64,000 nt of DNA from Pedobacter sp. SYSU D00535 (GTDB taxonomy: Bacteria; Bacteroidota; Bacteroidia; Sphingobacteriales; Sphingobacteriaceae), in contig NZ_JAFEWD010000007.1 of assembly GCF_017355855.1 (NCBI RefSeq), positions 1 to 64,000 on the forward strand, written 5' to 3'. This document shows positions 1 through 64,000 of this stretch, one piece after another. Under the pieces are notes generated by a model, which saw only the letters and a list, made by a program, of their open reading frames with translations, made no database searches and was not told where the DNA came from. Numbering within the stretch: the stretch's first letter is position 1; each line of letters begins with the position of its first letter. Both the position numbers and the translations under genes were made by a program.

Positions 1-162
1 AGAACATCTGCCATACTTAAGCAAATTTTGCTGCCAGCGCTGTATCGCACTATGGCCTCTGATGTTGTAAAGGCGTCGGGCTTCCTCAATATTTACTCTT
101 CCCTGAGCTACCTGCTCCACCACCATCCTTTTGAAGGATTCACTGAATGTCTGTTTGTCCAT
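1..162 (-). CDS. Partial IS3-type transposase OrfA (N-terminal 54 residues)
   Basis: An open frame reads leftward from an ATG at 162 and runs off the window edge. The translation starts MDKQTFSESFKRMVVEQVAQ and continues with an E-E-A-R-R-L-Y-N-I-R turn and an S-A-I-Q-R-W recognition-helix pattern. This is the helix-turn-helix of the small OrfA protein of IS3-family elements (Tnp_1 type), which binds the element ends and forms the OrfAB transposase by programmed frameshift. Only the DNA-binding part is visible, so it cannot be said whether the element is intact. The purL terminator lies about 150 bp upstream of its start. There is no strong ribosome binding site. The family call rests on the N-terminal pattern only. 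Confidence 0.6.
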   Translation of the reverse strand, partial: MDKQTFSESFKRMVVEQVAQGRVNIEEARRLYNIRGHSAIQRWQQNLLKYGRCS

Positions 163-225
163 TTGTCCACATTTTGTGTAAACCTATTTCAGGACAAGAC
201 AGGGTACCCTCACTCCCTTTGGCAC

Positions 226-298
226 CTCTCCCAGCGGGAGAGAAAGGCTAGCGCACCGGAAGCGAAACGCAGACAGCGTTCCAAACGCTGTCTGCGTT
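226..298. repeat. Two hairpins upstream of the transposase fragment
   Basis: Two perfect inverted repeats lie side by side. The first has 7-bp arms at 226-232 and 236-242 (ctctccc/gggagag). The second has 15-bp arms at 266-280 and 284-298 (aacgcagacagcgtt and its complement) with a 3-nt loop. Neither is followed by a clear T run on either strand. They sit between the IS orfA start and the purL terminator and may belong to the IS end or to a target site. The function is not known. Confidence 0.5.
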
Positions 299-311
299 CA
301 GTTCCTCAAAC

Positions 312-347
312 AAAAAAGCCGTCCCAACCACAAAGGCAGGACGGCTT
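312..347 (-). terminator. Intrinsic terminator of purL
   Basis: Arms at 316-324 and 339-347 (aagccgtcc/ggacggctt) form a 9-bp stem. On the minus strand it is followed by a run of T, 20 bp after the purL stop codon. Confidence 0.85.
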
Positions 348-366
348 GTATATAATTAAATACTTT

Positions 367-3300
367 TTATCCCTGTCTTTCTTCCAACCACCTTCTGGCG
401 TTTACGAAAGCCTCCATCCAGGGGCTCACTTCATCGTGACGACCTTTGGGATAGTGGGCCCACTGCCATTGCAATAGCGAACGCTCAATGTGAGGCATGG
501 TCACCAGGTGACGACCGGTAGGATCACAAAGTATTGCCGTATTGTAGCTGGAACCATTCGGACAAGCCGGATAAGTCTCATAAATATATTTAGAAACGAT
601 CTGGTACTTATCTTCCGTAAGAGGAAGTTCGAAACGACCTTCTCCGTGTGATACCCAAACACCCAGGGTGCAGCCCGCCAAGCTGGCCATCATTACCGAC
701 TTATTCTCCTGAATGGTTAAGGCAGTAAATATACTTTCGTGCTTGCCACTGATGTTATGGTGCATCTTTGGCTTTTCGTCGTGGTCGGAGTTGATCAGAC
801 CCAGTTCAACGAACAACTGACATCCATTACAAATGCCGATGGAGAGCGTATCCTCGCGGGCAAAGAACTTCTCTAGGGCGACACGTGCTTTCTCGTTGTA
901 CAGGAACGATCCTGCCCATCCCTTTGCTGAACCTAATACGTCAGAGTTGGAGAAGCCGCCCACAGCACCGATAAACTGAATATCTTCCAGTGTTTCTCTG
1001 CCTGAGATTAGGTCGGTCATGTGCACATCCTTCACATCAAAACCAGCCATGTACATTGCATTGGCCATTTCACGTTCAGAATTGCTTCCTTTTTCGCGGA
1101 TGATAGCCGCTTTGATCCTTGGCTTAGCTGGATCAATCACTGGTTTCTTGCCTTCAAATCCTTCAGGGAATTGGTAGTGAAGCAAATGGTTTTTATAGTT
1201 ATCATAGCGCTCTTTTGCACTTACCGGCCCGCTTTGTTTAATATCCAGCAAATACGATGTTTTAAACCAGGTATCGCGTAAAGCAGGAATATCAAGGCTA
1301 TACGTATCAGCGCCGTTCTTCAACTTGAGACTAGCGCTTGTTGTGCTGGTACCGATTTTAAAAAAAGCAACGCCGTTTGCTTCCAGTACTGCTTCCACAT
1401 CAGAAGAAGCCTGGAACACCACGCCAATATTTTCTGCAAAGAGAACTTTAATGGTGTCTTGCTCGCCTAAAGAACTAAGATCGATGGAAGCACCAAGATT
1501 GTTATCGGCAAAACACATCTCCAGCAGGGTAGTGATCAAACCACCGCTGCCGATATCGTGCCCAGCTTCGATTTTGCCTTCCTGAATTAACTGTTGAAGG
1601 GTATTGAAAGCAGTCTTAAATGCTGCGGCATCTTTAATATCAGGAGTTTCATTACCGATTTTATTTACTACCTGGGCAAAGGATGATCCACCCAGCTTAA
1701 ATGTATCGCTCGAAAGATTGATGTAGTAGATATTGCCGCCTTCAGCCTGCAATACAGGTTCAACCACTTTGCGTACATCGTTACAGTTTCCGGCTGCCGA
1801 GATGATCACTGTACCGGGAGCAATCACATCCTCGTTTTTGTACTTCTGCTTCATCGACAGGGAATCTTTCCCCGTTGGGATGTTGATGCCTAAGTCGATG
1901 GCAAAATCAGAACAAGCTTTCACAGCCTCGTATAAGCGGGCGTCTTCCCCTTCGTTTTTACAGGCCCACATCCAGTTGGCAGAGAGTGAAACGCTTTTCA
2001 ATCCGTCTTTTAGCGGCGCCCAAACGATATTTGAAAGCGACTCAGCTACCGCATTACGGCTGCCGGCGGCAGGATCAATCAATGCTGAAATAGGTGCGTG
2101 GCCGATAGTGGTTGCGATACCTTCTTTTCCCTGGAAATCCAGCGCCATCACGCCTACGTTGTTTAATGGCAGTTGAAGTGGGCCGGCACATTGCTGCTTC
2201 GCTACACGACCACCTACGCAGCGGTCTACTTTATTAGTCAGCCAGTCTTTACAAGCTACGGCTTCTAACTGTAGCACCTGGTTGAGATATTCCTCAAGTT
2301 TACCTTGCTCGTAGGTAACAGGTTGGTAAGTACGGTTGACTGATTTATCTTCCATCACCATCTTCGGTGAACTACCGAACATATCCGAAAGTTCCAAGTC
2401 CATCGGCTTTTCGCCGGTAGAGGCTGATTGGAAGGTAAAGCGATGATCACCTGTTACATCTCCTACCGTATACATAGGTGCACGTTCGCGATCAGCGATT
2501 TTTTGCAGGGTCGCTATATCTTCTTCACCGATCACCAAGCCCATGCGTTCCTGAGATTCGTTTCCGATGATTTCCTTAGCAGAAAGGGTAGGATCTCCTA
2601 CAGGAAGTTTGTCAAGGTCAATCTTACCTCCAGTTTCTTCCACGAGTTCCGACAAACAGTTGAGGTGTCCACCAGCACCATGGTCGTGAATAGAAATAAT
2701 TTTATTTTGATCGCTTTCCACCATCCCGCGGATCGCGTTGGCCGCTCTTTTCTGCATCTCCGGGTTGGAGCGCTGGATTGCGTTCAGCTCAATACCTGAA
2801 CCGTGTTCACCAGTATCAGCCGATGAAACGGCAGCACCGCCCATTCCGATGCGGTAATTCTCTCCGCCCAGAATAACAATTTTATCTCCTGGCTTAGGAT
2901 GTTGTTTTTGCGCCTGATCAGCTTTTCCATAGCCGACACCACCCGCAAGCATGATCACTTTGTCGTAACCGAGCTTTCGCGGAGATTCCAAATTATCCAA
3001 GCTCTCGTCGTGCTCGAAGGTTAATACAGAACCGGTGATCAGCGGCTGTCCGAATTTATTTCCAAAGTCGGTAGCACCATTGGAGGCCTTGATCAGGATA
3101 TCCATTGGTGTTTGGTAAAGCCACTTCCGTTCTTCAGTAGCTTTTTCCCAGGGACGGTCCTGCTCCAGGCGTGAAAGTGCAGTCATGTATACTGCAGTTC
3201 CGGCAAGTGGTAATGCCCCTTGTCCCCCGGCCAGTCGGTCGCGGATCTCCCCTCCTGAACCGGTAGCTGCACCGTTAAAGGGTTCTACCGTGGTAGGAAA

Positions 3301-4050
3301 GTTATGCGTTTCTGCTTTAACGGAAATAACCGATTCGAATTCAGAAATGGCATAAAAATCGGGCTCATCGGCACGCTTAGGGGCGAATTGTTGAACAACA
3401 GGACCTTTTATAAAAGCGACGTTATCTTTGTATGCAGAAACGATGTCGTTTGGATTTGCTTCTGAAGTTTTCCGGATGAGTTTAAATAAGGACGTTTCCT
3501 TTTCTTCCCCATCAATGATAAACTTACCGTTGAAGATCTTGTGACGGCAGTGCTCCGAGTTTACCTGCGAAAACCCAAAAACTTCAGAGTCAGTCAGTGG
3601 TCTTCCGATCCTTGCCGAGAGTTGGTTGAGATATTCTACCTCCTCATCGCTCAGCGAAAGACCTTCCTGCTTGTTGTAAGCAGCAATATCAGTGATAGGA
3701 AGAACCTCTTCCGGCTGAATATTGATCGTATAAATATCCTGGTTAAGCCCCTTGTACTTTTGAGAAAGCATGGGGTCGAAATCAGTAAAATCTTCGTTTA
3801 CAATTTTAAATTCCTCAATCCTGATGATCCCCTCAATAGCCATGTTTTGGGTGATCTCCACCGCATTGGTGCTCCAAGGGGTGACCATCGCTGCCCGTGG
3901 ACCAACAAAAAAGCCCTCCAAAGAGCTCGCCTGTTGTAGGGTAGCACCAGCAAAAAGCCATTCAAGTTTCTGGATATCGGTAGAACTAAGATCCTTCTCA
4001 GTTTGCAAAGCGTAAACTGTATCAGGCTGACTTAAAAAAAAGTGAAGCAT
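367..4050 (-). CDS. purL: Phosphoribosylformylglycinamidine synthase, single-chain
   Basis: This is the large one-chain FGAM synthase. It converts FGAR, ATP and glutamine to FGAM in step four of purine synthesis in the cytoplasm. The first three quarters hold the PurM-like synthase halves, including a SVKAETHNFPT substrate loop. The last ~250 residues are the class I glutaminase: nucleophile Cys1074 in GICNGCQ and the pair His1187/Glu1189 in MPHIE. The ATG at 4050 (1227 residues) is preferred over an in-frame TTG at 4071, because a TAACTTTG promoter box at 4069-4076 overlaps the TTG. The length is a little under that of the E. coli enzyme. It has its own promoter and terminator, and no other purine gene is adjacent. 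Confidence 0.96.
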   Translation of the reverse strand: MLHFFLSQPDTVYALQTEKDLSSTDIQKLEWLFAGATLQQASSLEGFFVGPRAAMVTPWSTNAVEITQNMAIEGIIRIEEFKIVNEDFTDFDPMLSQKYKGLNQDIYTINIQPEEVLPITDIAAYNKQEGLSLSDEEVEYLNQLSARIGRPLTDSEVFGFSQVNSEHCRHKIFNGKFIIDGEEKETSLFKLIRKTSEANPNDIVSAYKDNVAFIKGPVVQQFAPKRADEPDFYAISEFESVISVKAETHNFPTTVEPFNGAATGSGGEIRDRLAGGQGALPLAGTAVYMTALSRLEQDRPWEKATEERKWLYQTPMDILIKASNGATDFGNKFGQPLITGSVLTFEHDESLDNLESPRKLGYDKVIMLAGGVGYGKADQAQKQHPKPGDKIVILGGENYRIGMGGAAVSSADTGEHGSGIELNAIQRSNPEMQKRAANAIRGMVESDQNKIISIHDHGAGGHLNCLSELVEETGGKIDLDKLPVGDPTLSAKEIIGNESQERMGLVIGEEDIATLQKIADRERAPMYTVGDVTGDHRFTFQSASTGEKPMDLELSDMFGSSPKMVMEDKSVNRTYQPVTYEQGKLEEYLNQVLQLEAVACKDWLTNKVDRCVGGRVAKQQCAGPLQLPLNNVGVMALDFQGKEGIATTIGHAPISALIDPAAGSRNAVAESLSNIVWAPLKDGLKSVSLSANWMWACKNEGEDARLYEAVKACSDFAIDLGINIPTGKDSLSMKQKYKNEDVIAPGTVIISAAGNCNDVRKVVEPVLQAEGGNIYYINLSSDTFKLGGSSFAQVVNKIGNETPDIKDAAAFKTAFNTLQQLIQEGKIEAGHDIGSGGLITTLLEMCFADNNLGASIDLSSLGEQDTIKVLFAENIGVVFQASSDVEAVLEANGVAFFKIGTSTTSASLKLKNGADTYSLDIPALRDTWFKTSYLLDIKQSGPVSAKERYDNYKNHLLHYQFPEGFEGKKPVIDPAKPRIKAAIIREKGSNSEREMANAMYMAGFDVKDVHMTDLISGRETLEDIQFIGAVGGFSNSDVLGSAKGWAGSFLYNEKARVALEKFFAREDTLSIGICNGCQLFVELGLINSDHDEKPKMHHNISGKHESIFTALTIQENKSVMMASLAGCTLGVWVSHGEGRFELPLTEDKYQIVSKYIYETYPACPNGSSYNTAILCDPTGRHLVTMPHIERSLLQWQWAHYPKGRHDEVSPWMEAFVNARRWLEERQG

Positions 4051-4068
4051 GCTTTTATTTTGAAGCCG

Positions 4069-4076
4069 CAAAGTTA
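4069..4076 (-). promoter_or_regulatory. Probable -7 box of the purL promoter
   Basis: The minus strand reads TAACTTTG, an exact match to the Bacteroidota -7 consensus TAnnTTTG, about 19 bp upstream of the ATG at 4050. No convincing -33 TTTG is seen. Confidence 0.45.
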
Positions 4077-4116
4077 AGCTTTTCGTTTGATATAACGAGA
4101 CTTAGACCGCAACAGC

Positions 4117-5871
4117 CTAGGCTTCAAGCGGTATTTTCTCACCAATTTGCTGCCTCCACATCGCGTAGTACAAGCCTTTTTCTTCCAACAGTTCTGCGTG
4201 CTTGCCTGATTCTATAATGTTGCCTTTTTCCAGCACAAAGATCTTGTCTGCGTGCATAATGGTAGATAAGCGATGTGCGATAAGAATGGTGATGTGCTCG
4301 TGCATGTTCGACACTGCCCGGATCGTTTTGGTGATTTCTTCTTCTGTTAAGGAATCCAATGCTGAAGTGGCCTCGTCAAACACTAAAATGTCTGGCTGGC
4401 GCAATAGTGCTCTGGCAATGGAGAGCCGTTGCTTTTCCCCGCCTGACACTTTCACCCCGCCCTCACCGATCACCGTGTCAAGTCCTTTGTCGGCGCGGGC
4501 AAGCAGGTTGTGGCAGGCTGCTTTTTGGAGTACTTCCATACATTCTTCATCTGTAGCCCCGGGGCGTACAAAAAGGAGATTCTCCCGGATGGTTCCGGAA
4601 AAAAGTTGAGTATCCTGTGTGACAAATCCTATGCGCTCCCTTAACTCGTCCAGATTAACCCGATGGGAGGACGTTCCATTGTACAAAACTTCGCCTTCTT
4701 TCGGTGGATATAATCCTACAAGCAATTTCACCAGTGTCGTTTTTCCTGATCCCGAAGGTCCAACGAAAGCGATGGTTTCGCCGGTTTGCGTGGAGAAACT
4801 GATCGAGTTCAACGCATTTCTGCTTGCCGTAAGATGTTTGAAGCTTACATTGCGAAACTCCAGAGATTGTATTGTCCCTATTTTAACAGGATTCGCAGGC
4901 TTTGCTTCTTTTGGAGTATTCAGAATAGTTTTGAAGTTAGCCAAGGAGACTTCGGTCTCTCGGTACGTGTTGATGATATTTCCGAGCTCCTGCAGGGGGC
5001 CGAATATGAAAAATGAGTACAGGAACAGCGAAAAGAACTCTCCAACAGTGATTTGTCCATCGTAGATTAGGTACATCATTAGGAAGATAATCGCATTCCG
5101 AAGTAAATTAACCAGCGTTCCCTGAACAAAGCTGAGGCTTCTCACATACTTCACCTTCTTAAGTTCGAGGACGAGAATTCTTTCTGTCGTATTGTTCAGG
5201 CGGCTGATCTCCTGCGAAGACAGGCCCAGACTTTTTACCAGTTCAATGTTTCTTAAGGACTCGGTGGTTGATCCCGCAAGGGCGGTAGTTTCTGTGACAA
5301 TGCTCTTCTGCACCGTTTTAATCCTTTTGCTCAATACCGAGCTGATAGTTCCCAGTACTGGAATAACGGAAATGTAGAAGACTGCAATGGCCCAGTGGAT
5401 GCTCATGGCATAAACAAACACGAAGGTAATGCCGATGATGCTGGTGAAGACAATGTTGATAAATGCGATGATGAGCTTTTCAGAGTCTGTGCGCACCTTT
5501 TGCAGAATCCCCAGTGTTTCTCCACTACGCTGATCTTCGAAGACCTGGTAGGGAAGTTCCAGGGAATGAGCCAGACCATCGGAGTAGATTTTTGCTCCCA
5601 GACGCTGTGTGATCACGTTGACGTAATAGTCCTGGAAGTTCTTCGCAATTCTGGATACCATCGCCACTCCCATTGCTGCAAGAATCAAAAGGCCAGCGCC
5701 TTTGAAGAACTCCTCATTCGTGTAATCCTGATAGTGGGTGACGTATTTATCGATGATCTTTCGGAAGATCCAGGGATCGAGGAAGGAAAATATCTGGTTG
5801 ATTGCCGCCAGCAGTAAAGCCAGGACCAGCAATCCTTTATAGTTTTTTAAGTAGTTGAGCAGTAGTTTCAT
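4117..5871 (-). CDS. ABC exporter, fused membrane and ATPase domains
   Basis: This 584-residue half-transporter of the MsbA/multidrug type is expected to work as a homodimer in the inner membrane, exporting a lipid or drug-like substrate. Residues 1-300 carry about six hydrophobic helices (for example 13-32, 58-74, 132-176 and 256-292). The ATPase domain follows, with Walker A at 371-378 (GPSGSGKT), the signature VSGGE at 475-479, Walker B ILVFDE at 495-500 and the switch His in IAHRLS. All catalytic elements are intact. It lies between the frr terminator and purL, so it is probably a separate transcription unit. The substrate cannot be read from sequence. Confidence 0.9.
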   Translation of the reverse strand: MKLLLNYLKNYKGLLVLALLLAAINQIFSFLDPWIFRKIIDKYVTHYQDYTNEEFFKGAGLLILAAMGVAMVSRIAKNFQDYYVNVITQRLGAKIYSDGLAHSLELPYQVFEDQRSGETLGILQKVRTDSEKLIIAFINIVFTSIIGITFVFVYAMSIHWAIAVFYISVIPVLGTISSVLSKRIKTVQKSIVTETTALAGSTTESLRNIELVKSLGLSSQEISRLNNTTERILVLELKKVKYVRSLSFVQGTLVNLLRNAIIFLMMYLIYDGQITVGEFFSLFLYSFFIFGPLQELGNIINTYRETEVSLANFKTILNTPKEAKPANPVKIGTIQSLEFRNVSFKHLTASRNALNSISFSTQTGETIAFVGPSGSGKTTLVKLLVGLYPPKEGEVLYNGTSSHRVNLDELRERIGFVTQDTQLFSGTIRENLLFVRPGATDEECMEVLQKAACHNLLARADKGLDTVIGEGGVKVSGGEKQRLSIARALLRQPDILVFDEATSALDSLTEEEITKTIRAVSNMHEHITILIAHRLSTIMHADKIFVLEKGNIIESGKHAELLEEKGLYYAMWRQQIGEKIPLEA

Positions 5872-5877
5872 CTATAA

Positions 5878-5919
5878 CAAAAATAAAAAAGGGAATGAAC
5901 CCAAAGTTTCCTTCCCTTT
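5878..5919 (-). terminator. Intrinsic terminator of pyrH-frr
   Basis: Arms aaagggaa (5888-5895) and ttcccttt (5912-5919) are followed on the minus strand by a T-rich tract, just after the frr stop codon. Confidence 0.7.
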
Positions 5920-5942
5920 CTTTTTACTTTAAGATTAGAAGC

Positions 5943-6506
5943 TTAAACTGTCATGATATCTTTTTCTTTCGCTTCTGCCAGCTTATCCACCTTAACGATA
6001 AAGGAGTCGGTGAGCTTTTGAACTTCACCTTCTCCGCCTTTTATCTCATCTTCAGATACTCCTTCAGATTTCAGGCGTTGTATTTTACCGTTTGCATCTT
6101 TCCGGATATTTCTAATGGCTACCCGGCCTCTTTCGGCTTCTTCCTTCACTTTTTTAACCAGGTCTCTGCGGCGCTCTTCTGTTAAAGGCGGAACGTTCAA
6201 ACGAATGACAGAACCGTCGTTTTGAGGATTCAACCCTACGTTTGAATCCACGATTGCCTTTTCAATAGCACTTAATAATGATTTCTCCCATGGCTGCACA
6301 ACAATAGTCCGTGGATCTGGCGTATTAATGCTTCCTACTGAGCTAAGAGGAGTTGGGGTACCGTAGTACTCAACAACAACGGAATCCAGCATAGAAGGAG
6401 TGGCTTTGCCTGCACGAATTTTAGTCAGTTCTGAATCCGTATGGGCAATTGCTTTTTCCATCAGGCTCTTCGCATCATTAAGTTGTTTCTTTATCAGGTC
6501 GTTCAT
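5943..6506 (-). CDS. frr: Ribosome recycling factor
   Basis: This 187-residue protein has the normal RRF length. It splits post-termination ribosomes together with EF-G. The family pattern is clear: a K-I-R-A-G-K-A-T-P segment near residue 30, RTIVVQPW in the middle, and RLNVPPLTEERRRDLVKK in the second half. The gene follows pyrH by 39 bp on the same strand, the usual pyrH-frr arrangement, and ends at a terminator. The start ATG at 6506 gives the standard N-terminus. Confidence 0.97.
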   Translation of the reverse strand: MNDLIKKQLNDAKSLMEKAIAHTDSELTKIRAGKATPSMLDSVVVEYYGTPTPLSSVGSINTPDPRTIVVQPWEKSLLSAIEKAIVDSNVGLNPQNDGSVIRLNVPPLTEERRRDLVKKVKEEAERGRVAIRNIRKDANGKIQRLKSEGVSEDEIKGGEGEVQKLTDSFIVKVDKLAEAKEKDIMTV

Positions 6507-6545
6507 GGTTTCAAGTATTAGAAGATATTCAGTTTTGCGTTTGTA

Positions 6546-7253
6546 TTATCCTTTAACCAGTGTTCCAATTTGTTCTCCGTTAGCTATTCGCATGAAGTTG
6601 CCCGGTTTATTCATGTCGAACACGATAATTGGTAGCTTGTTTTCCTGGCAAAGCGTAAAGGCCGTCATATCCATCACATTAAGGCTTTTGTCGTACACCT
6701 CCTGAAAAGTGATCTCGTCATATCTCGTAGCATCCGGATTTTTCTCTGGGTCAGCGGTGTAAATTCCATCTACTCTTGTTCCCTTTAATACCACATCTGC
6801 TTGCACCTCGATGGCCCGTAAAGAAGCACAGGTGTCGGTGGTAAAATATGGATTTCCGGTACCGGCACCGAAAATTACGATACGTCTTTTTTCAAGGTGC
6901 CTAACGGCTCTTCTGCGAATAAAGGGCTCACAGATCTGTTCCATTTTAATGGCAGTCATCAACCTTGTTTTCACACTCAGTTTTTCAAGAGCATCTTGTA
7001 AGGCCATGGAGTTGATAACTGTGGCCAGCATCCCCATGTAATCAGCCTGCACACGGTCCATTCCTGATTTTTCCGCGCTTAGTCCTCTGAAAATATTTCC
7101 ACCACCTATAACAATCGCGATTTCCATTCCCTGGTCGTGTACTGCTTTAATATCTTTGGCATATTGCAAAACACGGTCGCTATCGATACCGTATTGTTTA
7201 TCCCCCATTAGGGATTCGCCGCTAAGTTTTAAAAGGATGCGCTTGTACTTCAT
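6546..7253 (-). CDS. pyrH: Uridylate kinase (UMP kinase)
   Basis: This 235-residue amino acid kinase family protein phosphorylates UMP to UDP in the cytoplasm and is normally hexameric and feedback regulated. It begins with the typical [15 protein letters not shown], has the glycine-rich [11 protein letters not shown] loop near residue 50, and has the [15 protein letters not shown] segment near residue 160. It is the first gene of the pyrH-frr unit. A TATTTTTG box lies 18 bp upstream of the start. Confidence 0.97.
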
Positions 7254-7270
7254 TTAATAGAAAAGTTTGG

Positions 7271-7278
7271 CAAAAATA
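7271..7278 (-). promoter_or_regulatory. Probable -7 box of the pyrH-frr promoter
   Basis: The minus strand reads TATTTTTG, an exact TAnnTTTG match. It would start transcription about 10 nt before the pyrH ATG. Confidence 0.4.
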
Positions 7279-7335
7279 GTAATTTCTGCGAATTTGAAGA
7301 CTGCGTTTTACTCATCAGGCCTGCTCTTGCAAGAG

Positions 7336-8310
7336 CTATAACCAAAACGGTTTGAACAACAGCTTGCCTTCAGAAGTATATTCCAGCGTAGGTGCAGGGA
7401 TCTTGATCATATCGGCAACAAAAAGGACTTTTTTCAGCCATTTGTGTCGGGTGTTGATTCGGGAGAGTGAAATATCAGGCGCCAGATAGAAGTGGCGGAG
7501 ACGGGCGATGTCCTCCCGATTGTGGTAGGTGCCCGTGGCATCAGCCCATCCGTTCCCCATTGCTCCGTACATACCAGAAGCTCCGTAGCCAACAGCCACA
7601 TTTAACCAGGAAGGAATGCCTGAATTTCTGGCAAAGCTTTTCAGATTGAAACTCGCCCAGTACGTTTGTGCGTTATAATCCTTAAGTATTTTCTGGTTAA
7701 AAGATTTCCCATAGAGCTCGGACGCTCTCTCCTTTAAGCTCGATTCCCGATAAGGTTCGGGCATGTATCCCATCTTAAACGTAACCCGCTGCTCTCCCCA
7801 TATTGCTTCCTGTGCAGCAAAAGTGGTAGCACCAATGGTGTTTGCTGTCATATCGCCCCAGCTGAAGCCCCAGGCCTCTGAGAATCCGTCCAGGCTCTCC
7901 ATGGTAGACTGAGCTAAAATTGCTGTACTCGTCCCGATAATCATGCTCGGTATTCTCTTTAGCTTGACTTCCCGCCAGACTCCCGTAAATAATCTGCTGT
8001 ACTGATAAGTTGTCCAGGCGTGGCCGGCTTTATCGATCTGCTGCCAGCACATAAAATCTTTCTTGACATGGAAGGATGTACGTGGATATTGCTTGTACCA
8101 GGCCTCATTAAGTCCAACAAATACCCCTGTTAGCGCTCCCGTTTGCACTATTGCCGTTGTCGTAATTAATCTTCTTTTTCTTGTCGCATCTAGCTGATTA
8201 GAAGTGCTATCAGTATTGATGGGGTTTGAGAAAGCAAAAATAGGGAGGACAGAAAAAAAGCAAATCAGTTTTTTTACTCGGCACTTGTAGCGATAAAGAC
8301 GGAGCTCCAT
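7336..8310 (-). CDS. DUF2279 (YfiM-like) envelope protein
   Basis: This is a 324-residue protein of unknown role. Residues 14-28 are hydrophobic (KKLICFFSVLPIFAFS) and look like a signal peptide. A second hydrophobic stretch follows at about 50-70. The DUF2279 core shows the conserved DKAGHAWTTYQYSR pattern near residue 90 and GFSEAWGFSWGDMTAN near residue 145, typical of predicted membrane or periplasmic proteins of this family. It lies between pyrH and tsf but has its own upstream region, so a functional tie to translation is not implied. Only the domain name is supported; no reaction is known. Confidence 0.75.
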   Translation of the reverse strand: MELRLYRYKCRVKKLICFFSVLPIFAFSNPINTDSTSNQLDATRKRRLITTTAIVQTGALTGVFVGLNEAWYKQYPRTSFHVKKDFMCWQQIDKAGHAWTTYQYSRLFTGVWREVKLKRIPSMIIGTSTAILAQSTMESLDGFSEAWGFSWGDMTANTIGATTFAAQEAIWGEQRVTFKMGYMPEPYRESSLKERASELYGKSFNQKILKDYNAQTYWASFNLKSFARNSGIPSWLNVAVGYGASGMYGAMGNGWADATGTYHNREDIARLRHFYLAPDISLSRINTRHKWLKKVLFVADMIKIPAPTLEYTSEGKLLFKPFWL

Positions 8311-8380
8311 TGTGAAAGCCAGGGTTTAGTTTTACTAGTTTGTAGTGAGTACGTGTGTAATACCCACAGAATTACAGGAG

Positions 8381-8388
8381 CAAATGTA
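8381..8388 (-). promoter_or_regulatory. Possible -7 box upstream of the DUF2279 gene
   Basis: The minus strand reads TACATTTG, an exact TAnnTTTG match about 70 bp upstream of the start at 8310. No -33 element is evident. Confidence 0.3.
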
Positions 8389-8440
8389 AAAAATTAATAT
8401 TTAGGTTAAAACAGGGCTTTCAGCATTGTTGGGAGGACAA

Positions 8441-8468
8441 AAAAATCCCCGCTGGATAGGCGAGGATT
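8441..8468 (-). terminator. Intrinsic terminator of the rplM-rpsI-rpsB-tsf unit
   Basis: The stem of aatccccgc (8444-8452) with gcgaggatt (8460-8468) has one mismatch. A run of seven T follows on the minus strand, 25 bp after the tsf stop codon. Confidence 0.75.
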
Positions 8469-8492
8469 ATAATTTCTTAGACAAAAGTCTGT

Positions 8493-9332
8493 TTACGCTC
8501 CTAACTGAACGCGTTTGAAAGCAGTTACAGTTAAGCCTTTAGAAACGCTGTCAAGGAATTGAGCGATTGACTTAGATGAATCTTTCACGAACTCCTGGTT
8601 CAATAAAGTAGACTCTTTGTAGAATTTGTTCAATTTACCTTGCGCGATTTTTTCAACCATCTCTTCTGGTTTACCTTCAGCACGGATTTGCTCTTTAGCG
8701 ATCTCCAGCTCACGCTCGATAGTACGTGCATCTACGTCGCCTTTGTCGATAGCCACAGGGTTCATTGCAGCAATTTGCATTGCAACGTCTTTACCAGCTT
8801 CTTCAGCACCAGCAGCATCAGCACTTAGAGCTACCAATACACCTAAACGATAGTTACCATGGATGTAAGCAATCACTTTCTCGCCAGAAACAGCTTCAAA
8901 CTTAGAAACGCCAATTTTCTCACCGATTTTACCGGTTTGGTCTAAGATCAGGTCAGAAAGTTTGCTTCCGTTTAATTCAAGAGCAGTAAGTTCATCAACA
9001 GAAGTAGGATTTTGCTCGATTGCTAGATCAGCAATGCTGTTCGCGAAGGCGATGAAATCAGCATTTTTAGCAACGAAGTCAGTTTCGCAATTTACTTCCA
9101 CTACAATACCGCGTTTTCCATCAGCAGTAGTTTTAGCAATAACAACACCTTCGTTAGATTCGCGGTCCTGACGACTTGCAGCAACTTTAGCACCTTTCTT
9201 ACGAAGGTAATCGATAGCAGCTTCGAAATCGCCGTTAGCTTCTGTTAAAGCTTTTTTGCAATCCATCATACCTGCACCTGTTTGCTGGCGCAGTTTATTT
9301 ACGTCTGAGGCAGAGATTTGTACTGTAGACAT
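8493..9332 (-). CDS. tsf: Elongation factor Ts
   Basis: This 279-residue protein is the GDP/GTP exchange factor for EF-Tu. The N-terminal UBA-like domain reads VNKLRQQTGAGMMDCKKALT, followed by the EF-Tu contact region EVNCETDFVAKNADF near residue 80. It is of normal length. It lies 131 bp downstream of rpsB with a strong hairpin in the gap, so expression relative to rpsB may be adjusted there. Its start has no Shine-Dalgarno sequence, unlike rpsB and rpsI upstream. Confidence 0.97.
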   Translation of the reverse strand: MSTVQISASDVNKLRQQTGAGMMDCKKALTEANGDFEAAIDYLRKKGAKVAASRQDRESNEGVVIAKTTADGKRGIVVEVNCETDFVAKNADFIAFANSIADLAIEQNPTSVDELTALELNGSKLSDLILDQTGKIGEKIGVSKFEAVSGEKVIAYIHGNYRLGVLVALSADAAGAEEAGKDVAMQIAAMNPVAIDKGDVDARTIERELEIAKEQIRAEGKPEEMVEKIAQGKLNKFYKESTLLNQEFVKDSSKSIAQFLDSVSKGLTVTAFKRVQLGA

Positions 9333-9356
9333 GTCCGTTTTTGGGTTTAAATTTCA

Positions 9357-9382
9357 AAGCCTCCGCCTTAAGGCGAAGGCTT
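9357..9382 (-). promoter_or_regulatory. Hairpin in the rpsB-tsf gap
   Basis: Thirteen-base arms at 9357-9369 and 9370-9382 pair with a single mismatch. On the minus strand the following sequence is only mildly T-rich, so this is either a weak terminator/attenuator or an RNA processing or stability hairpin between rpsB and tsf. Confidence 0.5.
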
Positions 9383-9463
9383 GATTAATTTTGTTATTTA
9401 ATATAATCTTCCTGTTAAGGATTTAATAAGCTTTCCAATGTCCGGTTTAAGGACCAGTGCTGC

Positions 9464-10285
9464 TTACTCTGCTGAACCTTCGCCAGCTTCTGCAGCTACC
9501 TTAGGAGCAGGACGAGATGCTTCTGCATCAGCAGCGCCACTGTCGATTTTAGCTTTCGCAGCAGCTGCTTCTTTTTCAGCTTCGTCTTCTTTCTCACGTT
9601 TACGCTCATCTAAACCTTCCTGGATAGCCTGAACGATAATGCTGGTAATCAAAGAGATTGATTTAGTAGCGTCATCATTTGCAGGGATCGGGAAGTCGAT
9701 GTTGGTAGGGTCAGAGTTGGTATCTACCATCGCAAACGTAGGGATGTTCAGCTTCAACGCTTCAGTAACAGCAATATGCTCTTTCTTTACGTCGATCAGG
9801 AACAATGCAGCAGGAAGACGGTTTAGGTCAGAAATACCACCTAAAAGGGTTTCTAACTTAATACGCTCACGCTGAATCATTAACTTCTCTTTCTTTGAAA
9901 GTACGTCGTACGTTCCGTCTTTTGACATCTTGTCGATGTTAGACATTTTTTTGATCGACTTACGTACAGTAGCGAAGTTAGTTAACATACCACCCAACCA
10001 ACGTTCAGTTACGAAAGGCATGTTTACAGCTTTAGCTTGCTCAGCAACGATATCCTTAGCTTGTTTTTTAGTAGCTACGAATAATACTTTACGTCCTGAC
10101 TTCACGATCTGTTTGATCGCAGCAGCTGCCTCTTCTACTTTTGTTAAAGTTTTGTTTAAATCGATGATGTGGATGCCATTACGCTCCATGAAAATGTACT
10201 GAGCCATTTTCGGATCCCATTTACGGGTAAGGTGACCAAAGTGTACACCTGCATCAAGTAAGTCCTGATATGTTGTTCTAGCCAT
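9464..10285 (-). CDS. rpsB: 30S ribosomal protein S2
   Basis: This 273-residue S2 protein binds the 30S head-body junction. It starts MARTTYQDLLDAGVHFGHLT and contains the FVATKKQAK and ERWLGGMLTNFATVRKS signatures. The last ~40 residues are an Ala/Glu-rich charged tail (EKEAAAAKAK...), a common low-complexity extension in this phylum. A strong Shine-Dalgarno AAGGAGG lies 8 nt before the ATG, which is notable in a group that mostly lacks such sites. It follows rpsI by 18 bp. Confidence 0.97.
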   Translation of the reverse strand: MARTTYQDLLDAGVHFGHLTRKWDPKMAQYIFMERNGIHIIDLNKTLTKVEEAAAAIKQIVKSGRKVLFVATKKQAKDIVAEQAKAVNMPFVTERWLGGMLTNFATVRKSIKKMSNIDKMSKDGTYDVLSKKEKLMIQRERIKLETLLGGISDLNRLPAALFLIDVKKEHIAVTEALKLNIPTFAMVDTNSDPTNIDFPIPANDDATKSISLITSIIVQAIQEGLDERKREKEDEAEKEAAAAKAKIDSGAADAEASRPAPKVAAEAGEGSAE

Positions 10286-10293
10286 TGTTTGAT

Positions 10294-10300
10294 CCTCCTT
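10294..10300 (-). promoter_or_regulatory. Strong Shine-Dalgarno site of rpsB
   Basis: The minus strand reads AAGGAGG, 8 nt before the rpsB ATG at 10285. Most genes in this window lack any such motif. Confidence 0.8.
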
Positions 10301-10303
10301 AAA

Positions 10304-10690
10304 TTAACGTTTACTGAATTGAAATCTACGACGAGCTTTTCTGCGTCCTGGTTTTTTACGCTCAACCATTCTGGCATCACGGGTCATTAAACCTTTCGCT
10401 CTCAATCCTGATTTCGTTTCCGGATCTAATTCAACAATAGCTTTAGCAATTGCTAAACGAACAGCTTCCGCTTGTCCTTTAACACCACCACCAGCAACAT
10501 TAACATTCACATCAAATTTACCTGTAGAACCAGATACGTCTAATGATTGGTTAACGATGAATTGTAATGGTAAAGTAGGGAAGTACTCTTTATAGTCTTT
10601 ACCGTTCACGGTAATGTTGCCGCTACCTTCGCTTAAATAAATGCGGGCAACTGCAGTTTTTCTTCTTCCTGAAGTGTTTGTAGTTGACAT
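10304..10690 (-). CDS. rpsI: 30S ribosomal protein S9
   Basis: This 128-residue S9 protein starts with STTNTSGRRKTAVARIYL and ends with the conserved GRRKARRRFQFSKR tail, whose last residues reach the P-site tRNA. It lies 16 bp after rplM, the near-universal rplM-rpsI pair. A strong AGAGGAG Shine-Dalgarno motif lies 7 nt before the ATG. Confidence 0.98.
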   Translation of the reverse strand: MSTTNTSGRRKTAVARIYLSEGSGNITVNGKDYKEYFPTLPLQFIVNQSLDVSGSTGKFDVNVNVAGGGVKGQAEAVRLAIAKAIVELDPETKSGLRAKGLMTRDARMVERKKPGRRKARRRFQFSKR

Positions 10691-10697
10691 TTCTTTT

Positions 10698-10704
10698 CTC
10701 CTCT
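10698..10704 (-). promoter_or_regulatory. Strong Shine-Dalgarno site of rpsI
   Basis: The minus strand reads AGAGGAG, 7 nt before the rpsI ATG at 10690. It lies in the short rplM-rpsI gap and would favour independent initiation at rpsI. Confidence 0.75.
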
Positions 10705-10706
10705 AA

Positions 10707-11150
10707 TTAAAGTTTGATTTCTTTTGGACTTTGTGCAGCATGTGGATGCTCAGAACCAGCATATACATACAGATTGCCGAATAATGCACGGCCCAAACGA
10801 TTTTTAGGTAACATACCACGAACGGCTTTCTCAATGATCCGCTCCGGATGCTTCGCCATTAACTCTTTAGGAGAAACGAAACGCTGACCGCCTGGGTAGC
10901 CTGTGTAACGAACATAAACTTTGTCGCCTAGTTTGTTACCGGTCAGTTTTACCTTGTCTGCATTGATAACAATCACGTTATCTCCGCAGTCTACGTTTGG
11001 GGTGAATGTAGGCTTGTGTTTTCCTCTGATCATCATAGCGATCTTAGAAGACAAGCGCCCCAAAATCTCGCCCTGTGCGTCAACAACTACCCATTCCTTG
11101 TTAACGGTCTTTTTGTTGGCAGAGACAGTTTTGTAACTTAACGTATTCAC
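10707..11150 (-). CDS. rplM: 50S ribosomal protein L13 (GTG start)
   Basis: This 147-residue L13 protein is an early-assembly 23S rRNA binder. It has the WVVVDAQGEILGRLSSKIA N-terminus, a GDNVIVINADKVKLTGNK stretch in the middle and AVRGMLPKNRLGRALF near residue 110. The start codon is GTG at 11150, giving the N-terminus (M)NTLSYKTVSANK; no in-frame ATG precedes the conserved region. It is the first gene of the rplM-rpsI-rpsB-tsf cluster, with a good promoter about 50 bp upstream. Confidence 0.96.
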   Translation of the reverse strand: MNTLSYKTVSANKKTVNKEWVVVDAQGEILGRLSSKIAMMIRGKHKPTFTPNVDCGDNVIVINADKVKLTGNKLGDKVYVRYTGYPGGQRFVSPKELMAKHPERIIEKAVRGMLPKNRLGRALFGNLYVYAGSEHPHAAQSPKEIKL

Positions 11151-11627
11151 TTGCTTGATATTAAATTAATTAAACAATATACTATACCCCTTAAATTGGG
11201 ACTGCAAAGATAGGCTAAATAGTTTAATTGTCAAGCGGTTGAGAAGAAAATTATTGATTGTTATCCGGATGTGAGGATTGTTAATCCGTTACTACAATTT
11301 TTTTTTGAAAACCAGCTTACGTTCCCTGCCCAGCTGTGGTCCCGTGTTTCGTTCATAGTCCTCGCTTTGGCCTTACGCTACCTGCACTCGCTGCGGGCTA
11401 TCCACTTCACCCGAGGTGTCATCTCTCGCAGTTGCAAAAATGCAGATCCCCGGCGAGCATTATTTCCTGTTCCGCATATATAGTAGAGCTGCTGTAAATC
11501 CTGCAAGTAGCGGTGTTTAAGGCGAGGGCAATATCCGAGGGTAAAAACCGTTGTAGGTGGACATCTAATTTAAAAACAAAAAACCAAATCCCTCCGATTT
11601 CTGTATCATTGTAAAATTTTTTAATAC
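11151..11627. other. 477-bp intergenic region, no confident gene
   Basis: The left part holds the rplM promoter. The segment from about 11310 to 11560 is visibly richer in G and C than the flanks and unlike a normal Bacteroidota spacer. A plus frame at 11271-11483 is open but has no homologous look, no good start context and atypical composition. It may be an interspersed repeat or a gene remnant, but no second copy is visible in this window. Confidence 0.4.
11205..11235 (-). promoter_or_regulatory. Promoter of the rplM operon
   Basis: On the minus strand CTTG (-33) is separated by 19 bp from TATCTTTG (-7), an exact TAnnTTTG match. Transcription would start about 48 nt before the rplM GTG. 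Confidence 0.55.
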
Positions 11628-12359
11628 GTGTATATTCTTATATTTTTTCTCTCCCACTGGTTTCTATCGCTTTTCGTTCAAACCTTTTTCCTTCACCGAT
11701 ATGCTTCCCATAAAATGTTTACCACTAACAAGTTTTGGGAACGGGCTTTCTATTTGCTCACGTGGTTTTCTCAAGGGGCTTCCTTCTTAAATCCTAGGGC
11801 TTATGCTATCCTTCACCGAATGCACCACGCGTACAGTGATACAAAGGAAGATCCGCATTCACCACATTTTTTCAGGGATGTTTTTCAAATGATGTGGGCA
11901 ACTAAAAAGATTTTTCAGGATTATGTTAAAATGAACAAGGAGCCGGAAACTCGTTTCAAGGGGAACTATCCCGAGTGGCGAACTGTCGACATCATGGCTT
12001 CGTCATGGGTTTCACGAATAGGATTTGGTGTGGGCTATACCTTGTTTTATGTGTATTTCGCAACCAGCCCCTGGATGTTCCTTCTGCTTCCTATTCATTA
12101 TTTGATGGGCCCTATACACGGCGCAACGGTTAATTGGTGTGGTCATAAATACGGCTACTCTAACTTCGACAACGGTGATCATTCCAAAAACACCACGCCG
12201 ATTGATTTCCTGATGTTAGGCGAGCTGTTTCAGAACAATCATCACAAGTTTCCTAACAGTCCAAACTTTGCAAAGCGCTGGTTTGAAGTCGACCCGGTTT
12301 ATCCGGTGATGAAAGTGCTGCACTGGACTAGAATTATTAAAATAAGAAAAACAGCATAA
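11628..12359 (+). CDS. Membrane fatty acid (acyl-CoA) desaturase
   Basis: This 243-residue integral membrane di-iron desaturase of the stearoyl-CoA delta-9 type introduces a double bond into acyl chains for membrane fluidity. All three histidine boxes are present: HRYASH near residue 24, HRMHH near residue 65, and NNHHKFP near residue 205. Hydrophobic helices lie at 1-20, 40-56 and 125-160. The N-terminal region is short but complete for bacterial forms. It is a single gene with a perfect hairpin terminator shared with the converging beta-CASP gene. Regiospecificity is inferred from the family only. Confidence 0.88.
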
Positions 12360-12363
12360 TGCT

Positions 12364-12392
12364 AAAAGGAAGCGCTGTGAAGCGCTTCCTTT
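12364..12392. terminator. Bidirectional terminator between desaturase and beta-CASP gene
   Basis: Perfect 12-bp arms at 12365-12376 and 12381-12392 (aaaggaagcgct and its complement) enclose a GTGA loop between convergent genes. T-rich tracts flank it on both sides. Confidence 0.85.
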
Positions 12393-12395
12393 GTT

Positions 12396-13793
12396 TTACA
12401 ACTCTTCCATTTGATGCTGGGCCGGTATCCTCACATTTCTAAAGCCAGCTTCCTCTATTTTCTGTTTGAATCTTGTTTGTACATCGTATTCCCCGTGTAC
12501 GAGGTAAACTGCTTTGACTTGCTCGGGATCCTGACAAGAGATAAATTTTAGGAGATCTTCATAGTCGCCATGAGCGCTCATCGATTTAATCTCCTCGATG
12601 TCCGCCCGCACGTCGTACTCTTCTCCGAAAATCCGCACTACTTTCTCATTCCGCAGTAGACGGCCTGCCAGGGAGGACGGCTCAGCGTACCCGACCATCA
12701 ATATGGTGTTCTTCTGATTGTTGATATTGTTACGGATGTGGTGTTTTACCCTACCCGCTTCCGCCATTCCCGACGAAGAAATAATTACGCAGGGGCGCGG
12801 ATCGTCATTCAGGCTTTTTGATTCTTCCACCGATTCGATAAATTTCAGACCTTTAAACATAAAGATGTCGTCATCGCGCTTCATTACTTCCTGCACTCCG
12901 CGATTGTATTCATCCGGGTGGTCTTTCAATACTTCCGTTGCCTTCAGCGATAAAGGGCTGTCCACATAAAAAGGAACATCCGGTAGAATTCCCTTCAGTT
13001 CCAAGGCGTTCAAGGCGTACAAAAGTTCTTGCGTCCTTCCGACGCTAAAGGCGGGAATGATGAGCTTACCTCCTTTAACGATGCAGGTATGCTGAATGAC
13101 TTCTTTCAGCCGGCCCTCAATAGGTTCCAGATCTTTATGGAGAGAATCACCGTAGGTCGATTCCAGCAGAATATAATCGGCCTGAGGGAAGGTTTGCGGG
13201 CTCTTTAGCAGCAGATCACCGTACCGGCCCACGTCGCCACTGAAAGTAAGCTGATGGAACTTTCCGTCCTCCAAGATGGTGAGGTGGACTGCGGCGCTGC
13301 CAATGATATGACCAGTGTCTGTAAACCGTAGTGTAATTCTTGGCTCTATCTCAAAGTCTTCATTAAAATCTACAATCTTAAAAAGCCCCATGGTAGCGAT
13401 CACGTCTTCTTCCGTATAGAGCGGTTGAATTTCCGCTTGCCCTGATCTTCGCCGGTTTTTGTTACTAAACTCGGCATCTTGTACCTGAATTTTTGCTGAA
13501 TCTGCTAGTAGAATTCCTGCCAGGTCCATGGTGGGTGCCGTGGCGAATATTGTTCCTTTGAACCCTTCTGCTACCATCCGGGGCAGAAGGCCGCAATGGT
13601 CAATATGCGCGTGAGAGAGTATTACGTAACTTACCAGGTCCGGCCGGAAGCCAAAGTGCTCATTTAGTTCGTCAGCTTCATCCAGTCCCTGAAACATCCC
13701 ACAATCCAAGAGGATTTGAGTGCCGTTATCCAATTTTATTAAATGCTTGCTGCCTGTTACATTTCTTGCAGCGCCGTGAAAAGTAATCGTCAT
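12396..13793 (-). CDS. Beta-CASP metallo-beta-lactamase fold nuclease
   Basis: This 465-residue protein of the CPSF73/RNase-like metallo-hydrolase family probably cleaves RNA with two zinc ions. The zinc motif LSHAHIDHCGLLP lies near residue 58, and TGHIIGSAAVHL near residue 155 and FSGDVGRYGDLL near residue 178 add further metal ligands. The beta-CASP insert and the motifs SMSAHGDYEDLL and YLVHGEYD close the C-terminal part. It has no signal peptide, so it is cytoplasmic. It starts divergently from the blaI-like gene, 84 bp of spacer holding the blaI operators away from its own start. Its cellular substrate is unknown. Confidence 0.85.
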   Translation of the reverse strand: MTITFHGAARNVTGSKHLIKLDNGTQILLDCGMFQGLDEADELNEHFGFRPDLVSYVILSHAHIDHCGLLPRMVAEGFKGTIFATAPTMDLAGILLADSAKIQVQDAEFSNKNRRRSGQAEIQPLYTEEDVIATMGLFKIVDFNEDFEIEPRITLRFTDTGHIIGSAAVHLTILEDGKFHQLTFSGDVGRYGDLLLKSPQTFPQADYILLESTYGDSLHKDLEPIEGRLKEVIQHTCIVKGGKLIIPAFSVGRTQELLYALNALELKGILPDVPFYVDSPLSLKATEVLKDHPDEYNRGVQEVMKRDDDIFMFKGLKFIESVEESKSLNDDPRPCVIISSSGMAEAGRVKHHIRNNINNQKNTILMVGYAEPSSLAGRLLRNEKVVRIFGEEYDVRADIEEIKSMSAHGDYEDLLKFISCQDPEQVKAVYLVHGEYDVQTRFKQKIEEAGFRNVRIPAQHQMEEL

Positions 13794-13851
13794 TCGTTTT
13801 TAGTTGTGATAAGCTCAACAGCAAAATAAGATTTAAAGTTTGCAAACAATT

Positions 13852-13887
13852 AACTAAGATTATAGTTGATAAACTAAATGCTTAGTT
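13852..13887 (+). promoter_or_regulatory. Two tandem BlaI-type operators
   Basis: Two 16-bp dyads, aactaagattatagtt (13852-13867) and aactaaatgcttagtt (13872-13887), share the pattern AACTA-N6-TAGTT and start exactly 20 bp apart, about two helical turns. They cover the -33 element and spacer of the promoter in front of blaI. Position and symmetry suggest binding of two repressor dimers on one DNA face. Confidence 0.7.
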
Positions 13888-13896
13888 GTAGATTTG
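13865..13896 (+). promoter_or_regulatory. Promoter of the blaI-blaR1-like operon
   Basis: GTTG (13865-13868) lies 20 bp before TAGATTTG (13889-13896), an exact TAnnTTTG -7 box. Transcription would begin about 14 nt before the ATG at 13917. Both operators overlap it. Confidence 0.6.
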
Positions 13897-13916
13897 ATTT
13901 AACTAATTCAACCTTT

Positions 13917-14294
13917 ATGGAAATAAAAGAACTAACCAAAGCAGAAGAGCAAGTGATGCAGGTATTGTGGGATTTAAAAAAAGGTTTTGTGAAGGATGTT
14001 ATTGATCAGCTTCCTAACCCTAAGCCGGCTTACAATACGGTGTCTACTATCATTCGCATTTTAGAAACAAAAGGATTTGTGGACCACGAAGCCTTCGGGA
14101 AAAGCCACCAGTATTTTCCCAAAATAAGTAAGGAGCAATACAAAAGTTTTGCCACCGAAAAGCTTCTGCAAGGATACTTCGGTAACTCTGTCGAAAGCAT
14201 GTTTTCTTTCTTTGTCAAAAAGGAGAAGATAGACTTAAAAGAAGCTGACGGGATAATGAAACTAATCGAAAACCTAAAAAATAAGAAATTATGA
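13917..14294 (+). CDS. BlaI/MecI/CopY-family repressor
   Basis: This 125-residue winged-helix repressor begins MEIKELTKAEEQVMQVLWDL and contains the KPAYNTVSTIIRILETKGFV recognition region, the typical Penicillinase_R fold. It binds DNA as a dimer and is inactivated when the partner membrane peptidase cleaves it. The ATG at 13917 is chosen because an upstream in-frame ATG at 13878 lies inside the operator and promoter. The stop overlaps the start of the next gene as ATGA, so the two are translationally coupled. No beta-lactamase gene is adjacent, so the target regulon is unknown. Confidence 0.9.
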   Translation: MEIKELTKAEEQVMQVLWDLKKGFVKDVIDQLPNPKPAYNTVSTIIRILETKGFVDHEAFGKSHQYFPKISKEQYKSFATEKLLQGYFGNSVESMFSFFVKKEKIDLKEADGIMKLIENLKNKKL

Positions 14295-15853
14295 GCTGGT
14301 TCAATTTTATTATCCAGGTAAACCTATTCCTACTAGTATTTTACGGTTTCTATATCATGCTACTCAGGAATGAGACCTTCTTCAACTTAAACAGGGCCTA
14401 TCTCGTTGGTGCAAGTATTTGCTCGTTCCTTATTCCAGTGTTACGGAGCGATTGGGTAAAGTCGCTGTTTTTAGCGCCTAAGGTCGGGGAGTTGACACAA
14501 GTGGTCATGTCGAACGCAGAAATAGTTGTTTTCGCCGAACAGGATACTGGCCCGGCTCTTATTGATATTCTCACAGCAGTTTACCTAACAGGAGTCGTGG
14601 TTTGTGCTGCACGATTTCTTTTTGCGCTCTACTCTCTGACTTCAGTGCCTCCGTCAGCCAAAAATGCCTATTCGTTTTTCTACCGGATAGTCGTCTCAGC
14701 GGACGTAGAAGGTCGTGATTCGATTATGAAGCATGAAGAAGTACACGCACGTCATTTCCATTCTGCTGATGTAATCTGGTTTGAACTAGTTGCCATTGTT
14801 AACTGGTTCAACCCGGTAGTCTACTTATATAAAAGATCGATCACACACATTCACGAATACATTGCAGATGAAGCGACAGCCAGCAAAACGGGGAAATCCA
14901 AGTATGCGCTATTGCTGCTTAGTAATGCCATGGGAATAAAGCCAAAAGCATTAGCCAACAGCTTTTTCAACGAGTCACTATTAAAAAGGAGGATACTTAT
15001 GTTACAAAAAGCAAGATCGGCGAAGGTCGCCATTTTGAAGTACGGACTTTCAGTTCCGCTATTTATGCTAGCAGCAGTTATATCAACTGCAGCAGCAGAA
15101 GAGAAAATTGAACAAATTCAAGCGTCGTTGGAGCTTCCATCCAAGGAAGTGTTTACTACGCAGAATGAGCCGAAGCCGGGGCCGGTGAAGGAAGAAACAA
15201 GAGAAATACGTCTTAGACTGGATGATTCAAAAACAACCTTGGAGTCTGTTGAACGTTCGTTCCCTACTGTATCTAACGGTCTTCATAAGGACGAAATAAA
15301 GCCGTTGCAGGACAGCAGTATTTACGATTTTTCGAAGGTGGATAAACTACCAGAGTTTCCGGGGGGAATAGAAAAATTTTACAAGTTCGTAGGAAACAAC
15401 TATCAGATTCCTGCAATACTTAAAGAAAAGGGCGTTAAGGGCAGGTTGATTGCAACGTTTGTTGTAGAAAAGGACGGGACCTTGAGCGGGATCCGGTCTT
15501 TACGGGACCTTGGGCATGGAACTGGAGAAGAACTTGTTCGGGTACTTCAATCAGGAGGAAAATGGATCCCTGGCGTGGCAAATGGCAAGCCCGTAAGAAT
15601 TCAATATACCCTTCCTGTTATGTTGAACTCTCAAACGCTGGGTAATGGAGACTTCATGATCAGGGGAGATGGATTAGATAAGGCTTACATCTTGCTGGAT
15701 GGAAAGCCAATCAGCCGCGAGGAAATGCTAAAAATTGACTCTGCGAAAATTGAATCTATCAGGGTAATAAAAGAAGATGTAGCTGAATTCAGTCAGTACA
15801 ACGTTCCGGAAGGAAAAGAAGGTCTTATCCTTATTACAAGCAAAAAACAATAA
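14291..15853 (+). CDS. BlaR1-like M56 membrane peptidase with TonB-type C-terminus
   Basis: This 520-residue antirepressor-type protein should sense an envelope signal and cleave the BlaI partner. Membrane helices lie near 1-25, 38-55 and 88-115, with another at about 268-290. The zinc peptidase motif HEEVH (148-152) is intact, and a downstream Glu lies in HEYIADEAT. After the last helix there is no penicillin-binding domain. Instead residues ~340-440 form a TonB C-terminal-like fold (GVKGRLIATFVVEKDGTL) followed by a short domain ending in GKEGLILITSKKQ. This layout is common in Bacteroidota M56 proteins. Peptidase activity is well supported; the signal sensed is not known. Confidence 0.87.
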   Translation: MSWFNFIIQVNLFLLVFYGFYIMLLRNETFFNLNRAYLVGASICSFLIPVLRSDWVKSLFLAPKVGELTQVVMSNAEIVVFAEQDTGPALIDILTAVYLTGVVVCAARFLFALYSLTSVPPSAKNAYSFFYRIVVSADVEGRDSIMKHEEVHARHFHSADVIWFELVAIVNWFNPVVYLYKRSITHIHEYIADEATASKTGKSKYALLLLSNAMGIKPKALANSFFNESLLKRRILMLQKARSAKVAILKYGLSVPLFMLAAVISTAAAEEKIEQIQASLELPSKEVFTTQNEPKPGPVKEETREIRLRLDDSKTTLESVERSFPTVSNGLHKDEIKPLQDSSIYDFSKVDKLPEFPGGIEKFYKFVGNNYQIPAILKEKGVKGRLIATFVVEKDGTLSGIRSLRDLGHGTGEELVRVLQSGGKWIPGVANGKPVRIQYTLPVMLNSQTLGNGDFMIRGDGLDKAYILLDGKPISREEMLKIDSAKIESIRVIKEDVAEFSQYNVPEGKEGLILITSKKQ

Positions 15854-15859
15854 AAACAC

Positions 15860-15890
15860 AAGAGCCCTTCGCTTTCGCGTAAGGGCTCTT
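15860..15890. terminator. Bidirectional terminator between blaR1-like gene and sdhB
   Basis: Ten-base arms aagagccctt (15860-15869) and aagggctctt (15881-15890) lie between convergent genes with T/A tracts on both sides. Confidence 0.8.
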
Positions 15891-15919
15891 TAATTTCCTC
15901 CTTGCCTCGTGGCACAAAA

Positions 15920-16690
15920 TTAACGAATTTCTTCTTCTTTGAAAAACTTGGCAGTGAAATAATCACGCCTCATTCTATTGATATTCGTCATAGAAATTTC
16001 TTTAGGACACTCAATTTCACAAGCTCCGGTATTTGTACAACCTCCAAAGCCTTCTGCATCCATCTGAGCAACCATTGATTGCACACGACGGTAACGCTCG
16101 GGTTGACCTTGAGGCAATAGTGCTAATTGAGAAATTTTCGCTGACACAAATAGCATCGCAGAAGCATTTTTACAAGCAGCTACACAAGCACCGCACTGGA
16201 TACAAGTAGCAGAGTTGAATGCTTCATCTGCAATTGGTTTCGGAACAGGGATCTCATTCGCATCAGGAACACCTCCTGTATTTACTGAAATATAACCACC
16301 CGCCTGCTGAATTCTGTCGAACGCAGAACGATCTACTGCTAAATCTTTAATTACCGGGAAGGCTGTAGCTCTCCATGGCTCTATGGTAATGGTCTCTCCA
16401 TCGCTGAAGCTGCGCATATGCAGCTGGCAAGTAGTAATTGCTCGTTTTGGTCCGTGAGGACGACCGTTGATGTACAAGGAACACATACCGCAAATACCTT
16501 CACGACAGTCGTGATCAAAATGTATTGGGTCCTCTCCTTTTTTTACTAATCCCTCATTCACTACATCCAACATCTCAAGAAACGACATATCTGGTGAAAT
16601 GCCATCTGCTTTATATGTTACAAATCCTCCCTTGTCAGAAGCGTTTCTCTGCCTCCAAACTTTCAGGGTTAAATTCATGTGTCCGCTCAT
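15920..16690 (-). CDS. sdhB: Succinate dehydrogenase / fumarate reductase iron-sulfur subunit
   Basis: This 256-residue subunit passes electrons from the flavoprotein to quinone. The [2Fe-2S] ligands are in [13 protein letters not shown] and the Cys of TTCQLH. The two further clusters are in [14 protein letters not shown] and [15 protein letters not shown]. All expected cysteines are visible. It is the last gene of sdhC-sdhA-sdhB on the minus strand, 65 bp after sdhA, and ends at a terminator. The order and the single cytochrome subunit fit a type B enzyme of the Bacteroidota. Confidence 0.96.
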
Positions 16691-16755
16691 CTTTTTATTG
16701 AGTTAGGAAGTATGAAGTATCAACTCGAAGAGCAATACTTCATACTTCAGTTTTC

Positions 16756-18690
16756 TTATTTATAACTACGCTGTGTTAATTTAACGTTCTCGTACACCAG
16801 GTTTTCTTTGTGAAGATTCTCAGGCTGGTTATCGCCAGTGTATTCCCATGCTGCTACGTATGCGAACTCGTCGTCATTACGCAACGCCTCACCTTCTTCG
16901 GTCTGGCTCTCCACCCGGAAGTGACCACCACAAGATTCAGCACGCTGAAGCGCATCTTCCACCATCAGGGCTCCAAGCTCGATGAAGTCGGCTACACGAC
17001 CAGCTTTTTCAAGCGACATATTAAGCTCTTCATTGATACCCATCACCCGCGCGTTTTTCCAGAAGTCTTCTTTCAATTCTGCGATCAGGCCCTTTGCTTT
17101 GGTCAATCCCTCAGCACTACGAGCCATTCCACAGTATTCCCACATGATGTTCCCTAATTCACGGTGGTACTCATCAACCGTTTTAGTTCCCTTTAAGGAA
17201 AGCAATTTCTTAACGTTATCTTCTACTGCCTTTTTAGCTTCCGCGAAAGCGGGATGTTTATCATCAATTGGCTTCGGACCGATTGTCGCCAGGTAATCTC
17301 CAAGCGTGTACGGAATTACAAAATATCCGTCGGCTAGTCCCTGCATCAAGGCAGAAGCACCTAAACGGTTCGCACCGTGATCGGAGAAGTTGGCCTCCCC
17401 AAGCGCATAACATCCAGGGATGGTGGTCATCAGGTTATAATCCACCCAAAGTCCGCCCATTGTATAGTGAACCGCAGGGTAAATACGCATTGGCTGAGTG
17501 TACGGATCTTCGTCAGTAATTTGATAATACATGTCGAAAAGGTTACCGTATTTAGCTTCCACAGCAGCTTTCCCTAGACGCTTGATCGCATCAGCAAAAT
17601 CAAGGTATACCGCTTTACCAGAACCTCCAACTCCACGCTCGTCATCCACAGCCTCCTTAGCGTTACGTGACGCAACGTCGCGGGGAACAAGGTTACCGAA
17701 CGAAGGATATTTACGCTCCAGGAAGTAATCTCTATCCTCTTCTTTAACATCGCTAGCCTTTAACTCTCCTTTACGGATTCTGGCAGCTACTTCTCTTGAT
17801 TTTGGTACCCATACACGGCCATCATTACGAAGAGATTCAGACATCAGCGTTAGCTTTGACTGGTGGTCTCCGGTAACAGGGATACAAGTTGGGTGGATCT
17901 GCGTAAAGCAAGGATTGCCAAATAATGCACCTTTCTTGTGCGCTCTCCAGATAGCCGTCGTGTTGCTACCCATTGCATTGGTTGAAAGATAGAATACGTT
18001 TCCGTAACCACCTGTACAAAGAAGAACGGCGTGGCCGGCATGTGTTTCGATTTCACCGGTAATCAGGTTACGTGTAACGATACCACGAGCTTCGCCGTCT
18101 ATCTTCACCAAATCGAGCATTTCGTGACGATTGTACATCTTCACTTTGCCCTCGTAAATTTGGCGGTTAAGAGCTGAGTAAGCTCCTAAAAGCAACTGTT
18201 GTCCGGTTTGACCGCGGGCGTAAAAGGTACGCGATACCTGTGCACCACCAAATGAACGGTTGTCTAACAAGCCACCGTATTCACGCGCAAAAGGAACGCC
18301 TTGTGCAACACACTGATCGATGATGTTTACGGAAACTTCAGCTAAACGATGAACGTTTGCTTCGCGAGCTCTGTAGTCACCTCCTTTGATTGTATCATAG
18401 AATAAACGGTAAACACTGTCTCCGTCATTGCGATAGTTCTTTGCAGCATTGATACCTCCCTGAGCGGCAATAGAGTGTGCACGACGAGGGCTATCCTGAA
18501 AACAGAAAGCTTTTACGTTGTACCCCAGCTCAGCAAGAGACGCTGCGGCTGCCGCACCAGCAAGACCGGTACCAACTACAATAACAGTATATTTACGTTT
18601 GTTAGCCGGGTTAACCAGCTTCAGATTAAATTTATGCTTTGACCACTTTTCTGCCAAAGGGCCATCTGGTATTTTAGAATCTAAAATCAT
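16756..18690 (-). CDS. sdhA: Succinate dehydrogenase / fumarate reductase flavoprotein
   Basis: This 644-residue catalytic subunit oxidises succinate to fumarate in the TCA cycle with covalently bound FAD. The FAD fold is [20 protein letters not shown] near residue 40. The FAD-attachment His is in [17 protein letters not shown] near residue 70. The active-site region HPTCIP and the [21 protein letters not shown] segment near residue 430 are intact. It lies between sdhC and sdhB. There is no sign of truncation. Confidence 0.97.
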
Positions 18691-18726
18691 CTCAGAAAAT
18701 ATTTTTATCCCTTACAATGGGAGTGG

Positions 18727-19521
18727 TTATTGATTTAAAGTAGTGATGTAAATGTAAATCGGGATCGCTGCAAATGCTGCTGGAATGATGATTCCAAACA
18801 ACCACGTTCCTAACCAGTTAATTGCCGGCTTGTACTTAGTGTGGTCAAAACCTAAGCTTTGAAACCCGCTTTGAAAGCCGTGGTATAAGTGAAAGCCCAT
18901 CGCTATCATGGAGATCACGTACAACACCACGTACCACAAGCTGCTAAAAGAGAATACCACCACCTGATACAAATCTTTAGCCACCAGTACTTCGCGACCT
19001 GTCTGCGTGTTTACGTACTCTGCATGAATTAAAGGCTCGCCGCTAATTGGCAGATTAGTTACCTTTACATCAGAAGGGTTCGATAAACTCATTTCGTACT
19101 GCGTGTAAGGCAGCCCGCCCCAGTGGTACTTAAACCAGAAGTTACCCATGTGGATAACGATGAAAATTAAGAGGATAGTACCGAGGATACCCATGTTTCT
19201 GGAACTCCAGGTACTGTTGGCTGCTCCGTTATACGAAGCGTAACTAACTGGACGTGCCTTCTTGTTGTGGATGGTTATCACCAACGCATATACAGCATGC
19301 AAAACGATAGATGCATACAGTAAATACGAAATAATTTTGATGGGCAAAAAGTGAGTCATGAAGTAAGAGTACTCATTAAATGCCTTGCCTGCATCATCTT
19401 TGAACAATTGTAGGTTTCCAATTAAATGGACTATCAGAAACAGGGATAAAAAGAGCCCCGTTAAGCCCATGATCAATTTCTTCCCCAATGTTGACGAGAA
19501 AGCTTTAGTAAAACTGCTCAT
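18727..19521 (-). CDS. sdhC: Succinate dehydrogenase cytochrome b subunit, type B
   Basis: This 264-residue membrane anchor has five hydrophobic segments (near 15-33, 58-80, 108-127, 185-208 and 232-256). Conserved histidines in IVHLIGNLQ, VLHAVYAL, IVIHMGNFW and GFHLYHGFQS fit two haem b groups. It anchors SdhAB and transfers electrons to menaquinone. It is the first gene of the operon, and there is no separate sdhD, as expected for type B enzymes. The start ATG at 19521 lies about 27 nt after the inferred transcription start. Confidence 0.93.
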   Translation of the reverse strand: MSSFTKAFSSTLGKKLIMGLTGLFLSLFLIVHLIGNLQLFKDDAGKAFNEYSYFMTHFLPIKIISYLLYASIVLHAVYALVITIHNKKARPVSYASYNGAANSTWSSRNMGILGTILLIFIVIHMGNFWFKYHWGGLPYTQYEMSLSNPSDVKVTNLPISGEPLIHAEYVNTQTGREVLVAKDLYQVVVFSFSSLWYVVLYVISMIAMGFHLYHGFQSGFQSLGFDHTKYKPAINWLGTWLFGIIIPAAFAAIPIYIYITTLNQ

Positions 19522-19554
19522 TTCCTTTTGTTTGATTTTGATTTGTTAGGAGTG

Positions 19555-19562
19555 CAAAAGTA
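19555..19562 (-). promoter_or_regulatory. Probable -7 box of the sdhCAB promoter
   Basis: The minus strand reads TACTTTTG, an exact TAnnTTTG match about 34 bp upstream of the sdhC start. No clear -33 box is seen. Confidence 0.4.
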
Positions 19563-19676
19563 TTTAATAATACTCGAATATATAGACAGTAAAATGGAGC
19601 TGGCAAAAATTAAGAGCTATTTAGAAACGTTCTAATTTGGTAGGCAGACAGCTTTAAAAACGCCGAAAAGGGGATT

Positions 19677-20336
19677 TTAAAGAGCGATTACCTGTTCTTT
19701 GACGACTCCAAAAACCTTTGTTCCCGCTGTCACCGGAAGGCAGTATTTTCCCGTAAATTTGCCAAACGCTGGTAGCACCGCCTGGTGCTCAGCAAAATGA
19801 AAACAGGAGAGTAACAGCGACTGTCTGGCTTGTCCCCGTATTTTAACACCAGGGTGGATATGCCCGCAAATGAAATACGTGTTGGCGGGTATAGGGAGAG
19901 CTTTTGAGGGAGGCTCATGCACAAATGTAAAAGGGCCAAGTACCAGCTCATCGAGTACGATTACTCCAGCCTCTTCATAGATGTCCTTGTGTAAAATGTC
20001 ATGGTTCCCTTTGATCAGGATTATCTTCAGTGAGGGGAACTGGGCCGCCCATAATTGCAACCAGTTCCAGTCATTATTCAATTCACTGTGAAAAAGATCT
20101 CCGAGCAGCAGGAGCTTTTTGGGGCTCAATACCCGGATTAAATCTGAAAGGACCGCCAGCTCTTCCTGCTCCATTACTTTCGGGATAGGAATTCCGGCTT
20201 TGCGAAAATGCCCAACCTTACCAATGTGCAGATCTGCAACAATCAGCGTCTGCTCCTCTTTCCAGTACAGCGCCTTTTCTGGTAAAAGCATAAATTGTTG
20301 CCCCTTAAACTCCCACTGCAATCCTTTCAGTAACAT
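19677..20336 (-). CDS. pdeM: PdeM-like metallophosphoesterase
   Basis: This 219-residue calcineurin-fold phosphoesterase resembles PdeM, the endonuclease of the ligase-associated DNA damage response set. The metal motifs are in order: LIVADLHIGKVGHFRK near residue 31, LLLGDLFHS near residue 78, IKGNHD near residue 110 and ICGHIHPG near residue 153. It has no signal peptide, so it is cytoplasmic. The usual partners (ligase, Lhr-like helicase, exonuclease) are not next to it; its neighbours are sdhC and the HtrA protease. The fold is certain; the specific PdeM assignment is likely but inferred. Confidence 0.75.
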   Translation of the reverse strand: MLLKGLQWEFKGQQFMLLPEKALYWKEEQTLIVADLHIGKVGHFRKAGIPIPKVMEQEELAVLSDLIRVLSPKKLLLLGDLFHSELNNDWNWLQLWAAQFPSLKIILIKGNHDILHKDIYEEAGVIVLDELVLGPFTFVHEPPSKALPIPANTYFICGHIHPGVKIRGQARQSLLLSCFHFAEHQAVLPAFGKFTGKYCLPVTAGTKVFGVVKEQVIAL

Positions 20337-20349
20337 CCCTCAAAAGTAA

Positions 20350-20380
20350 AAAAGCCTTTCGCTATAAACGAAAGGCTTTT
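20350..20380 (-). terminator. Intrinsic terminator of the HtrA gene
   Basis: Perfect 12-bp arms aaaagcctttcg (20350-20361) and its complement (20369-20380) are followed by T-rich DNA on the minus strand, 24 bp after the protease stop codon. Confidence 0.8.
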
Positions 20381-20403
20381 CTGTTTAATATATTTCTTAA
20401 TAC

Positions 20404-21927
20404 TTATTGAACCACAGGAATTCCGCCGATGATTCTGGAACCATCAGGCAATATGCCGTTAATCCGAACCACATTGTTCTGCGTAGCTTTTAGCGCATTG
20501 CTTACATCTTCAGGTTTGGACACTGCCCTGCCGTTGATGCTGGTGATAACTGTTCCTTTAGTAATCCCGTTTTCTTCCAAAAGGCCGTTTTCACGAGTTC
20601 CGGCAACAATCACCCCTGAATTCACTTTGTACTTCTGCTTTTGAGCAGCGGTAAGTGGAGCAAAGGTTCCGCCAAGTTTTCTCATTACGTCTTCCGTGCC
20701 AGCTGTGTTTTTAGCAATTTTCAGGTCTCCTTCTCCTTTAAGAGTTACAGTAACGTTGCGCTCGTTTCCACCTCTCTCGTAGGTTAACTGCACTTTGTCT
20801 CCCGGACGAAGACGGGCTACGCGTTCCTGAAGATCTGCAGACGAGGTGATACGATTTCCTTCTACTTTAGTAATGATATCACCTTCTTTAATTCCGGCTG
20901 CAGCCGCGCCGCCATTCGGAACTACAGTGTTCACATACAAACCATTAATTTGGTTAACGCCTAGTTCTTTAGCTACTGTTGCGTCCAACTCTCTGAAAGT
21001 GATACCTACAAGTCCACGTTTTACGCTGCCGAACTTGATAAAGTCGTCCATAATTTTTTTAGCGAGATTGATCGGAATGGCAAATCCGTAGCCCTCATAG
21101 TTCCCACTTTGTGACGCTATCGCCGCGTTGATACCAATCAGCTCTCCCCGGGTATTCACCAAAGCTCCACCGCTGTTACCACGATTGATAGCCGCATCTG
21201 TTTGAATAAAAGCTTCAATCGCTGAGTTTACGCGAGGTTCGTTAGGGTCGGCATAGCCTCGCTGTTGCTGTTCTCCCAAAATTCCGATGCTTCTGCCTTT
21301 AGCACTTACAATACCAGCGGTGACCGTGGTGTTAAGTGTAAAAGGATAGCCGATCGCCAGTACCCATTCTCCCACCTGTACCTGGTCAGAGTTACCAAGT
21401 TTTACAACTGGAAGGCCAGAACCTTCAACTTTGATCACAGCTAAATCCGTGTTCGGGTCGCGGCCAACTATTTTCGCTTCAAACGCTCTTTTATCAGGTA
21501 AAATCACGTCAATTTTTGTTGCGTTCTCTACTACGTGATTGTTAGTCACAATGTATCCGTCATCAGTAACAATCACTCCTGAACCAGATGCCATTTGTGG
21601 AGCACGCTGGCCACCGCCACCCCTGGGTGTTCCAAAGAAATCGCGGAACATATCTTCAAAAGGATCTCCACCTCCGCGACGCGAACTAGCATTTCCTTCA
21701 TACGTAGTTTTGATATGTACAACCCCGGGAGTCACCGCTGCCGCTGCCTGAACAAAATCGACATCGCCAGCAGACGAAATTGCCTGTGGGTTATTTGCGA
21801 AATAAACTTTTTGTCTTTCTTCAAGACTCATGTTAGCAGTCTGCCTATCTTCAATAAGCTTGTACCCACCAACAGCAACTGCACCTCCAATAAATGCAGC
21901 AAGAAGAGTTACGCCTATTTTTTTCAT
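20404..21927 (-). CDS. degP: Do/HtrA-type periplasmic serine protease
   Basis: This 507-residue envelope protease-chaperone for misfolded proteins begins MKKIGVTLLAAFIGGAVAVG, a signal peptide or membrane anchor. The trypsin-like triad is His131 (NNHVVENAT), Asp161 (NTDLAVIKV) and Ser252 (RGNSGGALVN). Two PDZ domains follow at about 290-385 and 410-505. A Gly/Arg-rich stretch lies before the protease core. The ATG at 21927 is preferred to one at 21963, since the promoter -7 box covers 21961-21968 and GAGGAAA lies 12 nt ahead of the shorter start. The family is sure; the choice of DegP rather than DegQ/DegS as symbol is by length and two PDZ domains. Confidence 0.92.
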   Translation of the reverse strand: MKKIGVTLLAAFIGGAVAVGGYKLIEDRQTANMSLEERQKVYFANNPQAISSAGDVDFVQAAAAVTPGVVHIKTTYEGNASSRRGGGDPFEDMFRDFFGTPRGGGGQRAPQMASGSGVIVTDDGYIVTNNHVVENATKIDVILPDKRAFEAKIVGRDPNTDLAVIKVEGSGLPVVKLGNSDQVQVGEWVLAIGYPFTLNTTVTAGIVSAKGRSIGILGEQQQRGYADPNEPRVNSAIEAFIQTDAAINRGNSGGALVNTRGELIGINAAIASQSGNYEGYGFAIPINLAKKIMDDFIKFGSVKRGLVGITFRELDATVAKELGVNQINGLYVNTVVPNGGAAAAGIKEGDIITKVEGNRITSSADLQERVARLRPGDKVQLTYERGGNERNVTVTLKGEGDLKIAKNTAGTEDVMRKLGGTFAPLTAAQKQKYKVNSGVIVAGTRENGLLEENGITKGTVITSINGRAVSKPEDVSNALKATQNNVVRINGILPDGSRIIGGIPVVQ

Positions 21928-21960
21928 ACTATTAATTTTCCTCTCGTGTGTTTTGTGCTT

Positions 21961-21992
21961 CAAATTTAATACCAGTAAAACGGATTCTGCAA
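21961..21992 (-). promoter_or_regulatory. Promoter of the HtrA gene
   Basis: On the minus strand ATTG (-33) is 20 bp before TAAATTTG (-7, exact TAnnTTTG). The predicted start is about 27 nt ahead of the ATG at 21927. Confidence 0.5.
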
Positions 21993-22128
21993 TTTACAGG
22001 TATGGTAAGTTTTGTTAAAAATTGTTAAACCACAGTTAAAAAGATAGCCGAGCACCAGCAGATATTACAATTTTATGTACCGCAGGTACTGCAAAATTCC
22101 TTCCACAATTTGTAATCTTGCATTACGG

Positions 22129-22914
22129 ATGAAAGTACATTTTTATAAATATCAGGGTGCAGGTAACGATTTTATTTTGATTGATAATAGGCACCTGGGT
22201 TTAAACCACCAAAATCCTTCATTGATAGCGGGTCTTTGCGATCGCCGCTTTGGTATTGGAGGGGATGGTTTAATGCTTCTGCAGAACAAAGAAGGTTTTG
22301 ACTTCGAAATGGTCTACTACAATTCGGACGGCCAGCCTAGCAGTATGTGTGGTAACGGCGGAAGATGCATAGTAGCATTTGCAAAGCATCTGGAGATTTT
22401 TGAAAAGGAAACTAACTTTTTGGCAGTTGATGGGCCTCATTATGCCACAATTTCCGAAGAGGGCAACTGGGTCAGTCTTCAAATGATCAACGTGGAAAAA
22501 ATTGAGCGCGACGGAGAAGCATTTGTATTAAACACAGGTTCTCCGCACTATGTAAGCTGTACCAGCAACCTCAGGGATAAAAATGTTTTTGCTGATGGCC
22601 GGGTGATAAGATACAACGAACGGTATGCGAAAGAGGGGATCAATATCAACTTTGTTGAGGATTTTGGAGATCATTATTTTGTAAGGACCTATGAGCGGGG
22701 GGTAGAAGATGAAACTTACGCCTGTGGGACAGGGGTGACAGCGGTTGCATTAGCTATGGCAAAAATGAAAGGACAAAAAGGAGCTGTGAGCACGCCGGTG
22801 AAGGTTTTGGGAGGAGACATTAACATTCGCTTCAACTACGATGGTCAGAAATTCTCAGATATTTTTCTGGAAGGACCAGCAACGTATGTATTCGAGGGGG
22901 ATATTGATATTTAA
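22129..22914 (+). CDS. dapF: Diaminopimelate epimerase
   Basis: This 261-residue cofactor-free racemase interconverts LL- and meso-diaminopimelate for lysine and peptidoglycan synthesis. The two catalytic cysteines are in SSMCGNGGRC (near residue 72) and ETYACGTGVTA (near residue 200). The N-terminus KVHFYKYQGAGNDFILID is canonical, so ATG 22129 is used rather than an in-frame ATG at 22075. The gene stands alone; aspS follows 225 bp downstream with its own promoter. Confidence 0.95.
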   Translation: MKVHFYKYQGAGNDFILIDNRHLGLNHQNPSLIAGLCDRRFGIGGDGLMLLQNKEGFDFEMVYYNSDGQPSSMCGNGGRCIVAFAKHLEIFEKETNFLAVDGPHYATISEEGNWVSLQMINVEKIERDGEAFVLNTGSPHYVSCTSNLRDKNVFADGRVIRYNERYAKEGININFVEDFGDHYFVRTYERGVEDETYACGTGVTAVALAMAKMKGQKGAVSTPVKVLGGDINIRFNYDGQKFSDIFLEGPATYVFEGDIDI

Positions 22915-23024
22915 TAGCTCCAACTCTCGCTGACGGTTTCGATTAGAAAAAGGGATAAGCAGCTTTGGGCAATTAACCGCTCATTTACTATCTAGTCTAA
23001 AAAAACTATTTTCTGATTTTGTTA

Positions 23025-23053
23025 AAAGAGCTTGTGAAAGCCATGAGCTCTTT
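23025..23053 (+). terminator. Possible hairpin terminator after dapF
   Basis: Eight-base arms aaagagct/agctcttt enclose a 13-nt loop and are followed by ataattg. The distance from the dapF stop (110 bp) and the lack of a good T run make it weak. Confidence 0.25.
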
Positions 23054-23112
23054 ATAATTGTCATCCACCCCAATTTTTAAAAACACATACTTTTTCCTTG
23101 CTGTAAAAAACC

Positions 23113-23120
23113 TACTTTTG
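23113..23120 (+). promoter_or_regulatory. Probable -7 box of the aspS promoter
   Basis: TACTTTTG is an exact TAnnTTTG match, 20 bp before the aspS ATG. Confidence 0.45.
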
Positions 23121-23139
23121 CAGCTCTAACCACTAATTT

Positions 23140-24885
23140 ATGCATAGAACACATACCTGCGGTGAATTAAATATCAATGATTTAGGAAAAGAGGTAACTC
23201 TTGCCGGATGGGTACAGAAAGCCAGGGATCTGGGTGGAATGACTTTTATTGACATCCGCGACCGTTATGGCATCACTCAGTTGTTGTTTAATATGGATGA
23301 GAACGCTGATTTATGTGAGCAGGCTCGCCAGGTATCCCGTGAGTTTGTAATAAAAGTTACAGGCAAAGTTGTAGAGAGAACAAACAAGAACCCTAAGATA
23401 CCGACAGGGGATGTTGAAATAAAGGTTGCCGCTCTTGAAATCTTAAATGCAGCGAAGCTACCGCCTTTTCTGATCGAGGATGAGACAGATGGCGGTGAAG
23501 ATCTGCGTATGAAATACCGCTACCTCGATCTACGCAGAAATCCGGTTAGAAATAATTTAGTCTTGCGTCACAAGATGGCGCAGGAAATCCGGAAGTATCT
23601 TGATGCCCAAAACTTCATAGAAGTAGAGACTCCTGTTCTTATAAAATCTACTCCGGAAGGAGCCAGAGACTTTGTGGTTCCTAGCAGAATGAATCCAGGC
23701 GAGTTTTACGCTCTTCCTCAATCGCCCCAAACCTTCAAGCAATTGCTGATGGTATCCGGCTTTGACCGTTATTTTCAAATTGTGAAGTGTTTCAGGGATG
23801 AGGATCTGAGAGCTGACCGCCAGCCGGAATTCACACAGATAGACTGTGAGATGTCCTTCATTGAGCAGGAAGATATTCTGAATTTGTTTGAGGGGATGAC
23901 GCGTCACCTATTCAGCACGGTGAAAGGGATACAACTTGAAGAGTTTCCAAGAATGGCTTATAACGACGCTATGCGTTTGTACGGTTCGGATAAGCCTGAT
24001 ACCCGCTTCGGGATGCAGTTTACTGAGCTGAACGATCTGGTGAAAGGCAAAGGTTTCCCGGTGTTTGACGGAGCCGAGTTGGTCGTGGGAATCAATGCAC
24101 CAGGTTGTGCTGCTTATACCAGGAAGCAAGTGGACGAATTGACCGACTTCATTAAGCGTCCTCAAATCGGAGCTACTGGCCTGGTATATGCCCGTTATAA
24201 CCCGGATGGATCGCTAAAATCGTCTGTTGACAAATTCTACTCAGAAGACGATCTGAAAAAATGGGCAGAAGCTTTCAAAGCGGAGCCAGGAGACCTGATG
24301 CTTATTATGGCCGGTCCTACGGAAAAGGTAAGAAAACAGTTAAATGAGCTCCGTCTTGAAATGGGAAGCCGTTTAGGATTAAAAGATAAAAACAAATTCG
24401 CTCCCCTCTGGGTAGTTGATTTCCCTTTGTTGGAGTGGGATGAGGATTCTCAAAGATATCACGCAATGCACCATCCGTTTACTTCGCCTAAACCGGAGGA
24501 TATTGCACTCCTGGATTCAAAACCAGGGGAGGTTAGGGCAAATGCCTACGATTTGGTTATTAATGGAACTGAGATCGGTGGAGGTTCGATTCGTATTCAC
24601 GATCGGTCGTTGCAAGCCTTAATGTTCAAGCACCTCGGCTTTAGCGAGGAGGAAGCTCAAAAGCAGTTTGGATTTTTGATGGACGCTTTTGAATATGGTG
24701 CTCCTCCACATGGCGGTATTGCATTTGGCTTTGATCGTCTGGTGTCTATTTTTGCAGGCCTGGATTCTATCAGAGACGTTATTGCCTTTCCTAAGAATAA
24801 TTCTGGTAGAGATGTGATGATTGATTCTCCATCAAGTATTTCTGATGAACAATTGAAGGAATTGAACATCAAAACCACAGTATAG
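23140..24885 (+). CDS. aspS: Aspartate-tRNA ligase
   Basis: This 581-residue class IIb synthetase charges tRNA-Asp. The N-terminal OB-fold anticodon-binding domain covers about 1-110 ([26 protein letters not shown]). The catalytic core has RYLDLRRN (motif 1 region), [18 protein letters not shown] (motif 2) near residue 220, a bacterial GAD insertion domain at about 300-410, and [15 protein letters not shown] (motif 3) near residue 530. Its length is normal for the bacterial type. It is a single transcription unit with promoter and terminator. Confidence 0.97.
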
Positions 24886-24893
24886 ATCTTATT

Positions 24894-24924
24894 GCAGGAA
24901 GGTAAGTATTACCTTTCTGCTTTT
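24894..24924 (+). terminator. Intrinsic terminator of aspS
   Basis: The 12-bp arms gcaggaaggtaa (24894-24905) and ttacctttctgc (24909-24920) pair with one G-T, followed by TTTT, just after the aspS stop. Confidence 0.7.
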
Positions 24925-25100
24925 CACAGAATTACTTTTATTATTCCTTTCAATTTTGGCATTTCAAGGCAGTTGGTAACTTTTGCCCGTTCCTCGCCTT
25001 CGTCACTCCTCACCTGTTCTAAGTCTGTAAAGCCAACTACCAATAAAGCCGGGATTAGTAGTATTAAAAATGGTGACGCTAAGTTAAATTGCTTTTTCAT
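24924..25100 (-). CDS. Possible small exported or membrane peptide (58 aa)
   Basis: A short minus frame starts MKKQFNLASPFLILLIPALL. That is a positive N-terminus followed by a 17-residue hydrophobic run, as in a signal peptide or single membrane helix. The rest is charged and ends KGIIKVIL, with one Cys. The stop lies beside the aspS terminator. There is no recognised family and no Shine-Dalgarno motif, which is normal here. It could be chance. Its signal-like start and its place in a 400-bp gap otherwise without a gene are the only support. The remaining 25101-25284 holds no visible feature. Confidence 0.35.
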   Translation of the reverse strand: MKKQFNLASPFLILLIPALLVVGFTDLEQVRSDEGEERAKVTNCLEMPKLKGIIKVIL

Positions 25101-25284
25101 GTCGTTTAAGTTTTAATTACTCAAATCAACGACATGTGAGGACAGAGAAAAAATGGATTAGACTAAAATAACAAGTTTCTAGATAAACGGCCTTGCAAAG
25201 CGATCAAACCTTTTTTTAATCCCTTACCAGTTGGTCGATAAAAAGAGCCCGTTCGTCGAAGCAGGGGGTTGTCCAGCTTTACTG

Positions 25285-26298
25285 TTATTTTACAATTAGC
25301 TCTGTATCAAGTACTTTTGTCTCGAATTCAGTCACAGGATATTTACTTTCAATTAGCTGGATTAACAGCTGTGTTGCTGCCTGTCCAATTTCGAACGCTG
25401 GTTGCCTGACGGCTGTAATAGAAGGACTGAACAAATCGACAACGTTAGAATTAGTGAATCCAGCGATCGTGATATTGCGGGCATAATCTGGATCTGCTCT
25501 TTTAACCGATTTTAAGAAGCCGGTACTTAATCTATCCTGGGCAATAAAAATAGCATCAGGCCTTTCAGGCAAATCGAGCAGCTCTTTTACCAACTGGTCT
25601 ACTTCTTCTTTTCGCATTCCGCCATACTCGCTGTATTTTACATGCTTTTCTTCGAACGGGAGACCGTGTTTCTGCAATGCCCCCTTATACCCCTCCAATC
25701 GCTCTTTGGTAATGGAAAGGTGCGCCGCATTAGTAAAATGGGCTATTCGTTTATGGCCAAGGTTGATTAAATATTCAGTCGCTTCGTGGGCGCCTTTAAT
25801 ATTATTGGCAATAACCTTATGTGTTTGAATCTCTGACGACACCCGATCGAAAAATACTATCGGTAATCCTTTCGCATGAAGTTCTTTGAGGTAAGAGATA
25901 TCTGAACTACCAGCAGAAAGCGAAATAAGCAATCCATCTACAGACCGCGAAGCCAAATGCTGGACGTTTATAATTTCTCGCTCGTACGACTCATTACTTT
26001 GAGTGATGATGACGTGATATCCTGCTCCGTATGCAATCGACTCAATTCCGTTGATAGCCTGAGAAAAGAAACTGTTAGCAATTTCACAAACCACCACTCC
26101 AATAGAGTGGCTTCTCCTTTCCTTTAAGCTTAAAGCTATTGGGTTCGGTTTGTAATTGATTTTCTTTGCATAATCAAGAACGATCTTTTTAGTCTCCTCA
26201 CTTATTTCATACCCGCCTCTCAGTGCTCTTGATACAGTTGAAGTAGAAAGTCCTAGCGCTTTTGCTATGTCTTTTATAGTAATTGTTTCAAACTTCAT
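25285..26298 (-). CDS. LacI-family transcriptional regulator
   Basis: This 337-residue repressor has an N-terminal helix-turn-helix (TIKDIAKALGLSTSTVSRALR, residues ~7-27), a hinge KPNPIALSLKERRS and a periplasmic-binding-protein-like sugar domain ending in TELIVK. It is divergent from kduD across a 676-bp gap. By context it probably responds to an uronate breakdown intermediate and controls kduD-kduI, but this is inference. The start ATG at 26298 gives the canonical HTH position. Confidence 0.88.
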   Translation of the reverse strand: MKFETITIKDIAKALGLSTSTVSRALRGGYEISEETKKIVLDYAKKINYKPNPIALSLKERRSHSIGVVVCEIANSFFSQAINGIESIAYGAGYHVIITQSNESYEREIINVQHLASRSVDGLLISLSAGSSDISYLKELHAKGLPIVFFDRVSSEIQTHKVIANNIKGAHEATEYLINLGHKRIAHFTNAAHLSITKERLEGYKGALQKHGLPFEEKHVKYSEYGGMRKEEVDQLVKELLDLPERPDAIFIAQDRLSTGFLKSVKRADPDYARNITIAGFTNSNVVDLFSPSITAVRQPAFEIGQAATQLLIQLIESKYPVTEFETKVLDTELIVK

Positions 26299-26974
26299 TG
26301 CAGGTTGTAAACATCCGAAAGTAATAAAAATTACACTTAGTCTCTATAGCTTTCTATAACGGGTGGTCAAATTAATATTGTGATGATTAACATGTTGGGA
26401 AGCGAAAACAAGGGTTAATGGCTTTATTATGACGGCAATAGAAATGAGAAAAGCCAGCTACTGCTGGTTTCAACTTAAGCCAAAACTTTCTTATTCATTT
26501 GCTGCTTTTTCCAAGAGTCGCTAAGATCCCTCCATCTTTGTAGGATATAGGCCACTGACAAACTCAGACGCTTTTGCTGTAGGACTGGGACTGATAATGA
26601 ACTTAGAAAAGTACTGCACCGAGACATTCACTCTTTATATTGAATTGAGCTTTACCCATTCAGTAGCCACATTCCGGCAAGCATTCTTAGTCCACTTTTG
26701 CAGCAGCATACGCACTCATCTTTCCCTATTCAGCTCACTTATCATGGAGCTGATATTATTGTTTCGCCAGCTTTCCGTTTTAATAGGCATCTCGCTACTT
26801 GCTTTGAGATGATGGAGAGGCTCGTTAAATAATTGGTATCGTTTAACTAAAATGTTGATCGTGTGCCTTTTTGTAAAAAGGTTGGTACTCCTCGCAAATA
26901 AAACTTTCTTTGCTTCTGAAATTTTTGTGTAGAAACACTAATTTGCGGTCGATTATATCGCCAATTAAACATTT
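26299..26974. other. 676-bp regulatory gap between LacI-type gene and kduD
   Basis: No confident gene is seen. A plus frame at 26597-26812 and a broken minus frame (about 26937 down to 26640, with an in-frame TGA) are open but resemble nothing known. Just upstream of kduD, cgattatatcg (about 26949-26959) is a near-perfect dyad that could be an operator. A weak minus-strand terminator-like hairpin lies at 26447-26470. Confidence 0.4.
26447..26470 (-). terminator. Weak terminator-like hairpin
   Basis: aagccagc (26451-26458) pairs with gctggttt (26463-26470). On the minus strand it is followed by TTTTCTC. No clear gene precedes it, so it may end a short RNA or a decayed gene. Confidence 0.3.
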
Positions 26975-27745
26975 ATGAGTACTTCATCTTTATTTAGCTT
27001 AGAAGGCAAGGTAGCTCTTGTCACCGGTTGCAACCGTGGAATAGGAAAGGCTATGGCTGAGGCTTTAGCGGAGGCGGGTGCTGATATTATTGGTGTCTCA
27101 TCTTCAATCGCGTTAAGCGGAAGTGAAGTAGAGCTGGCAGTTCGGGCATTAGGAAGAGAGTTTAAAGCCTATCAATGTGATTTTAACGACCGGGAGTCTG
27201 TAAAAAACTTCTTGGGAACGGTACTGGCTGAAAACGAAAGAATAGATATTTTGGTTAACAATGCTGGGACTATTTTGCGACAACCTGCTGCTGAGCACCC
27301 AGACGACTATTGGTACAAGGTTATTGAGATTAACCTCAATAGTCAGTTTCTTATTACTAGAGATATCGGCGCAAAAATGCTTGCACAGGGTTCCGGGAAA
27401 ATCATCTTTACCGCATCGCTGCTGACCTTCCAGGGAGGAGTAAATGTTCCCGGTTATGCAGCCAGTAAAGGCGCCATCGGAAGTTTGGTGAAAGCTTTTT
27501 CAAATGAGTGGGCTTCAAAAGGCGTAAATGTGAACGCAATTGCTCCAGGCTATATCTCTACAGATAATACCGAGGCATTAAGAAACGATCCGGTTAGAAG
27601 CAAATCTATCCTTGACCGTATACCTTCCGGCAGATGGGGTGAGCCTGAGGACTTTAAGGGCCCTATCGTCTTCCTTGCATCGAAAGCGAGTGACTATGTC
27701 AACGGAACGATTTTGACAGTAGATGGTGGTTGGATGGGACGCTAA
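26975..27745 (+). CDS. kduD: 2-dehydro-3-deoxy-D-gluconate 5-dehydrogenase
   Basis: This 256-residue short-chain dehydrogenase reduces 2,5-diketo-3-deoxygluconate to 2-keto-3-deoxygluconate in unsaturated uronate (pectin or glycosaminoglycan) catabolism. It has the cofactor loop TGCNRGIGKAMA near residue 16, NNAG near residue 92, and the catalytic Ser/Tyr/Lys with YAASKG near residue 158. It lies 31 bp upstream of kduI, and the pair gives the functional call. It is cytoplasmic. The family alone would allow other sugar substrates. Confidence 0.9.
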   Translation: MSTSSLFSLEGKVALVTGCNRGIGKAMAEALAEAGADIIGVSSSIALSGSEVELAVRALGREFKAYQCDFNDRESVKNFLGTVLAENERIDILVNNAGTILRQPAAEHPDDYWYKVIEINLNSQFLITRDIGAKMLAQGSGKIIFTASLLTFQGGVNVPGYAASKGAIGSLVKAFSNEWASKGVNVNAIAPGYISTDNTEALRNDPVRSKSILDRIPSGRWGEPEDFKGPIVFLASKASDYVNGTILTVDGGWMGR

Positions 27746-27776
27746 TTAAATTTTACAATAAACAAAAGATATTAAG

Positions 27777-28613
27777 ATGATAATGAATCAACGCTATGCC
27801 CAGGGCCCAAATGAAGTAGCCGCCCTGAAAACAGCAGAGCTTCGTGAGAATTTTCTTATTGAAGATTTGATGCAGGCAGATCAATTTAACTTTACATATT
27901 CTCATTACGACAGAGCAATTATTGGGAGCGTAGCTCCTGTAGCAGAAGTGCTCGAGCTTCCTACTTATGAGAACCTTCGTTCTGACTATTTTCTGGAAAG
28001 ACGGGAGCTGGGAATTATTAACGTCGGAGGAGATGGCGAAGTGATCGTAGATGGGACCACTTACCAGGTATCAAAACTTGACGCCGTATATGCAGGAAAA
28101 GGATGCAAATCAGTAAGCTTTAAGAGTGTTTCTGCTGAGAATCCGGCGAAATTTTTCCTTTATTCTGTGCCTGCTCATCACTCCTATCCGCACCGTTTGA
28201 TGAAAAAGGAAGACGCTTCTCCTCTAGAAATTGGAAGCAAAGAAACTGCGAATGAGCGTACGGTTTACAAGTATATTCATTTGGAGGGAATTCAAAGCTG
28301 CCAGATGGTGATGGGACTAACCATCTTAAAACCAGGTAGCGTGTGGAATACTATGCCTTCACACGTGCATGATCGCAGGATGGAGTCGTACTTTTATTTT
28401 GATGTACCGGACGGACAAGTGGTATTTCACATGATGGGGCAGCCGCAGGAAACCCGTCACCTGGTCGTTCAAAACCACCAGGCAATCATTTCGCCACCGT
28501 GGTCTATTCATTCTGGCGGCGGAACCTCAAATTACGGATTCATCTGGGCAATGGCCGGGGAAAACCTGGTTTACACCGACATGGATACTTTTCCAATCAA
28601 TGAATTAAGATAA
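27777..28613 (+). CDS. kduI: 5-dehydro-4-deoxy-D-glucuronate isomerase
   Basis: This 278-residue cupin isomerase makes 2,5-diketo-3-deoxygluconate, the KduD substrate, from 4-deoxy-L-threo-5-hexosulose uronate. The zinc ligands are in SHVHDRRMES near residue 196 and the His of PPWSIHSGGGTSNYGFIWAM near residue 245. The N-terminus EVAALKTAELRENFLIEDLM matches the family. Two start codons, ATG at 27777 and 27783, are possible. It ends at a strong terminator, completing a two-gene uronate operon. Confidence 0.93.
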   Translation: MIMNQRYAQGPNEVAALKTAELRENFLIEDLMQADQFNFTYSHYDRAIIGSVAPVAEVLELPTYENLRSDYFLERRELGIINVGGDGEVIVDGTTYQVSKLDAVYAGKGCKSVSFKSVSAENPAKFFLYSVPAHHSYPHRLMKKEDASPLEIGSKETANERTVYKYIHLEGIQSCQMVMGLTILKPGSVWNTMPSHVHDRRMESYFYFDVPDGQVVFHMMGQPQETRHLVVQNHQAIISPPWSIHSGGGTSNYGFIWAMAGENLVYTDMDTFPINELR

Positions 28614-28620
28614 AGTAAAA

Positions 28621-28646
28621 AGCCCCCTTCGCCAAGGGGGCTTTTT
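28621..28646 (+). terminator. Terminator of kduD-kduI
   Basis: Perfect 9-bp arms agccccctt (28621-28629) and aagggggct (28634-28642) are followed by a T run. Confidence 0.88.
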
Positions 28647-28660
28647 AGTACATGGGCAGC

Positions 28661-28718
28661 CAGAATTGCCTGGTAAACTTCCCTTGATCTCGTGCAACCA
28701 GGCCTCATGTGAATTCTG
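28661..28718. repeat. Two-tier inverted repeat downstream of kduI
   Basis: An outer 7-bp stem (cagaatt 28661-28667 with aattctg 28712-28718) encloses an adjoining inner 7-bp stem (gcctggt 28668-28674 with accaggc 28697-28703). There is an 8-nt bulge on one side and a 22-nt loop. It is not a terminator, since no T run follows. It may be a structured RNA piece or an interspersed repeat. Confidence 0.4.
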
Positions 28719-28885
28719 CGTTTTGGTTCCCGGAACAGTTTTTCTCAGATACTTATTCAATCAGCGATGTCCCTGCCTTGCCTACAGGTAGGAGAATTTA
28801 CTTTTTGTTTGTCATTTCTCTCATTTTCTCCTTAAGTTTAACATTTCTTTAATGCTAGCTTTTTTTATTTTCCAAGCATTTACCA

Positions 28886-31786
28886 ATGTTGAGAGTTGAT
28901 AGTTCAAAGCCTTGTAAAATTGTCTATTCATTATGTTATCATGAATACTTAGGGTATCTGATTGAGCCTCATGTAGTTCAATTGAATCCTGATGGCGATT
29001 TTTCGCTTACCTATCAGCGTCTTTTTTCCACCACAGCTAAAGAGTTTAGCGGAATTTTGAAAGAGGACGACCTGAAGTTGATCAAGTTGCTGGAGGAGAC
29101 TGAGCAGGGCAACATTATAAAGCGGTACTACAAGAAGCCTGTTCGCCCCATTGAATATTTTACTAAGGTTTTTGATCAAAAGCTATTTGAAGTGATCAGG
29201 CCGAAGATTGAGAAAAAGATGGTTGAAGCTCTCGCTCTTCTATCCGGAAAAGATTTCTTTATGATGAGTAAGGAGGGCTGGCCGGTCGAAAAGCGACTTA
29301 CCCTCGCTACAGAGCCAGCATCAGTGTTGTTTCATTTCAGACGTAACGAGGAGGAGACAAGGTATTTCCCTACTATCAAGTATCAGGGCATAAGGATCGA
29401 GTTTATGTTTAGAGATGCGCAGATCGTTTGCAATAGTCCTGCACGGCTGCTGTTAGACGATGTTCTCTACCATTTCGAGGGAGATATTGAAGGAAAGAAA
29501 CTACAGCCTTTCCTCAATAAGCGATACATCTCGATCCCTAAGTCGTCAGAAAAAACGTATTTCGAGAAATTTGTAGCTCCTCTTATCGAGAAGCATCATG
29601 TGTATGCGGAAGGCTTTGAAATAAACACCGAGAGGTTTGAGGCTAAACCGATTTTGAAGGTCGTGTATGTGCCGGGGGGTGTTTCTCAGCTCCAGCTTTA
29701 TTTCCGTTATGGGGAGTATGTGTTTGCTGCGGGGAGTGATAAAAAGGTTTCCGTGAGAATGGAGAAAAATGGGGACACTTATCTTTTCCATCGGATAAAA
29801 CGTTCCCTGAGTTGGGAGACTGGTAAGTTAGAGGAGCTTAAATCAATGGGTCTAACCTCTGTAAACTCTCTATTCGTGAACCTGGAGGTGCGGGAAAAGC
29901 CAGCAGAAGAGGCCGATAGTTCTTTCTCCATTATTGATTGGCTAAACGAGCATCATCAGGTGCTACTCGAAAAGGGTTATGAAATAGAGCAGCCCGAAGG
30001 AGGAAAACGATTCTTATTTGGTACCAGCAAAGTGGATTTGGAGTTTAGGGAGGATAACGATTGGTTTGATCTTCGTGCTGTCGTGTATTTCGGGCCTTAC
30101 AGAATTCCTTTCATTGATCTTAAACATCATATTTTAAACCGGATAAAAGAATTTACACTCCCTTCCGGCGAAATTGCAGTTATCCCCGAGAGCTGGTTCT
30201 CGCAATACGGTAATTTGTTGAATTTTACTGAAAATGACGGATCGCAACTTCGCTTGAAGAAACACCACATTGGACTAATTTCAGATTTTGCAGAAAGCGA
30301 CCTCGCTGGTGTAACACTGGATCGGAAGCTGCAGAAGCTCACCGATTTTCAGCAGATTGAAGAGGCGACGCTTCCGGTGAATTTTCATGGCCGGCTCCGG
30401 TCATATCAAAGGGCCGGTTATAACTGGTTTCATTTCCTAAGGAAATACAACTTTGGAGGCTGCTTGGCCGATGATATGGGTTTGGGAAAAACGGTGCAGA
30501 CCCTCGCATTACTTCAAAAGATCAAAGAGGAAAGCAAGGAAAAAGGTGCGAGCTGTACCTCGCTCATTATTATGCCTACTTCCCTCATTTATAACTGGCT
30601 GAATGAAGCAGAAAAGTTTGCACCTGATCTGAAAATTTTGGTGCATACAGGAAGTTTCAGGAATAAGGATGCAGAGCGATTTATGAATTTCGATGTCGTT
30701 TTTACAACTTACGGAGTTACCCGTGTAGATGTAGACATCTTAAAAAGTCTTTTCTTCCATTATATCATTCTCGACGAAAGTCAAAACATAAAAAACCCAG
30801 CCTCGAAGGCTTATAAGGCTGTCAAAGAATTGAAGTCGCAGCATAAGCTGATTCTTAGTGGTACCCCTGTAGAAAATACTGTCAATGATTTGTGGACGCA
30901 AATGTCGTTCATAAACCCGGGACTACTGGGTAATCAGCACTTCTTTCAGAATGATTTCGTAACACCAATAGAAAAAAAGAAGGACGAAGAAAAATCAAAA
31001 CGCCTGCAGGCCCTGATCAAGCCTTTTGTTCTACGTAGAACAAAATCGCAGGTAGCGAAGGAGCTGCCGCAAAAAACGGAGCAGTTATTCTACTGTAAGA
31101 TGAGTGAGGAGCAGGCGGAGTACTACGAAAAGGTGAAATCAGAGTATCGAAATGATTTATTACGGTCGCTGGAAGACGGTACTTTCATAAAGTCTCAAAT
31201 TCAGGTATTACAAGGATTGACAAAGCTGCGACAGATCGCGAACCACCCGGAGATGATTGACGACGCATATGAAGGAGAGTCAGGGAAGTTTGAAAACGTG
31301 ATTCATGCCCTGCAAAGTGTTTTGGCGGAAGGTCATAAAGTCCTGGTCTTCTCTCAATTTGTGAAGCAGCTGGATATCTACCGGCGATATTTAGACAGAG
31401 AAGGTGTACGATACTCTTATCTGGACGGCGCTACTCAAAACCGGGGAGAGGTGGTAAAGGAGTTTCAGTCTGATGAGGATATTAAAATATTTCTGATATC
31501 ACTTAAAGCGGGCGGCGTAGGCCTGAATTTAACTGAGGCAGATTATGTGTTCATGTTAGACCCTTGGTGGAATCCGGCTGTTGAACAGCAGGCAGTGGAT
31601 CGGACGCATCGGATTGGCCAAACGAAAAACGTCTTCATCTACAAGTTTATCACGAAAGACTCGGTAGAGGAGAAAATTCTTGCGCTGCAGAACCGGAAGC
31701 GCTTTGTAGCTGAATCATTAATTACTACGGAAGAAAGTTTTGTTAAGTCGCTTACGGCGGATGATATCAGGGAGATTCTGAACTAA
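28886..31786 (+). CDS. SNF2/RapA-type ATPase (DEAD/DEAH helicase fold)
   Basis: This 966-residue Swi2/Snf2 translocase probably remodels protein-DNA or RNA polymerase complexes. The first ~500 residues are a poorly conserved N-terminal region. The ATPase then has Walker A ADDMGLGKT near residue 530, a DESQ box near 631, LSGTPVENTVNDLW near 660, KVLVFSQFVKQLDIY near 815, and motif V/VI SLKAGGVGLNLT...RTHRIGQ near 875-910. The motors are complete. No restriction or methylase genes are adjacent, so a housekeeping role as seen widely in Bacteroidota is likely. Its 3' end overlaps aat by 20 bp convergently. Confidence 0.9.
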   Translation: MLRVDSSKPCKIVYSLCYHEYLGYLIEPHVVQLNPDGDFSLTYQRLFSTTAKEFSGILKEDDLKLIKLLEETEQGNIIKRYYKKPVRPIEYFTKVFDQKLFEVIRPKIEKKMVEALALLSGKDFFMMSKEGWPVEKRLTLATEPASVLFHFRRNEEETRYFPTIKYQGIRIEFMFRDAQIVCNSPARLLLDDVLYHFEGDIEGKKLQPFLNKRYISIPKSSEKTYFEKFVAPLIEKHHVYAEGFEINTERFEAKPILKVVYVPGGVSQLQLYFRYGEYVFAAGSDKKVSVRMEKNGDTYLFHRIKRSLSWETGKLEELKSMGLTSVNSLFVNLEVREKPAEEADSSFSIIDWLNEHHQVLLEKGYEIEQPEGGKRFLFGTSKVDLEFREDNDWFDLRAVVYFGPYRIPFIDLKHHILNRIKEFTLPSGEIAVIPESWFSQYGNLLNFTENDGSQLRLKKHHIGLISDFAESDLAGVTLDRKLQKLTDFQQIEEATLPVNFHGRLRSYQRAGYNWFHFLRKYNFGGCLADDMGLGKTVQTLALLQKIKEESKEKGASCTSLIIMPTSLIYNWLNEAEKFAPDLKILVHTGSFRNKDAERFMNFDVVFTTYGVTRVDVDILKSLFFHYIILDESQNIKNPASKAYKAVKELKSQHKLILSGTPVENTVNDLWTQMSFINPGLLGNQHFFQNDFVTPIEKKKDEEKSKRLQALIKPFVLRRTKSQVAKELPQKTEQLFYCKMSEEQAEYYEKVKSEYRNDLLRSLEDGTFIKSQIQVLQGLTKLRQIANHPEMIDDAYEGESGKFENVIHALQSVLAEGHKVLVFSQFVKQLDIYRRYLDREGVRYSYLDGATQNRGEVVKEFQSDEDIKIFLISLKAGGVGLNLTEADYVFMLDPWWNPAVEQQAVDRTHRIGQTKNVFIYKFITKDSVEEKILALQNRKRFVAESLITTEESFVKSLTADDIREILN

Positions 31787-32414
31787 TGTCCAGATAGGAC
31801 ATGTATTCTTCTCGGGAAATAAACTCAGCCCCCATACTTTCGAGATGCTCCGTGTGAAGCTGGCAATCAATAAGCGTATATTTTTTTTGCTGACATAAGG
31901 CAATTAAGGCGATTTTGGAAGCGTTAGAAGCAGTGCTAAACATGCTTTCGCCGCAAAAGACGTTCCCAATTACGACGCCGTACAACCCACCTACCAATCT
32001 TTCATCTTGCCAAACCTCTACGGAATGCGCGTGCTTAAGTTGATGGAGCTTGTTGTACGCTTCCTGCATTTCGGGCACAATCCAGGTTCCTGGCTGATCT
32101 TTTCTCTCGGTTTGGGCGCAGGCAGCAATCACCTGCTCGAACGCCTGATTTTCGCTAATCTGAAATTTACCGGATCTTAATACCTGCCTGGTGCTCTTGC
32201 TAATTTTTAATTTTTGGGGAAACAAGACAAAACGTTGATGCGGAGAGTACCATAAGATAGGTGTCTCTTCCGAGTACCAGGGAAAAATGCCCTGGCGATA
32301 GGCTGAAAGTAAACGCTGCGGACTTAAATCTCCGCCTACTGCTAGCAGGCCATCCTCTTCAGCTAGTTCAGCAGGCGGAAATGTTATGTCTTTTTCGTCA
32401 AGCCGGAATATCAC
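31767..32414 (-). CDS. aat: Leucyl/phenylalanyl-tRNA-protein transferase
   Basis: This 215-residue enzyme adds Leu or Phe to N-terminal Arg or Lys of proteins, marking them for ClpS-ClpAP degradation. It has the diagnostic FPPAELAEEDGLLAVGGDLSP start, YRQGIFPWYSEETPILWYSP near residue 40, and the GEMF-like region CGESMFS near residue 153. It is the last gene of a minus-strand run after the DUF3857 pair, only 10 bp from the upstream gene, so probably co-transcribed. Its 3' end overlaps the convergent SNF2 gene by 20 bp. Confidence 0.94.
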   Translation of the reverse strand: MIFRLDEKDITFPPAELAEEDGLLAVGGDLSPQRLLSAYRQGIFPWYSEETPILWYSPHQRFVLFPQKLKISKSTRQVLRSGKFQISENQAFEQVIAACAQTERKDQPGTWIVPEMQEAYNKLHQLKHAHSVEVWQDERLVGGLYGVVIGNVFCGESMFSTASNASKIALIALCQQKKYTLIDCQLHTEHLESMGAEFISREEYMSYLDISSESP

Positions 32415-32424
32415 ATTTGCAAAG

Positions 32425-34356
32425 TTAGCCCTTCTTGCGGATTACCAGCTTTTTCGTCATGGATTTTGCAATCTCGTCCATGAATTGTTGCATCTCTCCG
32501 TATTTGTTAGCTGGGATAACATGGGTCTTAAGCTCAAATGTACTGTTATTAACCACTTCGTTTTTATCCTTATCATAAGTGTATTTTACCTGATAGGACC
32601 CAAATGAAAATCTTAAGTTTACATCTGGCGGCAGAGATTCAAGTTCAAGAACGGGTGGAAGCTGATAGGTCGTTTTGTTTGTCTTCAGCATTGGGTGATC
32701 AAAGTAAAAGTCCGATTTACGAACTTCAGCTGCTGGAAAAGTATCGTTCCAAAGATCGAAAATAGTCGGCTTGAAGAACAATTTGTTACCCGCGCTAAAC
32801 TCACTCAGTTTTTCATACTCCATGTTCAGCTCCAGCTCTTTTAAACCTTCTTTGTCACTGTTTTGCTTATAGTCAAAAATATCGGGTTGCTTCAGATTCA
32901 GTGTGTTAATCACTGCTTTTTTTTGATCGTCGAGCTTCTCGTAAGAAATGCCAATAAACCTGTCCCGAAAAGCACCCGAAGTGGCAAGCCTTACCTTCGC
33001 TTTGGCTAATCCATCAGGTTCTATGTTGATGTTTACCTCACTCGTAAATTTGTTATCTTCTGCTTTACTCTTAGGCGTGTTGATCAGCCTTCCCCCATTC
33101 TCAGTGACAATGAGTGCATTTCTGTTTTCAGTGAACGTGCCTAATTTCCCGAAAGCAGCTGTATTGCTGGTGCACTCTACCCAGGTAGTGTCATTTTTGA
33201 AGGGTATACAAAGTACAACATGATTAAATGGACTATTTACAAAGGTTTCATCTGCTCCTTCTTCGTTTTCTCCTGCTCGAATGATCGCATAGTAAGAAGG
33301 GATGTCTACCGCCTTTAACAGCGCATGCATGTAGTTGGAGAGCGCTTTACAATCCCCGTATTTTTTCTGATCAACGAAGCTTGCCGGGAAAGGTCTCCAT
33401 CCTCCTATACCTAACTGAATGCCCACATAGCGAACGTTTTTCTGCATGTACTCGTAAAGAAATTTAGCTTTCTCTTTGTCCGTGTTCAAATGCCCAACCA
33501 TCTGTTTCAGCTCTGCTACCCGGGCAGGAGGGAGTTCTGTTAGTCCTTTATTCAGTTCCTGCTGCCAGGCGCCAAAGCCTTTCCAACTGCTAAAGTCCGC
33601 CTTAATATCACCAAAGATTACGCTGTTGGTGGCAAATGTGATTTTCGGTAACACCTGCCACTTTAACGCATGTTTTTCAAGTTTAACAGCCTTCAAATTT
33701 TTCACTTCCCACTTATACACCTCCAGTCCCTCTTCTACTGTTTTCTGTGGATTTAGGGCGATATTTTTCGCTTTGTATCTGAATCCTACAGCTGGGTTTA
33801 CGCTTACTTTGCAATGAGCTTCTTGTACCGAATTTTCCGGGTCTTGAATATTCCAGTCTGATAGGTCAAGATAGCCGTTGTTATAAACGTATTCGAATTG
33901 AACTTCGACAGTAACGGGATACGAAGCGACTGTGTGGTTTAAATATAATACCCTGTCGTCTGATACCAGCGTCATTCCACCGTCCGAGGCAGAATGGTCA
34001 ACCATATCGCTCTTTTTATATTTTTTGATGGGACTACCGGTTGCGTCATAGACCGTCATCGTGGGTCGGTTTACACTGGTCATTTTATCGTATCCCAGTA
34101 CCAAAGCCGCTTCCCGCTCCGCTTTTTCATTTAGCAGCGTAGTGATGTAATGGTATTTAACCGAGGCTTTTCCGGGAGCCTCTACTACGGTTTCATGGTT
34201 GAAGTAGCGGGTCACATAGTTCGCGTCCTTCTTCAGTTCTTCAGGAATTGCGGACGCCAGATAATATTCGGGCGGGATAGTAGTCTTTTGACCATAAGAG
34301 CCGAACGACGCTAACAAAAGTACTGTCGTGATTGAAAGTTGTAAAAGCGTCTTCAT
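32425..34356 (-). CDS. DUF3857 transglutaminase-like exported protein, active-site type
   Basis: This 643-residue protein begins with a signal peptide (KTLLQLSITTVLLLASFGSYG). A DUF3857 beta-rich domain lies at about 50-230, a transglutaminase-like domain at 280-400, and a C-terminal beta region follows. Candidate catalytic residues are Cys336 (KYGDCKALS), His379 (FNHVV) and Glu394 (WVECTS), with Glu in place of the usual Asp. It is probably periplasmic. It starts 1 bp after the end of a same-length paralogue and lies 10 bp before aat. The reaction is unknown; the family contains both peptidases and crosslinkers. Confidence 0.8.
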   Translation of the reverse strand: MKTLLQLSITTVLLLASFGSYGQKTTIPPEYYLASAIPEELKKDANYVTRYFNHETVVEAPGKASVKYHYITTLLNEKAEREAALVLGYDKMTSVNRPTMTVYDATGSPIKKYKKSDMVDHSASDGGMTLVSDDRVLYLNHTVASYPVTVEVQFEYVYNNGYLDLSDWNIQDPENSVQEAHCKVSVNPAVGFRYKAKNIALNPQKTVEEGLEVYKWEVKNLKAVKLEKHALKWQVLPKITFATNSVIFGDIKADFSSWKGFGAWQQELNKGLTELPPARVAELKQMVGHLNTDKEKAKFLYEYMQKNVRYVGIQLGIGGWRPFPASFVDQKKYGDCKALSNYMHALLKAVDIPSYYAIIRAGENEEGADETFVNSPFNHVVLCIPFKNDTTWVECTSNTAAFGKLGTFTENRNALIVTENGGRLINTPKSKAEDNKFTSEVNINIEPDGLAKAKVRLATSGAFRDRFIGISYEKLDDQKKAVINTLNLKQPDIFDYKQNSDKEGLKELELNMEYEKLSEFSAGNKLFFKPTIFDLWNDTFPAAEVRKSDFYFDHPMLKTNKTTYQLPPVLELESLPPDVNLRFSFGSYQVKYTYDKDKNEVVNNSTFELKTHVIPANKYGEMQQFMDEIAKSMTKKLVIRKKG

Positions 34357-34357
34357 C

Positions 34358-36289
34358 TTAAGATTTTTTCAAGACCACCTGCTCATTTAACATTTCCAGC
34401 ATCTGTTTATAAAACTGACGCAGCATGGGATACTCGTCTGTGGTGTAAACGGACTTTTTGAAGTCAATTGAGTATCTAACAGAGATCTGCCCCTCTGCTT
34501 CTGCCACAACGCGCTGGAAAACGATGCTTTTGTCGGGCATTACAAAATTTATATTTGGAGGAAGCCCTTCAGCCTTAAAGCCAGCAGGGATTTTGAAACT
34601 GCCAACCAGCGAGACTCTGTTATTATAACCGAAATCAATAGTGGTTACTCTGTTTTCACTTAAAAAAGGATTTTTTGTAACGTTGGTAAAGAGATTAGGA
34701 TTGAAGTAAATATAAGTGCCGTCCGACCCTGTTAATTCCAGATCGAAGTCTAGCGTTTCGCTTAGTTGTACTGAATCAACATCTGCACCTTCTAGTTGTA
34801 AGGCCTTAATTTTTAGACCGTTGTTGCTGGTGGTGAACCTCTCCTTCAATTTCTCCTCGCCATCTTTTTTGAATGTTTCGAGTTCATGCAGCTTATTGTA
34901 GCCGAAACACGCTACTTGTGCTTTTCCTGCGAGTTTACCTTCAGGCTTGATTTCTGCTGTTAAAAAAACGCTTTTTCTTGAAGCAACACTGCTCGTCAGG
35001 GATACCGTTTCTCCAGACTTTGTCTCCCGATCAACATAAAAGCCGTAGGAATTGAGGAAATTCTCCGGGTAGATATTATAACTGTTGTATTTCTCGCTCG
35101 CATCTAACACGTAAGATTTTAGGCTATCCACCGGGATGTAAACAACAGTTCGGTCAAACTGATACAGGGACGGAAAAGCTATGTTCACTTTGCCATTGTC
35201 CCGGGTGCTTACCAGCATCGGATAGGTATTGGGAACTCCCGATTGTTTTAGCAGGCGGTAAAGGATAAGGTTGATTTCGGTGGCAGTTCCTACCTTCTTT
35301 TCCCATGCTTTGTTCGTCCCATTTATAGTATAGTACCTGTCCAGGCCGTTTTGTTTCATGTTGTTTTTTACTTCGTTAAACAGATATTTAATCTTCTCAT
35401 CGTCAGTTTTCAGAAGCTTTGCCTTGCTGATTAAAACTTCTTCATCTGATATTTTTTTCTTCAGCTGTAAACCGAAATCTTCGTCTTCAAGCAACTCCTC
35501 GGCAACCTTTTTCCATGTATCGTTGAAACTTTTTACAAATCCCCCAATAGGTTTGATCATAACAAGCTGATGAATCACTGATTCCAGGTTGTCGAAGCGA
35601 GAGGTCATGAAGGGTTCCGTGGGAAGTGAGGGGACATCTTTCATTGCATACAGATGCGTATCTAATGAGTATCCTGTACGGGTTTCAGACGACTTTTTGT
35701 TTTTTGCAAAAGGATATTTCACACGAAAATGAGGACGGAAGACCAGCATCTCGGGGATAGCTGTTTTTAACTCGCTATACCTGCTTGGAATGTCAGACTG
35801 GAAGAACCAGGTAGGAATGTACCCGCCGTTGCTTCTTTTATATTTAAACTCCAGAATTGATCCATCCTGAACATTAGGAAAAGAAAATACGAGAGCTGAT
35901 CGGCTCTTATCCACCACTTCGGTAAAGATCTGTTTCTTATCAACCTTAGTGATCACCGGTTTGCCGCCCTCATAGTTTATGGTTTGGGCACTAACATCGA
36001 TGATTTTCTCAAAGCTGTAGAACTCGATGCGAATGTTGCCTTCATCCTTGGCCTTCTGATTGAATATTTTGATACGCTTGTGGTGTGCAAGTACCACATC
36101 AAACTGGTGGTCAAAATACAAGTCGCCCTGATCAAAGAGAACCATCGCATTCGCGTCTTTCTCGAAAGGGCACTCTTTCAATTCCAGGTCGGCCACGTCG
36201 ACCTTGCCAAAAGATTGAACTTCATTTTGTGAATACGCCAGGAGGGGGCCGACGAAAAGAATTATCGTGGCCAGAAGAAATCTGTTCAT
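34358..36289 (-). CDS. DUF3857 protein with degenerate transglutaminase domain
   Basis: This 643-residue paralogue of the next gene has a signal peptide (NRFLLATIILFVGPLLAYS). It has the same layout, a DUF3857 domain then a transglutaminase-like core. At the positions of the paralogue's Cys336 and His379 it has Thr-Ala (KKVGTATEIN, Ala336) and Asp-Arg (FDRTVV). An Asp396 (YVLDASE) replaces the third residue. It therefore looks catalytically dead but structurally kept, perhaps a binding or scaffold partner of the active paralogue. It is the first gene of the DUF3857-DUF3857-aat run. It is also likely periplasmic. Confidence 0.78.
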   Translation of the reverse strand: MNRFLLATIILFVGPLLAYSQNEVQSFGKVDVADLELKECPFEKDANAMVLFDQGDLYFDHQFDVVLAHHKRIKIFNQKAKDEGNIRIEFYSFEKIIDVSAQTINYEGGKPVITKVDKKQIFTEVVDKSRSALVFSFPNVQDGSILEFKYKRSNGGYIPTWFFQSDIPSRYSELKTAIPEMLVFRPHFRVKYPFAKNKKSSETRTGYSLDTHLYAMKDVPSLPTEPFMTSRFDNLESVIHQLVMIKPIGGFVKSFNDTWKKVAEELLEDEDFGLQLKKKISDEEVLISKAKLLKTDDEKIKYLFNEVKNNMKQNGLDRYYTINGTNKAWEKKVGTATEINLILYRLLKQSGVPNTYPMLVSTRDNGKVNIAFPSLYQFDRTVVYIPVDSLKSYVLDASEKYNSYNIYPENFLNSYGFYVDRETKSGETVSLTSSVASRKSVFLTAEIKPEGKLAGKAQVACFGYNKLHELETFKKDGEEKLKERFTTSNNGLKIKALQLEGADVDSVQLSETLDFDLELTGSDGTYIYFNPNLFTNVTKNPFLSENRVTTIDFGYNNRVSLVGSFKIPAGFKAEGLPPNINFVMPDKSIVFQRVVAEAEGQISVRYSIDFKKSVYTTDEYPMLRQFYKQMLEMLNEQVVLKKS

Positions 36290-36395
36290 TTTATGATAAT
36301 GATAAGGTGAAAGCTAAAAGTAAAAATATTTGATGATTTCTACATGACAATTAAACCTTTTTCCTTGCACCCCGTCTCACAACAAAATAAATACA

Positions 36396-37781
36396 ATGCT
36401 TACCCCTTATCAAACCAAGCTCAAACATCTTCATTCACGGGCCGGCTTCGGCATTAGTTTCGAGAATCTTACCAAAAATAGAAATGGGAACATCCATCAG
36501 GAAGTCAAGGAAATCTTCAAGGCCTCTGCTGCCTTTAGCCCCATACAACTAGGTTCAGAGGAGGTTTATACGAAGGATTTAAGGACGTTGTCTGAAGAAG
36601 AAAGACGGATGGCCTTACGACAAGCACGAGAGGGAGTGCGACTTTTGAATACAACCTGGTTGAAAAAGATGGCTAGTGCCCCTGAACAACTGAGGGAAAA
36701 GATGACGCTTTTTTGGCATGGACACTTTGCTTGCCGATCCCAAAATCCCATTTTTTTGGAGCAGCTTAACAACATTCACCGAAAGCATGCGCTGGGAAAC
36801 TTTAGGGAAATGGTGTTAGAAGTTGCTAAAGCTCCGGCGATGCTTCAATTTTTGAATAATCAGCAAAACCGTAAAGGGCATCCCAATGAGAACTTTGCCA
36901 GAGAACTTATGGAGTTGTTTACTATTGGGAGAGGAAATTATACGGAGGACGACGTGAAAGAATCCGCCAGGGCTTTCACGGGATGGTCGTTCAACAGAGA
37001 AGGGAAATTTCAGTTTAGGCCCTCTGTTCACGACGCGGGTGAGAAGGTGTTTTTGGGCAAGCAAGGAAACTTTGGTGGAGAGGAAATTATAGATATCCTG
37101 CTGCAGCAACCTAAAACAGCGGAATCGATTGCTGGAAAAGTTTACATCTATCTTGTGAATGATGAGCCCGATCGGGAGCTTATAAGAGAATTAGGAAGGT
37201 ACTTCTATAAAGAGAATTACGAGATAGGTAAACTAGTGTCCCACATATTGACTAGCCCTTGGTTTTACGAGGTAAAAAACCAGGGCGGGAAGATTAAATC
37301 GCCCGCTGAACTACTAACCGGTCTGACCCGCACGTTTAACATTAAATACGAGAATGACAGGATTTTGCTTCAGCTGCAGAACGCTCTGGGGCAGACGCTG
37401 TTCTATCCACCAAATGTTGCCGGTTGGCCCGGAGGCAGAAATTGGATCGATAGCTCTTCGCTGATGCTGCGACTAAAAATTCCTTCATTGATTCTCAACG
37501 AGGGTGAAATTGACTTTTCTGGCAAGCCGGATCCTGAGGATGAGGCAGAGATAGCGATGAATCGGTTGCAGCGAACTGTGGTGAGACGTCGTGTAGCCGC
37601 CAAGGTGGGATGGGAGAAATTTAGCCAGCAATTTAGCACAAATACTCCACCCGACTTGCTTGCCGCCTATTTGCTACAAGTCCCACCTAGTAGCAAAGCT
37701 ATGAAGATCATCACTTCATCAACAGATCTGAAAGAAGCTGTAATTCAACTTGCAAGTACCCCTGAATTCCAATTAATATAA
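36396..37781 (+). CDS. DUF1800 family protein
   Basis: This 461-residue protein of unknown function is recognised by RAGFGIS near residue 13, LFWHGHFACR near residue 110, NENFARELMELFTIGRGNYTE near residue 165, ARAFTGWSFNR near residue 192 and FYPPNVAGWPGGRNWID near residue 335. DUF1800 proteins occur with a DUF1501 protein, which follows here by 6 bp. It has no clear signal peptide, unlike its partner. It may be exported together with it through the Tat system, but this is inference. Confidence 0.85.
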   Translation: MLTPYQTKLKHLHSRAGFGISFENLTKNRNGNIHQEVKEIFKASAAFSPIQLGSEEVYTKDLRTLSEEERRMALRQAREGVRLLNTTWLKKMASAPEQLREKMTLFWHGHFACRSQNPIFLEQLNNIHRKHALGNFREMVLEVAKAPAMLQFLNNQQNRKGHPNENFARELMELFTIGRGNYTEDDVKESARAFTGWSFNREGKFQFRPSVHDAGEKVFLGKQGNFGGEEIIDILLQQPKTAESIAGKVYIYLVNDEPDRELIRELGRYFYKENYEIGKLVSHILTSPWFYEVKNQGGKIKSPAELLTGLTRTFNIKYENDRILLQLQNALGQTLFYPPNVAGWPGGRNWIDSSSLMLRLKIPSLILNEGEIDFSGKPDPEDEAEIAMNRLQRTVVRRRVAAKVGWEKFSQQFSTNTPPDLLAAYLLQVPPSSKAMKIITSSTDLKEAVIQLASTPEFQLI

Positions 37782-37787
37782 TAGAAA

Positions 37788-38984
37788 ATGAAACGAAGAG
37801 ATTTTCTGAAAAATACGGCCCTGGCATCTGGAGCCTATCTTATTCCCTCTTTTTTAAAACCACTGGAAGCCCTGGCTACCAGTCAACTTTCGGGATATAA
37901 GAATTTGGTGGTTGTGCAACTTTCGGGGGGGAATGATGGATTGAATACGGTAGTTCCCTTCGGAATGGATGCCTACTATCAAAAACGGAAGACCATTGCC
38001 CTACCTCAAAACCAATTGATAAAGTTGAACGAAATTCAGGGACTTAATCCTAATATGACTGCTTTGCGAGAAGTTTACGATCAGGGTTGGATGTCAGTTC
38101 TTAATAGTGTGGGTTACCCTAATCCCGATAGGTCTCATTTCCGTTCTATGGACATCTGGCATTCGGCGAGTGACTCGAGCGAATACCTGACCACAGGATG
38201 GATTGGAAGATATCTCGATTCAAATTGTCAAACCTGTAAAGATCCGCATACTGCGGTAGAAGTAGATGATACACTATCTCTTGCATTAAAAGGACAGCTG
38301 CGGAAGGGAATCGCGGTGAAAGACCCCCAGCAGCTATTTCGAAACACGAGGGAGCCATTTTTTAAAGAACTGATTAAAGCTCAAGATGATCACCTTAACG
38401 AAGATAACCTGGGGTACCTGTACAAAACGATGATCGAAACGCAGTCTTCAGCGAGTTACATTCAGGAGCGGTCAAAAACGTATCGCAGTACTATAGAGTA
38501 TCCACAAACTGCTTTCGCTAATCAGCTGAAAACTGTTTCCCAGTTTATTAACAGTGGTTTAAATACACGCGTGTATTACGTTTCATTAAGTGGCTTTGAT
38601 ACTCATACAGGGCAACTGGGTCAGCAGGGGAGGTTGTTAAAGCAGTACAGCGAAGCGATGGCTTGCTTTATCAAGGAACTGAAGGGCACTGGCAAGCTAG
38701 ACGACACCCTCGTTTTGACTTTCTCGGAATTTGGACGCAGAGTGGAGCAGAACGCAAGCAACGGAACCGACCACGGAACAGCGAACAACCTTTTCATCTT
38801 TGGAGGAAAACTAAAAAAGCCGGGGATTTACAACGAAGCACCCGATCTTACTAATCTTGAAAATGGAGATTTAAGATATAAAATTGACTTTAGGGAAGTG
38901 TACGCGACCGTACTTGATAAATGGTTAGATGTAGAGGATAACGGAATCCTCAATAAGAAATTTTCAGGCTTGCATTTTATTTAG
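37788..38984 (+). CDS. DUF1501 family protein, Tat-exported
   Basis: This 398-residue protein has a twin-arginine signal (MKRRDFLKNTALASGAYLIP). It belongs to the sulfatase/phosphatase-like DUF1501 family. It shows VVVQLSGGNDGLNTVVPFG near residue 43, SGFDTHTGQLGQQGRLL near residue 268 and TFSEFGRRVEQNASNGTDHGTANNLFIFGG near residue 310, with metal-ligand-like Asp and His. It is co-transcribed with the DUF1800 gene and ends at a terminator. Substrate unknown; a periplasmic or surface role is inferred from the signal. Confidence 0.87.
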   Translation: MKRRDFLKNTALASGAYLIPSFLKPLEALATSQLSGYKNLVVVQLSGGNDGLNTVVPFGMDAYYQKRKTIALPQNQLIKLNEIQGLNPNMTALREVYDQGWMSVLNSVGYPNPDRSHFRSMDIWHSASDSSEYLTTGWIGRYLDSNCQTCKDPHTAVEVDDTLSLALKGQLRKGIAVKDPQQLFRNTREPFFKELIKAQDDHLNEDNLGYLYKTMIETQSSASYIQERSKTYRSTIEYPQTAFANQLKTVSQFINSGLNTRVYYVSLSGFDTHTGQLGQQGRLLKQYSEAMACFIKELKGTGKLDDTLVLTFSEFGRRVEQNASNGTDHGTANNLFIFGGKLKKPGIYNEAPDLTNLENGDLRYKIDFREVYATVLDKWLDVEDNGILNKKFSGLHFI

Positions 38985-38993
38985 TTTTAGTTT

Positions 38994-39025
38994 ACCGGGG
39001 TGGCGTCCTGTCATCCCGGTTTTTT
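38994..39025 (+). terminator. Terminator of the DUF1800-DUF1501 operon
   Basis: Arms accggggtg (38994-39002) and catcccggt (39012-39020) pair with one G-T and are followed by a T run. Confidence 0.7.
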
Positions 39026-39692
39026 AGTTGCAGCGTTCCTCAAGCAATTTATCGGCCTTATTGCTGCCTAAGTTTTTGACAAAATTTAAGTCTTCACAAG
39101 CACTTTCTCTATCTCCCTGCTTCAACTTCTGCTGCGCTTGTCGAATCATCCTGTCAATAAATCGTTCATTGTAGCCCAGCTGCTCCTTTAAGTTGAGTAT
39201 ATGCTGTTCTTCGCTACCTGCGGGCTTTCCTGCCGACCGCTTCGCATAGTAATTTGTAATTGCGTTTGTTAAGTCTTCCCGGGCTTTATACGTGGCTATC
39301 GCTTCCCGGATATCATCAGAAGTTCGTTCATCACAATTATATTCACGTAATGAAAAGTTTATAGGAAGGGTAAGATATTGAGTAGTGTCAAATGACGAAG
39401 GCACTAGCCATCTACCAGAAGTGAGGCGGATGATGCGCAGCGCCTCATCATCCAAATCAGTACCAAAACCTTTTTCTATTTTCGAATCTACAATTCTTCC
39501 TGCCTTGTTTAACTGAAAACTTACTTGGACAGTCCCTTGCAGGCAGTTTTGCCGCGAGTACTCAGGATAAATAATACTGCGCGAGATAAAGGCGTCCAAA
39601 TTCTTCTGGCCTCCCTTGAAGCTAGGAGTATCGCTACTTATAAAAACCGTAGCGAGAAGTAGCCAAAAACTTGTTAGCCAGTTCAACATCAT
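39024..39692 (-). CDS. TonB C-terminal domain protein
   Basis: This 222-residue protein has an N-terminal hydrophobic signal (NWLTSFWLLLATVFI). A TonB-like C-terminal domain lies at ~35-115 (YSRQNCLQGTVQVSFQLNKA, then DDEALRIIRLTSGRW). A helical 120-195 tail holds ASENGG-free, Glu/Gln-rich helices and ends with a Cys. It lacks a proline-rich linker, so it is not a classical energy-transducing TonB. Two adjacent start codons (39692, 39689) are possible. It is convergent with the DUF1501 gene. Function unknown. Confidence 0.65.
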   Translation of the reverse strand: MMLNWLTSFWLLLATVFISSDTPSFKGGQKNLDAFISRSIIYPEYSRQNCLQGTVQVSFQLNKAGRIVDSKIEKGFGTDLDDEALRIIRLTSGRWLVPSSFDTTQYLTLPINFSLREYNCDERTSDDIREAIATYKAREDLTNAITNYYAKRSAGKPAGSEEQHILNLKEQLGYNERFIDRMIRQAQQKLKQGDRESACEDLNFVKNLGSNKADKLLEERCN

Positions 39693-39719
39693 ATAGCAAG
39701 ATACTGAATAACAGTGGAT

Positions 39720-40409
39720 TTATTCAAATGTGTGACAAAGAATAATATTCGGGTCGGGGCTGTTTTTGAGGTATTGCTCTCGTTCAGAAAATTTGCAAAC
39801 TCCGGGATAGTCTCCTTTCAACCCTTGCATATCTTGAATAAGTTGAAAATGAAGATGAGGTGGCCAACCGCCATTTTCAGAAGCATCTCCCAATTCAGCC
39901 AGCTTTGATCCGGCTTCGAAAAGTAGTCCTTCCTGAAGTCCTGCAATAGACGCCAGGCTGAGGTGGCCATAAAGAGTGTAAAAACAGGTTTCCGGATACC
40001 GGTGTTCCAAAATGATAGTAGCTCCGTAATCGCCAAAATTATCGTTGAAGTTGAAGCTGTGTACAAAGCCATCAATAGGAGTGTAAATGGTAGTTGCCAC
40101 GGGGCCCCAGATATCTGCCCCTAAATGCAACCTTCTTGGCTCATTCGCAGTGTCGAACAATTCGCTTCGTCTGTAAATAGTTCGATGCTCATTGTAGCCA
40201 CCAACTCCGTACCTGCAGGCGGCTTTTTGTAATTCGCTCTTTACCCAGTCTGTAAAGAGCGGTGTATCTGCCAGCAACTCCGAATTCAAATTCTTATTGG
40301 CGCCAGTAAAATCAAGGGGAAGTACTTTGTCCTTCGTTTTATCAAACTCTACCACTTTGCTGATCTTGGTATCAGTAAGTAGCAGAGCAATTTTAGAGTT
40401 ACTTTTCAA
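39720..40409 (-). CDS. M23-family metallopeptidase without signal peptide
   Basis: This 229-residue protein has a LytM/M23 zinc peptidase core. The motifs are HLGAD (HxxxD) near residue 96, a YTLYGHLS segment near residue 145, and HLHFQ (HxH) near residue 185. Such enzymes cut peptidoglycan crosslinks. Unusually, its N-terminus (MKSNSKIALLLTDTKISKVV) is not a normal signal peptide. Either it is exported by another route or it acts on something else. It lies 10 bp after rbfA in the same direction. Confidence 0.8.
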   Translation of the reverse strand: MKSNSKIALLLTDTKISKVVEFDKTKDKVLPLDFTGANKNLNSELLADTPLFTDWVKSELQKAACRYGVGGYNEHRTIYRRSELFDTANEPRRLHLGADIWGPVATTIYTPIDGFVHSFNFNDNFGDYGATIILEHRYPETCFYTLYGHLSLASIAGLQEGLLFEAGSKLAELGDASENGGWPPHLHFQLIQDMQGLKGDYPGVCKFSEREQYLKNSPDPNIILCHTFE

Positions 40410-40418
40410 ATCCTAATT

Positions 40419-40793
40419 TTATTCTTCGGAATCCGGTTGTCTCGGTTCTTTACTTATCTTATCAAAAATTTTGTCCATCCGCTCTACGTATTCGTTCGTA
40501 TCGTCTACGAAGAACTCCAGCTGAGGAACAATGCGAGCCTGATCTTTTATTCTGCTTCCTAGCTTGTAACGAATCTCGCTCGCATGTGCTTTTATAGTAT
40601 TGAGGGATTGAGCTGTATTCTGATTGTTGAAAAAGCTAAGGAAAACCCGTGCTATTGCTAAATCTGGTGTTACTCTTACTTTCGTGATTGTTACCAGGGT
40701 ATTCGGTAAATAATTCATCCCTTCCCTTTGGAAGATTGCTGCAAGGTCTTTTTGTATTACTCCTGCAAATTTCTGCTGACGTTTGGATTCCAT
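40419..40793 (-). CDS. rbfA: 30S ribosome-binding factor A
   Basis: This 124-residue KH-like protein helps 16S rRNA maturation during 30S assembly and cold growth. The family signature is IQKDLAAIFQREGMNYL near residue 14, then VTITKVRVTPDLAIARVFLS near residue 32 and the C-terminal IVPQLEFFVDDTNEYVERMDKIF. It is of normal length. It lies between hflX (65 bp upstream) and the M23 gene. Confidence 0.94.
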   Translation of the reverse strand: MESKRQQKFAGVIQKDLAAIFQREGMNYLPNTLVTITKVRVTPDLAIARVFLSFFNNQNTAQSLNTIKAHASEIRYKLGSRIKDQARIVPQLEFFVDDTNEYVERMDKIFDKISKEPRQPDSEE

Positions 40794-40857
40794 AACGAAG
40801 GTTGTTTTAGTATGATCAGACTGGTTCTGATAGTTTGTTTTTTTGCTGCGATGACTC

Positions 40858-42063
40858 CTAGTCTTCGTTCTCCATGTCGATATCCGGATAAAGTAGCTTA
40901 TCGTATGGGTAGCGTTGCTGATGTATCGCTTTTACTTTTCCGTAGAGTAGCTCTCTAAACTCTTCCACATTGTCCTTATTCAAGGCGGAAATAAATACAG
41001 CCGGACTGTTATGTTTACTCATCCAGGTGTTTTTAAAATCCTCAAGGGTAATAACTCTTCCGCTTTCATGGTCTTCTGGTTTGAAAGCGTCAATTTTGTT
41101 GAAGACGGTAATGATCTCTTTGTCAACCGCACCCAGATCCTTCAACGTATCATTCACCGTTCGAATATGATCTTCGAAATTAGGGTGAGAAATATCTACA
41201 ACATGAATCAAAATATCTGCTTCTCTTACTTCATCCAGGGTAGATTTAAAACACTCTACCAGGTGATGCGGCAATTTCCGGATAAAACCGACGGTGTCTG
41301 AAAGAAGGAAGGGCAGGTTTTCTATGACTACTTTGCGTACGGTAGTATCCAGCGTCGCAAATAGTTTATTTTCTGCAAAAACCTCCGATTTCGAGATCAT
41401 ATTCATGATCGTTGATTTTCCGACGTTGGTGTATCCCACTAACGCCGTCCTAACCAGCTGGCCGCGATTTTTCCGTTGAGTCGCATTCTGTTTATCGATC
41501 AGCTTTAGCCGTTCTTTTAGGAGGGAAATCTTGTCGGTAATAATCCGGCGGTCGGTCTCGATCTGACTTTCTCCAGGTCCACGCATCCCGATACCCCCTT
41601 TTTGTCGCTCCAAGTGAGTCCAAAGACGTGTTAGTCGCGGTAGTAAGTACTGGAGTTGGGCTAATTCTACCTGCGTTTTGGCCTGCGCCGTTTGTGCCCT
41701 TCTCGCAAAAATATCCAGGATTAAATTACTTCGGTCCAGTATCTTAATCTTCAACTCGCGTTCGATATTCCGAAGCTGCGAGGGACTAAGTTCGTCGTCG
41801 AAAACAACGATGTCAATCTCTTCAGATTCAACGTATGCTTTTATCTCTTCGAGTTTACCTGTTCCCACGAAAGTGGCCCGGTCAGCTCTCTGAAGCTTCT
41901 GTGTAAATGTTTTTTCTGTTACTCCGCCTGCGGTGTCTACCAGAAATTCTAACTCTTCCAGATACTCACGCTCCTTTTCTTCAGACTCATCGGGAGTGAT
42001 GATTCCCACTAAAACGGCCCGCTCGGGCTTAATAGCAGTATCGTAAAATTTCTGTCTTGCCAT
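40858..42063 (-). CDS. hflX: Ribosome-splitting GTPase HflX
   Basis: This 401-residue GTPase rescues stalled ribosomes under stress. The N-terminal HflX domain has FVGTGKLEEIKAYVES near residue 68. The G domain has GYTNVGKSTIMN (G1) near residue 210, DTVGFIRKLPHHLV (G3) near residue 255 and NKID (G4) near residue 325. Between them is the RGPGESQIETDRR signature. It is downstream of trpC by 57 bp and upstream of rbfA, so it may be read through from trp in part. Confidence 0.95.
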   Translation of the reverse strand: MARQKFYDTAIKPERAVLVGIITPDESEEKEREYLEELEFLVDTAGGVTEKTFTQKLQRADRATFVGTGKLEEIKAYVESEEIDIVVFDDELSPSQLRNIERELKIKILDRSNLILDIFARRAQTAQAKTQVELAQLQYLLPRLTRLWTHLERQKGGIGMRGPGESQIETDRRIITDKISLLKERLKLIDKQNATQRKNRGQLVRTALVGYTNVGKSTIMNMISKSEVFAENKLFATLDTTVRKVVIENLPFLLSDTVGFIRKLPHHLVECFKSTLDEVREADILIHVVDISHPNFEDHIRTVNDTLKDLGAVDKEIITVFNKIDAFKPEDHESGRVITLEDFKNTWMSKHNSPAVFISALNKDNVEEFRELLYGKVKAIHQQRYPYDKLLYPDIDMENED

Positions 42064-42120
42064 TCTTTTTTAACAACTAATATGAGTATCTGATTTGTTA
42101 AAGGTTAAAATGAGATCGGA

Positions 42121-42942
42121 TTATTTCAACTGTGCTACAAACTGTTGAATAGCTGCCCCCGGATCCTTTTCTCTCATAAAATTTTCCCCGATCAAAAATC
42201 CATTGAATCCGGCTTTTTTGAGGTCTTTAATAGTTGCCGGGTTACTAATTCCACTCTCTGAAATCTTTAAAAATTGATCCGGAATCAAATTCACCAGATC
42301 GTAAGAGTGTTGCAGGGAGACGGAGAAGTCTGCCAGATTTCGATTATTTACACCAATTGCATCCAAGTCATCGCAGATAGTGTGCTCCAATTCAGCAGCA
42401 TTGTGCACTTCCAGAAGGACGTTCAAGCCGATGCTCTTGGCTAGCTTGGCAAATTGGGCAACTTGTTCCGGACTAAGAATTGCGGCAATAAGTAAAATAA
42501 TATCGGCACCGATCGATTTTGCTTCCAGGATTTGATACTCATCAAGAATAAATTCCTTGCGCAGGATGGGGATTTGATTAAGCGGACGAGCCTGCAACAC
42601 GTCTTCCATATGTCCGCCAAAAAATTTCTGGTCCGTCAAAATGGATAAAGCGGATGCTCCCGCATTTGCATAGTCCTGCGTTACGTCCGACACAAAGACT
42701 TCACTGTTTATTACTCCTTTTGAGGGAGAGGCCCTTTTAAACTCCGCGATAATACCTGTGCGTTCTGGATCCAAAATAAACTGGCGGATAGAGTAGCATT
42801 CCCGGTGAAAGTACTCACTCTCTTCCAGTCTGATAATAGGGGTGTTCTGACGTGCTTCCAACACCTCTTTATGCTTTTGCACCACTATTTTGTCCAGTAT
42901 TGTATTTCCTGAACCTGTGATTGGCGTATATCCTGTACTCAT
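42121..42942 (-). CDS. trpC: Indole-3-glycerol phosphate synthase
   Basis: This 273-residue TIM barrel closes the indole ring in tryptophan synthesis. It shows FKRASPSKGVI near residue 89, LTDQKFFGG near residue 121, RKEFILDEYQI near residue 146, and GVNNRNL near residue 196 with SESGI near 229. It is 5 bp after trpG. It is the third and last trp gene of the unit. trpD, usual between trpG and trpC, is missing here, as are trpF, trpB and trpA. Confidence 0.95.
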   Translation of the reverse strand: MSTGYTPITGSGNTILDKIVVQKHKEVLEARQNTPIIRLEESEYFHRECYSIRQFILDPERTGIIAEFKRASPSKGVINSEVFVSDVTQDYANAGASALSILTDQKFFGGHMEDVLQARPLNQIPILRKEFILDEYQILEAKSIGADIILLIAAILSPEQVAQFAKLAKSIGLNVLLEVHNAAELEHTICDDLDAIGVNNRNLADFSVSLQHSYDLVNLIPDQFLKISESGISNPATIKDLKKAGFNGFLIGENFMREKDPGAAIQQFVAQLK

Positions 42943-42947
42943 TCTTT

Positions 42948-43529
42948 TTAGGCCTTTTCCGGACTTTTTGTTAACCAGTTTTTAATCATTTGTTTGCCGT
43001 GTTCTGTTAGTACCGATTCAGGGTGAAACTGAACGCCCCGAACATCGTATTTCAAATGGCGTAAGGCCATTATTACCCCCTCGGCATCTTTTGCTGTCAC
43101 TTTTACTTCTTCAGGCAGACCTTCTCTGCTAACTGCCCAGGAGTGATACCGGCCAATGTTGAAGGATGAAGGGAGTTCCGAAAAAAGTGTTTCCTCTTCG
43201 TCCAGCACTTGCATTGCAGTGGCGCGGCCATGAACGGGGTATGATAGATTGTATAAGCTTCCGCCAAACACTTCCGCCATGGCCTGCATTCCCAAACACA
43301 CTCCTAAAATGCTTTTGGTTGGTGCGTAGGTTTTGATAACGTCTAACAATAAGCCCGCTTCTGACGGTATTCCAGGCCCGGGAGAAAGCAATATTTTATC
43401 GAATTGCTCCACATCGCTCAGGTCAAATTTGTCATTCCTCCAAACTGTAGGTTCATATCCGCACTCGTGCAACAGGTGCACCAGATTAAAGGTAAATGAA
43501 TCGTAATTATCAACAACTAAAATCTTCAT
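42948..43529 (-). CDS. trpG: Anthranilate synthase glutaminase subunit
   Basis: This 193-residue class I glutamine amidotransferase supplies ammonia to TrpE. The N-terminus ILVVDNYDSFTFNLVHLL, the oxyanion region LSPGPGIP near residue 50, the nucleophile in GVCLGMQAM near residue 81, and His/Glu in GVQFHPESVL near residue 168 are all present. It is 2 bp after trpE. A shared role with para-aminobenzoate synthesis (pabA) is possible, but the leader and neighbours point to tryptophan. Confidence 0.95.
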   Translation of the reverse strand: MKILVVDNYDSFTFNLVHLLHECGYEPTVWRNDKFDLSDVEQFDKILLSPGPGIPSEAGLLLDVIKTYAPTKSILGVCLGMQAMAEVFGGSLYNLSYPVHGRATAMQVLDEEETLFSELPSSFNIGRYHSWAVSREGLPEEVKVTAKDAEGVIMALRHLKYDVRGVQFHPESVLTEHGKQMIKNWLTKSPEKA

Positions 43530-43531
43530 CG

Positions 43532-44962
43532 TTATATCTTTTCAACTTGTGGAACTATACTGCCCGCCATCTCTATCGCTTTTCGTAAAGCCATTATTTT
43601 ATTATTTACCTCGTTTAATTCGCTTTGTGGATCTGAGTCTGCCACGATACCTGCTCCTGCCTGGTAATGCAATACGTTGTTCCGGCTCATGAATGAGCGA
43701 ATCATAATGGCATGATTAAAGTCGCCATTAAAGCCCATAAAACCGATAGCACCGCTGTAGAAGCCTCTTGGTCCGTTTTCGAAACGATCTATTAAAGTCA
43801 TCGCCATGTATTTCGGTGCACCGCTCAATGTTCCTGCAGGGAAGGTGTCTCCTACTACGTAGAACGGGTTCGCGTTTTCCTGAAGCTGGCCAGTAACTTT
43901 TGATACCAGGTGAATAAGATGCGAATAGTACTGCACTTCCTTAAACGCTTTTACCTGCACATTATCGCAGTGCCTGCTCAGATCATTTCGTGCGAGATCC
44001 ACCAGCATCACGTGTTCGGCGCTTTCCTTTGGATCATTCTCCAGCTTGGTTGCCAGCTCGGCATCCAAAACATCATTCCCGGTTCTTCTGAATGTTCCGG
44101 CAATCGGGTAAATGGTAGCCTCCCTGTTCTTAATAGTTAACTGAGCTTCAGGAGAAGATCCGAACAGCTTGAAGTTACCATAGTCGTAGTAGAAGAGGTA
44201 CGGTGATGGGTTGATGGATCGCAGGGCTCTGTAGACGTTGAATTCATCCCCAGTAAAAGCTTTCGAGAAACCACGGGAAGGAACTATCTGAAAAACGTCT
44301 CCGCGGAAGATATGTTGCTTCAGGCTTTCAACTACCTGAATAAACTGCTCGTCGGTGAAGTTTGAATTTTCTTCTGCTGTCGACTCAAAGGGATATTCAG
44401 GGAAGTTCTTGTTCTGTATCAGGTACTGAAGGCGCTCCAGACCCGACTCCTGTTCTTCGTCTGCCAGGTGTTCAAAAAGGTATAATTCGTTTTTGAAATG
44501 ATCTATTGCAATAACATAGCGATAAAGATGATACTGCATTAGCGGGATGTCTCGCTCTCCCCTGCGTTCTGTTGTAAGTTTGATATCTTCAAAAAACTCG
44601 ATGGTCTCATAGGCGAAGTAGCCGAAGAGGCCATTTGAGCTAAATTTAAACGGAGTATCGAGGCTTGATTCAAAGCTGCTGCGGAATTTGGTAACCTCGT
44701 CAGCAAGTTTCAGACCGCCGATCGCTACCTCTTCTGTGGTGCCGTCGGGAAAGTAGGTGCTGAGGGTATTCTTGTCAAGGACAATTCCTGCCATCGGGTC
44801 ACAGCAGACGTAGCTCATACTATTCTCCCGGCTGTGGTAGTCCGAACTTTCAAGAAGCAAGCTGTTCGGAAACACATCCCTTAACCGCAGGTAAATACTT
44901 ACCGGAGTAGTGGTGTCTGCAAGCAGTTTTTTATATGAAGTTTTTAACGAAAATTTTCTCAT
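43532..44962 (-). CDS. trpE: Anthranilate synthase component I
   Basis: This 476-residue chorismate-using enzyme makes anthranilate with TrpG. The chorismate-binding domain has VPSRGFSKAFTGDEFNVYRAL, SPYLFYYDYGNFKLFGSSPEAQL, PIAGTFRRTG, DLARNDLSRHCD and GAPKYMAM. The N-terminal part contains the LLESSDYHSRENSMSY feedback site. It is preceded by a leader peptide with three Trp codons and an attenuator, which identifies it as trpE rather than pabB. Expression is expected to rise when charged tRNA-Trp is scarce. Confidence 0.95.
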   Translation of the reverse strand: MRKFSLKTSYKKLLADTTTPVSIYLRLRDVFPNSLLLESSDYHSRENSMSYVCCDPMAGIVLDKNTLSTYFPDGTTEEVAIGGLKLADEVTKFRSSFESSLDTPFKFSSNGLFGYFAYETIEFFEDIKLTTERRGERDIPLMQYHLYRYVIAIDHFKNELYLFEHLADEEQESGLERLQYLIQNKNFPEYPFESTAEENSNFTDEQFIQVVESLKQHIFRGDVFQIVPSRGFSKAFTGDEFNVYRALRSINPSPYLFYYDYGNFKLFGSSPEAQLTIKNREATIYPIAGTFRRTGNDVLDAELATKLENDPKESAEHVMLVDLARNDLSRHCDNVQVKAFKEVQYYSHLIHLVSKVTGQLQENANPFYVVGDTFPAGTLSGAPKYMAMTLIDRFENGPRGFYSGAIGFMGFNGDFNHAIMIRSFMSRNNVLHYQAGAGIVADSDPQSELNEVNNKIMALRKAIEMAGSIVPQVEKI

Positions 44963-44981
44963 GTTTTTGATGATTTAAAAT

Positions 44982-45008
44982 AAAAAACCCGACGTTTTCG
45001 CGTCGGGC
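44982..45008 (-). terminator. trp attenuator (intrinsic terminator)
   Basis: On the minus strand the 7-bp arms cccgacg and cgtcggg (44988-44994, 45001-45007) with a 6-nt loop are followed by TTTTTTATTTT, 20 bp before the trpE start. The 5' arm (45000-45008) can alternatively pair with 45056-45064, at the end of the leader frame. Confidence 0.85.
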
Positions 45009-45053
45009 TATATTTATTTTTCGGTTGAATGATCCTATCCTAATAAACATACC

Positions 45054-45113
45054 TTACCCGGCGCATGCTGTTGCTTGCCACCACCAGATCTTAGTATGCA
45101 GAGAGTCTAACAT
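45054..45113 (-). CDS. trpL: trp leader peptide with three Trp codons
   Basis: A 19-codon frame reads MLDSLHTKIWWWQATACAG then TAA. Three consecutive TGG codons lie at 45078-45086. The frame is followed by an intrinsic terminator and then trpE. Its last codons (GCGCCGGGT, 45056-45064) can pair with the terminator's 5' arm: seven Watson-Crick pairs, one mismatch and one wobble. Stalling at the Trp codons would free this stretch and prevent termination. Completed translation to the stop would cover it. The peptide is regulatory, not functional. Confidence 0.85.
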   Translation of the reverse strand: MLDSLHTKIWWWQATACAG

Positions 45114-45158
45114 TTGCACAAAAAAAAGTAAAGATTTTTAAAAACGCAAGTTTATTTT

Positions 45159-45605
45159 TTAGACTGTAGTTGCAAGTAAGGGACGGCCGCTAAGGAGTAT
45201 TCCAGCTAGAACAGTCAGTAAGCCAAGCGTGAAAAATATAGCGATAGTACGATGTTTTATTAAAGAAGAAGTAGCCTTTTTGTGCTTAGAATACCCCACA
45301 GTAATGAGTACCGCAGCGATAATCATCATTACCCCGTGCTCCACTGTCCAATATCTTGCCAACTCATCTTTCATTGCTGCGCCCATATCGTTGGTCATTA
45401 CCAGTGGGCTAACAAAGTATAGAATGATTCCGATAACGATCTGAATATGGGTGGATATCAGTGTCAGCAGATTGAATATTTTGTTACCCTTCGAATATTC
45501 TTTATTTCCAAACCATCCCGCAAAGGCTAATAAGATAGCCACCACTATGGCAATGAGTATTACAAAGCGTGTGATAGAGTGAATTTCGAGTAGTGCTGGA
45601 TACAT
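45159..45605 (-). CDS. Four-helix membrane protein, possibly cytochrome b-like
   Basis: This 148-residue protein has four hydrophobic helices (about 12-32, 45-67, 88-105 and 122-143). His residues near helix ends (THIQIVIG, VEHGVMM, KHRTIAIF) could bind haem, but that is a guess. No other motif is seen. It lies 62 bp after the response regulator in the same direction and ends 46 bp before the trp leader, so it may be the last gene of the signalling cluster. Confidence 0.6.
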   Translation of the reverse strand: MYPALLEIHSITRFVILIAIVVAILLAFAGWFGNKEYSKGNKIFNLLTLISTHIQIVIGIILYFVSPLVMTNDMGAAMKDELARYWTVEHGVMMIIAAVLITVGYSKHKKATSSLIKHRTIAIFFTLGLLTVLAGILLSGRPLLATTV

Positions 45606-45667
45606 TGAGTTTTAATTTGTTGGATCAAAATAACGAAAAAGTTATTGCTTTCCCTATTTCAATTGAA

Positions 45668-46093
45668 TTACGAAGCAAATATTTTACGGATGTGAAATTG
45701 AAAGAAGCCATCCATCGAGTCGGTACGCTTGCTGTTATTGTTAAAATTCAAGGGTTTGATAAGATAACCTGAAACTCCAAGTTGCTCTGTTGTTTTACGG
45801 TCGGCTTCGTCCCCGGATGTTGTCATTACGAACACTTTAATGTCCTTTAGCTTTTCATCCTTCCTGAGCGCCTTCAAAAATTCGATACCGTTCATCTTTG
45901 GCATGTTAAGATCCAACAGGATTACATCGGGGTGAAGTTTTATTTCGCCGTTGTTGCTCTTCAACATCTCCATTGCTTCTATCCCATTATAGGCAGTATA
46001 TAGTTCGTAATCGAGATCATTTTTTTTCAAAGATCTTTCCACGCTGATCACGTCCAGTTCATCATCTTCTACAAGTAGTATAACCTTTTTCAT
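45668..46093 (-). CDS. Stand-alone response regulator receiver
   Basis: This 141-residue single receiver domain has no output domain. It has the acidic pocket VEDDELD, the phosphate acceptor Asp in VILLDLNMPKMNG near residue 60, the conserved Thr in VMTTSGDEAD near residue 92 and the Lys in YLIKPLNF near residue 113. It is of the phytochrome-type (Rcp-like) class that passes phosphate on. It is 7 bp after the CHASE3 kinase, which is its probable donor. The output is unknown. Confidence 0.9.
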   Translation of the reverse strand: MKKVILLVEDDELDVISVERSLKKNDLDYELYTAYNGIEAMEMLKSNNGEIKLHPDVILLDLNMPKMNGIEFLKALRKDEKLKDIKVFVMTTSGDEADRKTTEQLGVSGYLIKPLNFNNNSKRTDSMDGFFQFHIRKIFAS

Positions 46094-46100
46094 GTGCTTA

Positions 46101-47564
46101 TTAATTTTGGGGCCAGGTAAAAATGAATTTAGCTCCCTGACCCAGTTCTGATTTAACTCTGATTGTACAATGCTGATCGTCGATAATCTTTTTCACTATT
46201 GCCAAGCCAATTCCGGTGCTTTCCTGATCATTTTTTTCCCGCAGGGTTTGAAAAATCTCGAAAATTTTATCGTTGTACTCGGGATCAATACCTATACCGT
46301 TGTCCTCAACAGTAAATTCATAAAAGTGGTTTAGTTCTTTATAAGAAATGCGGATCTGACTGTCAGCGTGATTGGTATACTTTACCGAATTGCTTATAAG
46401 GTTGCTGAAGACTTGCTCCAGGCGAATTCGCTCCGTGAAAAGAACCGGCATTTCTCCAATCTGGACAGTAAACTGCTTTGGTACCAATAAGTCAACAATG
46501 TCCTTAAGAAGGAGGTTGACGTCGACTACTTCCTTTAACGCCTTGTCTCGACTAATCCTTGCATAATCCAACAAGCCATCGATCAGTCCTTCCATCCGGT
46601 TGATCCGTTGAGGAATAAAGCTGAGGTATTTCCGCATTTGTGGAGAGATTTCGTTGGCCAAATCCTCCTCGATCCATTGAACTACGTTATAAATACCGCG
46701 AATAGGAGCTTTTAAGTCGTGGGAGACTACATAGGCAAATTGGTTAAGCTCCGAGTTTCTTTTTTCGAGTTCTTTAATGTTCTTACTTAATCTTTCCGAC
46801 ATGATGTTTAATGAGGTAGAAAGACTGGTAAGCTCATCGTTTTTATTGTCCTTAACAATAGCAAATTTACCTTTGGAAATACTTTCGGCCAGGTTTACCA
46901 TCATTGCAATTCGTTTTGAAATAAGTTTTACCACATACACGCTGGTGGTGACTGCAACCACGATGGTAAGTATTACGAAGGTGAAAGAGAACGTCTCCGT
47001 GCGTTCAATAGACATAGTTAAGGTGTCTCGCCGGGTTTCTCTGATCTTGTACTCAAAGCGATCGAAGTCCCTGAAAATATCACTGATCTTGGAGTTCAGC
47101 TTTTGCCCAACTTGTTTCCTGAACTTAGTGTCGAAAAGCTCCCGGTAGCGGTTGCTACTGCCATTTGCTGCCAGCGATTCCCTTCTTGAAGAGATAAGAT
47201 CGTTAGCGTAGTTAACCCAATTTTTATGTAAAGCGAAAATAGAATCCAGTCTGGATAGCTGAGGCGCAGAGTCTTTAACCAGCCTGCGTTGTTCTATGTA
47301 GAGCCTCGGGATTTCCTTCAATCCAGAGTCGTAAGGTGTTAGGAAGTTCTCGTCATCAGTAAGAAGATATCCCCTAAAAGCACTTTGCATGTCGATAATG
47401 CTTTTATGGAGCTTGCTTGAATTTCTTATCACCGACTCTGAGTTGGCAAGAAACACTGTGTTCTTGTTTACCTGCCGGGATAAAAGATTATTTACATACG
47501 AGTCTACCAGAGAGAGTGTAAGAACAACGGAAAACCCCAAAAAAATCAGAGTTGATATTTTCAT
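46101..47564 (-). CDS. Sensor histidine kinase with CHASE3 domain
   Basis: This 487-residue membrane kinase has helix 1 at about 5-23, an extracytoplasmic CHASE3 sensor (MQSAFRGYLLTDDENFL, about 40-190) and helix 2 at about 194-212. A HAMP domain lies at about 214-266, HisKA with the phospho-accepting His in VVSHDLKAPIRG near residue 280, and an ATPase domain with EDNGIGI and STGIGLAIVKKI. All boxes are intact. It is 37 bp after the REC-kinase and 7 bp before the single receiver. The stimulus is unknown. Confidence 0.92.
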   Translation of the reverse strand: MKISTLIFLGFSVVLTLSLVDSYVNNLLSRQVNKNTVFLANSESVIRNSSKLHKSIIDMQSAFRGYLLTDDENFLTPYDSGLKEIPRLYIEQRRLVKDSAPQLSRLDSIFALHKNWVNYANDLISSRRESLAANGSSNRYRELFDTKFRKQVGQKLNSKISDIFRDFDRFEYKIRETRRDTLTMSIERTETFSFTFVILTIVVAVTTSVYVVKLISKRIAMMVNLAESISKGKFAIVKDNKNDELTSLSTSLNIMSERLSKNIKELEKRNSELNQFAYVVSHDLKAPIRGIYNVVQWIEEDLANEISPQMRKYLSFIPQRINRMEGLIDGLLDYARISRDKALKEVVDVNLLLKDIVDLLVPKQFTVQIGEMPVLFTERIRLEQVFSNLISNSVKYTNHADSQIRISYKELNHFYEFTVEDNGIGIDPEYNDKIFEIFQTLREKNDQESTGIGLAIVKKIIDDQHCTIRVKSELGQGAKFIFTWPQN

Positions 47565-47601
47565 CAGCTAAAAAGTGTTTTTAGCAGTAAGGCCGCTAAA
47601 A

Positions 47602-48840
47602 CTAGTTATACAATGGGATAGTGAATTTGAAGCAAGTCCCTTTTCCGATTTCACTTTCAACTTTTATTACACCGCCATGCTGGGCCACAAAGTCGCGCAC
47701 CAGGATTAGTCCCAGGCCAGATCCCTGCTCATTGTTAGTGCCCGACACAGAATGCGAGCCCGGCTCGAGCAAAAGTTTTGATTTCATCTCCTCACTCATG
47801 CCAACTCCGGTATCCTCTACACAAATTTCGGCCATTGCTTCAACTTCATCCGCCTTTAGCCTAACTGAACCTCCCTCAGGAGTGAATTTAATGGCATTAG
47901 TTACGATATTCTGAAGGATGGAACGTAGCATGAGCGCGTCTGCTTTTACAAAAATGTTGCTAGGAACGTTGTTTTCGAGGCGGATACCCTTTTGAATAGC
48001 ATTGCTCTTGAGCAATTCCAGCGATTCTTTCAGTCCTTCGACCAAATGAATTTTTGTTGGGCTGAAGCGGCTTTTTTCGTTTTGCTGCTTTGCCCATTCT
48101 ACCAGGTCATTAAGTTGGCCCAAAATGCGGTTGGAAGTTCTATAGATGATGTTCGAGAAATTCTTAATTTCCCTCGGCTCAAGGCGTTCAAAGTCTCTAT
48201 TTAACTTTTCTGAAGAAGCAAGAAGTGCAGTAAAGGGATTGCGGAGGTCATGCGAAATAACTGACAAGATTTTGTCCTTTGCAATATTCAATCCTCTTAA
48301 CTCGTGATTCAGGTTCTCCAATTCAAGCGTGCGTTCTCTAACCCGATTTTCCAAATCCTGATTAAGCTTCACCAGGTCTTCGTTAATCGCTTTCAGCTTG
48401 TCTTCCTGTTTTTTCAGGAGCTGATTTTTTTTGTAAAGTTCTGCAAATACAGCAACTTTCGAGCGAAGTATCTGAGGGTTAAAGGGTTTTCGAATGTAGT
48501 CTACTGCCCCCGCCTGATAGCCTTTAAAAACCGCTGTTTCTTCGTAGTCCTGACCGGTGATAAAAATGATGGGGATGTTTTTTAGCTTCTCTCTTTGGTA
48601 AATAAGTTCCGCTGTTTCATACCCATCCATAATAGGCATTTTAACGTCCAGTAGGATGAGAGAGAAATCGTCCTCTTTCAGGAGGATTTTCAAAGCCTCA
48701 ATGCCAGACGTGGCTTTGGCAAATGAATAACCCTGTTTTTCAAGCACGATTTCCATCGACATCAGGTTGTCTTCCCGGTCGTCAACTAAAAGTATTTTTA
48801 TCGTATCAGAAACCACTCTTTTATCGCGTAAATTCCCCAA
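47602..48840 (-). CDS. Hybrid receiver-histidine kinase
   Basis: This 412-residue soluble protein has an N-terminal receiver (ILLVDDREDN, Asp in LILLDVKMPIMDG near residue 62, Lys in YIRKPFNPQ). A coiled coil spans ~130-185. HisKA (VISHDLRNPFTA near residue 195) and an ATPase domain (EDTGVGM, SGLGLILVRDFV) follow. The receiver precedes the kinase, opposite to the usual hybrid order, so it may take phosphate from the large upstream kinase and then control this one. The gap to that gene is 6 bp. Confidence 0.9.
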   Translation of the reverse strand: MGNLRDKRVVSDTIKILLVDDREDNLMSMEIVLEKQGYSFAKATSGIEALKILLKEDDFSLILLDVKMPIMDGYETAELIYQREKLKNIPIIFITGQDYEETAVFKGYQAGAVDYIRKPFNPQILRSKVAVFAELYKKNQLLKKQEDKLKAINEDLVKLNQDLENRVRERTLELENLNHELRGLNIAKDKILSVISHDLRNPFTALLASSEKLNRDFERLEPREIKNFSNIIYRTSNRILGQLNDLVEWAKQQNEKSRFSPTKIHLVEGLKESLELLKSNAIQKGIRLENNVPSNIFVKADALMLRSILQNIVTNAIKFTPEGGSVRLKADEVEAMAEICVEDTGVGMSEEMKSKLLLEPGSHSVSGTNNEQGSGLGLILVRDFVAQHGGVIKVESEIGKGTCFKFTIPLYN

Positions 48841-48846
48841 AAGGTA

Positions 48847-51800
48847 CTATTTATATAACCAAACCCGCATCAATGAAAGCAACTGATCGGTTTTCACGGG
48901 CTTCGTAATATAATCTGATGCACCCGATGCAATACACTTCTGCCTATCGCCGATCATAGCCTTTGCAGTTACAGCAATGATTGGCAGCTGTTTGTTTTTA
49001 GGCTCTTTTCTGATCCACTGAATCGTTTCATAGCCATCCATCTCCGGCATCATGATATCCATCAGCACAATATCGATGTCTTTGTTTTCATTCAATATTT
49101 CCAGTGCCTCCCGGCCGCTTTCTGCCGTAACAACTTGCAGCCTGGAACGTTCGAAAGCTGCAGTCAGCGCAAAAAGGTTACGCACATCGTCATCCACGAT
49201 TAATACTTTTTTATCATCGAGGATATCGCTTCCGCTCCTAAGGCGAGCAAGTAGCTGCGCTTTTTCTTCTGCAAGCAGTTTCGTATCTACGTGAAGCATT
49301 TTAGAAACCTCATCCAGGATGAGAGCGTCAGAATTGTTCGACTTCATCACCGTCTTGTGAGGAAGGCGTTTTAGGTGAATCAGATCATCCTGGCTAAACT
49401 CCTTCTTCGAATGGATGATAATCGATGTCTGGAACTGCTTGTTCAGATTAAGGTGGTTTGCTATTTTTTCTGATTCGGGTATGCTGTAATCAACTATGAT
49501 ACAATCATAACTTTCCTCTTTAAGCAGAGAGGCGGCGTGATTCGCATTAGGTGCCGTAGACAGCTCCAGGCTGGTATTATCTAGTGTTCGTGTTAAGCGT
49601 TGTAGTTCGTCTTTTTCCTCTTCAATTATCAACACCTTCTTACTCTTCTTCTCATGGAAGGATAAGATTTCCGTGATCAACTCATCGAGCGACTTGTTCG
49701 ATAATGGTTTTAGGTGGAAACTTTTTGCACCGTATTTCAAGGCCAATGCCCGGTTATCCTCGCCAGAAATCAGGTGAACAGGAATATGCCTTAAGTGAAG
49801 ATCGTTCTTAAGTAATTTCAAGATTTTCCAGCCGTTCGATTCCGGAAGGTTAACATCCAGGGTAATAGCGATAGGACTGTAGTTTTGAAGGGCGTCAAAT
49901 ATCTCGAGATAGTTAACCGCCACTATCGCTTTCAGACCAAAGTCGCGAGCTTTGTCAACCATGATTTTGGTGAAGCGCAGGTCATCTTCAACTACCAGGA
50001 TTACCTTGTCGCCAGGAGCGATGTTGTGCTTGTCGTCATCCACTAAAGACTCCGTAACTTCAGGAGTGGCTTTTGCAGCCGCTGCCGGATAGGTAGCTTT
50101 TGCAGTTTCGCCTATTGCCTTTGTTCCTTCTTTATACTTCAATGGCAGGAATAGGGTGAATACACTTCCCCGGCCAAGTTCTGATTCTACAGTAATTGTA
50201 CCCCCCAAAAGTTCGGCAAAGCCTTTACTGATAGAAAGTCCCAGTCCTGTACCTCCGTATTTACGGCTGGTAGATCCCTCCGCCTGCTGGAAGGCTTCGA
50301 AGATAATTCCCTGGGTTTTCTTCGAGATACCAATACCGGTATCTTCAATCGAGAATGCAATCACATGGTCAACACCTGTCAGCGGATTTCGAACTGCGGC
50401 GTCAGGACGCTGAATACGAAGCTTCACACTACCTTTCTCAGTAAACTTGAAGGCATTTGAAAGTAAGTTTTTCAGGATTTGATTCAGACGCTGAATATCG
50501 GTCTCCATGATCTCTGGCAGATCCTCCTGGATGTCGATCTCGAAGTTAAGGTTCTTGGTTTCTGAAATCGGCTTGAATGTGGTTTCCACGAACGAAGCGA
50601 TCTCCCGGAAGCTAACCGGCATAATGTCTGCCGATATAACTCCCGACTCGATCTTAGAGAGATCGAGGATGTCATTAATCAATTGGATCAGGTCATATCC
50701 GCAAGAGTGAATAGTTTTCGCAAAGCGGATTTGTTTTTCGGTTAAGTTCCCGTCATGGTTTTCAAACAATTGCTGAGCAAGGATCAGTAAGCTGTTGAGC
50801 GGTGTCCTCAACTCGTGCGACATGTTTGCAAGGAATTCAGATTTATATTTGGATGTTAGCGTGAGCTGCTCTGCTTTTTCTTCTAATGATCTTCTGGCTT
50901 CTTCTACTTCCTTGTTGATCTGCTCCACCTCTTCTTTTTGTTTCTCAAGAAGCTGTGCTTTATCGTGAAGCTCGTCATTGGCTCTTCTTAACTCTTCCTG
51001 CTGCGCCTTCAACTCGTTGGCAAGAGATTGCGACTGCGCAAGAAGTTCCTCTGTACGGGTATTCGTCTCGATGTTATTTAGTACGATACCGATAGATTCA
51101 GTTAGCTGATCCAGGAAGTCCAAGTGAGTTGGACTAAAGTTTTCAAACGAGGCCAGTTCGATTACGGCTTTAATATTATTCTCGAATAGTACCGGAAGGA
51201 TTACCAATGCTGAAGGGGTGGCATTTCCGATACCAGAGTTTATTTGGAGATAATCTCCGGGGACGTTGGTTAGTAATATTCTTTCTTTGTCGATAGCACA
51301 TTGTCCAACAAGTCCTTCGCTTAAAGAGAACTCCTCGTTGATCTTTCTCTTGTTGTTGTATGCATATCCCGCAAATAGTTTCAGCTTTGCTTCGGCCGCT
51401 TCCGGCTGTTCCAAAATGTAGAATGCTCCGTAACGTGCATTTACAAGTTCTGCCAGCTCAGAAAGTACTTTGTTAGCCACCGCATTTCTATCGCGCTGAC
51501 CTTGAAGCATCTGCGTGAACTTTGCTAAGTTCGATTTCAGCCAGTCTTGCTCGTGGTTCCTTAAGGTTGTTCCTTTAAGGTTGGCAATCATTTGGTTGAT
51601 CGTATCTTTCAATGCTTCCAGCTCTCCTTTTGCTTCCACACGGATGGTCCGGGTTAAGTCTCCCTTCGTTACCGCCGATGCTACTTCCGAGATGGAACGC
51701 ACCTGAACCGTGAGGTTTTGTGCCAGCTGGTTTACGTTCTCTGTTAAGTCTTTCCAGGTTCCTGATGCTCCGGGTACACTCGCCTGACCACCCAATCGAC

Positions 51801-54606
51801 CTTCCACACCCACCTCACGTGCTACCGTTGTTACCTGGTCAGCGAATACGGCTAGTGTGTCGATCATCTCGTTAATTGCATCGGTCAGCTGAGCAACCTC
51901 ACCCATCGCATTGATCGACAGCCGTTGTTTCAGGTTACCTTTCGCCACGGACGTCGCTACTTTCGCAATACCCCGGATCTGTACCGTCAGGTTCGAAGCC
52001 ATCTGGTTTACCGAGTCTGTTAAGTCTTTCCAGGTACCCGCCACACCTTTTACGTGTGCCTGACCACCCAGTTTACCTTCTGTACCCACCTCACGTGCCA
52101 CACGCGTTACCTCGGATGCGAAGGAGTTCAGCTGATCCACCATCGTGTTGATCGTGTTTTTCAACTCCAATACCTCTCCCTTCGCATCGATGATTACCGT
52201 TTTACTTAAGTCTCCGGATGCTACCGCTTTCGTCACCTCGGCGATGTTACGTACCTGAGATGTCAAGTTCGACGACATCTGGTTCACCGAGTCTGTTAAG
52301 TCTTTCCAGGTACCCGCTACCCCAGGCACGAATGCCTGACCTCCCAGGTTACCGTCGGTTCCTACCTCCCGTGCCACACGAGTTACCTCGGATGCAAAAC
52401 CGCGAAGCTGATCCACCATCGTATTGATCGTTTCTTTCAGCTGCAGGATCTCGCCTCGTACGTCGACCGTAATCTTTTTAGACAAGTCACCGTTTGCTAC
52501 CGCGATGGATACATCCGCTATGTTACGTAACTGTGCAGTTAAGTTACCGGCCATTTTATTTACCGAGTCAGTTAAGTCTTTCCAGGTTCCGTCTACTCCC
52601 GGTACGTTTGCCTGACCTCCCAACTGACCTTCAGAACCCACCTCCCGTGCTACACGAGTTACCTCGGATGCAAAGCCACGAAGTTGGTCCACCATCGTGT
52701 TAATTGTATTTTTTAGCTCCAGGAGCTCGCCTTTTGCATTTACCGTGATCTTTCGGGAAAGGTCACCCTTTGCTACCGCCGTTGTTACCTCAGCGATGTT
52801 ACGTACCTGAGACGTTAAGTTGTCGGCCATCTTATTTACCGAGTCGGTTAAGTCTTTCCAGGTACCACCTACTCCGGGTACGTTTGCCTGACCTCCAAGC
52901 TGCCCTTCAGAACCTACCTCACGTGCTACCCGCGTTACCTCCGAACCGAAGGAGTTCAGCTGATCCACCATCGTATTGATAGTTACTTTCAGCTCCAGCA
53001 TTTCCCCTTTTACGTCCACCGTAATTTTCTTGGAAAGGTCACCCTTGGCTACCGCCGTCGTTACCTCGGCGATGTTCCGCACCTGGCCCGTAAGGTTACC
53101 AGCCATTTGGTTTACCGAGTCGGTCAAATCTTTCCAGGTACCTCCAACACCCGGTACATTTGCCTGTCCACCCAGTTTCCCTTCTGTACCTACCTCTCTC
53201 GCCACACGAGTTACCTCAGACGAGAAGGAGTTCAGCTGGTCCACCATCGTGTTGATCGTATTCTTAAGCTCGAGAAGCTCACCTTTCGCATCTACCGTAA
53301 TTTTACGGGAAAGGTCTCCCTTCGCTACCGCCGTTGTTACGTCCGCAATGTTACGCACCTGGTCGGTAAGGTTAGATCCCATCTGGTTTACAGAGTCTGT
53401 CAAATCTTTCCAAACCCCGCCGACACCTTTTACCTTCGCCTGGCCTCCCAGCTTACCTTCAGTACCTACTTCGAGCGCCACACGCGTTACCTCGGATGCG
53501 AAGGAGTTCAGCTGATCCACCATCGTATTGATGGTTTTCTTCAGCTCCAACATCTCCCCTTTTACGTCTACGGTAATTTTCTTAGACAAGTCACCGTTGG
53601 CTACCGCCGTCGTTACACCAGCAATATTACGCACCTGTGAAGTCAGGTTACCGGCCATCCGGTTTACGGAGTCTGTTAAATCCTTCCATGTTCCGGCAAC
53701 CCCCGGTACCTTTGCCTGTCCACCCAGCTTTCCTTCCGTACCCACCTCGAGCGCCACACGCGTTACCTCGGATGAGAAGGAGTTTAGCTGATCCACCATC
53801 GTATTAATTGTATTTTTCAGCTCCAGGATCTCTCCTTTAGCTTCTACCGTGATTTTTCTTGAAAGGTCGCCTTTTGCCACCGCTGTTGTTACCGCAGCAA
53901 CATTACGTACCTGGGCTGTCAAGTTACCTGCCATCAGGTTTACTGAATCGGTAAGCTCGGCCCATACACCGTCTACTCCTTTAATTTTTGCCTGCTCTCC
54001 TAGTTTTCCTTCAGCACCTACCTGACGAGCAACCCGTGTTACCTCCATTGTAAATAAACGGAGCTGCTCGATCATCTGGTTCGATTCTTTCGCAATACGA
54101 AGGAATTCTCCTTTAAGCGGCTGGCCGTTTATCTCCAATGGAATTTGTCTAGATAGATTTCCATTTGCAACGGAATTGATCATTCCGGCAATTTCAAGGG
54201 TAGGATATGTAAGGTCGGTGATAAGATTGTTTAAGGATTTTACTCCAACGGCCCACTCTCCGCGGGCATCAGGTAGTTCAATCCGTTTCGAAAGATTTCC
54301 TTTCTTTCCAATTACTTTTTCGGCGGTACAGATTTCTGTCACCAAACGCTCATTCATATCGATGATCTCGTTCAGTACTTCACAAATTCTACCACTAATC
54401 CCTGCCTGAGTTACTGGCATCCGAACGTTTAGTTTCCCATTCTTAACCTGGGAAAGTACATTAAGAAGTTCTTTCAAATCCAAAGACTCTTCTAGTTCTG
54501 TGGCAAGGTGGTTAGTGTTTTCCTTCTCTAACAAAATTTCCTGTTCCATATATTTATATAATGAATCGACTAGTTGGCCATATTCCTGGCAAAGCCGGGA
54601 ACTCAT
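48847..54606 (-). CDS. Giant soluble hybrid histidine kinase with nine HAMP repeats
   Basis: This 1919-residue protein has no membrane helix or signal. Residues 1-213 are HAMP-like linkers. Residues 214-1012 are eight complete 92-residue repeats and one partial one, each starting [TV]WK-LTDSVN, of the poly-HAMP type. A GAF domain follows at ~1040-1180, a coiled coil at 1185-1250, HisKA with His1264 ([10 protein letters not shown]) and an ATPase domain to ~1490. Three receivers are centred on Asp1584 (LDVNLPES), Asp1706 (VDYSIPES) and Asp1850 ([10 protein letters not shown]). The middle receiver is atypical (EEE pocket, KS in place of KP). The layout resembles fungal Nik1/Os-1 osmosensor kinases. 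It is the first gene of a four-gene signalling cluster. Confidence 0.93.
51571..53967 (-). repeat. Tandem 276-bp coding repeats (HAMP units)
   Basis: Eight full 276-bp units and one partial unit encode the 92-residue HAMP repeats. The reading frame stays open and the units are very alike, especially units 4-6. Units could change number by recombination. Confidence 0.95.
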
Positions 54607-54985
54607 GAAAGTATTGCTACCCTAGGTTATAAAATGTATTAAAGCATCGCATTTCTGCAACTATATATCCAAAGTTGAACGTCATCATACTTTTCTTGAG
54701 AGCAGTTTCTTTGATGTACTTAAAATAAATGAGAGGTAAAAAAGAATTGTTACCCTGTTCATCACTCACACTTGTACCGTTCGGAAACCTGAAAAGCGGT
54801 TTAATCCTCGTCAGTAGGTCAAAACAACGGGTTTGGGCTATGGTTTTTATTTTTTGAAAAAAACTTAGGGGGGTGAATTTTAAACAATGGAGTTGAATTT
54901 ACGTGCAGATGATTCAGTGTCTATTTAAAATCCTAAATTTGAGTTTTGAATGCCTGAACCTTGTCAGTCAAAATGAATTGCATTA
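54607..54985. other. 379-bp divergent intergenic region
   Basis: It separates the giant kinase and the MTHFR-like gene. A TAAATTTG box at 54934-54941 may serve the plus-strand gene. The rest shows A/T-rich DNA with no gene, repeat or clear hairpin. Confidence 0.5.
54934..54941 (+). promoter_or_regulatory. Possible -7 box of the MTHFR-like gene
   Basis: TAAATTTG matches TAnnTTTG exactly, 44 bp before the ATG. No -33 TTTG is present at the right spacing. Confidence 0.35.
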
Positions 54986-55939
54986 ATGTTTAACGAAAAG
55001 ATAAAAAGGAAAGAATCCGGAATTCTACTTTACGGCATTACTCCACCCAAGGCGAGCAATACCAGTGAGAAGATTGCAGAAATCGCAGATAAAACAATCA
55101 ATAGGGTAAATAACCTAAACGTGGACGGCTTGGTGATTTACGATCTGCAGGATGAAACGTCCAGGAACCCTAGCGAGCGGCCATTTCCTTTTTCTTCAAC
55201 CTTAGATGCTTATGTTTACGCTACCGAGTATCTCCAGCAATTACAAGCACCTAAAGTAGTTTACTGTTCGGTAGGTAAGTTGCAGGAAGCCGAGTTGCAG
55301 GCGCGCCTGGAGCAGAAGTTTGACGGCAATGCAACAGTATTTGTTGGGGTTCCTTCCAAAGAACATCCGGTAAACATTACATTGAGCCGGGCTTATCAAA
55401 TTTGGAAACAAACAGCTGGTAACGTGCCGCTGGGAGCTGTAGCCATTCCCGAAAGGCATTTTTCGAAAAAAGACGAACATCTTAAGATGCTGAATAAAAT
55501 GCAGCACGGCTGTTCATTTTTCATCACTCAGTGTGTCTACAATATCGAGTATGTAAAGAATCTAATCTCTGATGTTTATTATCACAGCAAGGAGCGAAAC
55601 TTAGAATTTCCTACGCTTATATTCACTCTGACTCCTTGCGGTTCGTTAAAAACGCTGAAGTTCCTCGACTGGCTTGGAATTCATGTGCCTTCCTGGTTAG
55701 CTAATGAATTGTCTCACTGCCATGATATATTAGGGACTTCAGTAGATATGTGCATAAAAATAGCTGAGGAAATTATTGATTTCTGCGATTCGAAGAAGAT
55801 ACCCTTTGGGTTGAATATTGAAAGCGTATCCATTCGAAAGGAAGAAATAGAAGCTTCCCAAATTTTGCTTGAGGCTGTTGTCAAAATATTGGAGGAAAGG
55901 GGAATTCGCTCTGGTAAAACCAGAAGCGAGGTCAGCTGA
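54986..55939 (+). CDS. Methylenetetrahydrofolate reductase-like protein
   Basis: This 317-residue protein has the MetF TIM-barrel pattern. It shows LLYGITPPKASNTSEK near the N-terminus, GLVIYDLQDETSRN near residue 50, VAIPERHFSKKDEHLKML near residue 155, and CSFFITQCVYNIEYVKNLI near residue 175. A LTPCGSLKTLKFLDWLGIHVP segment follows near residue 215. It probably binds FAD and reduces methylene-THF or a related folate, but it is divergent from canonical MetF, so the exact substrate is inferred. It is a single gene, 130 bp before the tRNA-like RNA. Confidence 0.65.
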   Translation: MFNEKIKRKESGILLYGITPPKASNTSEKIAEIADKTINRVNNLNVDGLVIYDLQDETSRNPSERPFPFSSTLDAYVYATEYLQQLQAPKVVYCSVGKLQEAELQARLEQKFDGNATVFVGVPSKEHPVNITLSRAYQIWKQTAGNVPLGAVAIPERHFSKKDEHLKMLNKMQHGCSFFITQCVYNIEYVKNLISDVYYHSKERNLEFPTLIFTLTPCGSLKTLKFLDWLGIHVPSWLANELSHCHDILGTSVDMCIKIAEEIIDFCDSKKIPFGLNIESVSIRKEEIEASQILLEAVVKILEERGIRSGKTRSEVS

Positions 55940-55997
55940 AAGGCTAAATATAGCTCTGAACCTAGTAACAACTTAGAAAAATTGATGGGATATTTAG

Positions 55998-56028
55998 AAA
56001 AAAATAAAGCTCTCGATGGGCGAGAGCT
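55998..56028 (-). terminator. Terminator of the tRNA-like gene
   Basis: Perfect 8-bp arms agctctcg (56008-56015) and cgagagct (56021-56028) are followed on the minus strand by TTTATTTTTTT. This ends a transcript running through 56178-56068. Confidence 0.85.
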
Positions 56029-56067
56029 CAAACTAACCAATTATAAACCTAAATTAAACGAAAGGAG

Positions 56068-56177
56068 CTGTAGGGGAAGGAATCGAACCTTCAAGGAGTG
56101 GTTGAACCGTTGCTGGCTTTCCCAGATTCTCCGCCACCGAGACAAGGAGGTGTGTCTGCCTGTTTCACCACCCTACA
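56068..56177 (-). tRNA. Unusual tRNA-like RNA, long variable arm, apparent GUC anticodon
   Basis: The minus strand folds as a cloverleaf. The acceptor is TGTAGGG/CCCTACA (56177-56171 with 56075-56069), extendable by one pair. The D stem is GTG/CAC with an 11-nt Leu-like loop (AAACAGGCAGA, 56165-56155). The anticodon stem is CCTCC/GGTGG with a T-T mismatch and loop TTGTCTC, anticodon GTC (56143-56141). The variable region is 41 nt (56133-56093), with GGAG/CTCC and CTGG/CCAG pairings inside. The T arm is GAAGG-TTCGATT-CCTTC and the discriminator is G. It is ~110 nt, far longer than a normal tRNA. No CCA is encoded. Position 37 is T, which is unusual. The isotype is uncertain. Confidence 0.6.
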
Positions 56178-56211
56178 GTGTTAAGCAAAGCTTTTTGTTA
56201 CTTGCTTGATA

Positions 56212-56244
56212 CAAATTTAAAGCAAATTGAATATTCCTTGCAAA
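56212..56244 (-). promoter_or_regulatory. Promoter of the tRNA-like gene
   Basis: On the minus strand TTTG (56244-56241) lies 21 bp before TAAATTTG (56219-56212), both exact Bacteroidota consensus elements. Transcription would start about 27 nt upstream of the RNA. Confidence 0.55.
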
Positions 56245-56320
56245 TATTTTAACATTTTATTTTAATTTTTATAAAGTTTTTATTTACTTCGTATATAAAT
56301 TAGAATCCTTCAAATATCCC

Positions 56321-56797
56321 ATGGAAAAAAAAGGCGTAAATTCAGAAATTGATAATCTGGATATCCAGATACTTTCCTTACTCATGGAAGATGCTACCAT
56401 TCCATACACAGAGATCGCTAAAAGGCTGATCGTGTCTGGCGGAACTATTCACGTAAGGATGAAAAAAATGCAGGACCTTGGAATTATCAAAGGTTCTAAC
56501 TTACTGGTTGATGCTCAAAAGATTGGCTATGATGTCTGTGCCTTTCTTGGTATCTTTTTAGAGAAAGGTTCCATTTATAAAGATGCGGTAGAAAAGCTGA
56601 GGAAAGTGAAGGAGATCGTGGAGTTGCACTACTGTACCGGCGCCTATAGTATGTTTGCAAAGATCATTTGCAGGGATACCAATCATTTGAGGGAAGTGTT
56701 GAATGATAGCATTCAATCGGTAGAAGGAATTCAGCGCACGGAAACGTTTATCTCTCTGGAGGAAAGTATCAAACGGCAGATCAGCCTGAACAGCTAA
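56321..56797 (+). CDS. Lrp/AsnC-family regulator
   Basis: This 158-residue regulator has an N-terminal helix-turn-helix (NLDIQILSLLMEDATIPYTE, then AKRLIVSGGTIHVRMKKM) and a C-terminal RAM ligand-binding domain ending FISLEES. Such proteins bind amino acids or related compounds. It sits divergently from the tRNA-like RNA and ends at a bidirectional terminator with pdhB. The target and ligand are unknown. Confidence 0.9.
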   Translation: MEKKGVNSEIDNLDIQILSLLMEDATIPYTEIAKRLIVSGGTIHVRMKKMQDLGIIKGSNLLVDAQKIGYDVCAFLGIFLEKGSIYKDAVEKLRKVKEIVELHYCTGAYSMFAKIICRDTNHLREVLNDSIQSVEGIQRTETFISLEESIKRQISLNS

Positions 56798-56820
56798 TAC
56801 AGCAATTGTTCACTCATAAA

Positions 56821-56855
56821 AAAACCCGGCTTGAAATTTCAAACCGGGTTTTATT
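56821..56855. terminator. Bidirectional terminator between lrp-like gene and pdhB
   Basis: Arms aaacccgg (56821-56828) and ccgggttt (56843-56850) enclose an inner tgaaatttca dyad, with T-rich DNA on both sides. Confidence 0.8.
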
Positions 56856-56869
56856 TTGAGTAGCAGTTT

Positions 56870-57856
56870 TTACTTTGCTACGTACAGTACATTTTTTACC
56901 GCTTTTACCACACGTTCTGCATTTGGTAAGGCCTCTTTAATTAAAGTAGGTGCATAAGGAAGTGGCGTATCCGCAGAAACAACTCTGGTTACCGGGGCGT
57001 CCAGATAATCGAAAGCATCCTGCTGAACTTTGTAGGTAATTTCAGTTGCGATGGAACCAAGTGGCCAAGCCTCTTCAACAATTACCAAACGATTTGTCTT
57101 TTTAACTGAATTAATGATTGTTGCATAATCGATCGGGCGAACCGTACGAAGGTCGATCACTTCAGCATTGATTCCCTCTTTTGTTAGCTCTTCAACAGCT
57201 GGGTTAACTACTCGTGAAAGCATTTTACCAAACGTTACGATGGTAACATCAGTTCCTTCTTTCACCACGTTCGCTTTGCCAATCTCGATGTAGTATTCCT
57301 CGTCAGGTACTAGTCCTTTATCGCCGTACATCACTTCTGATTCCATGAAAATCACAGGATCAGGGTCCAGGATAGACGATTTTAGTAATCCTTTTGCCTC
57401 GTAAGGAGTTGACGGTACAACAACTTTCAAACCAGGACAGTTAGCGTACCAGTTCTCGAAGTTTTGAGAGTGTTGTGCACCTAGCTGACCAGCATTTCCA
57501 GTCGGGCCGCGGAAAACAATCGGAACAGAGAAATGGCCGCCACTCATCGAGCGGATTTTCGCAGCACCATTAATTACCTGATCAATCGCTACCAATGAAA
57601 AGTTGAAAGTCATGAATTCAACAATTGGTCTTAAACCGTTCATTGCAGCGCCGGTAGCAATGCCAGCGAAACCTAGTTCAGCAATCGGAGTATCAATAAC
57701 ACGTTTAGCTCCAAATTCGTCAAGCATTCCCTGGGTTACTTTGTACGCACCGTTGTATTCGGCAACCTCTTCACCCATTATGAAGATCTTATCGTCTTTA
57801 CGCATTTCTTCGGTCATTGCTTCACGAAGCGCTTCTCTGAACTGTATTTCTCTCAT
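56870..57856 (-). CDS. pdhB: Pyruvate dehydrogenase E1 component, beta subunit
   Basis: This 328-residue transketolase-like subunit decarboxylates pyruvate with thiamine diphosphate as part of an alpha2beta2 E1. It shows REALREAMTEEMRKDDKIFIMGEEV, DTPIAELGFAGIATGAAMNGLRPIVEFMTFNF, GPTGNAGQLGAQHSQNFENWY and VVIPSTPYEAKGLL-type segments. It is a single gene with promoter and terminator; no alpha subunit gene is adjacent. A branched-chain 2-oxoacid dehydrogenase beta subunit is the alternative, but PDH fits better. Confidence 0.88.
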   Translation of the reverse strand: MREIQFREALREAMTEEMRKDDKIFIMGEEVAEYNGAYKVTQGMLDEFGAKRVIDTPIAELGFAGIATGAAMNGLRPIVEFMTFNFSLVAIDQVINGAAKIRSMSGGHFSVPIVFRGPTGNAGQLGAQHSQNFENWYANCPGLKVVVPSTPYEAKGLLKSSILDPDPVIFMESEVMYGDKGLVPDEEYYIEIGKANVVKEGTDVTIVTFGKMLSRVVNPAVEELTKEGINAEVIDLRTVRPIDYATIINSVKKTNRLVIVEEAWPLGSIATEITYKVQQDAFDYLDAPVTRVVSADTPLPYAPTLIKEALPNAERVVKAVKNVLYVAK

Positions 57857-57883
57857 TTTATGTTAAATCAATATTTTGGAACG

Positions 57884-57915
57884 CAAATATAAGGCAGTAA
57901 TGTTTGAAATCCAAC
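57884..57915 (-). promoter_or_regulatory. Promoter of pdhB
   Basis: On the minus strand GTTG (57915-57912) lies 20 bp before TATATTTG (57891-57884, exact TAnnTTTG). The start would be about 21 nt before the ATG. Confidence 0.5.
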
Positions 57916-58067
57916 CAGTAAAAAGCCCGTATTGCAACTAATTTAAGGTCTAGTATGCGGAAAATTTGAAAATGCGCTGCTTCTCATCGATGGAAGGTAC
58001 CTAAATAGCGAGTTTAACCTGATTGTATCAAAATTATTAGAAACGTACGCCTCCCATCCGCGCCAAC

Positions 58068-60950
58068 TTACCTCGCACACATCTCCCTATAGGGGCAGTA
58101 TCCGCAGTTCTCCACCTTTCCTGTATGGCTAAATGGAATATCAGGATTGAATAACTCCTCCAACAGGGTTTTGAGGTGTTCCTGAAAGCCGCCTTTCATC
58201 TCTTCCAAATGCTCAGCTTGCAGCATCGTTTTTCCTGCTCTTCCACCATTAAAAAATAAGGTGCCCTGATCCTTCATCTTCCGAATGATGTATAGGTTAG
58301 GCTCTACCCGCTGGGTCTTCTTCACCTGTTCATAAATGTATGTGTAGAACAAGGTCTGCACCATTGCTTTATTCTGGCGGTTTCCATCACGCTCGAACAA
58401 ATCATCCAGATAGCTGAACTTCACCTCGTCGCTTCCGGTTTTGTAGTCAACGATTCTGATTACGCCATCTTTTTCATCGACCCGGTCAATGATCCCGTAA
58501 AGGAGAACCTCCTGTTTATTGCCATTGATATCAATGGGGAAACGGTATCTGTAGTCCTTTTTATTCTCCAGCTCCACAATTCGAAAAGGAGCAACAGTTT
58601 CATCGTGCGTTAGGATCACATCCACATACTCCTCTACAATCCGTAGGATAATCTGCTGCATGCTGTTTGGTTGCCGTAGCACGCCTTTGTTTTTGAACAA
58701 GACCATCGACAATGCCTGTTTGCATAGTTGCGGAACGGCGGTCCTCTTTTCTTTTATTCTTTCGGCAGTAATAACTGGGTTTTGGGTGTGAAGTTCCTCG
58801 TAGAACCATTCCATCACCTGGTGCAGAACCGATCCTACCTGGTTTGCTTCCAGGTTCTCCGTAACTTCTTCCGGTTCCTTGATTTTTGCCACATATCTGA
58901 AGAAGAACTGTAAAGAGCAATTTAAATAGGTGGTCAGCGCTGTCGCCGATATCTTTTCGTCATCCCAGGTCCCTTTCGATTGAAGGAACTTTTGCAGTGC
59001 CGACCAGACCTTGCCTTTTTTCTCTATGACAATTTCCCTGATTGATTCAATCTGTACCGGCTGATGCTGGTAGTTGTATTCAAATCGGAAGTTACTTTCG
59101 AATTCTAACTGTCTCAAAAATCTGCTGGGCTCGCCGTTATTACTCTCATCGATCAAACTATTGTAGACCATACTTACTTCTTCCGATCGTTGTAGCAGCC
59201 GGTAGAAAAGGTAAGCAGCGATTGCATCCTGGTTTTCTAGTACCGGTAGGCCGTAAGTTCTTCTGATACTGTCCGGGATGAAGGTGGGAGATAAGCTAAG
59301 TTTGGGCAGCACCCCCTCGTTTACTCCTAGCATGATCACGTTTTCAAAGTCCAGACACCGACTTTCCAAGAGTCCCATTACCTGAATACCTCGTAGTGGC
59401 TCTCCCTCCAGGGGTACAGAAAGGCCCTGCAAAGTTTTTCTGATGAGTGAGAGGACAAATGTCAGCGGCAGCGACTGCTGGTAACTAGCCAGGCCGTCGT
59501 AGAGTAAATTGAGGTTTTTGCAAACTGCCATGATGAGGTTTGCCTCCAGTTGCTGTAGCTGCCCCTGTTTTTGGCGCTGCTCCAGAACAGCAGTAAGCAA
59601 AATGTACAAGGCGTCGATGGTTTGTAGACCCTCGTGCTTGACAGTAAAAAAATTGGGCGCAAGGGTGGAAGAAAAATGCAGTTCGGTGAGCGGAATCTCC
59701 ACCCATTGGTTATCCAGCATCCGCTTCAGCAGCAGGTCACGCTCCCTCTCCTGAACTCCGGTAAGCGGATGAGAAATAAAAGCCTGCACATCCCGATAGT
59801 AAATGCTGTCCTTTTTCTCTTTGTGCACCTGTTCCTGAATGCTTAACCACAGATCGATCAAGCCAAAAACAGTCGACTGGGCAAAAGGAAATCCCATGGT
59901 CACGTTCAGCTTTCCGGCTTCTTCCGGGACACTTTGCAGTAAGGGAAGAAGGAGTGTTTCATCTGCTATGATGATAGCTGTTTTTTCAGGATTATCACTT
60001 GCTAAACGAAGAGCTTCCGGATTCAGAAACTCACGCGTAGCTTTTGCCTGAGCGGCATGCCCCTGGGTCTGTACTACTTTTATGCGCTTTTGTCGCTGGC
60101 TTAATATAGCGGGAGGATCTCCTAAAGCGTTTATCAGTCCCGTTACGTTTAAATTTCGACGAATAAACAGGCCAGCTTCCTGCAGCTTGTCGTCTATGTA
60201 ATAGGCATCAGTATCGAAATAAAACAGAGCCCTGTCTTCGTCCTGCCACTGTTTGAATAGTTTCGCTTCTGCCCTGTTTAGCGCATTAAATCCTACAAAA
60301 ACCAGTTTTTTATATTGATTTGCGAATGCTCCGTTTTCCGGGACGTCAGCCAATTGCCGATAGAGCTGGGCCGTTGTACATTTCCCTTGTCGGTTTAATT
60401 CTTCGTGAAAGGCGTTGTACAAGCGTGGCATGCGCTTCCACAAGTCGATAAACTTTTGCTGATAACCTTCCTGTTTTTGTTTCGAGAATGACGCCCAGAA
60501 CTGCTCCAAAAACTGGTATTGTTCTTCGTTAAAGTGAGGAAACTGCTGCTGAATTACGGCAATGTCTTCCAGCTCGCAGAATAAGTCCTCAGCGCTTACC
60601 AGATCGTAGTCGATTTGCGAGAAGTCGTTCAGGATAATTTCCGCCATCGGGTAGAACTTATCCGGCGTTATGACTTCCCGTCCTTCTAACCGCAGCAGGC
60701 GATTAAATTCCTGATGGAGAACAAAGAACTGAGTGATGGGATCGGCGACCGTTAGCGACGATGATTTTGCAAAAAACTCTCCTACAGTAAAAAAAGCGGG
60801 ACTCCAGGAAGATTTACCGGCTAGTTCACCGAGATGTTTTTTGAGGAAAAGCACCGGGCGTTTATTATTAAATACGATTGCCACATCTTTCAGCTCGTCG
60901 CCGAAGCGGGCAAGTAGATCAGCTGCGACTTCCTGTAGGAATGATACCAT
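58068..60950 (-). CDS. AddB-like PD-(D/E)XK nuclease subunit
   Basis: This 960-residue protein resembles the AddB subunit of a RecBCD-type recombination helicase-nuclease. The N-terminal part is helicase-like but no Walker A motif is visible, as in inactive AddB motors. The C-terminal nuclease has GSVLHQVMEWFYEEL near residue 720, IRIVDYKTGSD near residue 840 and QNKAMVQTLFYTYI near residue 860. A four-Cys iron-sulfur set is made by TYLNCSLQFFF and the terminal CGYCPYREMC. It is 3 bp after the helicase gene, a paired addA-addB arrangement for repairing DNA double-strand breaks. Confidence 0.82.
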   Translation of the reverse strand: MVSFLQEVAADLLARFGDELKDVAIVFNNKRPVLFLKKHLGELAGKSSWSPAFFTVGEFFAKSSSLTVADPITQFFVLHQEFNRLLRLEGREVITPDKFYPMAEIILNDFSQIDYDLVSAEDLFCELEDIAVIQQQFPHFNEEQYQFLEQFWASFSKQKQEGYQQKFIDLWKRMPRLYNAFHEELNRQGKCTTAQLYRQLADVPENGAFANQYKKLVFVGFNALNRAEAKLFKQWQDEDRALFYFDTDAYYIDDKLQEAGLFIRRNLNVTGLINALGDPPAILSQRQKRIKVVQTQGHAAQAKATREFLNPEALRLASDNPEKTAIIIADETLLLPLLQSVPEEAGKLNVTMGFPFAQSTVFGLIDLWLSIQEQVHKEKKDSIYYRDVQAFISHPLTGVQERERDLLLKRMLDNQWVEIPLTELHFSSTLAPNFFTVKHEGLQTIDALYILLTAVLEQRQKQGQLQQLEANLIMAVCKNLNLLYDGLASYQQSLPLTFVLSLIRKTLQGLSVPLEGEPLRGIQVMGLLESRCLDFENVIMLGVNEGVLPKLSLSPTFIPDSIRRTYGLPVLENQDAIAAYLFYRLLQRSEEVSMVYNSLIDESNNGEPSRFLRQLEFESNFRFEYNYQHQPVQIESIREIVIEKKGKVWSALQKFLQSKGTWDDEKISATALTTYLNCSLQFFFRYVAKIKEPEEVTENLEANQVGSVLHQVMEWFYEELHTQNPVITAERIKEKRTAVPQLCKQALSMVLFKNKGVLRQPNSMQQIILRIVEEYVDVILTHDETVAPFRIVELENKKDYRYRFPIDINGNKQEVLLYGIIDRVDEKDGVIRIVDYKTGSDEVKFSYLDDLFERDGNRQNKAMVQTLFYTYIYEQVKKTQRVEPNLYIIRKMKDQGTLFFNGGRAGKTMLQAEHLEEMKGGFQEHLKTLLEELFNPDIPFSHTGKVENCGYCPYREMCAR

Positions 60951-60953
60951 TTC

Positions 60954-63900
60954 TTAAACTGCTTTCAACTCTTTTAAATATCCGTAGTACAGATATGCTT
61001 TAATATTTTTATAGCCCATTTCGGCTAGCAAGCCTTTGTACGCATCCACCTGATCGTAGTGCTGAGGCTTGGGCTCACCTGTGAATTTGAAGTCGATGAT
61101 TACTACTTCGTCTTTTCCAATTAGCACCTTGTCCGGCCGGTAGCTTTCGCCCCTGCCGTTGATGATGGTTTGCTCACTTAAACTCTCGTATGGTTTTTCC
61201 AGCAGGGCTTTCAAATCAGGCTGGAGGAGAACACTTTCAGCAAGGTCCAGAATCTCTTTTTCTTCTGATTGACGGAATAAACCTTCGGCCTGCATTTTTT
61301 TCAGCACATCCGGAAGCTCTTCAGTAATCCTCACCCGGGACAGAAGATCATGGAGAATGATCCCTCGTCTTTGCGACGTGTTTCCGCTAAGCAGGTCCAA
61401 TTGTTCGAACACCTTTTTGTCTGTCAAAGCATCTTCCAGCCTGTTTGACAAAGGGTAGGAACTGAACGACCACTTTTTTTCGATAAAGCGATCATCGTTC
61501 TCCGCTTTAGTGCCGGCAGATCTGATTTCTTTCACAACTGGCTCGTCGATCAGCAGCTCCACTTCATCAAACTCCACGTTCAACTCGGAGGCATAGGTTT
61601 GTAAGGGGCGAAAAATCAAATCTCCGGCTAAGGAAAACTGGTCGTCCTTTCCGGAAACCTGTGCAGGTGCAGAAATAAACAAGTGGTTCCTTGTACGTGT
61701 GGTAGCAACGTACAGCATGTTCAGCGCATCCATGTAGTTGAACAGCAGCTCTTCAAAATATGCTTTCGCGAAAGCCGATTGTCCCAGGCTTTTTTTATAA
61801 TGCACCGGAACGCTGTTGAGCATCGAGTAGGGTGTATGGAGCGCATCTACCCAGAAGATACTGTTGGACATCCCGTCCAGGTTCCAGCAACAGAACGGGA
61901 TCATCACCACATCAAAGGCAAGGCCTTTAGATTTATGGATGGTCATGACCTGGACAGCGTCACTTTGCTCTGATGAAGGCAATGCTTTTCTGGTGCCTTC
62001 CTCTTCCCACCAGTTTAAAAAGGAGCTGATGCCTCTTTCGCCCTGTTTGGTGAAGCTGCTCACCATATCGCGGAAAGCGATGAGGTAGGGCAGGTGAAGT
62101 TTTATCGTATCTAGTTGGTAAGCACCGATTAATTGCTCGATCAATTCGAAAAGCGGCAGTTGCTGCCAGCTCTGCCAATTTTTACAAAGCGCTTCGGGTA
62201 GATAGCCCGCAAGCTTTTCTGGCTCGGTACTGTTTAGCTTCAACCAGGTATCACCGTTCAGTTTAGTTTTAAGCTCCTTGTTGTAAAGGTGAATGCAGGT
62301 GGATTTGTACAGCGAGTTTTGGTCCCGCTTGGCCACCATCGCGTAAAGCGTATTAATTATTAAACGAACCGCCGAGTTGTTTGCAATAAGCAGTGCCTCG
62401 CCCGAAAGCACTTCGTAGGGCTTCCAGGGAGTGTTTACTCCCATTGCCAGATGTTGCTGTTCCCGCTGTTGCTGATCTTTCATCAAGGTTTCAATCACCG
62501 AACGTGCTTCGCCATTGCTTCTTACCAGGATACAAATTTGGCCGGCTTTATACCTGCCTGAGCTTATCCATTCGTTCAGTTGTTCAGCAAGTTTTTGAAG
62601 AGCAGCATCTTTACTCTCAGAACCTCGGGTGCGATTATCGGTAACCGGGATGAAGCTTACCTGCACACTGCCGCCAGCAGGGGTAGAAGGTGCTTTTTGC
62701 TGGTAGCTTTGCTCGTAGGCGCTGCAAATAATGTTATCCAAACCCTCGGTTCTCCACCAATTTTCAAACAGTTCTGCTCCCCCGTCTTCAATAACCTTTG
62801 CATTGATGTGATTTTGGAGGAAGGTTGGAGCATGCTTGAAAAGGAAATTATTAAACTCGATGATGTTGGCAGCGCTGCGGTAGTTCTCCTTCAGGCTGTC
62901 GTCCAGCACGCGCTGGTCGCCGATGTTTTTCTTTGCATGACTGTGAAGAATGCGCCAATCGCCGTTACGCCAGCGGTAGATGGATTGCTTTACATCTCCT
63001 ACAATAAGGTGATCAATCAGTTTTCCATCTGCTTCCGCGACAGCGTTCCTTAGCAGTGGAAGGAAATTAAGCCATTGAAACGAGGAGGTGTCCTGGAATT
63101 CATCAAACAGGAAGTGCCGGTAGCGATTGCCCATTTTCTCCCAAATAAAAGAAGGGTTGTCAATCTGCTCCGCTGTAATCCCACGAAGGAGATTTTGTGC
63201 GTCGCTTATCATGAGGGCCCCGTTCTCTTGGCGGTATTCCTTCATTAAACCGGCCATCTCCTGCATCAACCTCAAATAATAGAGGTTGGCATTCAACGCT
63301 TTTGCCATTTGGTACTGGGGCAGCTCTTTCCCGTAAAAATCGACCAGGTCGCGAAGAACAGGATTAAGCTGTGCGTATAAGGCTGAGATGTTGCCGTCCA
63401 TACCACCTTTTTGCCACTCTTCCGGCTCATCGATCATCTTCTGCAGTCCCGTGATTTTTGCATAGTCACCATCGGCGATCTTGGTAAGATTGTTTAAGGG
63501 AGATCTAGATTTTCCTTTAAGCATTTCGATCAGTACCCCCGACTCTCTGAAAATGTGAACAGCTTCTCTCGCCAGTTCCATTATCGCGCTTTCAAAATAG
63601 CTGATCAGTTCTTTAGTAAGCTGCTGAAGGTCTTTAAAAAGCGTATCCGGATCGTGCGACTTTAATGCTTCTTCAAAGGGATGGTAACGTTCTTTGAAAA
63701 TCTCGTCGGCCAGGTTTATCAGTGTTTCCCGGTAGTTCCAGCTTTTGTTGTCCCGCACCCGCTCTAAAGCGAGGTTAATGATCCACTGTAGCAGCTCCGG
63801 CTTTTTCTCGAGTTGGTCATTCAGTTTTGCCGCCAGTTCCCGCTTTACTTTGTCGGTATTCATTTCGAGCTTGTAGCCCGCATCGAGGCCGAGCTCGAAA

Positions 63901-64000
63901 GAAAAGCTGCGGATTACCTTCTGCACAAAGCCGTCGATTGTATTTACGGCAAAGCGACTATAATCATGTAAAATCCTCCTGTAAATGGCATGCGCTTTTT
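60954..64000 (-). CDS. AddA-like UvrD-family helicase-nuclease (cut by window edge)
   Basis: The frame is open to the right edge, so the N-terminus, with the Walker A motif, lies outside. The first residues visible read YSRFAVNTIDGFVQKVIRSF, typical of UvrD/AddA. Further motifs are FDEFQDTSSFQW (Walker B region), KQSIYRWRNGD, VMTIHKSKGLAFDVVMIPF, and ATTRTRNHLFIS. A PD-(D/E)XK nuclease domain closes the protein (VVIIDFKFTGEPKPQHYDQVDAYK). With the next gene it should form an AddAB-like complex. An internal GTG at 63926 is not the start. Confidence 0.85.
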   Translation of the reverse strand, partial: KAHAIYRRILHDYSRFAVNTIDGFVQKVIRSFSFELGLDAGYKLEMNTDKVKRELAAKLNDQLEKKPELLQWIINLALERVRDNKSWNYRETLINLADEIFKERYHPFEEALKSHDPDTLFKDLQQLTKELISYFESAIMELAREAVHIFRESGVLIEMLKGKSRSPLNNLTKIADGDYAKITGLQKMIDEPEEWQKGGMDGNISALYAQLNPVLRDLVDFYGKELPQYQMAKALNANLYYLRLMQEMAGLMKEYRQENGALMISDAQNLLRGITAEQIDNPSFIWEKMGNRYRHFLFDEFQDTSSFQWLNFLPLLRNAVAEADGKLIDHLIVGDVKQSIYRWRNGDWRILHSHAKKNIGDQRVLDDSLKENYRSAANIIEFNNFLFKHAPTFLQNHINAKVIEDGGAELFENWWRTEGLDNIICSAYEQSYQQKAPSTPAGGSVQVSFIPVTDNRTRGSESKDAALQKLAEQLNEWISSGRYKAGQICILVRSNGEARSVIETLMKDQQQREQQHLAMGVNTPWKPYEVLSGEALLIANNSAVRLIINTLYAMVAKRDQNSLYKSTCIHLYNKELKTKLNGDTWLKLNSTEPEKLAGYLPEALCKNWQSWQQLPLFELIEQLIGAYQLDTIKLHLPYLIAFRDMVSSFTKQGERGISSFLNWWEEEGTRKALPSSEQSDAVQVMTIHKSKGLAFDVVMIPFCCWNLDGMSNSIFWVDALHTPYSMLNSVPVHYKKSLGQSAFAKAYFEELLFNYMDALNMLYVATTRTRNHLFISAPAQVSGKDDQFSLAGDLIFRPLQTYASELNVEFDEVELLIDEPVVKEIRSAGTKAENDDRFIEKKWSFSSYPLSNRLEDALTDKKVFEQLDLLSGNTSQRRGIILHDLLSRVRITEELPDVLKKMQAEGLFRQSEEKEILDLAESVLLQPDLKALLEKPYESLSEQTIINGRGESYRPDKVLIGKDEVVIIDFKFTGEPKPQHYDQVDAYKGLLAEMGYKNIKAYLYYGYLKELKAV

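Follow-up and report, generated by a model that had tools for sequence, protein, structure and literature searches.

The trpE gene of Pedobacter sp. SYSU D00535 is preceded by a short open reading frame (ORF) with consecutive tryptophan codons, which raises the question of whether the operon is controlled through translation of a leader peptide and, if so, by what kind of RNA switch. The window analyzed here, a stretch of 64,000 nt from contig NZ_JAFEWD010000007.1, carries all parts of the locus on its minus strand: a 19-codon ORF that includes Trp-Trp-Trp, then an intrinsic terminator and, after these, trpE-trpG-trpC. The original prediction of a Trp-codon leader and an intrinsic terminator ahead of trpE is borne out in this order, which is kept in relatives; its coordinates proved right within one or two bases, the strand having been left unstated. 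Sequence comparison and folding models indicate that trpEGC is very probably under ribosome-mediated transcription attenuation, with the four segments of the classical design. The features of the locus are as follows.

45054..45113, minus strand: leader peptide ORF MLDSLHTKIWWWQATACAG (MLDSLHTKIWWWQATACAG, 19 sense codons), with ATG at 45113 and stop TAA at 45056-45054; orthologues in relatives
45094..45098, minus strand: segment 1, outer 1:2 strand CAUAC (His-Thr codons), from the minimum free energy (MFE) fold and the cross-species partner-swap test
45078..45086, minus strand: three consecutive Trp codons (regulatory), read in the window and conserved in alignment A1
45057..45064, minus strand: segment 2, GCGCCGGG, either a partner of the Trp-codon region in the 1:2 hairpin or, in the 2:3 antiterminator, of the terminator 5' arm, from alignment covariation and folding
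45042..45053, minus strand: GGUAUGUUUAUU, directly past the stop, 3' strand of the outer 1:2 helix or, alternatively, 5' strand of the antiterminator extension, from folding and partner-swap
45009..45018, minus strand: AAUAAAUAUA, 3' strand of the antiterminator extension, from the stalled-ribosome fold and the partner-swap of the extended 2:3 pairing
45001..45008, minus strand: segment 3, terminator 5' arm GCCCGACG, from folding and from pairing and covariation in the alignment
44982..44994, minus strand: segment 4, terminator 3' arm and U-run, from window reading, folding and alignment
43532..44962, minus strand: trpE, anthranilate synthase component I, 476 aa, starting at 44962; its TIGR00564 match lies below the model's own cut-off, as in all genomes of the order
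42948..43529, minus strand: trpG, glutamine amidotransferase component, 193 aa, from its translation
42121..42942, minus strand: trpC, indole-3-glycerol-phosphate synthase, 273 aa, from its translation

Architecture of the leader

The terminator, a GC-rich hairpin (GCCCGACG-CGAAAA-CGUCGGGU) followed by a U-run, has its arms at 45008-45001 and 44994-44987, with the U-run reaching 44982 (-13.7 kcal/mol). The codon run TGGTGGTGG occurs three times in the window against 0.27 expected, and the only occurrence that is a leader codon run is the one before trpE. The whole leader folds better than its shuffled versions (z -3.9). In its MFE fold, an outer helix pairs CAUAC (45098-45094) with GUAUG, and the Trp codons are paired with segment 2. 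The core of the alternative antiterminator places GCGCCGGG (45064-45057) opposite CCCGACGC (45007-45000), one of the 8 pairs being a C-A mismatch; in the window, this core taken alone is not better than with shuffled spacers (z -1.4, p 0.13). Beyond segment 2, the antiterminator is extended by pairing of UAUGUUUAUU (45051-45042) with AAUAAAUAUA (45018-45009).

Conservation among relatives

TrpE searches yielded about 180 loci, which were oriented and freed of duplicates. In 169 non-identical leaders, trpE is preceded by a short Trp-codon ORF and an intrinsic terminator downstream of it: 110 from the family group of the window, 44 from other Bacteroidia and 15, out of 20 sampled, from other classes of the phylum. 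Most of them read WWW (107), the remainder WW (48), WxW (9) or a single Trp (5). Nearly every sampled trpE of the class has a Trp leader upstream; an exception is L178, where trpE lacks the leader and, judged by eye, seems to lie directly behind another gene. One further locus, L013 (trpE of G008), has its match split over two frames with internal stops, suggesting a frameshift in the gene or in the assembly.

For the Sphingobacteriaceae, 84 leaders were aligned from sequence alone with MAFFT (alignment A1). The original prediction had proposed such an alignment as a check, and its expectation holds: the 84 leaders keep the Trp codons, the terminator and a covarying antiterminator. The terminator is paired in 98.2% of the cells of A1, with a covariation of 0.309 and 55 double changes. 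The antiterminator core (segment 2 with the 5' arm) is paired in 78.6% of cells, and its covariation of 0.167 compares with at most 0.083 for slid versions, its 40 double changes with 18.6 in shuffles. Segment 2 starts 9–17 nt past the last Trp codon in 83% of the family leaders versus 15% expected at random, a spacing that fits the stretch covered by a ribosome at the last Trp codon.

The outer 1:2 helix was judged by a partner-swap test, because gaps in A1 break the register in column counts. In this test, the strand of each leader is compared with its own partner and with the partners of other species, and the p values given here ignore the relatedness of the sequences. The outer 1:2 helix prefers its own partner (mean z -0.97, p 4e-9), while three control pairings give z of about 0; the inner 1:2 helix (p 0.006) and the extended 2:3 pairing (mean z -0.36, p 0.001) do so as well. 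The outer strands are CAUAC:GUAUG in the window, CAAAAUAC:GUAUUUUG in Daejeonella and UAUCAA:UUGGUA in Sphingobacterium.

Another conserved element, AAUCAACCAAAACC, is found between segment 2 and the terminator in Sphingobacterium, Daejeonella, Olivibacter and Parapedobacter, where it is strongly conserved (e.g. L080, L039). Part of it, CAAAACC, is accounted for by its pairing with GUAUUUUG or UGGUUUU, which leaves AAUCAAC aside.

These data bear on a simpler account of the terminator, namely that it merely ends the transcript of the same-strand ORF upstream of the leader (45605-45159) and that the Trp ORF is a functionless chance feature. A same-strand gene does end at 45159, and intergenic terminators are common. 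However, the Trp codons, their spacing and the covarying antiterminator are conserved across the family and the class, whereas trpE paralogue matches of low similarity (L016-L020) are without the arrangement of Trp leader and terminator; moreover, an independent copy of the Trp leader stands before trpD (see below). We therefore give this account almost no credence and regard the leader as a switch that is real and, on comparative sequence evidence, probably functional, and whose kind is known.

Folding and proposed operation of the switch

The alternative folds were computed with a ribosome footprint masked at the Trp codons or at the stop, and with the RNA ending at the terminator loop. With the ribosome on the Trp codons, the window leader forms one long antiterminator of 18 bp (-18.2 kcal/mol for RNA to the terminator loop). 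With the ribosome at the stop, the long antiterminator is lost and the best fold reaches -7.8 kcal/mol, the 5' arm still being computed as 0.68 paired upstream through weak alternative pairings. Capture of the 5' arm (>0.5) is computed for 95% of the 169 leaders in the stalled state, compared with 47% at the stop, 54% with no ribosome and 58% with a shuffled spacer. The geometry put forward in the original prediction is right for the window: segment 2 would be covered by a ribosome at the stop and left free by one at the Trp codons. The position of the stop codon relative to the end of segment 2 varies across leaders, between 12 nt ahead of it and 25 nt past it, so that coverage of segment 2 by a ribosome at the stop is not equally true of all of them.

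Full-length equilibrium folding with ribosome masks gave no discrimination, the terminator being nearly always preferred, stalled ribosome or not. Since the terminator wins at equilibrium in the full-length RNA, the switch would have to be kinetic, decided during RNA synthesis. Known attenuators decide while the RNA is being made.

The original prediction also favored a compact two-state switch and set it against the four-segment enterobacterial model. In such a switch only segment 2 and the two terminator arms would matter, and neither a 1:2 hairpin nor the spacer between stop and terminator would play a role. Segment 2 does sit at the ORF end, and its pairing with the 5' arm covaries in A1; nevertheless, the segment named makes up only half of the 18 bp. 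The outer 1:2 helix and the antiterminator extension are backed by both folding and the cross-species tests, and Rfam RF01692 includes this outer helix as well. A switch confined to these three elements is thus improbable, and the 1:2 hairpin with its co-varying outer helix, together with the extended antiterminator, argues for four segments.

In the four-segment reading, transcription would start almost at the leader ATG. When Trp-tRNA is ample, the ribosome would reach the stop and cover segment 2 and the strand next to it, allowing terminator 3:4 to form. When Trp-tRNA is scarce, the ribosome would wait at the Trp codons and break the 1:2 hairpin; segment 2 and UAUGUUUAUU could then pair with the emerging AAUAAAUAUA-GCCCGACGC over about 18 bp, ahead of synthesis of the terminator 3' arm, and once this antiterminator had formed, transcription would continue into trpE. 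If the leader were not translated at all, the 1:2 hairpin would form and termination would be the default. The comparisons and folds show the parts in the sequence, how these are conserved, spaced and covarying, and the existence of alternative folds; the termination itself, the stalling of the ribosome, the response to tryptophan and the start site are inferred. The leader has the features of sequence and structure by which trpL-type attenuators are recognized: leader codons matching the amino acid, an intrinsic terminator between the ORF and the first structural gene, an antiterminator that excludes the terminator and lies one ribosome footprint past the regulatory codons, and a 1:2 hairpin around those codons.

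T-box and TRAP-like systems also control trp operons in other phyla, and the leader RNA could in principle be read by such a sensor (a T-box binding tRNA-Trp or a TRAP-like protein), the ORF being incidental. This is very unlikely here: the Rfam matches of the window up to E 10 include no T-box, the leader shows no obvious run of GAG/UAG repeats, and neither sensor would explain the in-frame Trp codons and the ribosome-sized gap between them and segment 2.

Predicted promoter and 5' end of the leader transcript

The sigma-A -7 box of the phylum is TAnnTTTG, located at -12 to -5 (PMC9723704). Two candidate promoter elements are found in the window.

45119..45130, minus strand: putative -7 promoter region TACTTTTTTTTG, a degenerate TAnnTTTG, from comparison with relatives
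45149-45147, minus strand: possible -33 TTG, listed with the putative -7 region

These would place the transcription start of the window about 1 nt before the leader ATG, an assignment that is indirect because the -7 box is degenerate (TACTTTTTTTTG). Among relatives, TAnnTTTG occurs within 60 nt upstream in 89 of 115 leaders versus 6% by chance, and it ends no more than 14 nt before the ATG in 63% of leaders (72/115), compared with 37 of 579 long ORFs. Among the 60 family leaders that have the box, 49 imply a 5' UTR of 1–5 nt; outside the family, the predicted length is often 12–14 nt. We lean slightly toward the view that the trp attenuator of Sphingobacteriaceae operates on a nearly leaderless mRNA, with initiation at an AUG 1–5 nt from the 5' end, no Shine-Dalgarno sequence and a start that is early enough for coupling to the polymerase over about 100 nt. 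In Flavobacterium psychrophilum, leaderless mRNAs make up only 5.5% (PMC9723704), and in F. johnsoniae 87% of transcripts have a leader of more than 10 nt (PMC6847099).

Relationship to described attenuators

A comparative study by Vitreschak and colleagues in 2004 is said to have predicted attenuators in the phylum. The Bacteroid-trp family of Rfam, RF01692, represents a Bacteroidete tryptophan peptide leader (Weinberg et al. 2010, PMC2864571, Table 1) and has been likened to the E. coli attenuator (PMC6414381), and strong clues for leader-peptide attenuation were reported ahead of amino-acid operons of F. psychrophilum (PMC9723704). The proposals in PMC6414381 and PMC9723704 concern the same phylum and the same type of control, in another order and as in-silico or transcriptome-map statements. 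In the literature searched, we found no sequence-level analysis of Sphingobacteriaceae leaders.

RF01692 matches the flavobacterial orthologues L145, L147 and L163 at 59–79 bits, above its gathering threshold of 49 bits, but the window is not among its matches up to E 10, and the family relatives L002, L006 and L009 give none either. The model and the window leader share the position upstream of trpE in the phylum, a Trp-rich leader ORF, the end of the model at the terminator 5' arm and a hairpin that holds the Trp codons and is closed by UAC (just before the codons) with GUA (just after segment 2). They differ in the terminator, CCCGACG in RF01692 versus GGCUUGUC in the window, and in segment 2. 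In addition, segment 2 of several flavobacterial leaders pairs with the terminator loop and 3' arm, whereas that of the window's family pairs with the 5' arm. By sequence, the window leader is thus a branch, missed by the RF01692 model, of a catalogued kind that is not unknown in the phylum.

Antitermination through the loop and 3' arm was rejected for the window's family and is seen only in some other clades, namely in L180-L183, L185 and L186 from other classes and in L145, L150 and L163 of the flavobacterial type. The antiterminator topology of these leaders is a different one; in L185, UCUCAGUGAUAAC is paired to GUUAUCACUGAGA over 13 bp.

The enterobacterial trpL model (RF00513, Trp_leader) scores the window at 14.8 bits (E 2.8), below its gathering threshold of 41. 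Trp codons, the 1:2, 2:3 and 3:4 alternatives and a terminator before trpE are common to both, whereas the window leader has three Trp codons versus two in trpL, a predicted 5' UTR of almost no length and an antiterminator lengthened by a second helix.

Other leaders in the same genome

Genome-wide, just two TGGTGGTGG runs encode Trp-Trp-Trp within a short leader ORF, one before trpE and one before the unlinked trpD; the other in-frame sites, which fall within a larger gene or in a frame that overlaps such a gene, were discarded. The trpD leader MMVLSNVYIWWWNFD (L265, G000:C11:491900-492700) has Trp-Trp-Trp, a terminator and a stalled-state antiterminator. Among relatives, a Trp leader precedes trpD in 9 of 11 cases in which trpD is apart from trpE, and no WW leader was found before trpD where it lies inside the trpE operon. 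A His leader, MILVFTHHMHAHHRHCGDR, lies upstream of hisG (L209), and ilvD (L238) follows a Val/Leu leader ORF ending in VLVVLLLNCMSKAY, whose end GAAGGCGU matches a terminator arm, ACGCCUUC. The sequence suggests that a single genome uses leader-peptide attenuation again for trpD, his and ilv.

In L209, as in L204, L208 and L212, the His-rich ORF is without an obvious intrinsic terminator, and ATGTATGTTTCTACGTGAA...CCGAAT...TTGGTCTGATTA is conserved before hisG. The trpE, trpD and his leaders have a similar TATGTTT behind their stop codons. Elsewhere in the window, positions 117-162 (minus strand) hold ATGGACAAACAGACATTCAGTGAATCCTTCAAAA..., near-identical copies of which occur at several contig ends (G000 C9, C10, C18), so that the repeat is probably a multi-copy insertion sequence; positions 48847-54606 encode a hybrid histidine kinase of 1919 aa that contains many HAMP-like repeats in tandem.

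Implications

Among the Bacteroidia sampled, almost all trpE genes follow a leader of the peptide-attenuation kind, whose mechanism was established in enterobacteria and which is already catalogued for flavobacteria. What appears new, on the sequence comparisons, is the extension of this kind to Sphingobacteriaceae and other classes, the second Trp leader before an unlinked trpD and the promoters predicting a 5' UTR of 1–5 nt. The system is otherwise mostly ordinary, and its main interest lies in its breadth and in the near-leaderless leader. If the near-leaderless reading is true, the attenuator would provide a naturally occurring, tunable readout of transcription-translation coupling and of leaderless initiation, and the near-absent 5' UTR, if real, would offer a direct route to the question of how initiation can be rapid enough for coupling in a phylum without Shine-Dalgarno use.

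What the first reader, a model, noticed from the sequence alone, without database searches (positions are those of the whole stretch)
56068..56244. 110-nt tRNA-like gene with Leu-type D arm, long variable arm and GUC anticodon
The acceptor, D and T arms are clear, and the gene has its own exact-consensus promoter and strong terminator, so it seems alive. But the variable region is 41 nt, the anticodon stem has a mismatch, position 37 is T, and the anticodon GUC (Asp) does not fit a long-variable-arm tRNA. It may be an unusual tRNA, a decoy or regulatory tRNA-like RNA, or a decaying duplicate; allo-tRNA-like species are a relevant comparison.
Basis: partly seen in the sequence, partly recalled or inferred. 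Interest (0 to 1): 0.8.

Follow-up and report, generated by a model that had tools for sequence, protein, structure and literature searches.

The report
Non-decoding tRNA-like RNA for asparagine supply
A tRNA-shaped RNA that cannot plausibly read codons, found across Bacteroidota next to an asparagine-type regulator, carries the signals for loading with aspartate and for conversion of that aspartate to asparagine, so it probably helps the cell make asparagine.

Summary
The 110-nt element at 56068-56177 (-) belongs to an undescribed tRNA-like RNA family. I saw 182 distinct copies in Sphingobacteriaceae-centred sequences and 104 distinct members in a class-wide alignment, plus members outside the class. 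The whole cloverleaf covaries; Rfam and ARAGORN do not recognise it. It is divergent from an AsnC-type regulator wherever that gene is adjacent (51 of 80 loci). The invariants are telling: G34-U35-C36, C38, G73 and G2-C71 (AspRS identity), plus U1-A72 (the pair GatCAB reads on Asp-tRNAAsn). U33 is often lost and position 37 is almost never a purine, so it should not decode. In genomes with GlnRS (AsnRS is in all 42 checked), GatB is present in 31/32 RNA+ and 1/28 RNA- genomes. E. coli-type AsnB occurs in 0/40 RNA+ and 18/40 RNA- genomes. Best explanation: a dedicated carrier on which AspRS loads Asp and GatCAB makes Asn, under AsnC control. Structure, linkage and co-occurrence are shown; charging, amidation and release of Asn are inferred. 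No experiment has been done, co-occurrence is not corrected for phylogeny, and RNA+ genomes hold other AsnB-like genes.

The parts
56068..56177 (-). tRNA-like RNA, nucleotides 1-73 (110 nt); encoded C74 at 56067
   Evidence: covariation
56141..56143 (-). anticodon-position triplet GUC (34-36); loop UUGUCUC with U37 and C38
   Evidence: GUC in 100/104, C38 in 102/104 distinct members
56093..56133 (-). 41-nt variable region: GGAG/CTCC stem, TGG/CCA, GAAA/CTAA-type interior loop, GNRA-like hairpin
   Evidence: covarying stems
56212..56244 (-). Bacteroidota-type promoter TTTGCAA-N18-TAAATTTG of the RNA
   Evidence: only match in the window; kept upstream of most copies
56030..56066 (-). conserved 3' trailer (...AGGTTTATAATTGGTTAGTTT)
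   Evidence: conserved downstream of copies in many genera
55998..56029 (-). intrinsic terminator, stem-loop GAGCTCTC-GCCCATC-GAGAGCTT then T run
   Evidence: replaced by other terminators in relatives
56321..56797 (+). AsnC-type Lrp/AsnC regulator, divergent from the RNA
   Evidence: NF008384 AsnC 177 bits vs Lrp 54; E. coli AsnC 2cg4 best solved relative; divergent in 51 of 80 loci, never otherwise
23140..24885 (+). AspRS (aspS) of the same genome, proposed charging enzyme, discriminating-type anticodon-domain residues

Best explanation
The RNA is a dedicated, non-decoding tRNA-like carrier for making asparagine. The ordinary (discriminating) AspRS recognises G34-U35-C36, C38, G73 and G2-C71 and loads Asp. 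Because the RNA has U1-A72 and lacks the G1-C72 and U20a antideterminants of tRNA-Asp, GatCAB amidates the bound Asp to Asn. Loss of U33, a non-purine at 37, the U.U mismatch of the Sphingobacteriaceae members and the large structured variable arm keep the charged RNA from decoding GAC/GAU, which would mistranslate Asp as Asn. Free Asn is released by an unknown step. The divergent AsnC-type regulator, as E. coli AsnC does for asnA, adjusts transcription to the Asn supply. Shown: the family, its fold, invariant nucleotides, AsnC linkage and co-occurrence with GatCAB against E. coli-type AsnB. Inferred: charging, amidation, release and AsnC control.
For: (1) Conserved cloverleaf with strong covariation. 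(2) Among 104 distinct members: GUC 100, U35 and C36 104, C38 102; 102 of the 103 with a readable 3' end have G73; U1-A72 and G2-C71 in all 103 readable. PMC9976931 gives G73, G34, U35, C36, C38 as bacterial Asp identity, U1-A72 as the Asp-tRNAAsn amidation determinant, and G1-C72/U20a as antideterminants. (3) Among 22 normal tRNAs of this genome C38 occurs only in tRNA-Asp, U1 only in tRNA-Asn and tRNA-Gln, and all have U33 and a purine at 37; the RNA has U37 in 90/104 and lacks U33 in 18/104. (4) The divergent neighbour is AsnC-type, divergent in all 51 loci where it is adjacent, also outside the class; E. coli AsnC is a local activator of the asparagine synthetase gene asnA, damped by Asn (PMC8707732). 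(5) AsnRS in 42/42 genomes and GlnRS in 60/80, so GatCAB there has no evident translational need; in GlnRS+ genomes GatB is in 31/32 RNA+ and 1/28 RNA-. (6) E. coli-type AsnB in 0/40 RNA+ and 18/40 RNA-. (7) Within one genus G022 is RNA-, GatB-, AsnB+, while G042 and G055 are RNA+, GatB+, AsnB-. (8) The window's AspRS has the RDLG and Lys residues of the E. coli enzyme rather than the RDHG of the Pseudomonas Asp/Asn enzyme.
Against: No charging, amidation or expression data. E. coli AspRS is reported to use G1-C72 to place the 3' end (PMC9976931), and here it is U1-A72. A long variable arm may hinder a class II synthetase. RNA+ genomes still have 590-650 aa AsnB-like genes that might make free Asn. 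Ten RNA- GlnRS+ genomes lack E. coli-type AsnB as well. G028 is RNA+ with no GatB found (180-contig draft). G10, an Asp determinant, is not conserved. The Asn-releasing step is unknown. Co-occurrence counts are not corrected for phylogeny.
Confidence: 0.66

Rival explanations
1. It is a regulatory or sensing RNA: its charging or amidation state reports Asp, Gln or Asn status to AsnC, or it titrates AspRS or GatCAB, without being a biosynthetic route.
For: AsnC linkage; conserved structured variable arm with GATAAA/GCTAA-type loop and, in long forms, GGGUUGACCAC; conserved 3' trailer.
Against: Does not by itself explain why GatCAB is kept only with the RNA in genomes with GlnRS, or why the RNA and E. 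coli-type AsnB exclude each other.
Confidence: 0.15
2. The Asn- (or Asp-) RNA is the amino-acid donor for a non-ribosomal transfer (lipid, cell-wall or peptide modification), as tRNA-Gly is in staphylococcal wall synthesis.
For: Non-decoding body with intact acceptor and elbow; GatCAB link.
Against: No transferase gene recurs beside the RNA; such a role does not predict exclusion by AsnB or an AsnC neighbour.
Confidence: 0.09
3. A decoding tRNA with a rare identity (for example Asp or a Leu/Ser hybrid reading GAC).
For: GUC anticodon, intact acceptor and T arms, encoded C74 like the genome's normal tRNAs.
Against: U37 in 90/104 and U33 lost in 18/104, against U33 and purine 37 in all 22 normal tRNAs checked; a normal tRNA-Asp exists.
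Confidence: 0.04
4. A decaying duplicate or pseudogene.
For: ARAGORN and Rfam do not call it.
Against: Class-wide conservation, covariation, own promoters and terminators. A real decaying case, L308, loses the anticodon loop while its AsnC gene has stop codons.
Confidence: 0.01

Closest known systems
tRNA-dependent asparagine synthesis (AspRS + GatCAB on tRNA-Asn; Thermus, Deinococcus, Bdellovibrio)
   Same: Asp is loaded on an RNA with U1-A72 and amidated by GatCAB, in organisms that also have AsnRS and GlnRS (PMC4206432).
   Different: There the RNA is the decoding tRNA-Asn and a non-discriminating AspRS is needed; here a separate non-decoding RNA with an Asp anticodon would let the ordinary AspRS do it.
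E. coli asnC-asnA
   Same: An AsnC-type regulator beside an asparagine-forming gene (divergent in E. coli, from my own knowledge).
   Different: The divergent gene is an RNA, not an asparagine synthetase.
Leu/Ser-type (class II) tRNAs
   Same: Leu-like D arm, long variable arm, 7/5 acceptor/T stems.
   Different: G73 instead of the Leu determinant A73, GUC anticodon, 30-100 nt branched variable arm, non-decoding loop.
allo-tRNAs and tRNA-Sec
   Same: Long variable arm, anticodon unusual for the body.
   Different: Ordinary 7+5 bp acceptor/T domain and a Leu-type D arm; not a UCA suppressor.
tmRNA and Y-RNA-like tRNA mimics
   Same: tRNA-like RNA with a non-decoding role.
   Different: Complete cloverleaf with anticodon arm, no tag ORF; not recognised by ARAGORN's tmRNA search or by Rfam.

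Membership tests
tRNA cloverleaf fold | Acceptor, D, anticodon, T stems that covary; GG in D loop, TTCRA T loop | tested here: met
tRNA recognised by standard models | ARAGORN call or RF00005 gathering score | tested here: not met
decoding tRNA | U33 and purine 37 | tested here: not met
AspRS substrate | G34 U35 C36, C38, G73 (strong), G2-C71 (minor) | tested here: met
AspRS substrate | G10 and G1-C72 | tested here: not met
   position 10 is A, G or U across the family (G in the window copy) and pair 1-72 is U-A
AspRS substrate | aspartylation by native AspRS | not testable with these tools
   needs in vitro assay
GatCAB (Asp-tRNAAsn amidotransferase) substrate | U1-A72, no G1-C72, no U20a | tested here: met
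   U1-A72 103/103; D loop GGCAGA-type in nearly all members
GatCAB substrate | GatCAB encoded in the genome | tested here: met
   GatB in 39/40 RNA+ genomes of the tested set; only GatB was searched
tRNA-Leu | A73, Leu anticodon | tested here: not met
   G73, GUC
tRNA-Ser | G73 and long arm, with Ser D arm and G1-C72 | tested here: not met
   G73 and long arm present, but Leu-type D arm and U1-A72
allo-tRNA | 8/4 or 9/3 acceptor/T-stem domain | tested here: not met
   7/5 domain
AsnC regulator | best match to the AsnC model and to E. coli AsnC | tested here: inconclusive
   by far the best model (177 vs 74 bits or less) but below the equivalog cut-off of 227; Asn binding not tested

The most novel reading that the evidence does not exclude
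A large part of Bacteroidota makes asparagine on a purpose-built, non-decoding tRNA: an RNA gene takes the place of a biosynthetic enzyme gene (asnA/asnB) under AsnC feedback control, combining AspRS identity with GatCAB identity in one molecule. To my knowledge this would be the first RNA family dedicated to amino-acid biosynthesis.
Probability: 0.6. Interest if true: 0.95.

Novelty: new variant of a known kind. Interest (0 to 1): 0.88.

Why it matters
If true, a transfer RNA has been turned from a translation adaptor into a metabolic cofactor, and this would explain why many Bacteroidota keep GatCAB although they have AsnRS and GlnRS. It links tRNA identity rules, indirect aminoacylation and classical AsnC feedback in a directly testable three-part system (RNA, AspRS, GatCAB), and adds an RNA family absent from Rfam.

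Tried and rejected
Rfam permissive search of 55940-56320 gave only chance hits. Single-sequence folding was not informative (z -0.8, MFE not a cloverleaf); covariation was. I considered an anti-Shine-Dalgarno role, because CACCTCCTT in the anticodon arm resembles the 16S 3' end, and dropped it: outside the Sphingobacteriaceae the arm is mostly CCCTC/GGGGG or similar. A colicin-E5/queuosine decoy (UGU in the loop) was dropped because position 33 varies. LeuRS or SerRS charging was judged less likely (G73 argues against Leu; U1-A72 and the D arm argue against Ser). A search with 120 handles exceeded the limit of 80. Literature searches on tRNA-like RNA, GatCAB and AsnC found no description of this RNA; the library is open-access PMC only. 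The R1 model also hits normal tRNA-Leu genes (81-87 nt, below about 66 bits), so only longer, higher-scoring hits were counted as members.

Full report
Observation. It has acceptor TGTAGGG/CCCTACA, a Leu-type D arm, loop TTGTCTC and a 41-nt variable region. Its promoter string TTTGCAA-N18-TAAATTTG at 56212-56244 is the only match to that pattern in the window, and an intrinsic terminator follows at 56029-56007. ARAGORN and Rfam do not recognise it, nor its distant relatives.

It is a family. A DNA search found copies in 38 of 100 relatives; the window's own genome has six, five of them in a tandem array on contig 14. Most copies carry their own Bacteroidota-type promoter and terminator. A covariance model over 395 genomes of the class found members of 108-176 nt in about 20 families. 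A phylum sample added three genomes of a family outside the class. One diverged member, in G283, is 196 nt. Models also score normal tRNA-Leu genes of 81-87 nt, which I excluded by length and score.

Structure. On 17 diverse members 9 of 27 pairs change on both sides (shuffles 2.9; slid controls 0-2). On 104 distinct members 18 pairs and 327 cells do (shuffles 12.7 and 83; slid controls at most 6 pairs and 28 cells). That second alignment was fitted to the structure, but the first was made by sequence alone. The variable arm has a covarying base stem, a second short stem, an interior loop (GAAA or GATAAA opposite CTAA or GCTAA) and a variable apical part. The apical part is a small GNRA-like hairpin in most Sphingobacteriaceae copies; long forms elsewhere often carry GGGUUGACCAC.

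Invariant nucleotides. Among 104 distinct members: GUC 100 (exceptions CUC 2, UUC 2), U35 and C36 104, C38 102, and U1-A72 and G2-C71 in all 103 readable. G73 is present in 102 of 103; the one exception is L093, whose 3' half is deleted. Position 33 is not U in 18 and position 37 is U in 90. In the same genome 22 normal tRNAs all have U33 and a purine at 37; only tRNA-Asp has C38; only tRNA-Asn and tRNA-Gln begin with U1. The identity review PMC9976931 lists G73, G34, U35, C36 and C38 as the strong bacterial Asp determinants, U1-A72 as what makes Asp-tRNAAsn an amidation substrate, and G1-C72 and U20a as what protects Asp-tRNAAsp. So the RNA combines the signature for aspartylation with that for amidation, on a body that should not decode.

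Neighbour. In 51 of 80 loci searched the RNA lies beside an Lrp/AsnC-family gene, always divergently, with 113-304 bases between the matches (first seen). Loci without it are mostly extra copies or tandem arrays elsewhere, or families where the RNA has moved. The protein is AsnC-type: NF008384 AsnC 177 bits against 54 for Lrp, E. coli AsnC (2cg4) 122 bits against 51 for Lrp, and the same ranking in distant orthologues. It is below the equivalog cut-off, so AsnC-type is the proper claim. The three genomes outside the class show the same divergent pair. E. coli AsnC activates asnA, and asparagine reduces this (PMC8707732). In G216 (L308) the RNA's anticodon loop is degenerate and its AsnC gene has stop codons: both decay together.

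Co-occurrence. AsnRS is present in all 42 genomes tested, GlnRS in 60 of 80. In GlnRS+ genomes GatCAB has no evident role in making Asn- or Gln-tRNA. There GatB is present in 31 of 32 RNA+ and 1 of 28 RNA- genomes (Fisher 9e-15). In GlnRS- genomes GatB is present in all 20, as expected from its role in Gln-tRNA formation. The RNA- exception, G071, has GatB in one 1120-aa frame with an AspRS/AsnRS-like domain; the RNA+ exception, G028, is a 180-contig draft whose congeners have GatB. E. coli-type AsnB (at least 69% identity to the query) occurs in 18 of 40 RNA- and 0 of 40 RNA+ genomes. AsnA occurs in RNA- G017 and G038, and in RNA+ G243, whose RNA has the Glu anticodon CUC in place of GUC. Within one genus G022 lacks RNA and GatB and has AsnB, while G042 and G055 have RNA and GatB and lack it. 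A more sensitive model search confirmed the RNA- status of 38 of 40 genomes; the others were G028, already known to be positive, and G283, a diverged member. The tests are not corrected for shared ancestry, though the switch is seen in several families and within one genus. The 590-650 aa AsnB-like proteins of RNA+ genomes remain a caveat: some may make free asparagine.

Mechanism. I propose: AspRS loads Asp; GatCAB amidates it to Asn; the charged RNA is kept from decoding by its loop and its variable arm; Asn is released by an unknown step; AsnC controls transcription by Asn. The window's AspRS (23140-24885) has the RDLG motif and Lys seen in the discriminating E. coli enzyme rather than the RDHG of the Pseudomonas Asp/Asn enzyme (that these residues matter is from my own knowledge of the ND-AspRS literature). 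This fits a need for an Asp-anticodon carrier rather than tRNA-Asn. The known route in Bdellovibrio, Thermus and Deinococcus uses tRNA-Asn and a relaxed AspRS, and PMC4206432 noted Bacteroidetes among genera with GatCAB, AsnRS and GlnRS but no Asn synthetase. The fold, linkage, invariants and co-occurrence are shown; every biochemical step is inferred.

Verdict. It is an undescribed RNA family and most likely a new variant of tRNA-dependent asparagine synthesis with a dedicated carrier RNA. Interest is high because three ordinary assays (charging, amidation, auxotrophy) would settle it.

Noticed in passing
window 56030-56066 and equivalent trailers: The 3' trailer AGGTTTATAATTGGTTAGTTT between the tRNA-like and the terminator is nearly identical in copies from many genera, and the terminator loop is often GCCCATC; it would be cut off the mature RNA, so its conservation is unexplained.
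   Followed up: no
G071 contig 19:17848-20151: GatB lies in one 1120-aa open frame with an AspRS/AsnRS-like domain in a genome without the RNA: a possible natural GatB-synthetase fusion.
   Followed up: no
L051 (G000:C13), about 1245-2030: Three tandem 360-nt units next to two tRNA-Val genes, each with a partial tRNA (28.5 bits) and a short frame resembling a GIY-YIG nuclease.
   Followed up: partly
L241 23-116 (G000:C12:193022-193114): A second odd tRNA in the same genome: 94 nt, ARAGORN reads a 4-base anticodon GTAA, expanded anticodon/variable region.
   Followed up: no
L280, L285, L379 (family f49): Members in this family have anticodon CUC, and one short-armed member (77 nt) has AUC; the genome of L280 (G243) has AsnA. 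The RNA may be losing or changing its identity there.
   Followed up: partly
L243, L244, L144 and other Pedobacter loci: Pedobacter genomes often carry a second adjacent copy with a much longer variable arm containing GGGTTGACCAC, the form common in other families.
   Followed up: partly
L052 672-744 (G000:C12): A weak second tRNA-Cys (40 bits) with a mismatched acceptor stem beside the normal one.
   Followed up: no
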